This document shows, piece by piece, positions 1 through 35,062 of a stretch of DNA of 35,062 bases. Below the pieces are notes generated by a model. The model did not search any database, was not told where the DNA came from, and worked only from the letters and a program-made list of their open reading frames with translations. This DNA is from Fluviicola sp. (GTDB lineage: Bacteria > Bacteroidota > Bacteroidia > Flavobacteriales_D > Crocinitomicaceae). The stretch covers positions 6,229-41,290 of the forward strand of contig NVXP01000037.1 of the NCBI GenBank assembly GCA_002733985.1. Direction: 5' to 3'. How positions within the stretch are numbered: position 1 is the stretch's first letter; the number at the start of each line of letters is the position of its first letter. The translations under genes and the position numbers were made by a program.

Positions 1-969
1 TCACTATCTGCTACTTCAAGTGGAGGTACTCAGCCTTATGTTTTTGTATGGGAAAACTCACTTGGGCAATCTCAAAACCCAATTGACCTTACAGCGACTC
101 AAACAGAAACGTTTACTGTTGTTGTTACTGACTTAAACGGGTGCGAATTAAGCGATAGTGTTACATTAACTGGGTTGGAAATACCAATTGCGAGCTTTAC
201 CTTAGACCTCGATGAAGCCTGTTTGCGTCCTTCTTACTCCTTTAGTTTTCAAAATACATCTACACCAACAGGTGGCTCTGTAAATTGGGATTTTGGAGAT
301 AATAGTTTTGGAACAGGTAATACCACGAGTCACACATATTTGAGCCCCGGAGTTTACTCTGTTAGTATCAACATCATAAGTCCTAATGGTTGTTCTAATG
401 TCCATGTTGAAACTGATCTTATTACTGTTTTTCCTAATCCTACGGCTGATTTCACTTTCGCCCCAAATGTTATTTCAACCTTGAATTCCAATGTTCAGTT
501 TATAGATTTGTCTTATGATGATGTTAGTACTTGGGATTGGGATTTTGGAAGTTTTTCAACCAGTATAAGTCAGAATCCAAGTCATGATTTTGGATCTGTT
601 TCGGGAAATCAAATAGTCTTTTTGGAGATCGGAAATATCTACGGGTGCATCGATAGTACGTCTAGGTTAATAGAAATTCAAGATGAAATTAGCATCTATG
701 CACCTAATTCCTTCACTCCTGATGGAGACGAATTTAATCAAACATGGCGAGTGCACTTGAATGGGATGGATTTGTTTAATATCGAAATCAATATTTACAA
801 TCGCTGGGGTGAGCGCGTTTGGCAATCCTTAGATGTAAATGTTCCTTGGGACGGAACGTACAATGGTAAAATTGTCCAAAATGGAATCTACACGTGGACG
901 TTCGTGGCAAGTGATCTCAATAATGGTGATAAGTACGAGCGTGTAGGACACATAAATGTATTGCGATAA
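1..969 (+). CDS. PKD-domain surface protein with type B T9SS sorting domain (5' partial)
   Basis: The frame is open from base 1 with no stop, so the gene begins upstream; 322 residues are visible. They start with an Ig/PKD-like segment ending in VTDLNGCELSDSV. Two PKD-like domains follow, recognisable by NWDFGDNSFG and WDWDFGSF. The C-terminus is the gliding motility-associated sorting domain (TIGR04131-like), with APNSFTPDGDEFNQTW, IYNRWGERVW, PWDGTYNGK and a final INVLR. In known family members this domain directs export by the type IX secretion system and attachment at or release from the cell surface; the PKD domains serve as spacers or adhesive modules. The C-terminus closely resembles that of the protein at 8052-10547, so the two are probably paralogous. 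Adhesin-like function is inference. A TTG at 175 could be read as a start, but the coding pattern clearly continues upstream of it. Confidence 0.92.
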   Translation, partial: SLSATSSGGTQPYVFVWENSLGQSQNPIDLTATQTETFTVVVTDLNGCELSDSVTLTGLEIPIASFTLDLDEACLRPSYSFSFQNTSTPTGGSVNWDFGDNSFGTGNTTSHTYLSPGVYSVSINIISPNGCSNVHVETDLITVFPNPTADFTFAPNVISTLNSNVQFIDLSYDDVSTWDWDFGSFSTSISQNPSHDFGSVSGNQIVFLEIGNIYGCIDSTSRLIEIQDEISIYAPNSFTPDGDEFNQTWRVHLNGMDLFNIEINIYNRWGERVWQSLDVNVPWDGTYNGKIVQNGIYTWTFVASDLNNGDKYERVGHINVLR

Positions 970-1165
970 ACGATTTTGTATGTTTCTTGAGATGGGGTAG
1001 GTTGATTTCTTAAGAGTTATTTCATGAATCATATAGTTCATGAGAAAACACCAGAAATTGATGTCGTTATTGCCTCAAAAGTCAAGTGAAAGCGATTCGT
1101 GTGATTATTTATCGTGCTTAGTTTGAACCTGAAGGGATAAATAGAAAGGAAGCTTGGATTACTAT

Positions 1166-2569
1166 TTATACGCGCACTATTTCGTGCTTCGTATTTTTTC
1201 TCAAAAACAATTTCAATATTGTCCGTGCATCTCGATCGTCAGAAGTTAAATCAATAAATCGATCCCAGTTCTTTGCATGCAAACGATGAAAATGAAATGG
1301 AGCATATCCATATCCGCGAAGCGATCCACCTTCAACATAAACAAGGCTTTTTTCACCTTTAGAACGTCCTTTGTCAATTACGTAGAATGTATCCTTGTTC
1401 ATCAGTAAATCATCGATCAAATCACCACAACGAGCGTTGTAGTCTTCCGTAGATTCTTCCTGAACACAGGCTCCTTTGCATTCTTTGATTTCATAGCGGA
1501 AACAAGAACTCGAAGTCTTATACGTATTGCACAATTTCTGACACAACTCGAACTCCTCAATCATTTGTTCCAACTGATTGGTTCCTTCCTTCTTCGAACT
1601 GAAACTCAAAAGTGGAGCTTCTTGCATTTTCCCAGTAGCAGTAATGTGTAATTGAATGTATCCTCGCTCATCTGTGAATTGATACAGACCATACGGAAAC
1701 TTATTCTTTCGTAAGGCACGATTATATTTAGGCTGATGTTGCTTAATCAATTGACTTTCCAACAAAAGTGCAATCAATTCAGAGCCCGTTAATTCAAATT
1801 CAATGCGCGCAATTTCAAGTTGCATTTCAATGCTCTTCTTCGTTTTGTTATTGCGCAGGTGCTGTTCAATCCGTTTTTTAATGTGAACGCTCTTACCGAT
1901 ATAAATCAACTGATTCGTTTCGTTGAAGAATTTATAGACCCCAGCTTTATCTGGGATATCATCCAATACATCGAGATTGAGATTTGGATGTAGGCGCTTA
2001 GGATTTAATTCTTCTTGAATGAATGTAGCGAGTCCCGCCTCGTCCGTTTCCATTAGAATGGTAAATAATTTTGCTGTTGCCAAAGCATCACCTCCAGCTC
2101 TATGTCGACCGATTAAGTTAATACCGAGACTTCGTGTTAATTTCCCCAAACTATAGGAATCATGACCCGGAAGTACAAAACGTGAAGCGCGGACAGTACA
2201 AAGATGTGGTCTGCGGTAATCAAAACCCAATGTTCGGAATTCGAGACGTATAATACCGTAGTCAAACGCAACATTGTGGGCAACGAAGATGCAATCTTTG
2301 GTAAATTCAACGATGTCTTTCGCGATTTCGTAGAATTTTGGTGAGTCCTTCACCATTTCATCACTAATTCCAGTGAGATTCACAATGAATGGAGGAATTG
2401 GCATTTCTGGGTCGATTAAGGTCTCATACGAGTCGATAACTTCCTTTCCATCGTGCTTGTAAATAGCAATCTCTGTTATCTTCGAGCTTTTTGGAGTTCC
2501 ACCCGTTGTTTCAATATCTATAATCGCATAATTCACAGAGCGAAGGTCAGAAAAAACTATCAGAATCAA
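1166..2569 (-). CDS. DEDDh 3'-5' exonuclease fused to GIY-YIG (UvrC-like) nuclease
   Basis: This 467-residue protein has two nuclease modules. Residues 13-175 form a DnaQ-type DEDDh exonuclease, with D18 and E20 in IIDIETTGG, D103 in AHNVAFDYG, and H156 and D161 in HRAGGDALA. Residues 203-285 form a GIY-YIG endonuclease like the UvrC/Cho N-terminus: AGVYKFF, LIYIGKS, R233, and the ELIALLLESQLIK helix followed by QPKYN. The C-terminal third has a Cys cluster (CFRYEIKECKGAC) in the position of the UvrC Cys-rich segment. Such DnaQ-Cho-like fusions are known in bacteria and are presumed to act in DNA repair. The first possible start at 2569 is TTG; a GTG at 2536, directly before NYAIIDIE, fits the family start better. 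No clear Shine-Dalgarno decides between them. It ends 196 nt from, and convergent with, the preceding gene. Confidence 0.9.
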   Translation of the reverse strand: MILIVFSDLRSVNYAIIDIETTGGTPKSSKITEIAIYKHDGKEVIDSYETLIDPEMPIPPFIVNLTGISDEMVKDSPKFYEIAKDIVEFTKDCIFVAHNVAFDYGIIRLEFRTLGFDYRRPHLCTVRASRFVLPGHDSYSLGKLTRSLGINLIGRHRAGGDALATAKLFTILMETDEAGLATFIQEELNPKRLHPNLNLDVLDDIPDKAGVYKFFNETNQLIYIGKSVHIKKRIEQHLRNNKTKKSIEMQLEIARIEFELTGSELIALLLESQLIKQHQPKYNRALRKNKFPYGLYQFTDERGYIQLHITATGKMQEAPLLSFSSKKEGTNQLEQMIEEFELCQKLCNTYKTSSSCFRYEIKECKGACVQEESTEDYNARCGDLIDDLLMNKDTFYVIDKGRSKGEKSLVYVEGGSLRGYGYAPFHFHRLHAKNWDRFIDLTSDDRDARTILKLFLRKNTKHEIVRV

Positions 2570-2600
2570 TCAAATAATTGAACGGAATTAAGAACAAGTT

Positions 2601-3422
2601 TTAGTTGGAAAGAATTTCGGATAGCATTTCTTGATATTTCTTATGCTGAGCAAGCCCTGTATGGCCAACTCCACTTAAGGGCGTCAAGTTAATTTTCGGG
2701 TGTAATTTCTTTAATTTCTGTGAAGAAGAAAAAGGAATCGACTGATCTTTATCTCCGTGGAAAATGAAAATTGGACACTTCGTGTCTTTCAGGTATTTAT
2801 CGCTTTCAAGTGGGTAACGAAGTAAAAATGAGGGGACAATTGGGTACTTGTTCTTCATCAGATTCTTCATGCTGAAGTAGGGCGCTTCAAGAATGAGCTT
2901 ATGTGGTGAATTATTTGCCGCCAACCAAGAAGCAATTCCGGTTCCGATGGAATATCCAACAACGATTATATTTTCTTCTCCATAAAGTTTCTTCATTTCA
3001 CTGTAGAGTAGTTGAGCATCAGTAAATAATTTTTCTTCGGAGTCAATGATACCATCACTCTTTCCATACCCACGGTAATCATACAAGAAACAATCGTATC
3101 CTCGATCCGTGAAGTTCGGAATTATACCGCCCAATGTTTTTAGGGTTCCACCATTTCCATGAATAAAAAAGATCAATTTGCCAGGTTCGGTACTAGTTGA
3201 ATCTGATGAAAACAATAATGTATTGAGTTCAACGCCTTTTTCTACTTCATAGAATTTTTCTTCGAAATCGAAGGCGTATGAATACTCAACAGATCTCTCA
3301 ATTGACTCAGGGTGAAAGAGCATTTTCTCTTGGAAGTAATAGAGTAGTGCGCAGCCAACAGTATACATTGCGAGTAGAGCAATAAACGTTCTTTTGAGAT
3401 AGTTAAGGATTCCCTTTTTCAT
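2601..3422 (-). CDS. membrane-anchored alpha/beta hydrolase (BEM46/ABHD13-like)
   Basis: The protein has 273 residues from the ATG at 3422. The frame is open to 3455, but those extra codons overlap the terminator hairpin tail of the preceding gene, so I prefer 3422. An N-terminal hydrophobic segment (FIALLAMYTVGCALLYYF) acts as an anchor or uncleaved signal. Next come the LFHPES motif typical of this hydrolase group, the oxyanion HGNGG, and DYRGYGKSDG. The nucleophile elbow is GYSIGTG, the Asp lies in FHGDKDQSIP, and the His in VGHTGL. This completes a Ser-Asp-His triad for a serine hydrolase acting outside or at the inner membrane. The substrate cannot be predicted. A run TACTTTTA upstream is a 7/8 match to the Bacteroidota -7 element. 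Confidence 0.9.
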   Translation of the reverse strand: MKKGILNYLKRTFIALLAMYTVGCALLYYFQEKMLFHPESIERSVEYSYAFDFEEKFYEVEKGVELNTLLFSSDSTSTEPGKLIFFIHGNGGTLKTLGGIIPNFTDRGYDCFLYDYRGYGKSDGIIDSEEKLFTDAQLLYSEMKKLYGEENIIVVGYSIGTGIASWLAANNSPHKLILEAPYFSMKNLMKNKYPIVPSFLLRYPLESDKYLKDTKCPIFIFHGDKDQSIPFSSSQKLKKLHPKINLTPLSGVGHTGLAQHKKYQEMLSEILSN

Positions 3423-3458
3423 AGATGTGGACTTTGTATAAAAGTAAGAAAACAAACA

Positions 3459-3498
3459 AAGCGCACCCTTCTGATAGCTATCAGAATTGAGTGCGCTT
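3459..3498 (-). terminator. nested-palindrome terminator after the PspC gene
   Basis: An outer 8-bp stem, AAGCGCAC (3459-3466) with GTGCGCTT (3491-3498), encloses an 18-nt perfect palindrome, TTCTGATAGCTATCAGAA (3469-3486). On the minus strand it is followed by the T-rich run TTTGTTTGTTTTC. It starts about 20 nt after the stop of the PspC gene and lies just before the hydrolase start, so it most likely ends the padR-pspC transcript. Confidence 0.8.
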
Positions 3499-3518
3499 CA
3501 TTTTTATCATGCTAAAAA

Positions 3519-5102
3519 TTAATAGTACCGATAGTAATTTTCGTAATCACCGTCACCATAGAATTTACCGTGCTGGGATTTCCTCCGATATTGTTTATCA
3601 TCGTCATCGTCATCGTCATCGTCATCATCATCGTTGTCGTCTTCCTCCGGTTCGATGAAGGAGACTTCACGTCCATCAACGAGTACTTTTCCTCCTTCTG
3701 GAATTTCAATAATGATCTTCACACGTTGATCGCGAATTTTATCTTCACGTGGGAAGTGATAGTCTGTATCAAGGTACAAGGAATCGCCAACCATATGAAG
3801 TGAGTGCTCAATATTCTCTGCACGTTTCACACCTTTTGAGTTTGACTTTGCCCGAGCAGATAAGTTTTGGTAGATATGGAACAATGAATCCTTCGATTCA
3901 CGGTAATGCATTTGAATGCCATACATCTGAATTTCCTTGTTTGTGATTTTCATCATACCATTTCGTCCGTTACTCTTTACATTGTATCCGTTTTTCGTTT
4001 CAGTTGAATTCAATTCAGGAAGTATGGTCAATTGATCAGTGTACAAAGTGGCAACTTCTTTCTCTACTTCACCTTCAAGTGTAATATCCACTCCAGCCTT
4101 AAATCCAAGGTAGGCACATGTCAATCCTCCGATCAATGCTCCAGTGAAAAGTGCACCGAGTGTAAGTTTCATCCAGCGATTTTTCAATTTGAAGATGAGA
4201 CTAGACCCAAGTAAAAGTAGAAATAAGATGATGCTAAATCCTCCGAGCAAAATACCAAACCATGCCAAGGCAACATCATCAGGAGATGCCAACACGAGTT
4301 GACCAAGTTCAGTTACAGATACCATTCCGTCTTCACTCAGTATTGGAATGAATTGAAATCCTCCGATGATAAATATTAGAAACATCACCAACCAAGTGAG
4401 TCCCCAACAGATTAAAATCACACCCGCAATAATTGCGATTATTCTCCCTACTGATGTGAGTCGATGCTTGTTATTGTCACGAATGTTCTCAGCGAAACTA
4501 CTTGATTTATCTTTGATTCTTTCAGCAGCGTTTTCTACTTCTTCCCGAACACTTTCTACGGTAATCGGGCGACCTTTCATGCGAAGGCGATCAATTGTAC
4601 TTTTCGTTTTAGGAACGATGATCCACAAGATTACGTAAAGTGGGAATCCAAATCCTGCGAAGAGCAAGATGACAACGAAAATTGCTCGAATGACAACAAC
4701 ATCAATGTTCATGAAATTCGCAATCCCTTGACAAACTCCACCAATCACTGCGTTATCCCTGTCTCTGAACAGACGTCGTTCGTTTGAGCGGCTCGTTGAT
4801 TTCTCGTAAGGTATTTCATCCGAAGAAGCTTCAAACTCATCATCCAAATACATCGAAGGATCACCAAGCGTATTTAAAGTGTCCTCGATATCTTCCAATT
4901 CAACTACTTTTTTGAATTCTGTCAATTTCTCAGTACAAAGTTCCGCAATACGTAATTCGATGTCTTCAATGATTTCCTTGCTTCCTGATTCATTTTTCAA
5001 TGCCTTCGTAAGTCGGTCGAGATAATCTTGCAACAGCTCGTATGCATCCTCTTCTATCAAGAAGTTAATGCCTTTTATATTTACTGATACTGTCTTCTTC
5101 AT
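3519..5102 (-). CDS. PspC-domain membrane protein with poly-aspartate tail
   Basis: This 527-residue protein has a cytoplasmic N-terminal segment of about 105 residues, rich in charged helices (RIAELCTEKL, DIEDTLNTLGDP). A PspC domain follows at about 108-165 (LFRDRDNAVIGGVCQGIANF, then hydrophobic VVIRAIFVVILLFAGFGFP). Further membrane segments lie near 228-258, 285-315 and 323-347, and a soluble C-terminal domain near 348-500. The C-terminus carries twelve consecutive Asp codons (3597-3632) and ends in a Tyr-rich stretch. PspC proteins are linked to phage-shock/envelope-stress responses; in Bacteroidota they commonly sit beside a PadR regulator, as here. The start codon overlaps the padR stop by 4 nt (ATGA), implying translational coupling. 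The exact function of this large PspC variant is unknown. Confidence 0.93.
   Translation of the reverse strand: MKKTVSVNIKGINFLIEEDAYELLQDYLDRLTKALKNESGSKEIIEDIELRIAELCTEKLTEFKKVVELEDIEDTLNTLGDPSMYLDDEFEASSDEIPYEKSTSRSNERRLFRDRDNAVIGGVCQGIANFMNIDVVVIRAIFVVILLFAGFGFPLYVILWIIVPKTKSTIDRLRMKGRPITVESVREEVENAAERIKDKSSSFAENIRDNNKHRLTSVGRIIAIIAGVILICWGLTWLVMFLIFIIGGFQFIPILSEDGMVSVTELGQLVLASPDDVALAWFGILLGGFSIILFLLLLGSSLIFKLKNRWMKLTLGALFTGALIGGLTCAYLGFKAGVDITLEGEVEKEVATLYTDQLTILPELNSTETKNGYNVKSNGRNGMMKITNKEIQMYGIQMHYRESKDSLFHIYQNLSARAKSNSKGVKRAENIEHSLHMVGDSLYLDTDYHFPREDKIRDQRVKIIIEIPEGGKVLVDGREVSFIEPEEDDNDDDDDDDDDDDDKQYRRKSQHGKFYGDGDYENYYRYY
3600..3623 (+). repeat. hexanucleotide microsatellite (ATCGTC)4 inside the PspC gene
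   Basis: Four copies of ATCGTC lie in a longer stretch of Asp codons (3597-3632), written GAT/GAC on the minus strand. Because the period is a multiple of three, gain or loss of units would change only the number of aspartates and not the frame. Confidence 0.9.
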
Positions 5103-5434
5103 GATTGTGATTTTTGGGTGATTTTGGTAACTGCCGTGTTCAATTCATCCCACGTTGTAGATAATTCTTCTAAAAATGTGCTCCCCATTTTTGTGAGCGA
5201 GTAATACTTTCTTGGCGGGCCAGAAGAAGATTCTTCCCAGCGATAAGTCAACAATTCACTATTCTTCAATCGTGTGAGTAGGGGATATAATGTTCCTTCT
5301 ACAACGATCAGCTTTGCATCTTTCAATGCAGTGATGATCTCAGATGGATATGCCTCTTGTTTATTTAGGATCGAAAGAATACAGAACTCCAGAATTCCTT
5401 TTCGCATTTGCGCCTTGGTGTTTTCTAATTTCAT
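5099..5434 (-). CDS. PadR-family transcriptional regulator
   Basis: The protein has 111 residues from the ATG at 5434. The frame is open to 5455, but those codons overlap a promoter -7 element (5453-5460), so 5434 is the better start. The winged-helix PadR fold shows in MRKGILEFCILSIL, AYPSEIITALKD, VVEGTLYPLLTRLKNSELL and the wing GPPRKYYSLTKMG. It matches the short PadR-s2 type of about 110 residues, which typically binds DNA as a dimer and represses its own operon. It overlaps the pspC-like gene by 4 nt and almost certainly regulates it. The inducing ligand or signal is not visible. Confidence 0.95.
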   Translation of the reverse strand: MKLENTKAQMRKGILEFCILSILNKQEAYPSEIITALKDAKLIVVEGTLYPLLTRLKNSELLTYRWEESSSGPPRKYYSLTKMGSTFLEELSTTWDELNTAVTKITQKSQS

Positions 5435-5452
5435 ATTCACTAATGTTTGATA

Positions 5453-5484
5453 CAAAGATATGGGTAAAAGATTGTAATATGCAA
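5453..5484 (-). promoter_or_regulatory. Bacteroidota-type promoter for padR-pspC
   Basis: On the minus strand, TTG (5484-5482) is followed after 21 nt by TATCTTTG (5460-5453), a perfect match to the -7 consensus TAnnTTTG. The start codon at 5434 lies 18 nt downstream. The same 21-nt spacing occurs in the promoter at 13582. A PadR operator probably overlaps, but no site was identified with confidence. Confidence 0.65.
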
Positions 5485-5596
5485 TACATAGTACTATAAA
5501 TATTTTAAATACTGCATTGATAGATGTGTAAATGCTTGCTGTTATTGAGATACAGCTAGTAAATTATTTTTTAATAAAAGGTATAGAAATTCGATT

Positions 5597-6130
5597 TTAC
5601 GAAAAAACGACTTGTATTTTGGCTACGCGTTTAAGAAAATTGCGCTCTGCAGAATGATATGCAGCCGTTTTTTTTGCACGATGAAGGGCGATAATTTGGG
5701 TGATTTCATCTTTTAATTCAGGATGTCGTTTTATAAATTGAGCAAGGATATACATCGCATAAACTTGAAGAGCAACTTTGTTATCGTAGTTCTGAATGAA
5801 TGAAATAAGGAGATCGACAAATTCACTTTCGCGGTAATCAGTTACCTGAAATTGATGCAAGGATCTCGCAACATTTCTAAGCACGGTTTGGTCTTCAGTC
5901 TTGAATAACAGATCCACCAGTCGCGGATAATAGTCTTGAAGATCGATTTTCCCAGAGTGCGATATGTGAATGAGAATCCAGGAAGCATATTCTTTGTAGG
6001 GATATTCTTCTAATGAAAAGATGCAATTCATCATTTCATCAAACTCTTTTGGTCGATCTATGAAGTAATCAACAAAGGTCGACTTGTCCCGAGTCGTACG
6101 AATTTCCAATATTTTCTCACGAATATCCAT
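5597..6130 (-). CDS. HEAT-repeat-like hypothetical protein
   Basis: This 177-residue soluble protein has no signal peptide or membrane segment. The sequence reads as successive paired helices of about 35-40 residues: YKEYASWILIHISHSG, YYPRLVDLLFK, VLRNVARSLHQF, FVDLLISFIQNYDNKVALQ, VYAMYILAQFIKRHPELKDE. This is the look of HEAT/ARM solenoids and suggests a protein-binding scaffold. I cannot assign a specific function. It is basic and helical at the C-terminus (ERNFLKRVAKIQ). The gene starts only 14 nt after the stop of the T9SS relic at 6145-6365, so it was probably once cotranscribed with that now broken gene. Confidence 0.8.
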   Translation of the reverse strand: MDIREKILEIRTTRDKSTFVDYFIDRPKEFDEMMNCIFSLEEYPYKEYASWILIHISHSGKIDLQDYYPRLVDLLFKTEDQTVLRNVARSLHQFQVTDYRESEFVDLLISFIQNYDNKVALQVYAMYILAQFIKRHPELKDEITQIIALHRAKKTAAYHSAERNFLKRVAKIQVVFS

Positions 6131-6144
6131 CTGCTCAGTTTGAG

Positions 6145-6365
6145 CTATTCTCGAACAATCGTTTGCTTCTGTATTGAACCATTGACTGTGACTTCAAGAA
6201 TATATGCTCCTTTTTGAAACGAAATTAATGAAATTTCTATCATTTTCGGATTGATTTTGTCTTCGGAAACTAGGGATCGCCGCTTAGATCAAAAAGACGT
6301 ATGCTTTCAATAGGGTGGTCTGATGTAATAGTTAAAATATCACTTGATGGATTGGTGATGAAGTT
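6145..6365 (-). pseudogene. Frameshifted relic of a type A T9SS C-terminal sorting domain
   Basis: No intact frame exists here, but two minus-strand frames join into a classic sorting domain. From 6365 one reads NFITNPSSDILTI, then HPIESIRLFDLSGDP, to a TAG at 6272-6270. From 6270 the next frame reads VSEDKINPKMIEISLISF, then QKGAYILEVTVNG and SIQKQTIVRE, to a TAG at 6147-6145. Loss of one base near 6271 (for example CCC-TTA-GTT becoming CCC-TA-GTT) explains the shift. A TAA also precedes the first segment (6368-6366), and no body of the protein is found upstream. It is therefore a decayed 3' remnant of a secreted protein gene whose 5' part is lost. Confidence 0.82.
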
Positions 6366-6578
6366 TTATTGAACGATTAGTAGTTCTGTCCAACAGAAAC
6401 TAGGAGGTTAGCCAATAGTGAAAGAATGGTTTCTTGACTGATTCTTGTGAAATTATCCTACTAATTATTGAGAAAAAGTGAAGAATGGGGTGCTTTGAAT
6501 TGAATTTAAACGAGATCACTTATATTTAGAATTCTTTGCGGTTGATGATGTTAGATACCGTTTCAAATTGAATTGTAG
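6366..6578. other. Non-coding gap between T9SS relic and S37 peptidase
   Basis: Together with the relic this makes a 448-nt stretch without an intact gene. All minus-strand frames upstream of the relic are interrupted and I could not recognise any more of the lost protein. No perfect TAnnTTTG promoter was seen ahead of the peptidase gene; TTATATTTAG near 6521 is the closest AT-rich candidate. Confidence 0.5.
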
Positions 6579-7931
6579 ATGAGTACGAGACTGAAAGATT
6601 GGATTGTCATTTTTGTATGTGTTGTTTCAGTGCTGGGGACTAGTTGTAAGGTAACGAAGCCAAATGATTACATTGAAGAATCCGTTTCAATTGACCTGTT
6701 ATCACAGTTGAAGGAAATACCACAAGTAAAAAGGATAACAGAGTTGGAAACATCTGATCATTTCACGCAACATGTTGAATTATGGTTTGAGCAATTAGTC
6801 GACCCCCAGAATCCAGAGTCTGAAACATTTGAACAACGTGTGTTGGTTGCTCATTCCGACAATGAGGCACCCGTGATTGTTGAATTGCAAGGCTATCAAA
6901 TATATTCATCCAAAGCAGGTGAATTAGCAAGCATGTTTAAGGGGAATCAAATTACAATAGAGCATCGATTTTTTGCTAATTCTAAACCGGAAGGTGAAAT
7001 TCCGTGGGAGCATTTAACTTTAGAAAACGCCGCGATGGATCAGCATAACGTCATCACTGCGATTCGATCTGTGCTGTACCCCGAAAACAAGTTTCTTTCA
7101 ACTGGAATTAGTAAAGGAGGTCAAGTGACAGCGATACATCGTTCCATGTACCCGAATGATGTGGACGCAAGCGTTTGTTATGTTGCGCCCTTGAATTTTG
7201 AGAGAGAAGATAAGCGTATTTATCATTTTTTAGATACAGTAGGAACGGAAGAACAGCGATCAAAAATTGAAACGTTTCAAATCCTTTGTTTTGAAATGAA
7301 AACTGAAATACTTGAGGAACTCAAAGCGGAACAATTAGAGAATAATTATGAATGGGATATGTCACTCGAGAAAGCATTTGAGTACTATGTGTTAGAATAT
7401 CCCTTTGCATTTTGGCAATGGGGAGGTGTGTCTTTTGAAGATATTCCGGATGGAGAAGCAGGATCAGATTCAATTTTAAATCATTTATTGGGTGTTTCAG
7501 GAGTTTCCTTTTTTGAATCTTCAGGAGTTGAGAACTTGCGGCCGTTTTTCTGGTCAGCTATGAGCGAAATAGGAATGTATGGTTATGAATACGAACCGTT
7601 TGAAGAATACCTTTCTGCCAAGGAGGATTATACTTTTGAATTTACTTTTCCAAAAGGTCACGCACCAGTTTATTCTAACGTTGCCATGAAAAGAGTAAAT
7701 ATCTTCATTCAAGAGAAGGGAACTAATATGATGTTCATATACGGAGGTAGAGATACTTGGTCTGCTACGGCAGTTCAATTATCTGATGAAGCGATTAAAC
7801 GAGGTTTGAAGAAGTATGTAAACCCAGTTGGACATCATGGAACACGTATTCGAGATTTTAAAAACGAACAAGGTTCAGAAATTATTGGTGATTTAGAAAC
7901 GTGGTTGGAAGTTAAAGTCACTCAAGATTAA
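6579..7931 (+). CDS. S37-family (PS-10) serine aminopeptidase-like protein, probable lipoprotein
   Basis: This 450-residue protein begins with a signal sequence ending VSVLGTSC; Cys23 is a plausible lipidation site, although GTS is not an ideal lipobox. The rest resembles the PS-10/S37 peptidases (Streptomyces tripeptidyl aminopeptidase type). The segment HFTQHVELWFEQLVDPQNP matches their opening strands and FEQRVLVAHSD follows. EHRFFANS and NAAMDQHNVI are further family-like motifs. The nucleophile Ser lies in STGISKGGQ, the Asp in FIYGGRDTW, and the His in VGHHGTRI. The predicted role is periplasmic or outer-membrane removal of short N-terminal peptides. It stands alone; both neighbours face it or diverge from it. 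S37 assignment is by motif reading only. Confidence 0.88.
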   Translation: MSTRLKDWIVIFVCVVSVLGTSCKVTKPNDYIEESVSIDLLSQLKEIPQVKRITELETSDHFTQHVELWFEQLVDPQNPESETFEQRVLVAHSDNEAPVIVELQGYQIYSSKAGELASMFKGNQITIEHRFFANSKPEGEIPWEHLTLENAAMDQHNVITAIRSVLYPENKFLSTGISKGGQVTAIHRSMYPNDVDASVCYVAPLNFEREDKRIYHFLDTVGTEEQRSKIETFQILCFEMKTEILEELKAEQLENNYEWDMSLEKAFEYYVLEYPFAFWQWGGVSFEDIPDGEAGSDSILNHLLGVSGVSFFESSGVENLRPFFWSAMSEIGMYGYEYEPFEEYLSAKEDYTFEFTFPKGHAPVYSNVAMKRVNIFIQEKGTNMMFIYGGRDTWSATAVQLSDEAIKRGLKKYVNPVGHHGTRIRDFKNEQGSEIIGDLETWLEVKVTQD

Positions 7932-7961
7932 TATTCAATGTCCTGCTTCTTTCTTAGAATG

Positions 7962-7989
7962 ATAAAATGGCGATTATAGAGCCATAATT
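7962..7989. terminator. Weak bidirectional hairpin between convergent genes
   Basis: ATGGC and GCCAT form a 5-bp stem around a 9-nt loop, with flanking AAA and a short T-rich run (AATTTTC). The position between the ends of two convergent genes suits a terminator, but the stem is short. Confidence 0.35.
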
Positions 7990-8051
7990 TTCTATTAACT
8001 GATAACGTAACTTTCACATACCTGTCAATTATATCATTACCACTGCACTAG

Positions 8052-10547
8052 CTAGCGAATAAGATTAATGGATCCTATGAACTCTTCTTTTTCGCCATCA
8101 TAAGGATTGCTAACTAAAGCTTTCCAAACGTATGTTCCGTCTGGAACAATTATTCCTTTATATGTACCATCCCAACCCATTGAAGGATCATGATTTTCCC
8201 ATATCATTTCTCCCCAACGATTAAAAATGTACAAGTCAAAATTGTAAATATCAAGGCCCAAAATGTCGGGTTTCCAGTTTTGATTGAATTCATCACCATC
8301 TGGAGTGAAAGAGTTTGGAGCATAGAATATAATTTCATTTTCAACACTAATTATTTTCGTAATTGTATCCACGCAACCATTAGCACTGGCAACAGCCAAA
8401 GTAACCTCATAATCAGAAACAATTTCCTCAGGAAATTTCACAATCGGACTGATGTCATTGCTCGTTGAAGGAAAAGAGCCATAACTAAACCAATCCCAAG
8501 AGATCACGTTAGAGGACGAAGTGTTATGAAGGTAAACAGTCGACTCAAATATTGTGACTGGGTTCGGAGAATATTGAAAATTGGCTATTGGTGATTCTAA
8601 AACTTCAATTATTGCATCGATTGTATCTACAAATACACATCCATTCACTGAATTAACAGAAATAATCAGATCATAAACTCCAGGCACATTAAATGTGGGG
8701 TTTATTGGCGCTACGCCAAGAGAACTAAAGGAGGCAATATTTGGCCCGAAATTCCAATCTGTAGTGCTTATTATTGAAGGGTTTGTTGATGTATTTGTTA
8801 ATTCGAAACTGGCGGGAGAGCAGCTCGAATAGATGTTCGGAAATGCACTTGGTTCTGATTCAGGAAAACTTGATATCGTTGTGCATTCACTGTCATCGTC
8901 TCCACAAAATTCAGTGATATTTACGCAATATGTTTCCGTGGTACCAATTGACAGAACGTCTAGTTCCTGACTTGTTCCAACAATGTTTCCATTGTGTTTC
9001 CATTCATAAGAGTATGGTTGTGATCCACCAAAACCTAAGGCATTTAATGTGATCGTTTCTCCCGGACAAATCGTAGTGTTAGGTGTAATATAATCAAGAT
9101 GAAAAGGCAGGGGATCATAAATTGTATCACTTATAGAGATTGTACAGCCATTATCATCTACAATAGTACACGTATACGGTCCAGAAAAAAGATTATCAGC
9201 AATTTCAGTTGTTGAAACATGATTGTCCCATGAATAAGTATACGGAGCAGTTCCTTGAGTTACGCCTACTTCAAGGGACCCATCATTTCCACAGGCAACA
9301 TCCAAATGATTTAGAACAGTAGCAATCATTCCAGGGATTTCAAAAACTTCAACACTAAGTTGGCATTCATGAGTACCAGTGATTATACAAGTATAAATTC
9401 CAGCAGGAAGGCCTACAGCTGTTTGAGTTATTTGAGCAAGAGGATCATTCCACAAGTAATTTGCGATGGCTGGAGCAGGGATAATTTCAGCAAAAGCAGT
9501 TCCGTCACTTCCTCCAGGACATGAAACTGAATCTGTTTCTTGAGAAATATTTAATGATGAAACCCAAGAAGTATCCGAATTCAGTATGTTAACTTGTCCA
9601 CAGTAAAGTATGGATGCAGTCAAATAATACCCTATTGTTGAGTTCGCTTGTACAGTGATGTTTAGATCTCCATTATATGGAAATGTCTGTCCCAGAGAAT
9701 TATGCCATTGCATTGGGCCATTAATCAGATTAAATATATCTAGGTAAGGTGTTGCAGTTATTGTATAACTAAGTGTATTGTTTGCCGAAGTTGGAGTCCA
9801 AATTTTCGCCTCATTATTTGCTGTCCATTGAGAATTGTTTCTTCCTGGTGTTATATGAGCCACGGTTCCATTTGCATTCTCAGCACCCTGAATAGCCAAT
9901 CCATTGTTCCATGCTACGAAAACTGGCTTGGTCCCAATATGAGCTTCAAAAGTGTTTGAGCTTTCATTTAAGATCAGCCCTAGGTATGTACATCCTCCAC
10001 CATCGTATCCCATAATGTTTTTGTACAGCACCACGAATCTTCGATTGGGAGCATTTCCAATAGTTTGAAATACAATTTGTCCTTGCGGTGATGCGAATGG
10101 AGTAGGATCCAAGTCGTGATAAGCAGGCATGATTGAGTTCTTTGCATCCGAATTCGAATTGTTTGGCAAGCCGCCAGAATTTGTCAAGTCCCAGGAGCAA
10201 TATCCATTTGCTTTAGCTAAATCGAATGAAATGATGCCGTTTGTGCCAATAACGCATTGATTATAGGTGTTTCCATAAAAACTAAAATTGAAACCAATCG
10301 GGATCACCTGACTATACTCGTCATCTCCCATGAATAGGGGAGTAGAGTTGTCGAGGAAAATCCCATTTTCACCGAAATTACAATTTTGAATAAAAATTGT
10401 TTCTCCAGGACAAAGAGTTGTATCATTTCCAACACAGAGAGTCTGAGTTCTAGCCGAAAACGAGAAAATGAGGAGAATAATAGCAGTGAACACCTTACCT
10501 ATGTCAAATCGTTTTTTTTTATTGAGAAGAGTTGAAATTGTTACCAC
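8052..10547 (-). CDS. Large SprB/PKD-repeat surface protein with type B T9SS sorting domain
   Basis: The 831-residue protein starts at GTG 10547; I found no in-frame ATG early enough to keep the signal peptide. The n-region is NKKKRFDIGK, then hydrophobic VFTAIILLIFSFSA, with cleavage likely near ARTQ. Mature regions: a beta-rich N-terminal half (to about residue 310), then SprB-like repeats (VSCPGGSDGTAFAEI and LPAGIYTCIITG; VACGNDGSLEVGVTQGTAPY and FSGPYTCTIVDDNGC). PKD/Ig-like domains follow (TTICPGETITL; TTDWNFG; SWDWFSYG). A gliding motility-associated C-terminus closes it (APNSFTPDGDEFNQNW, IFNRWGEMIW, GWDGTYKG, INLIR). The predicted fate is export by T9SS to the cell surface, with adhesion or gliding roles inferred. 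Nine adenines in the n-region (10512-10520) make a possible slippage site. It is similar to the protein ending at 969. Confidence 0.93.
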   Translation of the reverse strand: MVTISTLLNKKKRFDIGKVFTAIILLIFSFSARTQTLCVGNDTTLCPGETIFIQNCNFGENGIFLDNSTPLFMGDDEYSQVIPIGFNFSFYGNTYNQCVIGTNGIISFDLAKANGYCSWDLTNSGGLPNNSNSDAKNSIMPAYHDLDPTPFASPQGQIVFQTIGNAPNRRFVVLYKNIMGYDGGGCTYLGLILNESSNTFEAHIGTKPVFVAWNNGLAIQGAENANGTVAHITPGRNNSQWTANNEAKIWTPTSANNTLSYTITATPYLDIFNLINGPMQWHNSLGQTFPYNGDLNITVQANSTIGYYLTASILYCGQVNILNSDTSWVSSLNISQETDSVSCPGGSDGTAFAEIIPAPAIANYLWNDPLAQITQTAVGLPAGIYTCIITGTHECQLSVEVFEIPGMIATVLNHLDVACGNDGSLEVGVTQGTAPYTYSWDNHVSTTEIADNLFSGPYTCTIVDDNGCTISISDTIYDPLPFHLDYITPNTTICPGETITLNALGFGGSQPYSYEWKHNGNIVGTSQELDVLSIGTTETYCVNITEFCGDDDSECTTISSFPESEPSAFPNIYSSCSPASFELTNTSTNPSIISTTDWNFGPNIASFSSLGVAPINPTFNVPGVYDLIISVNSVNGCVFVDTIDAIIEVLESPIANFQYSPNPVTIFESTVYLHNTSSSNVISWDWFSYGSFPSTSNDISPIVKFPEEIVSDYEVTLAVASANGCVDTITKIISVENEIIFYAPNSFTPDGDEFNQNWKPDILGLDIYNFDLYIFNRWGEMIWENHDPSMGWDGTYKGIIVPDGTYVWKALVSNPYDGEKEEFIGSINLIR

Positions 10548-10795
10548 GGATTCGGAGGATGTTTTCAGTAGATATTTATATTTTTCATATTTAATATTTC
10601 ATCAACAATCAGGCCCAAATTAAATATTAGGATAATTATTTCAAGAGTTAAACGAAAAAAATGAAAGTTTATTATCAAGTTGCTATCTAATCTGTTGAGA
10701 GCTTATTACTTCACAGCTTGACCAATTTAGTGGTAATTTCATTTGCTCGCGAATAATTCACTTATTTTTACAGCGCAATCCTAAATCATTATCCA

Positions 10796-11911
10796 ATGAG
10801 ATTTGTTTTAATCCTTTCATTCATCATTTTATCCTCAATATCCATTCATGCTCAGGGTGAAAATCAAACTTGGTCGTTGATAAAGTTGGAACATCAAGGA
10901 CCAGAAGACTTTGTGTACGATAGCATCTATAATCGCTTGATTATTCCGTCTGGACGAAGAGATCGAAAGCATCCTGAGAATTCGTATGGTGTTTTTCAAG
11001 TGCTTGATTTGGACGACCATTCTGTGCGTACCTTAGAACAGGATCCTGAATTGAGTGAGTGGATTTCTTTGGGAATTAAATCGATTCCCTTCGATACTAC
11101 TTTCCAATACATAACAAATGCGGCGAAATCTGGAGAAGATAAAGGACGAATTCAAGGTCTTTCCATTGACGAGAATGCGGTAAGGATAATTTCTCCCTTA
11201 ATTGTTGAAGGCGATCTTCCTTCGAGCATTAACAACCTGCGATGGGTTGAGGGGAGAGGATTGTATATTTCCAATCTCTACAAAGCGAAGACGATGGTCG
11301 GTGGATTTTTAAGCAATCTCAAAGGTGAAGTTTACTTTGCTAAAAAACTTGGAGAGAACTTGGAGATGGTATTGAATGTACACGGTCCTAATTCTTTCGG
11401 ACTTCTTGATTCTACGTTGTATTTGACGGGTTCTAGGGAACGATTTCTACTAAAGATCAATGAAGAGAATAATGCTGCAGATAAGATAAAGACGATTCCT
11501 TTAGTCGGAGGGGACAACATTACCATTCACGGGAATAAGATATATACCACAGGCTCACCAAAAGTACTGGAAGTTCTAAAATATATGAATGAGAAACGCG
11601 AGACCGCAGGATCTTTTATATATGAGATGACTAAGGAAAACGGACTACTTCGTTGCAGCCGAATAATTTTGGTTGATCCATCAGTTGGAATGGGAATGCT
11701 CTCCGTTGTATACAAACATCAAGGAGCATTTTATTGTGGACAAGTAAGAGGTCCGGAAATCTTACATTTCAAGGATGATTCTTCTTGCCTGACAGAACTT
11801 TCGACCCCAAAGAAGAATAAGTATACACGAAAGATATACGGTCGTTATGAGCGTTTAAATCGAAAGGAAGGAGTCCCTTTGCCCCAGTTCGTTATTTTGA
11901 AATCTAAGTAA
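10796..11911 (+). CDS. Secreted paraoxonase/SMP-30-like beta-propeller protein
   Basis: This 371-residue protein has a clear signal peptide (MRFVLILSFIILSSISIHAQ, cleavage after HAQ). The mature sequence opens with HQGPEDFVYDSIYNRLIIPS. This resembles the first blade of paraoxonase/arylesterase and SMP-30-type six-bladed propellers, in which a Glu-Asp near this point binds calcium. Blade-like segments recur: SYGVFQVLDLDDH, GLSIDENAVRIIS, NLRWVEGRGLYISNL, GEVYFAKKL, GPNSFGLLDSTLYLTGS and DNITIHGNKIYTTGS. No T9SS domain is present, so it is probably periplasmic. Enzymatic activity is not established by the sequence; it may be a propeller of other function. The family call is moderate, the secretion call strong. 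Confidence 0.72.
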   Translation: MRFVLILSFIILSSISIHAQGENQTWSLIKLEHQGPEDFVYDSIYNRLIIPSGRRDRKHPENSYGVFQVLDLDDHSVRTLEQDPELSEWISLGIKSIPFDTTFQYITNAAKSGEDKGRIQGLSIDENAVRIISPLIVEGDLPSSINNLRWVEGRGLYISNLYKAKTMVGGFLSNLKGEVYFAKKLGENLEMVLNVHGPNSFGLLDSTLYLTGSRERFLLKINEENNAADKIKTIPLVGGDNITIHGNKIYTTGSPKVLEVLKYMNEKRETAGSFIYEMTKENGLLRCSRIILVDPSVGMGMLSVVYKHQGAFYCGQVRGPEILHFKDDSSCLTELSTPKKNKYTRKIYGRYERLNRKEGVPLPQFVILKSK

Positions 11912-12014
11912 TCTCTGTAAGTCACGAGTTGTTAATTAATCGTTAACCACATTAATGTTTTCATTTCTGGTACGCTCCTTGTCTTATTCAAGTCAAATCA
12001 TTAAATGAACGCCT

Positions 12015-12413
12015 ATGAAAGTCTTAAAATTACTTGCAATCCCATTCTTTTTAGTAGGATGTGTGATCACGGATCAAGGAATCGCTTTAAACCCTCCAGG
12101 ACCTCAAATCTTTGTGTGTTTAAATGCTGTAACTGACGACGACGCTGTAGCAATGAAAACCAACATTAAGAGCGAGCCGTTTCCAGATGATCGATTGACA
12201 AAAGCCCAGATTTTATCAAAAGATCGATGCTTTCAGGCTCACCAGGTTGTTGTAATTATGTCTGCCATGACTTTTGAAGACAATAAATTAGAAATAGCAA
12301 AATTCTTGTACAACAAGACAGAAAATAAAAACGATTATGAACTGTGCGTTGATGCGCTTACTTACGGAAGTGACAAAGACGAACTCAGAAATTACATTGC
12401 AGCGATGAACTAG
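12015..12413 (+). CDS. DUF4476-domain lipoprotein
   Basis: This 132-residue protein has a lipoprotein signal: MKVLKLLAIPFFLVGC, with lipobox LVGC and Cys16. Residues about 42-130 match DUF4476: two similar helical repeats beginning FPDDRLTKAQIL (with CFQAHQVVVIMSAM) and FEDNKLEIAKFLY (with YELCVDALTYGSD and ELRNYI). In this family the paired [FL]-D-x-[KR]-L-x-x-A helices form a small alpha-helical domain of unknown function, common in Bacteroidota. It stands alone about 100 nt after the propeller gene and is followed by the strong hairpin at 12498. Cellular role unknown. Confidence 0.85.
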   Translation: MKVLKLLAIPFFLVGCVITDQGIALNPPGPQIFVCLNAVTDDDAVAMKTNIKSEPFPDDRLTKAQILSKDRCFQAHQVVVIMSAMTFEDNKLEIAKFLYNKTENKNDYELCVDALTYGSDKDELRNYIAAMN

Positions 12414-12440
12414 ATGATGAGTAAAATTATCGTTTAGGTG

Positions 12441-12463
12441 TCTTGATGCTAGCGCATCAGCTT
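12441..12463. repeat. Short hairpin repeat, copy 1
   Basis: TCTTGATGCT, AG, CGCATC, AG, CTT: a 6-bp stem TGATGC/GCATCA around TAGC. It matches 19 of 23 positions with the intergenic copy at 18859-18881. It may be a dispersed palindromic element, but two copies are too few to be sure. Confidence 0.4.
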
Positions 12464-12490
12464 CTCGATACTTCGGTGGAGTTAATGGAC

Positions 12491-12525
12491 AAAAAAAGGG
12501 GCTAGATAATATCTAGCCCCTTTTT
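12491..12525. terminator. Strong bidirectional intrinsic terminator
   Basis: A 23-nt perfect palindrome (12498-12520, arms GGGGCTAGATA and TATCTAGCCCC) is flanked by seven A before and five T after. It therefore works as an intrinsic terminator in both directions, for the DUF4476 gene on plus and sucD on minus (stop 18 nt away). Confidence 0.93.
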
Positions 12526-12542
12526 CAATGTGTTTATTTTAT

Positions 12543-13421
12543 CTAAGCTATTACACCTAGTACTTCTGCCATTTTTGATCCGATATGTGCTGGAGAATCA
12601 ACTACGTGAATTCCACATTCGCGCATAATTTTCTTTTTCGCTTCCGCTGTATCTTCATCTCCACCAACAATTGCACCTGCGTGACCCATTGTTCTTCCTT
12701 TTGGAGCTGTTTCACCAGCGATAAAACCAACAACTGGCTTCGTAGCATTGTCTTTAATCCAACGAGCGGCATCTGCTTCTAAGTTACCACCGATCTCACC
12801 GATCATTACGATTCCTTCTGTTTCTGGATCATTCATCAATAACTCAACCGCTTCTTTGGTTGTTGTTCCGATGATTGGATCTCCTCCGATACCAATTGCA
12901 GTAGTAATTCCTAATCCTGCTTTTGCTATTTGATCAGCCGCTTCATACGTTAATGTTCCTGATTTAGAAACAACACCTACTTTTCCTTGTTTGAAAACGA
13001 ATCCTGGCATAATTCCAACTTTCGCTTGACCAGCAGTAATTACTCCTGGACAGTTTGGTCCGATTAATCGGCAATCATATCCTGAAATGTATTCACTCGC
13101 TTTAACCATGTCGTTCACAGGAATTCCTTCCGTGATACAAATAATTACTTTAATTCCTCCATTCGCTGCTTCCATGATTGCATCTGCTGCAAATGCTGGT
13201 GGAACAAATAGGATAGAAACGTCTGCACCAGTTTTAGCAACTGCTTCAGATACCGTATTGAAAACTGGTCGATCCAAATGGCTTTGTCCTCCTTTTCCTG
13301 GAGTAACACCTCCAACAACGTTGGTTCCATACTCGATCATTTGTCCAGCATGGAAAGTTCCTTCACTTCCTGTAAACCCCTGAACAATAACTTTTGAATC
13401 TTTATTTACTAATACGCTCAT
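12543..13421 (-). CDS. sucD: succinate--CoA ligase (ADP-forming) subunit alpha
   Basis: Residues [20 protein letters not shown] onward make 292 residues, the usual length for the family (about 290). SucD pairs with SucB-family SucC to convert succinyl-CoA, ADP and phosphate to succinate, CoA and ATP in the citric acid cycle, in the cytoplasm. Visible hallmarks are the CoA-binding Rossmann segment ([27 protein letters not shown]), [24 protein letters not shown], and the active-site histidine that becomes phosphorylated in [10 protein letters not shown]. The open frame extends to 13460, but that region overlaps the promoter -7 element, so 13421 is the true start. sucC is not adjacent, which is common in Bacteroidota. 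Confidence 0.98.
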
Positions 13422-13457
13422 TTCTGTCGTTTTAAGAATCGTTTCTTTTTTGTGTCC

Positions 13458-13488
13458 CAAAAGTAGCTGTTTGATTTCTTTTTGCCAA
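13458..13488 (-). promoter_or_regulatory. Bacteroidota-type promoter for sucD
   Basis: On the minus strand, TTG (13488-13486) is followed after 20 nt by TACTTTTG (13465-13458), a perfect TAnnTTTG match. The sucD ATG lies 36 nt downstream of it. Confidence 0.65.
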
Positions 13489-13581
13489 TGAATCCAGAAT
13501 TGATTTTCTAATTTTTTTCTACGAAGCCGTTTTAATGCTTCATTTCGGGTATGTGAATCTATCGTTAACTCTTAGGTTTTA

Positions 13582-13613
13582 TTGTTTTGCTGGTAGGGAT
13601 TTTCATAACTTTG
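13582..13613 (+). promoter_or_regulatory. Bacteroidota-type promoter for the HYR/LTD protein
   Basis: TTG (13582-13584), 21 nt, then TAACTTTG (13606-13613), a perfect TAnnTTTG match. The ATG at 13634 lies 20 nt downstream. This excludes the apparent earlier ATG at 13535 as the translation start. Confidence 0.75.
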
Positions 13614-13633
13614 TACCCAACAATAATGACATT

Positions 13634-16600
13634 ATGAAAAAAGTTTATTCAATATTACTCCTAACCGCGCTCAGCTTCTCCTCTCGAGGGCAATGCACAG
13701 GGCCCACCGCGATTTGTCAAAATATTAATGTGTATTTAGATGCCGCAGGAACAGCAACGATTTTAGCCTCAGATATTGATAATGGTTCCACAGATGATTG
13801 TGCTACCGGATCTTTAACTTTCTCGGCTTCTCAAACAGCATTTACTTGTGCTGATATTGGCACAGGCCCAGGGTTAATGATAACTGGTGCATACGACGGT
13901 CCACTTTCTGGTGGTACTCCAAAAGGTGTAGAGCTTTATGCAGGGTCTGCAATTGCTGACTTGTCTGTATATGGACTTGGTTCTGCAAACAACGGAGGAG
14001 GAACGGATGGTGAAGAATTTACTTTCCCTGCTATTTCTGTTGCTGCTGGAACATTTATCTATGTAACCACTGACAGTGCACAATTCAATATCTTCTTTGG
14101 CTTTAATGCTGATTTTATTACTGGTTCAATGGGGATTAACGGTGATGATGCCGTAGAATTGTTTCAAGGAGGAGTAGTAATTGACGTATTTGGAGATATC
14201 AATACTGATGGATCCGGCCAACCATGGGACTTTCTTGATGGATGGGCATACCGAAATGATCTACAAGGTACCAACGGGGGTACATTTACATCTACTAACT
14301 GGACGTATAGTGGTATCAATACGTTCGATGGTCAAACATCAAATGCAACTTCACCAATCCCTTTTCCAGTAGGAACATATACTGCTTTAAGTGCTGGGAT
14401 TTCCGTAATGTTAACTGTTACTGATGGACTGGGAGATACAGGTTCGTGTACAGCGCTTGTAACTGTTCTCGATACTATTGCTCCAATTGCAGATTTAGCT
14501 ACCTTGGCTGATGAAGCAGCAGCATGTGAAGTACTGACATTGACGGTGCCAACGGCTGCCGATAACTGTTCTGGACCAATCACAGGAACGACATCAACAA
14601 CTTTTCCGATTTCTGCTTCAACAGTCGTTACTTGGATGTATGATGATGGAAATGGAAACATAACTACACAAGATCAGAATGTAATTATCTCTGATAATAT
14701 AGCTCCAGTAGCAGATGCTACTACACTTGCAGATTTGGTAGATGATTGTGAAGTTTCTCCAATAGCGCCAACAGCAACGGATAATTGTCTCGGTACAATA
14801 ACTGGAACATCAACAATAACTTTCCCTGTTACAGCATCTACTACAATTACGTGGACGTATGATGACGGAAATGGAAATATCACTACACAAGACCAAATTG
14901 TGACAATCAATGGATTGGATGTTACGACTACCTTAGTTTCGACAACAATCACTTCAAACGCTATAGGAGGACCGTTGACTTATCAATGGATCGACTGTTC
15001 AAACAACTCGGCAGTTGCAGGTGAAATAAATCAAAGCTTTACTGCGACTTTAACTGGAGATTACGCTGTTATCATTGATAATGGAACATGTTCAGATACA
15101 TCTGCTTGTGTGAATGTCCTAGTTACAACGTGTCCTGGTCCAACTGCTGTTTGTCAGGATATCATTGTTTACTTAGATGGAACTGGAAATGCAACAATTG
15201 GAGATACAGACATCGATGGAGGTTCAACAGATGATTGTGTAACTGGAGGAATAACAATGTCTGCTTCTCAAACGGCTTTTTCTTGTACTGATCTATCCTC
15301 AGGAAGTGGTATGATTATCACTGGAACATATGATGGTCCTCTTCCTGGTGGACTTCCAAAAGGAGTTGAATTATACGTTGGATCAGCGATTGCTGATTTA
15401 TCTAATTACGGTATTGGTTCTGCAAACAACGGTGGAGGTACAGACGGTGAAGAGTTCACATTCCCCGCGATTGCTGTGCCCGCTGGAACGTTTATATACA
15501 TGACGACAGATAGTGCTGCATTCAATGCATTCTTTGGATTTGATGCTGACTTCATTGATGGTTCAATGTCAATAAATGGTGATGATGCTGTAGAGCTTTT
15601 CCAAGGAGGTGTAGTAATTGATGTCTTTGGAGATATTAACACAGATGGAAACGGAGAGCCTTGGGAGTATCTTGATGGTTGGGCATACAGAAATGATTTA
15701 GAAGCTGCGAATGCTGGAGTATTTGATTATACTAACTGGATGTACAGTGGTATTAATGTTTTCGATGGTCAAACAACGAATGCAACTTCACCATCACCAT
15801 TTCCAGTTGGGACATATTTGGCTGCAGGTTCAGGGACTCCTGTAACCTTAACTGTTACGGATGGTTTGATGAATACTGATCAATGTACAGCGCTTGTTAC
15901 TGTACTAGATACCTTAGTTCCAATTGCTGATCTTGCAACTTTAGCTGATGTATCTGGTGACTGTGAAGTAACGACAATCACAGCTCCTACTGCAAGTGAT
16001 AACTGTGCGGGACTATTAACTGGAACTACAACGACAACTTTCCCGATCACTGCTTCTGGAACAACTGTTGTTACCTGGACGTTTGTAGATGCATCTGGAA
16101 ATGTTTTAACACAAGATCAAAACGTTATTATTTCTGATGTTACTGCACCTGCTGCGGATCTTGCGACTTTAACAGATCTTTCTGATGATTGTGAAGTAGC
16201 AATGCCAACAGCTCCAACAGCAACTGATAACTGTGCTGGTGCAATTACAGGAACAACTACAACAACATTCCCTATTACTTCTTCAACGACAATTACTTGG
16301 ACGTATGATGATGGAAATGGAAACACAATTACACAAGATCAAATTGTTACAATTAACGGTTTGGATGTCACAACGACATTGGTTGAGCCAACGATCACAG
16401 CAAATGCTACGGGTGTAACTTACCAATGGATCGATTGTTCTGATAACTCTGCAATTGCAGGTGAAACGGCTCAAGATTTTGAAGCTATGGTTACTGGAGA
16501 TTACGCTGTGATTATCACTGACGGTAACTGTTCAGATACTTCAGCTTGTGTGAATGTTGAAGTAGGTGGAATTGAAAACTTAGTTGACCTTGGAATGACA

Positions 16601-16819
16601 GTTTCTCCAAATCCATCAGCAGGAATTTTCAATGTATCATTTGATAACACTGTTTCTGGAATTGTTACAATTGTTGATGCTAACGGAAGATTGATTCAAT
16701 CTCAAGAGTTGAATAATAATTCACTTCTAGTTGATTTAACAGCTTACCAAAGTGGATTGTATTTCATGCAAGTTGCAACTGAGAATGGTGTTTCTAGAGA
16801 GCGAATTGTGAAGTTCTAG
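13634..16819 (+). CDS. Tandemly duplicated HYR / lamin-tail-like T9SS surface protein
   Basis: This 1061-residue protein starts at ATG 13634 with signal peptide MKKVYSILLLTALSFSSRGQ. It holds two copies of one unit, residues 21-499 and 500-977. Each unit begins with the first half of an HYR-type domain (CTGPTAICQNINVYLDAAG, then FTCADIGTG). A block of about 170 residues resembling a lamin-tail domain follows (GPLSGGTPKGVELYAG, FPAISVAAGTFIYVTTDS, GDDAVELFQGGVVIDVFGD). Next comes the HYR second half (SVMLTVTDGLGDTGSCTALV), two HYR-like domains with conserved Cys (CEV, DNC; YDDGNGNITTQDQ) and an Ig-like domain with LTYQWIDCS. The type A T9SS sorting domain closes the protein (VSPNPSAGIFNVSF, GLYFMQVATENGVSRERIVKF split across strands). 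It is predicted to be secreted or surface-bound; the function is unknown. Confidence 0.93.
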   Translation: MKKVYSILLLTALSFSSRGQCTGPTAICQNINVYLDAAGTATILASDIDNGSTDDCATGSLTFSASQTAFTCADIGTGPGLMITGAYDGPLSGGTPKGVELYAGSAIADLSVYGLGSANNGGGTDGEEFTFPAISVAAGTFIYVTTDSAQFNIFFGFNADFITGSMGINGDDAVELFQGGVVIDVFGDINTDGSGQPWDFLDGWAYRNDLQGTNGGTFTSTNWTYSGINTFDGQTSNATSPIPFPVGTYTALSAGISVMLTVTDGLGDTGSCTALVTVLDTIAPIADLATLADEAAACEVLTLTVPTAADNCSGPITGTTSTTFPISASTVVTWMYDDGNGNITTQDQNVIISDNIAPVADATTLADLVDDCEVSPIAPTATDNCLGTITGTSTITFPVTASTTITWTYDDGNGNITTQDQIVTINGLDVTTTLVSTTITSNAIGGPLTYQWIDCSNNSAVAGEINQSFTATLTGDYAVIIDNGTCSDTSACVNVLVTTCPGPTAVCQDIIVYLDGTGNATIGDTDIDGGSTDDCVTGGITMSASQTAFSCTDLSSGSGMIITGTYDGPLPGGLPKGVELYVGSAIADLSNYGIGSANNGGGTDGEEFTFPAIAVPAGTFIYMTTDSAAFNAFFGFDADFIDGSMSINGDDAVELFQGGVVIDVFGDINTDGNGEPWEYLDGWAYRNDLEAANAGVFDYTNWMYSGINVFDGQTTNATSPSPFPVGTYLAAGSGTPVTLTVTDGLMNTDQCTALVTVLDTLVPIADLATLADVSGDCEVTTITAPTASDNCAGLLTGTTTTTFPITASGTTVVTWTFVDASGNVLTQDQNVIISDVTAPAADLATLTDLSDDCEVAMPTAPTATDNCAGAITGTTTTTFPITSSTTITWTYDDGNGNTITQDQIVTINGLDVTTTLVEPTITANATGVTYQWIDCSDNSAIAGETAQDFEAMVTGDYAVIITDGNCSDTSACVNVEVGGIENLVDLGMTVSPNPSAGIFNVSFDNTVSGIVTIVDANGRLIQSQELNNNSLLVDLTAYQSGLYFMQVATENGVSRERIVKF
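13694..15130 (+). repeat. Tandem intragenic duplication, unit 1 (479 codons)
   Basis: Begins at the codon for Cys21 (CTGPTAICQ) and ends before CPGPTAVCQ. It aligns along its length with unit 2 (15131-16564), differing by one codon in length. The DNA copies differ at many third positions while the protein is well conserved, so the duplication is not recent. Confidence 0.9.
15131..16564 (+). repeat. Tandem intragenic duplication, unit 2 (478 codons)
   Basis: Second copy, CPGPTAVCQDIIVYL to SDTSACVNVEV. The order of sub-domains is identical to unit 1. Most changes are silent or conservative; the HYR-like domain after the nested block gains one or two residues (ITASGTTVVTWTF against ISASTVVTWMY). 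Confidence 0.9.
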
Positions 16820-16837
16820 AAAAACAAAACTATTGAT

Positions 16838-16889
16838 GAACCCCTTTTCGATCCCGATAATTATCTGGATGGGGAAGGGGTTCTTTTTT
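16838..16889 (+). terminator. Intrinsic terminator after the HYR/LTD gene
   Basis: Arms GAACCCCTT (16838-16846) and AAGGGGTTC (16875-16883) form a 9-bp stem, followed by six T. It starts 18 nt after the stop codon. Confidence 0.88.
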
Positions 16890-16954
16890 GTAAGTTAGCT
16901 TTTAAGTTAACGTCAAAAGGAAGAAATCAAATTCTCAAAATAGATCTAAATAAT

Positions 16955-17371
16955 ATGAGCGAAAATCGAAACGTTACCGTTGAATTAGGTCCATCAGGAT
17001 TCAAATCGTCAATTTCAGTTGGCAGCCATGTATTAATTTCAGATGAACCAGAATCAGTTGGAGGAACAGATTTGGGGCCTTCACCCTATGAACTTTTGGC
17101 TTCTGGTTTAGGAGCATGTACAGTGATGACTGTTCGCATGTATGCTACGATCAAAAAATGGGATTTGAAAGAAGTGAAAGTTAATGTCTCTCACCGAAAA
17201 GAAGATTCTGAAGATGGAAAAACGAAGATTGATATTTTCTCGCGAGAAATTCAGTTCTTCGGTGATTTTGATGAAAAGCAACACGAGCGAATGCTAAACA
17301 TCGCGAAGAAGTGTCCTGTGCATAAAACATTGAGCGCTTCAGCTAAGATTGAAACGACACATATTCATTAA
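16955..17371 (+). CDS. OsmC-family peroxiredoxin-like protein
   Basis: This 138-residue cytoplasmic protein matches the OsmC/Ohr fold in full. It has an N-terminal strand pair (NVTVELGPSGFKSSISVG), the GGTDLGPSPYELLASGLGAC motif with first active Cys55, helix TVMTVRMYA, beta strand LKEVKVNVSHRK, and the second Cys120 in AKKCPVHKTLSAS. In OsmC/Ohr proteins the Cys pair reduces organic hydroperoxides. This one belongs to the broader OsmC/YhfA-like group with GPSPYELL, whose substrates are less well known. It stands alone, upstream of a convergent gene, after a gap containing no clear promoter match. Confidence 0.94.
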   Translation: MSENRNVTVELGPSGFKSSISVGSHVLISDEPESVGGTDLGPSPYELLASGLGACTVMTVRMYATIKKWDLKEVKVNVSHRKEDSEDGKTKIDIFSREIQFFGDFDEKQHERMLNIAKKCPVHKTLSASAKIETTHIH

Positions 17372-17467
17372 GAAAGTATTGAACGCGATTCTTAAGAATC
17401 AATTTATCATGTGTTGATACCTACAATCTGAATCGGATAATCAAAAAGTCGGATATTCGGACCATCT

Positions 17468-17490
17468 ATCACATCACATCACATCACATC
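17468..17490. repeat. Pentanucleotide tandem repeat (ATCAC)4.6
   Basis: Four full ATCAC units plus ATC overlap the last codons and stop of the FKBP gene (minus strand GATGT units; stop TGA inside the array). Adding or removing a unit does not alter the encoded end as long as about three units remain, because the stop always falls 12 nt into the array. Confidence 0.9.
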
Positions 17491-17931
17491 CACAATCTCC
17501 AATTCAAAAACCAAAATGGAGTTCGGAGGAATTTTATCGACTGTGTAATCACCATATCCCAAATGAGGAGGAACGATCATGTATGCTTTTGAACCCTTCT
17601 TGAGTTGAAGCATGAGTTCTTTCCAAGCATTAATTTGAGCTGAAACGGCCATCTCAATAGGTTCGGTTTGCTCATCAACTTTCTCACCGCCCAAAAGAGT
17701 TCCACGGTATTTTACCAATACTTTGTCCGTGAATTGAATGAAATCTCCTTCACCTTCTTCAATGATTTTGTAATACAATCCACTCCCTGATTTTTCACAG
17801 TCGATTTTATTGCTCTTCATGTACTTTTCAATCTCTTGATCAAATTCAGAAAGTTCGCCCTCTGAATACGATCCACAAGAAAATAGTAAGGTCGATATGA
17901 CCGCGAAGAGTAAGAAGTTCAATCGTTTCAT
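17479..17931 (-). CDS. FKBP-type peptidyl-prolyl isomerase lipoprotein
   Basis: This 150-residue protein has signal peptide MKRLNFLLFAVISTLLFSC; lipobox LFSC, with Cys19 lipidated. Residues about 52-149 form an FKBP domain: VLVKYRGTLLGGEKVDE, an AWKELMLQLKKGSKAYMIVP stretch, the HLGYGD loop, and IPPNSILVFELEIVDV. The predicted role is folding of proteins in the periplasm or at the outer membrane by cis-trans isomerisation at proline. Its start overlaps the stop of the TraB/GumN gene by 4 nt (ATGA), so the two are translationally coupled. The stop lies in the ATCAC tandem repeat. It is shorter than FkpA-type enzymes because it lacks the N-terminal dimerisation domain. Confidence 0.93.
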   Translation of the reverse strand: MKRLNFLLFAVISTLLFSCGSYSEGELSEFDQEIEKYMKSNKIDCEKSGSGLYYKIIEEGEGDFIQFTDKVLVKYRGTLLGGEKVDEQTEPIEMAVSAQINAWKELMLQLKKGSKAYMIVPPHLGYGDYTVDKIPPNSILVFELEIVDVM

Positions 17932-18845
17932 AGTTCAATAGGTGTTAAGGTGTAGCCTTTGGCTTCGAGTAGACGAATCACGCCGTTTGGTCCACCAAGA
18001 TGTCCAGCGCCAACAGCAATAAATGTTGATTTTTCAGTAATCATTTGTTCAATCAGTGGAATCCATCGTTTATTTCGATCGTCCAATAAGATGTCGTTCA
18101 TTCCTTTCATGGAACCCGTGTCGTCAGCAATCAGCTGGTAAAGTCCATCAATATCTTGATCCGCAAAAAGTGTCATGATTTTCTCGATTTCCTCCAGGCC
18201 AGAATTACTTTCATTGCGGATAGTTGCCATCACCATTTCAACTTGCTGATCATCGCTTAGAGCATTAAACAAGCCCAACTGTTCAGCCACCGTTTCCAGT
18301 CCTTTAATTTCTAATTCCTTGTTCTCGGCAAGAGCTTCCAATTCTACTTCGTAGGATTTTTTATTTTCCATTCCCCGATTCGGATTGCTTTCATCTAGCT
18401 CAGTTAGCATTATAGAAACGACGAACGGACGCATTTTCCCTACCATCATGCGAAACCCCGTTTGTGAAATCGAAGTATGTTCTTCCACCCATACAAAAAT
18501 TGAGTCTGTTTGTTCTTCCGTGAAAAAGTCGAAGAATGATCCTTCTTCTAACATCGATAACCTGAGGGCTTCCATTGGTTCAGGTAAGCCAGCGATTTCC
18601 ATCGTCAGAACATCTGATTTCGAAACAATTTTCTGGAGCTTTTTGGGAAAGAAGAACTGCTCTTTGTCAATTAAATGAACCGTTCCAAATAAATAGGACT
18701 TCGTTTTGATTCCATTCCCTTCAATTTTCCATAAGAGCGCTCGATCTTCCATCGGATAATCGCGAATAGTTGTCTCTTGTGCAAAAAGAGTAGAACCCAA
18801 GAAAAGGAAAAGAAATAAATTTGAGAGGAAAAAAAGTTTAGACAT
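17928..18845 (-). CDS. TraB/GumN-family secreted protein
   Basis: This 305-residue protein has signal peptide MSKLFFLSNLFLFLFLGSTLFAQ. The mature part is a complete TraB/GumN (Tiki-like, erythromycin-esterase-like fold) domain: LLWKIEGNGIKTKSYLFGTVH with the conserved GTVH motif, SDVLTMEIAG, a helical middle with KSYEVELEALAENK, IKGLETVAEQLGLF, and the C-terminal VGAGHLGGPNGVIRLLEAKG. Family members such as animal Tiki are metal-dependent peptidases using the GxxH and GxxH-type motifs. Bacterial GumN roles are largely unknown. It is cotranscribed with the FKBP lipoprotein, suggesting a shared envelope role. Confidence 0.92.
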   Translation of the reverse strand: MSKLFFLSNLFLFLFLGSTLFAQETTIRDYPMEDRALLWKIEGNGIKTKSYLFGTVHLIDKEQFFFPKKLQKIVSKSDVLTMEIAGLPEPMEALRLSMLEEGSFFDFFTEEQTDSIFVWVEEHTSISQTGFRMMVGKMRPFVVSIMLTELDESNPNRGMENKKSYEVELEALAENKELEIKGLETVAEQLGLFNALSDDQQVEMVMATIRNESNSGLEEIEKIMTLFADQDIDGLYQLIADDTGSMKGMNDILLDDRNKRWIPLIEQMITEKSTFIAVGAGHLGGPNGVIRLLEAKGYTLTPIEL

Positions 18846-18858
18846 AATTCGTTATTCA

Positions 18859-18881
18859 TCTTGATGCTTTCGCATCGACTT
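18859..18881. repeat. Short hairpin repeat, copy 2
   Basis: TCTTGATGCT, TT, CGCATC, GA, CTT: stem GATGC/GCATC with a 4-nt loop, in the 34-nt gap between the methyltransferase stop and the TraB gene start. It matches 19 of 23 positions with 12441-12463. It could fold in the mRNA between the two genes. Confidence 0.4.
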
Positions 18882-19590
18882 ATCCGTTTAGTGTGATACG
18901 CGCTAGAAATTGGTTGTCTTCTTCATAGAGTTTTTCAACTTTGAGATCCAACTTATTCGCTGATTCTTGCAATTTATCGAAATCGATATACAACCATTTA
19001 AACCAATCAGTAGACTGATTTTCGTAGTGCATCCTGAAGTTGAAGTTACCGTAATACTCCGTATTTAAGTCAATCCACATTCCACCATCATCATCCGTGT
19101 AAAGATACTTAATGTCGGTAGAGTCGAAAAGAAGCTGACCATCTTTGCGCAACATTTTCTTTGCTTGAAGCAAAGTACGTTCCAAGTTTTTCAAGGATCC
19201 TGCAATTCCGATCCCATTCATCATCATTAGGAGAGTGTCGTACTGTTCGGATACGGTGTAAAAATCTTGAACTTCTGCATTCAAGTCTTGAGATTGCATG
19301 AACTCAACTGCTCCTGGGCTCACATCAATTGATTTTACCTCTAGTCCTTTGTTTTTAAGATACGTTGAATGGACTCCTGATCCTGCACCAATGTCTAGAA
19401 CACTTCCTGAACAATGCTCAAGTGCAATCTGTTCCATTTTTGGCATTTCTTCGTAAGTACGAAAGAGGTAGGAAGCAGTGATGAAGTCATCGTCGCAAAT
19501 GTCTGATTCAACAGTAACTTGACGTTCAATTCTGTCTTTTCCGTAATCCAATATGATTCGACCCAGTGGATCTTTACCAGTGGCACTCAT
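18880..19590 (-). CDS. class I SAM-dependent methyltransferase
   Basis: This 236-residue cytoplasmic protein has a Rossmann methyltransferase core: motif I VLDIGAGSGVHSTYLKNKG, the acidic residue at the end of strand 2 (EVKSIDVSPGAVEFM), LNAEVQDFYTV, then motif IV-like YDTLLMMMNGIGIAGSL and LRKDGQLLFDSTD. The N-terminal 50 residues (PLGRIILDYG, TASYLFRTYEEMP) and the C-terminal part are less familiar. The substrate is unknown; the weak MMMNGIG motif does not suggest a nucleic-acid methylase. The ATG overlaps the stop of the upstream gene by one base (TAATG), so the pair is translationally coupled. Confidence 0.92.
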   Translation of the reverse strand: MSATGKDPLGRIILDYGKDRIERQVTVESDICDDDFITASYLFRTYEEMPKMEQIALEHCSGSVLDIGAGSGVHSTYLKNKGLEVKSIDVSPGAVEFMQSQDLNAEVQDFYTVSEQYDTLLMMMNGIGIAGSLKNLERTLLQAKKMLRKDGQLLFDSTDIKYLYTDDDGGMWIDLNTEYYGNFNFRMHYENQSTDWFKWLYIDFDKLQESANKLDLKVEKLYEEDNQFLARITLNG

Positions 19591-20117
19591 TAATAATCGT
19601 ATTCGTCTTCGAAATCATTGAATCCAAACTCGTCTTCCTCTTCCTCGTCATCATCAGGATTGGTTGAGTCAGAATCGAATTTGAGCTCATCACTTGATTT
19701 TGATTCTTCAGATGGCGCATTTCCGACAGATAATACAACTGTTGGTCCATCTGGAGTTTCTTCTTGGTATCCAATTAATTCGATCAAGAAAATCCACATG
19801 CGCATAAAATCGTGCACCAAGATGAACTTTTGATCTTTTACTTCGATGAATTCTTCTACAGTTGTAGTACTCATTACATCCGGAATTCTCTGATCATCGT
19901 CTCCAAATGACATGTCAAAAAGAGCAATCTCGTGTCCTTTGTCCCATTGATTATTCGAAACATAGAACGATGCCATTTGTTCTTGAGAAAATTGATAAGC
20001 GTCAACAATCGCTCGGTAAAAAGATTCAAGATTATCAGAGTCCGAGATAAGAATATCACGAAAAATCTCTGTTTTATCTTGGGAATCAAGAAGTACCCTG
20101 AATTTTAGACCTGCCAT
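19590..20117 (-). CDS. PRiA4_ORF3-like protein with acidic tail
   Basis: This 175-residue protein starts GLKFRVLLDSQDKTEIFRDI. Its pattern of an 'FRV-L' strand, FRDILI, LESFYRAIVDAYQFSQEQMASFY and DKGHEIALFDM matches the plasmid pRiA4b ORF-3/IS1096 TnpR-like family, a small alpha/beta domain widespread in bacterial chromosomes and of unknown function. Residues after about 135 are low-complexity and very acidic (NPDDDEEEEDEFGFNDFEDE). Despite the family name there is no sign of a mobile element here. It is coupled to the methyltransferase through TAATG and appears to be the first gene of the pair. Confidence 0.8.
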   Translation of the reverse strand: MAGLKFRVLLDSQDKTEIFRDILISDSDNLESFYRAIVDAYQFSQEQMASFYVSNNQWDKGHEIALFDMSFGDDDQRIPDVMSTTTVEEFIEVKDQKFILVHDFMRMWIFLIELIGYQEETPDGPTVVLSVGNAPSEESKSSDELKFDSDSTNPDDDEEEEDEFGFNDFEDEYDY

Positions 20118-20436
20118 TGACTGAAATTTATTGCAAAATTACTTTTTTCTTACGAGCTAACCTATCCCTTTGTTACAAACCTAAGTTTGATTCTGAATTT
20201 CACTCAGAATACATTTTTATCGATTAGATTAGAGTTTCATTTCTAGAGTAATAGCGGGCTATTACGATAAAATTCAACGAATAAGATGAATGATAATAAT
20301 GGATAGTGATTTTACTTTTCACACCTGAACATTACTTCTCTCACTAAAGCGACTAAAAACAGATGACTAATCGATTATCGATTTGGCTCAAGCCTGTTAA
20401 TTTATGAGCGATCTGAGTATAAATTAATGGACGAAC
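20118..20436. other. Intergenic stretch with a promoter candidate and two small hairpins
   Basis: The 319 nt hold no convincing ORF. On the minus strand TAATTTTG (20142-20135) is a -7 candidate for the PRiA4-like gene, without a good -33 TTG. Two small hairpins are present: ATTCTGA/TCAGAAT (20190-20210), and GTAATAGC/GCTATTAC (20248-20265) with a GG centre. Neither has a T-run that would make it a convincing terminator for the upstream cca gene. Confidence 0.5.
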
Positions 20437-21849
20437 TTAGGTTTTAAGACCGAGCTCATTTGCGATTTTCAACATATACTCAAAGGCTTCATCGTGATTG
20501 TTCTGAATTTCTCCTTCAAGAATTGCTTCTTTGATTCGTGATTTAATTGTTCCGACTTCCGCACAAGGCGCGATATCAAATGTTTTCATAATCTCATCAC
20601 CATCAACTGGTGGTTGGAAATTACGAATTCGATCTTTTTCCTCAACGTCACGTAGCTTCTGAAGAACGGTATCGAAATTCTTCTTGAACTTCTTAACCTT
20701 CAATTCATTTTTCGAAGTGATGTCTGCGTTACACAAAGTCATTAAATCATCTACGTCATCATTCGCTTCAGATAGCAATCGTCGCACGGCAGAATCAGTA
20801 ACATGACCTTTCACCAAGGAAATAGGGCGGAGGTGCAATCGAACCAATTTTTGAACGTACTTCATTTTTGCATCCAAAGGCAACTTCATGCGCTTGAAGA
20901 TTTTTGGAACCATTCGTGATCCCATGTCTTCGTGCCCGTGGAAAGTCCAACCTGCAGTTTGATGAAAACGTTTTGTAGGTGGTTTAGCGATGTCGTGCAT
21001 GATCGCTGCCCAACGCAACCAAAGGTTGTCTGTGTTTTCTGAAATATTATCCAGGACTTCTAAGGTGTGATAGAAGTTATCCTTATGTGTTTTTCCATTT
21101 CGTTTATCTACGCCATACAATGCAACCATCTCTGGGAAAAATTCATGCAGTAGTTTAGTAGAAAACAAGAGCTTGAACCCCCGAGATGGAGTTGTACTCA
21201 TGATGATCTTGTTCAATTCATCCATGATTCGCTCTTGGGAAATGATTTCCAAGCGATTTGCGTTTCGTGCGATTGATTCCAAACAAGGATGATCAATCTT
21301 AAAATCCAATTGTGTTGCAAAGCGAATTGCACGCATCATGCGAAGTGGATCGTCACTGAATGTCGTGTCTGGTTCAAGTGGTGTTTTGATCAAACAATTT
21401 TCAAGATCAACCAAACCATCAAATGGATCAATTATATCTCCGAAATTGTCAGCATGTAAACTCAAAGCTAGAGCGTTGATCGTGAAATCACGTCTGTTTT
21501 GATCATCAGCCAAGGTTCCATCTTCTACAATTGGCTTTCGGGAATCTCGGTTGTATGATTCTTTTCTCGCTCCAACAAATTCGACTTCTAAATCTTTGTA
21601 AACGAACTGAGCGGTTCCAAAGTTCTTGAAATAAGACACTTTCTTGACCCGCAGTTTCTCTGCACACGCTTTCGCAAGTTCCATTCCATTTCCGACAACA
21701 ACAATATCGATGTCTTTGGATGGACGTTCCAAAATTAAGTCACGGACAAATCCTCCGATGACATAAGCTTCGAGCTGGTTTTCTGTTACGACTTGCGAGG
21801 CAACTTTGAAAACAGGGTGAGTGAGATATTCTCTATAATTTTTGCGCAT
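20437..21849 (-). CDS. cca: CCA tRNA nucleotidyltransferase (poly(A) polymerase family, HD domain)
   Basis: The protein has 470 residues from the ATG at 21849. The frame opens further up to 21948, with another ATG at 21888, but family members start just before a segment like YREYLTHPVFKV. Class II nucleotidyltransferase motifs are YVIGGFVRDLILERPSKDID (GG-x3-RD and the DxD metal site), EFVGARKESY, the LADDQNRRDFTINALAL loop, DPLRMMRAIRFATQLDF, and later HPCLESIARNANRL. An HD phosphohydrolase-type domain follows (RWAAIMHDIAKPPTKRF). It adds or repairs the 3' CCA of tRNA. TATCTTTG at 21865-21858 on the minus strand could be a promoter for a nearly leaderless mRNA beginning at 21849. It is divergent from the next gene. 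Confidence 0.95.
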   Translation of the reverse strand: MRKNYREYLTHPVFKVASQVVTENQLEAYVIGGFVRDLILERPSKDIDIVVVGNGMELAKACAEKLRVKKVSYFKNFGTAQFVYKDLEVEFVGARKESYNRDSRKPIVEDGTLADDQNRRDFTINALALSLHADNFGDIIDPFDGLVDLENCLIKTPLEPDTTFSDDPLRMMRAIRFATQLDFKIDHPCLESIARNANRLEIISQERIMDELNKIIMSTTPSRGFKLLFSTKLLHEFFPEMVALYGVDKRNGKTHKDNFYHTLEVLDNISENTDNLWLRWAAIMHDIAKPPTKRFHQTAGWTFHGHEDMGSRMVPKIFKRMKLPLDAKMKYVQKLVRLHLRPISLVKGHVTDSAVRRLLSEANDDVDDLMTLCNADITSKNELKVKKFKKNFDTVLQKLRDVEEKDRIRNFQPPVDGDEIMKTFDIAPCAEVGTIKSRIKEAILEGEIQNNHDEAFEYMLKIANELGLKT

Positions 21850-21962
21850 TGCGGTTGCAAAGATAAAGGAATCATCAGAATCAGGCATAAAATCAGAGGT
21901 CGATACCTCATTTTTGTAATTATTTTTGTAAAATCGTTTAAAATTCAATCAATTACTACAAA

Positions 21963-22874
21963 ATGGGTATCGTTGCCAACCTGTGTTATTCAATTGCTAA
22001 CCGTTACATTGACGGTAAGTTTCGTCGAGCAAAGATGAAACGAAAGTTTCAAGACTCTGAGCAGTATCACATTGAATATTGGGACAACGAAGCGAAGGGG
22101 AAGCCTGTTTTTTTGATCCTACATGGACTTGGGGCTAAAACGAAGTACCAGTGGTATGACCAATTGAAAGTTCTAAAGAATGATTTTCGGATCATTGTCC
22201 CAAATATGCTCCACTTTGGAGATACGCGTCCAACAAAATCAGTACACGGTATTCAAGATCAGGTGAAGATGGTTCAATTTTTCCTAAAAGAATTGGGTGT
22301 TTCTCAGTATCACTTAATGGGTGCTTCCTATGGCGGGTTGATTTCTGGAGAACTTGCTAATCAATACCCTAATCAGGTAGAAATGCTCATTTTGGTCGAT
22401 GCTGCTATCAAATATGTATATGAAAGTGACACTGAACGGATTCTAGAACTTTACGACGTGCCAAGTGTTCCCGAATTTTTCGTTCCTGATTCACATCATG
22501 GTTTGAGAAAATTGGTGGCTGCTTCGGTAGGTAAGAAAGGAATTGTTCCACCTGCATTTACAATGCCACGTTTCCACGAAGAATTGTATGCAAAGAATAT
22601 CAAAGACAAACGCTTGATTGTACATCGCTTGATACAAACCCGTGAAGAGTACGCTACTCGCGAATATAATTTCAAGATGCCTGTCCATTTAATTTGGGGT
22701 GAATTGGATGAGTTGATACCTAAAGACCGAGGACAATTATTCCTGGAACATCTAAAAGGAAAAGCTACGCTTGACATTATCAAAGATGGAGGACACATGC
22801 CGAATATGAACAAAATGAAGGCGTTTAATAGATTATTGGAGAAGTATATAAAGTTGCAGAACGGAGTTAATTAA
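21963..22874 (+). CDS. alpha/beta hydrolase
   Basis: This 303-residue protein has no cleavable signal. It starts MGIVANLCYSIANRYIDG, possibly a weak membrane-associating helix. It shows the oxyanion HGLGAKTKYQW, cap entry MLHFGDTRPTKS, nucleophile elbow MGASYGGLISG, acid in WGELDELIP and His in DGGHMPNMNK. The whole is a canonical Ser-Asp-His hydrolase of about 300 residues, similar to lipase/esterase or haloperoxidase-like members; the Ser nucleophile argues for an esterase or lipase. Its last 8 nt overlap the end of the convergent T9SS gene at 22867. Confidence 0.92.
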   Translation: MGIVANLCYSIANRYIDGKFRRAKMKRKFQDSEQYHIEYWDNEAKGKPVFLILHGLGAKTKYQWYDQLKVLKNDFRIIVPNMLHFGDTRPTKSVHGIQDQVKMVQFFLKELGVSQYHLMGASYGGLISGELANQYPNQVEMLILVDAAIKYVYESDTERILELYDVPSVPEFFVPDSHHGLRKLVAASVGKKGIVPPAFTMPRFHEELYAKNIKDKRLIVHRLIQTREEYATREYNFKMPVHLIWGELDELIPKDRGQLFLEHLKGKATLDIIKDGGHMPNMNKMKAFNRLLEKYIKLQNGVN

Positions 22875-24228
22875 AGATGATTCTTTCACTTTTTCGTTCG
22901 TTCGTTTCCTTAGAATTTGTGAGAATAATATAGAATCCTGTGATCATATTTGGTTCTCTATTTATTTGGTAAATCTCAGTTTCATTCGATATCATGATGG
23001 ATTTAGTGTAAATCATCTGTCCTAAATCATTGTAGATTTCAATAGAATATTCCCCATGCTCGTAATCGCTCAGTTGAATGTTCAGAAGATCCGTAACAGG
23101 GTTCGGATAAATCAGAAGGAGTGGATTCGTATTATTACCATCCAAGGTAACTGGAACAACGTGACTAAAGTTAAAATCACCATTAAAATCTACTTGTTTA
23201 ATGCGATAGTAGTTATCTCCAATTTTCGGATCTGTGTCTTCATGATAATATTCAATAGGCTCGGTGCTTGTTCCTGCTGCACCAACTTCGGCAATCTCTT
23301 CCCAATCGAACAAGTTTGTTGATCGTTCAACTACGAAATAGTCACTATTGTATTCAGTGGCAGTTTCCCAAAATAGATCAACATTTCTTTCGGTATTGAG
23401 TGTCGCTGTAAATACAGTTAGTTCTACAGGAAGGACGACAACTAGAAAATCGGTTTGGACGAAACAATTTATGTCAAATCCATCATTGATTCCTCCATTA
23501 AAAAGTGAGGAACCAACAGGAACAATTTGTAAATGACAATTTACGTCGAATCCATCATTGATGCCTCCATTATAGGGTGAGTAACCGACAGGAATCATTT
23601 GTAAGTAACAATTTACGTCAAATCCATCATTGACTCCTCCTGAATAAATTTGACCTGAGCCAGTAGGTGCTTGTTGTAGGTAACAATATACACTTGCACC
23701 ATCGGAGACACCTCCATTAAATAAGGAAAAGGTTGGTGTAAGATTTTGAGTAAAACAATACACGTCGAACCCATCATTGATTCCACCACTATATATGCCC
23801 GCAGATAACTGTGAAGGTTGTAAAAAACAGTTAAATGCATCACCACTTTCAGCTCCACCGAAGTATAGAAAGTCTGCCGAATTTACTGAGTTTTGAGTAT
23901 AGCAGTTTAGGGCTGTTCCACTATTGCTTCCACCAAAAAAGAACGAACCCGAGTTTTGAAGTTGCTCACTATAACAGCTAACATCCATTCCATCTTCATT
24001 TCCCCCTCCATAAATCCCAAGAACGTTTACGTTATTTTGGAGAAAGCAATTGAAGGTCACTCCATCTTCATTCCCTCCAGTATAAACACCAAAAACGAAT
24101 ACTTCACTTTCTAAAAAACAACTCGTAGCAGTTCCATCCCCATTTCCTCCCGAAAATATAAGTGATTGACTCCATCCAATAGTGCAGATAGAACAATAGA
24201 GAATAAATATTGAGATAGAATACTTCAT
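22867..24228 (-). CDS. GG-DG-Cys repeat protein with type A T9SS sorting domain
   Basis: This 453-residue protein has signal peptide MKYSISIFILYCSICTIGWSQ. Residues 25-258 hold ten repeats, almost all 24 residues long, with consensus [YF]-x-GG-x2-[DS]-G-x4-C-[FY]-x-[QE] (for example YSGGVNDGFDVNCYLQ, FNGGINDGFDINCFVQ). One Cys falls at a fixed place in each. Then comes LPVELTVFTATLNTERNVDL (a common Bacteroidota linker), an FN3-like domain with FWETATEYNSDYFVVERS, and the type A sorting domain (IYPNPVTDLLNIQLSDY, SERIIFN). It should be exported by T9SS. The regular period suggests a solenoid with Cys lined up on one face; the function is unknown. It is cotranscribed, 9 nt apart, with the SUMF1-like gene upstream. 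Confidence 0.9.
   Translation of the reverse strand: MKYSISIFILYCSICTIGWSQSLIFSGGNGDGTATSCFLESEVFVFGVYTGGNEDGVTFNCFLQNNVNVLGIYGGGNEDGMDVSCYSEQLQNSGSFFFGGSNSGTALNCYTQNSVNSADFLYFGGAESGDAFNCFLQPSQLSAGIYSGGINDGFDVYCFTQNLTPTFSLFNGGVSDGASVYCYLQQAPTGSGQIYSGGVNDGFDVNCYLQMIPVGYSPYNGGINDGFDVNCHLQIVPVGSSLFNGGINDGFDINCFVQTDFLVVVLPVELTVFTATLNTERNVDLFWETATEYNSDYFVVERSTNLFDWEEIAEVGAAGTSTEPIEYYHEDTDPKIGDNYYRIKQVDFNGDFNFSHVVPVTLDGNNTNPLLLIYPNPVTDLLNIQLSDYEHGEYSIEIYNDLGQMIYTKSIMISNETEIYQINREPNMITGFYIILTNSKETNERKSERIIFN
23455..24156 (-). repeat. Ten tandem 24-residue GG-x2-[DS]G-x4-C repeats
   Basis: GG pairs fall at residues 27, 51, 75, 99, 124, 148, 172, 197, 221 and 245, so the period is 24 with two 25-residue steps. 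The last units are most alike: the DNA string CCATCATTGA recurs in four of them with near-identical flanks. This suggests recent local amplification at the C-terminal end of the array. Confidence 0.92.
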
Positions 24229-24237
24229 TTGCTCACT

Positions 24238-25773
24238 TTATGGAGCTGTTCTTACGCATCTCCCACCATATACTGTACTTCTTGATATAACTTCAGTATT
24301 AGCATAAGTTCTGTTTGAGACCTGAAGATATAGGGGCGAACTATTCCACGCACCTCCTCTTACCCCAGATGCATCTGCTGTTGTAATTTCTGTTCCTGAG
24401 TTTCCAGGCCACAACAGTTGATTTGCATTTCCTGTGAGCGCCAATTCTCCATCTCCATGATTGCCATCATAAGCCAAACCATTTGCATCTCCCAGAGTGA
24501 CAACCATTTCATTAACGTTACCAGAAAGTTCCATAATCCCATAATAACTCCCTCCAGTTTCTTCTCGTGTATTATTTGCACTGCTTGAAGCGAAAATTCC
24601 GCACCTAACTGGACCTGACGGATCAGTTGTACTGTAATTTGCATTTCCAGTAGAGGTTCCCATGTTTGTAATAGCTTCAGATCCTGTTCCGTCCATAGAA
24701 AGGGTGTAAAGTGCAGCATAAATAGATGTTGATCCCCATGCAAATTCATTGAGAACAGATGTGATTTGCCCACGACATGATTTTTCGTATTCCAATTCTG
24801 TCATGGGGCGTAACCCTGTCCAATCTGCATAAGCTGATAAGTCCATCCAATTAAGTCGTCCGCAGGCTCTGTTAGGTGTTAATGTGGTCCAGTTGTTTCC
24901 TGTTCCAGTCATGTTGTGCCTGCTTGTCGTTAATGCTGTCATTCTGAGAGTACCCTGCCCAATGGTCAGCTTGTTTAAAAAATCGACGTATTGTCCTTGG
25001 CTAATTTCATATTTCATAGTGTAAAAGGAGTTATACCCTGTAGGGAAATTCGGGTTGTCTCCGGGATCTGTGACGTCTCCATCATTGTTGATGTCTAACC
25101 CTCCATCACCATCAATTCCAATCCCAGGACTTGTCAAGGGAACAGCATCTGTATTCGTTGTTTGTACATCATTAATAATCGAAGTGCTAATCGTAACATA
25201 GTTATTCGTTGTTCCAATTTCAAATGCATTGGTAGAATGTGTGGTTCCATTCCCATCTCCTAAAGTGAAATCACCTTGAGGTACATAGACCATTTCTACA
25301 GCGTAAACACAAATTTCAACACTGTCATTGTCGGCTAGTCCGTCAATACCATAGTCCCAGAGCATCTGAAGGTTGTTGAAGTCATTGTTTCCGAATCCGT
25401 CAGTATCTCGATATAAGAAAATCCCTTTTCCATCCGATACTGCTGATACTTGGCTTCCAGCAGGAGCGACATGGTTCCCATCGACGGAACTTAATGTAGC
25501 ATGTTCCCAAAGCGTTCCACTGGTTAGTCTATACTTTGCAAAAAGCCAGACTGCGTCCCAGTTATTAGGAGAGGCAGAGGTTCGCCAACTGTTTTCCCAA
25601 CTAACATCTAATTCAATAAATTTAGTGTCAGAAGCATTGTTTTGCCCTGTAATACTAATGTTTTCTACTTCTACATTGTTTGCGAAAACAGAAGAGAAGA
25701 GGGACATGGAAATTGCAATTGCGATTGAAATATATTTGTATGTCGTCATAGGCTCTATTATCGATTTATTCAT
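24238..25773 (-). CDS. Secreted SUMF1/formylglycine-generating-enzyme-like protein
   Basis: The protein is 511 residues from ATG 25773; an ATG at 25749 (MTTYKYISIAIAISMSLFSS) would also give a good signal peptide, cleaved near VFAN. Residues about 36-158 form a beta-rich domain (ELDVSWENSWRTS, WDAVWLFAKYRL, GIFLYRDTDGFG). Residues about 160-508 form a SUMF1/FGE-type domain: MVYVPQGDFTLGDG, FYTMKYEISQGQYVDFLN, MDLSAYADWTGLRPMTELEY, FAWG, YGIMELSGNVNEMVV, VRGGAWN, SNRTY and GGRCVR. The paired active-site Cys of true FGE, which lie after RGGS-x3-C, are absent here (GGAWNSSPLYLQVSNRT). Classical formylglycine formation is therefore unlikely; GldJ/GldK of the gliding machinery are other non-enzymatic relatives. 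It has no T9SS domain. First gene of the operon with the repeat protein. Confidence 0.9.
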   Translation of the reverse strand: MNKSIIEPMTTYKYISIAIAISMSLFSSVFANNVEVENISITGQNNASDTKFIELDVSWENSWRTSASPNNWDAVWLFAKYRLTSGTLWEHATLSSVDGNHVAPAGSQVSAVSDGKGIFLYRDTDGFGNNDFNNLQMLWDYGIDGLADNDSVEICVYAVEMVYVPQGDFTLGDGNGTTHSTNAFEIGTTNNYVTISTSIINDVQTTNTDAVPLTSPGIGIDGDGGLDINNDGDVTDPGDNPNFPTGYNSFYTMKYEISQGQYVDFLNKLTIGQGTLRMTALTTSRHNMTGTGNNWTTLTPNRACGRLNWMDLSAYADWTGLRPMTELEYEKSCRGQITSVLNEFAWGSTSIYAALYTLSMDGTGSEAITNMGTSTGNANYSTTDPSGPVRCGIFASSSANNTREETGGSYYGIMELSGNVNEMVVTLGDANGLAYDGNHGDGELALTGNANQLLWPGNSGTEITTADASGVRGGAWNSSPLYLQVSNRTYANTEVISRSTVYGGRCVRTAP

Positions 25774-26019
25774 AATTATAAGATTTTATTGCGCAAACGC
25801 CAAACGTTTTTTGACCTTTTCGGTGAGTATTTCCAAATTGCGGACAAATGGCATGAATTATTGGCAACTAAATGGAAACCTATGCTTTAGTATTAAGTGG
25901 TGAGATCTGCCCAATATGAATGACTCGAAGGAGTTTAACTGTTTGGTGTGGGTATTTATACCTGTAGTTTTATGTTGATTCGAGTATAAAAGCCTATATG
26001 ATAGTCGGTTGTGTGTCCT

Positions 26020-26027
26020 TAGCTTTG
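26020..26027 (+). promoter_or_regulatory. Candidate -7 element for the lectin gene
   Basis: TAGCTTTG is a perfect TAnnTTTG match 23 nt before the ATG at 26051. No TTG is found at the expected 20-21 nt upstream, so support is moderate. Confidence 0.4.
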
Positions 26028-26050
26028 CTGAATAATCTAAAATAATCATT

Positions 26051-26416
26051 ATGAATAATTACACAGTTATTAGTGAAGGCGGATCGGGAGGAAACGGTTT
26101 CGAAATGCAATCAATTAAATCGATCGGCTTGCGATCAGGAAAGTATGTTGATCAAATTACAATCAATGGAGTTTCTCATGGAGAAAACGGTGGTGCTGAT
26201 AGAGGTACTTTAACACTGGAGGATGGTGAGTACGTAACAAGTATTGTTGTCCGTTCCGGGAGTCTCATTGATTATGTAGAATTCAATACGAATTTTAATA
26301 ACCAGATCAAAGGTGGTGGAGAAGGTGGAAATAAACACACTGTTTCTGGAAATCTTGTCGCAATTGATGGGAGGTCAGGGAAGTATGTTGATCAATTAAA
26401 TTTCCTAATAGATTAA
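26051..26416 (+). CDS. Jacalin-like lectin domain protein
   Basis: This 121-residue protein is a single jacalin-like lectin domain with no signal peptide, so probably cytoplasmic or released in a non-classical way. Family marks are GGSGGNGFEMQSIKSIGLRS, GKYVDQITING, the ENGGADRGTLTLEDGEYV segment with the GEY-V-T-S turn, YVEFNTNF, IKGGGEGGNKH, and a closing GRSGKYVDQLNFLID that echoes the first GKYVDQI. Jacalin-type domains form beta-prisms that bind mannose or galactose at the N-terminal GG loop and the G-x3-D type loop near the C-terminus; the final GRSGKYVDQL fits that loop. The ligand is unknown. It stands alone, divergent from the SUMF1-like operon and followed by a strong terminator. 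Confidence 0.88.
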   Translation: MNNYTVISEGGSGGNGFEMQSIKSIGLRSGKYVDQITINGVSHGENGGADRGTLTLEDGEYVTSIVVRSGSLIDYVEFNTNFNNQIKGGGEGGNKHTVSGNLVAIDGRSGKYVDQLNFLID

Positions 26417-26434
26417 AATAGTGCTAACTGAACT

Positions 26435-26470
26435 GATCGGCCTCAATATTGAGGCCGATCTTTATTATTT
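26435..26470 (+). terminator. Intrinsic terminator of the lectin gene
   Basis: A 26-nt perfect palindrome (26435-26460; arms GATCGGCCTCAAT and ATTGAGGCCGATC) is followed by TTTATTATTT. It ends just before the stop of the convergent tsaC gene. Confidence 0.9.
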
Positions 26471-27022
26471 CCGAATAACCGTAACCTGTCCACCTAACCC
26501 AATCTTAATAATCTGAGATGCTTTCATCCGTTTTTCTTTCAATCGATCTTTCACAATTACGTCGACACCTTCAGTAATTTTCGAGTCAATATCTCTAAAT
26601 TCTACTGGAGAATCTTCACCTGTTAAATTTGCGGATGTACTCACAAGTGGTTTTCGCATTCCACGAATCAACTTCAAACAAATTGGATCATCCGTAATTC
26701 GAATTCCTATAGAACCATCATTTGCTAGAACAGATGGAGCTAATCCTTTTGCGTTTGGGTAGATAATCGTTAAGGGTTTAGTAGCCAAATCCGCTAGGTC
26801 GTAACATACTTCTGGAAATTCAAGGATGTATTTTTGAATCATTGGAAATCCATCAGCCAGAAGGACAAAACTCTTATCGTCCGATCGTCCTTTTAGATTT
26901 GCAATTCTTTCACAAGCTTTTTCATCAGTGGCATCGCAGCCAATTCCCCAAATCGTATCAGTCGGATATAAAATAATTCCTCCGCTGCGTAATTTTTCAA
27001 TGTGTGTCGTTAAATCTATCAT
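26465..27022 (-). CDS. tsaC: L-threonylcarbamoyladenylate synthase (TsaC/Sua5/YrdC family)
   Basis: This 185-residue protein is a single YrdC domain, so of the shorter TsaC type rather than Sua5. It makes threonylcarbamoyl-AMP from threonine, bicarbonate and ATP, the first step of t6A formation at position 37 of ANN-decoding tRNAs. Visible features are [20 protein letters not shown] (nucleotide site), the [16 protein letters not shown] region, [22 protein letters not shown], and [15 protein letters not shown]. The KGRS-x2-K motif replaces the KRP motif usual in proteobacterial proteins, a pattern I associate with Bacteroidota. It overlaps trmD by 4 nt, so it is translated after it in one mRNA. 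Confidence 0.95.
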
Positions 27023-27696
27023 TCTTCTAGTAAATCAGGTCTGCGTAATTTCGTTCGTTCAATTGATTGCTCGTAGCGCCAATCTTCAATCTTCTTCAAG
27101 TCGCCAGAAAGTAAAATTTCAGGCACTTTCATACCCTTAAAATCTGCTGGTCTAGAATATACTGGCGGTGCTAGTAAGTCGTCTTGAAAACTATCCGTGA
27201 GGGCAGAGGTTTCATCATTCAGTACTCCAGGAATCAAACGAACTACACTATCAACAACAACAGCTGCTCCTAATTCTCCGCCTGACATGACATACGATCC
27301 AATGGAAATCTCTTTGGTGATATAATTCTGACGAATTCGCTCATCAACACCTTTGTAGTGTCCACATAAAATCATGATGTTTCCCTTTAAACTGAGCTCA
27401 TTACACGTTGATTGTTTGAGTAGTTCTCCGTCAGGCGTCATGTAAATGATTTCGTCGTAGTCGCGTTCTGCTTTCAATTCGTCAATGAGAATTGAAATTG
27501 GCTCAATCATCATCACCATTCCTGCACCACCACCATATTGGTAGTCGTCCACATTCTTTTGTTTTGAAGTCGAGTAGTCACGAATGTTGTGCACGTGCAA
27601 GTCCAGATGTCCTTTTTCCTGCGCTCGTTTCATGATTGAATCCGAAAATGGTCCCAGAAGCAAGTCGGGTAAGATGGTCAAAATATCAATTCTCAT
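27019..27696 (-). CDS. trmD: tRNA (guanine(37)-N1)-methyltransferase
   Basis: This 225-residue SPOUT-class methyltransferase makes m1G at position 37, next to the anticodon, which prevents frameshifting. It has the trefoil-knot motifs: N-terminal [83 protein letters not shown] and [20 protein letters not shown], then a helical end with [18 protein letters not shown]. The length matches the family. TAATTTTG lies 4 nt before the ATG, but this is too close to be a normal -7 element. The coupling to tsaC puts two modifications of the same nucleotide position under one transcript. Confidence 0.97.
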
Positions 27697-27908
27697 AGGT
27701 CAAAATTAACTAATTTAGACCGCATTCTTTGTTCGAACTTCGTTACGAGTGTTCAAAGATCAATAAAAGCAAAACTTTTGCGAGTAAAGCATATCTACAG
27801 ATATGATGAACGAGAAAAAGTGAGTATATCGGTTGATGTTGAAGATCTTTAAAGACAGAGTAGATTTTCGTAGGAAGAATGCGGTTAAACATTTACAAAG
27901 TGGAGAAT

Positions 27909-29618
27909 ATGAGATTACGTAGCCTTTTTGGAATCGTTTGTTTAAGTCTGAGTTTTTTATCGAATGCCCAATTGGATGGAAACACTACTCCGACCTACCA
28001 TGAATTGATCGGAATGTATCGCACATTAGCGGCTGATCATGCTGAAATTGAGTTGTATTCAATGGGTGAATCTGACTATGGATTGCCGATTTACGTGTGT
28101 ATTCTTAATGGAGCTCAAGATTCAATTCGAACATTTGAAAAAGCTCGAGAATCAACTACCTTAATGATCAACAATGGAATTCATCCAGGCGAACCAGATG
28201 GAATCAATGCGTGTTTGATTTGGATTCAAAATTGGATCAACGAAGGAAAGAAAACAAGAAACATGCCTGTGATCGGAATTATTCCGGCATATAACGTTGG
28301 AGGAATGATGAATCGAAGTTCTTCAAGTCGAGCGAATCAAGAGGGACCAAATGAATATGGCTTTCGAGGAAATGCTCAAAATTTGGACTTGAACCGCGAT
28401 TTCATCAAAATGGATTCTAAAAACATGTTTGCCTTCGCGAAGATTTTTCATGGACTCGATCCCGATGTTTTCATTGATACGCATGTTTCGAACGGCGCAG
28501 ATTATCAATACGTGCTGACTTACATTGCGTCGGTTAAAGAACGAATGGCTCCTTCAGTTGCTAAGATTACACATGAGCAGTTTATTCCTGCGCTGACCAA
28601 AAGCTTGTCTAAGAATAAAACAGATTTGATTTCCTATGTCAATCTTGAAGGAGATGTTCCAGAGAAAGGAATGAGCATTTTCAATGATTTACCACGCTAC
28701 TCAATGGGATATGCATCTTTGTTCAATACGATCAGTTTTACGATTGAAACACACATGTTGAAACCATTTAAAGAAAGAACTGAGGCAACACGGTTCTTTT
28801 TGGAATTAACAATTGATTGGATGGGAGATAATTCTTACCAGATTGAACAAGCCAGAGAAGAGGCGTTTCGCTACGATCGATCGCTATTCACTTTTCCATA
28901 CAATTTCCAGTTAACAGATCAGAAAGATTCGATTTTATTTAAAGGGTATGAACACAGTTATCCTATCAGTAGGGTAACTGGACTGAAACGATTGAAATAT
29001 CACCGCGATCAACCTTTTGAAAAGTTTATCCCGTATTATCAGACTTACGCTCCGAACAGTACAATTGACATTCCTCATTACTACGTAATTGGAGGTCAGT
29101 GCACCAATGTTATTGATAGATTGAAGGCGAATGATGTCGAAGTTGAGCCGTATTTAGGGAAGAAATATACTGTTTTTGAACAGTATAAAATGCAGGAATT
29201 CGAAAGTTCAAAACGTCCTTATGAAGGACATTTTATTCATTCGGAAATGTCAACGGAGTTGGTTAAGCCATATCGTCTAATGTTAAAAGAGGGTGATGTT
29301 CTGGTTTCTACAAACCAACGAAATCGACGTTTTATTCTCTCTGTTCTAGAACCAGAAATGCCGGATAGTTATTTCGCTTGGAATTTTTTTGATTCTTATG
29401 TGCAGCAAAAGGAATATTTCTCGAGTTATGTTTTTGAGGATAAGGCCGCTGAATTGCTTACTGATGATCCAGAACTGAAGATATTGTTTGATGAAAAGAA
29501 GGCTTCAAATAAGGAGTTTAGAGAAAATGCAAATGCACAACTTTATTTCATTTACCAGCATTCCGAGTTTTACGAACCAACGCACAATCTACTTCCAATA
29601 TTTAGGATTGTAATGTAA
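27909..29618 (+). CDS. M14-family zinc carboxypeptidase
   Basis: The protein is 569 residues from ATG 27909, which gives a clean signal peptide (MRLRSLFGIVCLSLSFLSNAQ). An ATG at 27879, with AGGAAG just before it, could give a longer form. The mature N-terminal half is an M14 zinc peptidase: zinc ligands in NNGIHPGEPDG (HxxE), substrate-binding residues in NAQNLDLNRDF, the third zinc ligand in FIDTHVSNGADYQY, and the catalytic Glu in SFTIETHML. The rest (about 250 residues: GYEHSYPISRVTG, IPHYYVIGGQ and others) is an extra beta-rich C-terminal domain. There is no T9SS domain, so it is probably periplasmic. Its last eight codons plus stop are duplicated at 33142-33167. Confidence 0.92.
   Translation: MRLRSLFGIVCLSLSFLSNAQLDGNTTPTYHELIGMYRTLAADHAEIELYSMGESDYGLPIYVCILNGAQDSIRTFEKARESTTLMINNGIHPGEPDGINACLIWIQNWINEGKKTRNMPVIGIIPAYNVGGMMNRSSSSRANQEGPNEYGFRGNAQNLDLNRDFIKMDSKNMFAFAKIFHGLDPDVFIDTHVSNGADYQYVLTYIASVKERMAPSVAKITHEQFIPALTKSLSKNKTDLISYVNLEGDVPEKGMSIFNDLPRYSMGYASLFNTISFTIETHMLKPFKERTEATRFFLELTIDWMGDNSYQIEQAREEAFRYDRSLFTFPYNFQLTDQKDSILFKGYEHSYPISRVTGLKRLKYHRDQPFEKFIPYYQTYAPNSTIDIPHYYVIGGQCTNVIDRLKANDVEVEPYLGKKYTVFEQYKMQEFESSKRPYEGHFIHSEMSTELVKPYRLMLKEGDVLVSTNQRNRRFILSVLEPEMPDSYFAWNFFDSYVQQKEYFSSYVFEDKAAELLTDDPELKILFDEKKASNKEFRENANAQLYFIYQHSEFYEPTHNLLPIFRIVM
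29592..29617 (+). repeat. 26-bp direct repeat, left copy (end of M14 gene)
   Basis: Begins CTTCCAATATTTAGG and ends GTAATGTA; identical to 33142-33167, exactly 3550 bp away. This copy encodes LPIFRIVM and the stop of the M14 peptidase. Confidence 0.95.
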
Positions 29619-29642
29619 TACCAAATTTGATTAGAATTATTT

Positions 29643-29680
29643 AAAAGTAAGGGCTACATAAATGCAAGCCCTTACTTTTT
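29643..29680. terminator. Bidirectional intrinsic terminator
   Basis: Arms AAAAGTAAGGGCT (29643-29655) and AGCCCTTACTTTT (29667-29679) form a 13-bp stem with an 11-nt loop. It carries A-runs before and T-runs after, so it suits both the M14 gene (plus) and the FN3 gene (minus, stop at 29688). Confidence 0.93.
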
Positions 29681-29687
29681 CTTTCCT

Positions 29688-32600
29688 TTATTGTTTAATT
29701 ACTTTATGGCTTGACGTATTACCGTTTATGGAATGAATTATCACGAAATATATTCCAGGTGATAAATCTGTTCTAAGACTAATTTGGTCAATCGGCTCGG
29801 TCAATTTTTGTGTACGTACAACCTCTCCTGAAAGTGAATGAATACTAATAGAATTAATTCCTTCACTCTCAATATTCAACGTTTCTGAAAAAGGATTTGG
29901 AGCAATAATAACTTGGTCTCCTATTTCTAAATTACTACCTAAATTTTTAGGTCTCCCGATTATAGCAGTTGTTGAGCCAGATGCGCATGTAGAAAACGGT
30001 GATGAGTTTGTTCCTCCAATTGAGCCTCCTCCAGCCCCAATAAATGTTGCTTTGACTTTGAATTCGTAGGTAGTTTGCTGACTTAAACCGCTAACCGTGT
30101 AGTTGGTTGTAGCTGAAGAAGCTGAGCCAATAACCCCTCCAGAACAATATTCGAGGAGATATCCTGTGCATCCTGTTATTGGTGTCCATGAAAGACTAAT
30201 GGTACTGGATGTTGATCCAGTTACGCTGAGAACCGGTGTTTCCAATCCTGTCATTCCATCTTCACAATTGCTCCATTCTGATTGATTCCAAGGATGTTGT
30301 GGTTTAATTTTGAATTCATAGACAGTTCCAGGATTCAAACCTCCAATAATGTATGACGTCGAGCTCGTATTAGCAACGAAGCCATTGGCGCAATCTTCTA
30401 TTAAGTAACTAGTTGCACTTGCAACAGGATTCCATTCTAATTCAATTTGTGTGGTTGATACTGTAGATGTCCAAATTGCTGTTGGAGCATTTAGCCAAGT
30501 ATAGTCAGAAGCACAAGTGGAAAAATCGGAAGTTGCATTTCCATTAATGGATGTAGAAGGGGGAAGTAAGGGGGAAACATATGATGCTATTACTTTATAG
30601 CTGTAACTGCTATTCGGAAGCAAGCCTGAAACTGAATAAGATGTGGAAGTCGTATTAGCAATAAATGTTCCTCCGCAGCTGTATAGGTTATATGATGTAG
30701 CAGACGTTACTTGAGACCAAGATACATTTACTGTCGAAGAAGAGGTACCTGTCACATTAAGTCCAGTAGGCGTTTGTAGTTTTGTAAATGTATTTACACA
30801 GGTCGATAATTTTGATTCGGTATTATTATTTTTCCCTTGAACTTTATACTGGTAAAGTACACCTTCGCTCAAACCTCCAATAATCATAGAAGGATCTCCT
30901 AGTCCTGTCGAGGAAATAAATGTTCCTGTGCAATCATAAACATCATAATAATCAGCTCCTTGAACATTATCCCATGATAATTCTGCTTCTGAAGTTGATA
31001 TTGGTGTACTGATTAAATTTTGTGGCGTAGGTAACAAAGTAAACGTACTTGCAGGACTTGTAAAACTAGATGCTGTGAGTGGTGTAGTCTGACGAATTTT
31101 ATAGGAATAGTTCGAATTGGGATTTAGCCCGTTTACGAGATGAAAATTGCCCGTGGTATTTACAATAAATGTACCAGCAGTTGAGAATACTTCAATAAGT
31201 CCAGAAGGACCAGTATTGGAAGTCCATTCTAGTAAAATAGAATTGTCTGAAATAGCAGTAGCTACCAGTCCTGTTGGAGTTTCTGGTAGTGTTATAGTGG
31301 ATTGACAGTTCGATTTCAGTGAATGATTGCTCGTGCTAATAGCCTTTATTTGGTAATAATATTGGGTTGCTTGATTTAAACCTGTATGAATAAATGAAGT
31401 CGAAGTTGTTGAAGAAATGTAATTATTTGAACAATCGTAGATCTCATATTCGCTAGCTGAAGTTATTGAGGCCCAGTCAATTTGAATCTCGGTTTCAGAA
31501 AGTGCCAAACAGTTTATTATCGGTGTGTTTAGTAAAGTTGTTGCGCTAGCGCAAGTGGTTTGTGCTGATTCTCCAGAATTGTTTAAGGCACTAACTTTGT
31601 ATTCATAAAAAGTGTTTGGATTCAAGTTGTTTATTGCAATTGAAGAGTTCGTTGAATTATACAAGTAAGACGAAGTAGTACAATCATAGATTTTATAAGC
31701 AGTAGCTCCCGAAATTGATGACCATGAAAGTCCAATTTGGTTAGGGCCAGTTCCTGATGCAACAAGACCTGTTGGGGTCGATGGCACTGTTGTCACATTT
31801 ATATTCGCGGGGTCCGAATTACAAGGTATACCAGTTCGAATCACTTGAATATTGTGATTCGCCCCAGGGGTTAATCCAGTTAATGAATAATTAGTAGAGT
31901 TAACGCTTCCTACAGAAACACTATTTACAAGAATATTATATGGAACACTTGAACTACCGCTCCAAGTTAAATTTGCAGATGTCGTGGTGATTCCTGAAAC
32001 ATTTAAATTCAGAGGTACTGGTAAACAGGTCGCGATAGGAATGCTCGAACTGAAAGGTCCGACTCCGCAATCATTTTTTCCACGTACCTTAAAGGTATAC
32101 GAAGTATTTGAGTTTAAGGTAGCGGTGTAGTTGTTGGTTGCAGATGATCCAATAAAGGAACCATTTCTGAAAATATCGTATGAGGTAGCATCTGGAATCT
32201 GGGTCCATGTCAAATTCGCACCAGAGCTTGTAATTCCAGAAATGTTTAAACTTGCAGGGGCAACTGCAACAGCGCCACAGTCATATGTGATAGTTGCTGA
32301 TATACTTTCAATGTTTAAGGTACCTACCGCTCCGATTAGTCCAATTGTGAAATTGGTTGCGTTCGTTTCAAAGTTAGCGATTGTAGTAGAGGGAAATCCA
32401 GATGTCGATTGATCATAAATAAGCAACGTTTCTGTGATATTGGTAATGCTATTTGTTCCTATTCCGCTATTAAAAACAATGTTTCCCCATTGAATCGCAT
32501 TGAATAAATCTTCTTGTTCAGAAGAATTTAATGTGCTGTTCCATGGAACGCTATTATTCATGCCAATAGAAGGCACGACAACATTTGCAATGGATGCACC

Positions 32601-32912
32601 TGCCCCAGAATTTAAGTCGCTGTAGGTTATCGTAAGCAGTAATTGAGTGATGTCTGCATTCTCGAAAGCTGGATGATTAAAATAGAAACGAATATTTTGA
32701 TAATTCCCATTTCCAGATGCATAATTATAAATTGTCTTACTGGCGTTTGAGTTGCCACTAAAGTAAGTGAGACTACCGCCAGATGCATTAGTTTGTTTCT
32801 TTACCCATTGTTCATTTTGAGGCGAAAGTGTGACGGTTTCGAGTTGTGAAAATCCAATCATTGAGAAGGCAATAACAGCTACCCAACTCGTGTAAAGGTG
32901 TAATTTAGTCAT
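29688..32912 (-). CDS. Nine-FN3-domain T9SS (type A) secreted protein
   Basis: This 1074-residue protein has signal peptide MTKLHLYTSWVAVIAFSMIGFSQ. Residues about 24-215 form an unassigned beta-rich domain (FYFNHPAFENADITQLLLTI, LIGAVGTLNIESISATITYD). Nine fibronectin type III domains follow from about 218 to 970, each with a 'P-x-N-L-x(10-15)-L-x-W' strand and a 'Y-x-Y-K-V' strand (SANLTWSGSS, IGLSWSSISG, VNVSWSQVTS, IELEWNPVAS, ISLSWTPITG). Six of them share Cys in 'YDC' and near the domain end, giving likely disulfides. The C-terminus is a type A sorting domain (IIAPNPFSETLNIES, LSPGIYFVIIHS, SSHKVIKQ). Predicted cell-surface or secreted. It is bracketed by 26-bp direct repeats and runs opposite to both neighbours. 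The role (adhesion or binding) is inference. Confidence 0.92.
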   Translation of the reverse strand: MTKLHLYTSWVAVIAFSMIGFSQLETVTLSPQNEQWVKKQTNASGGSLTYFSGNSNASKTIYNYASGNGNYQNIRFYFNHPAFENADITQLLLTITYSDLNSGAGASIANVVVPSIGMNNSVPWNSTLNSSEQEDLFNAIQWGNIVFNSGIGTNSITNITETLLIYDQSTSGFPSTTIANFETNATNFTIGLIGAVGTLNIESISATITYDCGAVAVAPASLNISGITSSGANLTWTQIPDATSYDIFRNGSFIGSSATNNYTATLNSNTSYTFKVRGKNDCGVGPFSSSIPIATCLPVPLNLNVSGITTTSANLTWSGSSSVPYNILVNSVSVGSVNSTNYSLTGLTPGANHNIQVIRTGIPCNSDPANINVTTVPSTPTGLVASGTGPNQIGLSWSSISGATAYKIYDCTTSSYLYNSTNSSIAINNLNPNTFYEYKVSALNNSGESAQTTCASATTLLNTPIINCLALSETEIQIDWASITSASEYEIYDCSNNYISSTTSTSFIHTGLNQATQYYYQIKAISTSNHSLKSNCQSTITLPETPTGLVATAISDNSILLEWTSNTGPSGLIEVFSTAGTFIVNTTGNFHLVNGLNPNSNYSYKIRQTTPLTASSFTSPASTFTLLPTPQNLISTPISTSEAELSWDNVQGADYYDVYDCTGTFISSTGLGDPSMIIGGLSEGVLYQYKVQGKNNNTESKLSTCVNTFTKLQTPTGLNVTGTSSSTVNVSWSQVTSATSYNLYSCGGTFIANTTSTSYSVSGLLPNSSYSYKVIASYVSPLLPPSTSINGNATSDFSTCASDYTWLNAPTAIWTSTVSTTQIELEWNPVASATSYLIEDCANGFVANTSSTSYIIGGLNPGTVYEFKIKPQHPWNQSEWSNCEDGMTGLETPVLSVTGSTSSTISLSWTPITGCTGYLLEYCSGGVIGSASSATTNYTVSGLSQQTTYEFKVKATFIGAGGGSIGGTNSSPFSTCASGSTTAIIGRPKNLGSNLEIGDQVIIAPNPFSETLNIESEGINSISIHSLSGEVVRTQKLTEPIDQISLRTDLSPGIYFVIIHSINGNTSSHKVIKQ

Positions 32913-33141
32913 GGTATTATAGTGAATTATAGTTAACCTATTATCAACGAAAGTTAATTGTTACATCAATTGAGAAGTGACCAATTAGATTTTTCAGATG
33001 ATGATCTAGGAATGTGTTAAGTTGAGACAAAAGTACCATAATATTCAGAATTCACGATTATGTTTGTTTGAAATAAACGGTAAATATTAGACTATTTTTA
33101 CTCCTTATATCCAGTTTTCTTTAGATGTATTAAAGAATACT

Positions 33142-33167
33142 CTTCCAATATTTAGGATTGTAATGTA
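33142..33167 (+). repeat. 26-bp direct repeat, right copy (relic of M14 gene end)
   Basis: Identical to 29592-29617 and in the same orientation, here in non-coding DNA 71 nt before the LamG protein start. The flanks on both sides differ from those of the left copy. Confidence 0.95.
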
Positions 33168-33214
33168 GAGTAGAAATTGGTTCCGTTCGCATAGATTGTT
33201 GCTTGCTAAATCGT

Positions 33215-33222
33215 TATATTTG
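33215..33222 (+). promoter_or_regulatory. Candidate -7 element for the LamG-domain protein
   Basis: TATATTTG is a perfect TAnnTTTG match, 16 nt before the ATG at 33239. The nearest upstream TTG (33196-33198 region) is 16 nt away, shorter than the usual 17-23 nt. Confidence 0.5.
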
Positions 33223-33238
33223 CCGCAAACAATTATTT

Positions 33239-35062
33239 ATGAGAGCCAAATTACTCATCCTTTTCATGGTTGCTTCTACTTCCATGACATTTGCACAAGA
33301 CACAACGTGGGTTCAAACCTTCACGTTTGACTCGATTTCAGCACGCCGCGGAGATTTCACCTTCCCAGCGGAGTTGAATAATAAACGATTCGAAAAAGTC
33401 TTGATGTATTACAGATTGAAATGTAGTCCATTAACTCCTTGGGATCAATACGATTGTGGCGAATGGGATTATTTAGCGTACACGCGAATTTTTGATCATA
33501 CTGGTGACATGGATTCTGTTCAAGTTGATAGTGTTCAGTTTTTGAACAATTATCAATCTTCCTCTTTGTATAATTACGATGCATTCACTGGAAATAGAAT
33601 TGATACATATGTTCGGAATGAGCAAATGAGAACAGGAGCAACAGCAGGAACATCTCAAATCTTAACATCTGCTGCTTCATCGAACTTACCATTTGATTTG
33701 TCAAATAATGGTGGGCGAGTTCAAATACTCATGACCGCAGCTGAATTAATAAGTGCAGGAATTATACCTGGAGATCTTCAATCATTGAGTTTATTCGTCC
33801 CAACAGGAGGAGTTACGATGAATGGTGATTTGAACTACCCTTCGATCTCGCTTAAAGAAACAACAGATACAGATATTACATCTTTTCATTCAACAGGTTT
33901 TACGGAAGTATACAACCTTACTCACGGAAGTTTGGGAACAGCTCCGGCTTTTGCTGATGGGGAAAATGAATTATTGTTTTACCAACCTTTCGCTTGGAAC
34001 GGTACTGACAACATTGTGATCGAATTCCAATTTGAACGATCAGTTCCAGCGGTGAATTCACTCACGTTTGAGAATGAATCGACAACAGGAAATTTAGGTG
34101 TAAACTATTCAGGGAAAAACGGAGTGTTAAACTTCACCGGATCTGAACATGCACTTTTCGAATTATCTGATGTTGAAATTGGAAGTGATATTACAATTGC
34201 TTTTTGGGCAAAAGGAACAGGGAACAGTGGGGTTAATACTTCGGTTTTAGAAGGATACGATTCTTTGAATAATAGAGTGATAAACCTTCATTTTCCTTGG
34301 AGTAATAATAGAATGTACTGGGATATCGGTGAAGGAAATGGTTACGACCGTATCGATAAAGCAGCAACAGCAGGTGAAATTGATAACGAATGGCACCATT
34401 GGGCATTTGTGAAGAATCAAGGAACTGGTGAATTGAAAATGTTTAAGGATGGTGCTTTGTGGCACAGTGGAACAGGCTTTACACGTGAAGTTGGAAATCT
34501 TCACCGTTTAGTGATTGGCTCAAATAGAAATTTAGCGAATAACTGGAAAGGAAAAATTGATGAATTCCAATTGTTTAGCGCACCAGTAGATGATGCAACA
34601 ATCGCTGCTTGGTACAACCAACGAACAACAGCTGCTCACCCAAATTGGGCAGACCTTCAAGTTTATTACAATTTTGACGAAAACGAATGGGCAACAGACC
34701 TTTCAGTAAATGATTATTTATTGATGCCTTCAACAACTGGATTGTTTGACTTTTCTGAATATCCTCAAGTAGGAATTGAAACTGGAATCGATCGTCCTCA
34801 AGTGGCATTTGGTCAGGGGACAATTGCAGGAACTGCTACACCAGTCGAAGCAGCTTGGTTGGAGATTAAAGAACCTGAAGTTGTATTTGAATTTGCTCAA
34901 GTAAATCATCATTTTGAAATCGTGAATGCATTTTTGGCTACGCCGGATGCTTCAGAAGATGTATACGATGCAACAAACACTGTTGTTGCATCAGTTCCAT
35001 TTACAGGAGTTGAAACATATTCGAATACTGGGATAACATATTACCAAGCACCGTTTGAAATC
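33239..35062 (+). CDS. Large LamG-domain secreted protein (3' partial)
   Basis: The frame is open from ATG 33239 to the window end, 608 codons, with no stop. The signal peptide is MRAKLLILFMVASTSMTFAQ. The N-terminal domain begins DTTWVQTFTFDS and holds KCSPLTPWDQYDCGEWDYLA; this 'C..W-D..-C-x-W-D' pattern recalls the N-terminal domain of PNGase F-like proteins of Bacteroidota, though no glycosidase residues can be assigned. Residues about 280-450 make a concanavalin A/LamG-type domain: GVLNFTGSEHALFELSDVEI, ITIAFWAKG, WHHWAFVKNQGTGELKMFKD, LVIGSNRNLANNWKGKIDEF. After it comes WADLQVYYNFDEN and further beta-rich sequence. By analogy with family members a T9SS domain is expected at the unseen C-terminus. 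Function unknown; a binding or adhesion role is likely. Confidence 0.9.
   Translation, partial: MRAKLLILFMVASTSMTFAQDTTWVQTFTFDSISARRGDFTFPAELNNKRFEKVLMYYRLKCSPLTPWDQYDCGEWDYLAYTRIFDHTGDMDSVQVDSVQFLNNYQSSSLYNYDAFTGNRIDTYVRNEQMRTGATAGTSQILTSAASSNLPFDLSNNGGRVQILMTAAELISAGIIPGDLQSLSLFVPTGGVTMNGDLNYPSISLKETTDTDITSFHSTGFTEVYNLTHGSLGTAPAFADGENELLFYQPFAWNGTDNIVIEFQFERSVPAVNSLTFENESTTGNLGVNYSGKNGVLNFTGSEHALFELSDVEIGSDITIAFWAKGTGNSGVNTSVLEGYDSLNNRVINLHFPWSNNRMYWDIGEGNGYDRIDKAATAGEIDNEWHHWAFVKNQGTGELKMFKDGALWHSGTGFTREVGNLHRLVIGSNRNLANNWKGKIDEFQLFSAPVDDATIAAWYNQRTTAAHPNWADLQVYYNFDENEWATDLSVNDYLLMPSTTGLFDFSEYPQVGIETGIDRPQVAFGQGTIAGTATPVEAAWLEIKEPEVVFEFAQVNHHFEIVNAFLATPDASEDVYDATNTVVASVPFTGVETYSNTGITYYQAPFEI

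Follow-up and report, generated by a model that had tools for sequence, protein, structure and literature searches.

A SUMF1-like protein linked to a T9SS repeat protein: a candidate two-gene module for surface display

Gene pair and domain architecture

The window (the whole 35,062-nucleotide stretch of Fluviicola sp. DNA analysed here) contains on its minus strand, where all features described below are located, a SUMF1-like gene (24238..25773) followed by a repeat-protein gene (22867..24228), which ORF analysis placed in the same frame with a gap of 9 nt. An earlier note, made from the sequence alone, had described these as a SUMF1/FGE-fold protein next to a protein with ten Cys repeats and a T9SS tail, and both ORF analysis and Pfam searches bore this out. 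The two products are referred to as head and scaffold, respectively, after the roles proposed for them further on.

The head, a protein of 511 aa with a signal peptide, matched the FGE-sulfatase family of Pfam (PF03781, E 5.3e-12) over residues 248-508 (24250..25032). Its AlphaFold2 model displayed the FGE fold, and fold comparison returned FGE structures at Z about 19, a variable protein of Treponema denticola (2y3c) at Z 19.0 and PorK at Z 19.7. In addition, a separate beta-rich N-terminal domain of ~140 aa (residues 31-172; 25258..25683) was conserved in all relatives and modelled with strands. It had no Pfam or PDB sequence match, and VIA-align on the head model listed no match isolating it. 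This putative docking domain is a detail absent from the earlier note, and the covarying cysteine treated below (Cys155; codon at 25309..25311) is located in it. Heads generally carry a signal peptide and usually lack a T9SS tail, while some have extra lectin-fold-like domains.

The scaffold (453 aa) consists of a signal peptide, ten repeats, a spacer and a T9SS tail. The GGxx[DS]G-x4-C repeats, each of ~24 residues (23443..24165), follow immediately after the signal peptide and thus form a row of candidate docking motifs at the very N-terminus of the mature protein. Their spacing is mostly 72 nt, with neighbouring repeats at most 83% identical at the DNA level, and each holds one Cys (residues 37, 61, 85, 109, 134, 158, 182, 207, 231 and 255), besides which the mature protein has none. 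Repeat numbers in the family range from 1 to ~16. As the earlier note had surmised, the repeats correspond to no described family, with no match among Pfam, NCBIfam, PHROGs and PADLOC models or PDB sequences. RTX-like calcium repeats, considered for the GGxGxD look of the motif, were rejected since no RTX model of Pfam or NCBIfam matched. The spacer (VELTVFTA...WETATEYNSDYF...; 23113..23442) recurs in numerous further T9SS proteins encoded by this genome. It is followed by a C-terminal sorting domain (residues 373-445; 22894..23112), recognised by Por_Secre_tail of Pfam (E 2.2e-9; 37.9 bits against a cut-off of 27) as well as by TIGR04183, from which the scaffold is predicted to be T9SS cargo. 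Such a sorting domain was present in 46 of 76 partner proteins.

Linkage and cysteine covariation among relatives

The proposal of the earlier note that the two genes form a linked system held up across genomes. Of the repeat arrays located independently in 199 genomes of one family, all 11 true arrays had a SUMF1-like gene directly upstream, meaning that the repeats do not occur mostly without such a neighbour, and linkage was seen in 4/4 genomes of near relatives. Among 395 genomes of the phylum, the arrays with a SUMF1-like neighbour were that of the source genome itself and that of one other (G236). In a broader comparison, 96 of 140 SUMF1-N ORFs had a gene for a secreted GGxx[DRNSGKE]G protein next downstream, compared to 32 of 368 signal-peptide-like control ORFs, with approximately 30% of heads lacking a motif-protein neighbour. 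The linkage is real and widespread, and the pair is kept across many bacterial phyla. A description of the pair was not found in the open-access papers searched.

Most relatives have repeats without Cys, and Cys is not a general trait of the family. Where it occurs, it is matched in the head: a repeat Cys at motif position +10 was accompanied by head Cys155 in 15 of 15 cases (0 of 80 otherwise; 95 pairs), and a repeat Cys at +13 to +18 by head Cys84 in 11 of 11 cases (0 of 84 otherwise; 95 pairs). Both head cysteines are in the N-terminal domain and not in the FGE domain. Mapping of the +10/Cys155 trait onto the tree gave 6 changes, of which starred branches force at least 3, and each change affected both partners together. 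Tree correction leaves few independent events, a number at which a sign test is unable to reach 0.05. When the same rule was applied to 63 held-out pairs it was largely upheld (Cys84, p 5e-11; Cys155, p 0.009), the few exceptions being a Cys155 head (L232) and a Cys84 head (L325) with Cys-less repeats, and some Cys84 heads followed by a different protein of ~1500 aa. Outside the Cys pair, corrected mutual information yielded only noise, and the N-terminal domain was not enriched (12 of the 30 top pairs against 32% of the columns).

The presence of matching Cys on each partner in several lineages suggests that head and repeat protein become chemically locked by a disulfide in those lineages. 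One partner (L027) has a single Cys in its mature protein, and pairing within that protein is therefore not possible. Alternatively, the covariation could be indirect, arising from a third partner bound by both proteins or from Cys traits that track the same redox habitat. The few independent origins on the tree would fit this, as would the joint AlphaFold2 model of the Cys-less pair L058, in which the motif was not ordered and no dock was reproduced. In the joint model of the window pair, by contrast, the first repeat (residues 21-42; 24103..24168) was ordered, its Cys37 lying in a strand (T33-L39), and the second was disordered, an outcome in favour of docking. The earlier note had put forward such structure prediction as a check. 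We still regard an indirect origin as improbable, since two distinct position pairs covary specifically while other Cys columns do not. Moreover, one relative (L034) has Cys155 and no adjoining repeat gene, and the Cys-repeat gene predicted for it turned up elsewhere on its contig, behind its DGR cassette.

Docking weighed against catalysis and escort

The earlier note had proposed that the SUMF1-like protein modifies, oxidises or docks onto the Cys row. The docking part gains support from the Cys-Cys covariation, while the enzymatic part fared poorly. An enzyme acting on the repeats (whether by generating formylglycine as FGE does, by oxidising thiols or through a mixed disulfide at Cys155 as an intermediate) would be in line with the FGE fold and with the strict gene linkage, which suits an enzyme and its substrate, and with one free Cys apiece the two partners could form a transient mixed disulfide. 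However, FGE has a copper-binding catalytic Cys pair (Cys336/Cys341 of human FGE), and the corresponding pattern, GG-x(1-5)-C-x(3-6)-C, was missing from all 108 relatives aligned (the window protein reads RGGAWNSSPLYLQVSNR), which argues for docking rather than modification. Furthermore, most partners are devoid of Cys, the covarying head Cys is not in a CxxC and lies outside the FGE domain, and the head scored far under the curated cut-offs of the SenA (21.8 of 420 bits) and EgtB (15.4 of 360 bits) models. An enzymatic role thus appears unlikely.

In three full-length relatives (L034, L081 and L084), the C-terminal part equivalent to residues ~472-508 of the window head (24250..24360) is a DGR variable region. 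The mismatches between variable region and template repeat were all at template A (24/24, 17/17 and 13/13 in the three relatives), and a reverse transcriptase was found in 3/3 and a bAvd match in 2/3. Such hypermutation of the FGE-fold region fits binding and not catalysis, and as the three relatives are DGR variable proteins, ligand binding is the probable role of the FGE-fold domain. The window head likewise has a C-type-lectin/FGE fold around its variable-region equivalent. DGR action on the window gene was rejected, as a template repeat matching this C-terminal part was not found in its own genome. Relatives were also searched for in viral contigs, where none were found.

Taken together, the explanation that we favour, and hold to be reasonably probable, is a two-gene surface-display module in which a T9SS scaffold carries several C-type-lectin-fold heads. 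The repeat protein would be exported by the T9SS and present a row of short docking motifs at its mature N-terminus, while the SUMF1-like protein would be a non-enzymatic receptor head of the FGE/C-type-lectin fold, whose N-terminal domain binds one repeat. Up to ten heads could thereby be mounted on one scaffold, and in several lineages, including that of the window, the dock would be locked by the repeat Cys forming a disulfide with Cys155 (or Cys84) of the head. The head may bind the scaffold before export, in a piggyback manner, which would account for the arrival at the surface of heads that lack a T9SS tail.

A different possibility is that the SUMF1-like protein acts in the periplasm as a chaperone or T9SS escort, keeping the motif until export and itself staying behind. 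The signal peptide of the head, its usual lack of a T9SS tail, the position of the motif at the mature N-terminus, and a fold shared with the T9SS ring proteins PorK/GldK are all compatible with this. On the other hand, an escort needs no array of up to 16 docking repeats, a stable disulfide would impede release, and DGR variation and the extra lectin-fold-like domains of some heads suit surface display better. We therefore consider an escort rather unlikely, though less so than an enzyme.

On a wider scale, the display module may represent a previously undescribed, cross-phylum form of receptor display, a proposition that we advance tentatively, as slightly less likely than not. Each N-terminal repeat of a T9SS (or equivalent) scaffold would bind a single C-type-lectin-fold head by way of a new docking domain, with lineage-specific intermolecular disulfide locks and, in some bacteria, DGR-hypermutated heads, giving multivalent variable surface receptors. 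If this is true, the many proteins that are at present recognised by nothing more than their SUMF1/FGE likeness would acquire both a function and a binding partner. The repeat and the N-terminal domain would be established as a new docking repeat and docking domain, and the route by which DGR-diversified lectin-fold proteins are displayed in some bacteria would become apparent.

Relation to known systems

The head has the same fold as TvpA of T. denticola and its kin, which are DGR variable proteins of the FGE-type C-type-lectin fold (2y3c, Z 19.0), and the variable regions of its three full-length relatives are similarly placed; the window gene, in contrast, has no template repeat in its own genome, and the open-access papers searched described no conserved partner with docking repeats. 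GldK/PorK, components of the T9SS and the gliding motor, also have the FGE fold, and intermolecular disulfides join GldK to SprF and PorG (PMC12635249). Unlike GldK, for which the window head falls below the family cut-off (16 against 350 bits), the head has its covarying Cys in a separate N-terminal domain, and its partner is predicted T9SS cargo with repeats. FGE/SUMF1 and EgtB/OvoA enzymes have both the fold and the Pfam family in common with the head, but differ from it in the catalytic Cys pair and in family model scores.

In cohesin-dockerin scaffolds, such as that of the cellulosome, a surface scaffold offers repeated docking sites to which a separate protein docks. These provide a works-like analogy for the repeat scaffold and its head, although a cohesin or dockerin Pfam match was present neither in the two window proteins nor in the family listing of 76 partners. 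In contrast to the cohesin-dockerin system, the scaffold of the window has short motif repeats, and some of its family's docks appear to be disulfide-locked.

The gene pair and its conservation

The two genes proposed earlier as an operon lie 9 nt apart, in the same frame, on the reverse strand: an open reading frame of 511 aa (24238..25773) encoding the SUMF1-like protein (the head) and, downstream of it, the gene for a 453-aa repeat protein (22867..24228). Positions, cysteine count and Pfam matches confirmed the proposed layout of ten one-cysteine repeats and a T9SS tail. The repeat protein consists of a signal peptide (assigned by eye), the ten repeats, a spacer that recurs in many other T9SS proteins encoded by this genome and the T9SS tail, and its mature form contains exactly ten cysteines, one per repeat. 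In the head, a signal peptide (again assigned by eye) precedes a 140-aa N-terminal domain (SUMF1-N), for which no match was found in Pfam or PDB sequences, and an FGE-sulfatase domain. Divergent from the head gene lies a gene for a small jacalin-like lectin (121 aa; 26051..26416, forward strand; Pfam Jacalin, E 1e-12), in which no signal peptide was seen, and the reverse-strand gene at 29688..32912 encodes a T9SS protein of 1074 aa that contains nine fibronectin type III domains.

Among 60 near relatives, a SUMF1-like gene directly preceded the repeat array in every array-bearing genome (the window's own, G031, which is assigned to the same genus, G035 and G054). When 84,980 species genomes were queried with the alignment of the SUMF1-like protein, the yield was at least 545 relatives, in Bacteroidota, Ignavibacteriota, KSB1, Cloacimonadota, Omnitrophota and others, and 79 loci were kept. 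After the SUMF1-N set had been widened by whole-genome matches, 140 ORFs with room for a downstream neighbour were counted; in 96 of these the next gene encodes a secreted protein whose signal peptide is closely followed by GGxx[DRNSGKE]G, compared to 32 of 368 signal-peptide-like control ORFs, kinship being uncorrected. In the reverse search, with repeat arrays as query in 199 genomes of one family, all 11 true arrays were found directly behind a SUMF1-like gene, while four more matches were not motif arrays. These counts bear out the idea of the earlier note that the two genes form a linked system. Across 395 genomes of the phylum only two arrays occurred, the window's own and that of G236, both adjoining a SUMF1-like gene; SUMF1-N was present in approximately 7% of sampled phylum genomes and 19% of sampled class genomes. 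That the gene pair is conserved is virtually certain.

The number of motifs per partner ranged from one (L027, L052 and many GGNGRGD proteins) to approximately 16 (L030). Most partners, such as those of Kordia, Lewinella, Lacinutrix and Ignavibacteria, carry the motif without cysteine, which argues that the cysteine row stressed in the earlier note, though real in the window, is not general; judged by sequence, it is a lineage-specific trait. The constant part is Gly-Gly-x-x-Asp/Arg-Gly at the mature N-terminus, adjoining a SUMF1-N protein.

A motif neighbour was absent for about one third of the heads, some of which adjoin secreted partners of another kind (PNGGExW or PxNDxCxNA proteins). Heads of the Cys84 type, often in tandem, are followed at eight loci (L335, L336, L346, L348, L349, L351, L353 and L360) by proteins of approximately 1500 aa that start with QPxNDxCxNAxxI in place of GG motifs. 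These are a possible alternative partner, and their N-terminal cysteine may pair with Cys84. Large secreted proteins starting LTSPNGGExW follow the head at L210, L212, L213 and L214 and are possibly another partner type. In four related genomes (L194, L195, L197 and L198) a threonine dehydratase-like gene directly follows the head, with no motif protein. Bacteroidales heads (L067, L073 and L049) have extra domains and a Hint/intein-like C-terminal stretch (CFVAGTKIxMADGSxKNIEDVxVGDxVKS...NGxLVHN), which is perhaps self-cleaving.

The FGE-fold domain and its variable stretch

The FGE-fold domain matched FGE, PorK, PvdO and the Treponema denticola variable protein of a diversity-generating retroelement (DGR) nearly equally (Z 19 to 20). 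The catalytic cysteine pair of FGE was found in none of 108 aligned relatives, and its place is taken by a stretch of high variability (residues 477-484 and 489-502), flanked by constant RGG, SxR and GxRxxR. At three loci this stretch is a DGR variable region, with all mismatches at template-repeat adenines (L034, 24/24; L081, 17/17; L084, 13/13). A reverse transcriptase is present at all three, an Avd match at L034 and L081, and at the latter two a motif-bearing surface protein follows the cassette. At L084, the variable gene and an Avd-like gene are separated by 1887..2228, which encodes MutS domain I on its own (113 aa).

FGE-type DGR targets were already known (PMC3521204), and DGR variable regions lie in C-type-lectin folds (PMC8144416); the portions of the open-access literature covered held no description of a display partner for such targets. 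The heads probably bind a ligand. No template repeat for the window head gene was found in its own genome, so that this head is taken to be fixed. The only reverse transcriptase match in that genome (L112, G000:C43:2227-2916) is part of an open frame of 1886 aa, an unusual setting for a bacterial reverse transcriptase.

Cysteine covariation and the proposed dock

Within 95 head–partner pairs, a repeat cysteine at approximately motif +10 and head Cys155, which lies in SUMF1-N, occurred together in 15 of 15 cases, with neither in the other 80, and a repeat cysteine at +13 to +18 accompanied Cys84 in 11 of 11, with neither in the other 84; the offset ranges were picked after inspection of these same pairs. 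When the traits were mapped on a tree from whose alignment both cysteine columns had been left out, the Cys155 trait changed six times, in head and repeat together each time, and strongly supported branches forced at least three of these changes; the Cys84 trait changed once. Kinship is corrected only in part, and independent cysteine events are few. At L181, head Cys150 and a repeat cysteine at +12, both unique to this locus in the first set, are possibly a third pair.

Of the positives that the same rule yielded in 63 held-out pairs, 21 were concordant and 6 discordant for Cys84 (p 5e-11); for Cys155 the figures were 2 and 3 (p 0.009). Upon inspection, the cysteine of L342 was in the same loop, displaced by alignment; L289 and L290 possess Cys-type partners that the pattern missed, and were hence scored partnerless; L335, L346 and L353 have the different partner starting PxNDxCxNA. 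The true exceptions are L232 (Cys155) and L325 (Cys84). For L034, a Cys155 head with no adjacent repeat gene, a Cys-repeat gene was predicted beforehand, and one with GGNDDGFSVICY repeats was found on the contig of L034, approximately 3 kb downstream.

In its mature form the L027 partner contains a single cysteine, whose options are therefore a bond to another protein, modification or the free state. Taken most simply, the sequences would suggest an intermolecular disulfide from SUMF1-N to each repeat, at positions differing by lineage; for the window's lineage we consider such a bond rather likely.

The window genes share a frame, and their read-through chain was folded with AlphaFold2 together with 22 other paired rows (mean pLDDT 89, pTM 0.89). 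Residues 21-42, which form the first repeat, were ordered, with block pLDDT of approximately 73-81 and a strand (T33-L39) holding Cys37, while the intervening signal peptide and the second repeat stayed below 50. Since the same motif is disordered in the second repeat, the order of the first would fit a dock on the head. In the Cys-less pair L058, modelled by the same design, the motif was disordered, and predicted structural support for docking is one of two pairs. We regard direct docking as quite likely.

In the mechanism we propose, head and repeat scaffold would both reach the periplasm via signal peptides, where SUMF1-N would bind a repeat and, in the window's lineage, a disulfide between Cys155 and the repeat cysteine would close the dock. 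The T9SS would then export the scaffold through its tail, carrying bound heads along, and the surface scaffold could display up to ten lectin-fold heads; we give a cell-surface location of the heads an even chance. A precedent from the same phylum is GldK, likewise an FGE-fold protein, which forms intermolecular disulfides with SprF and PorG (PMC12635249), although at another place than that proposed for the head.
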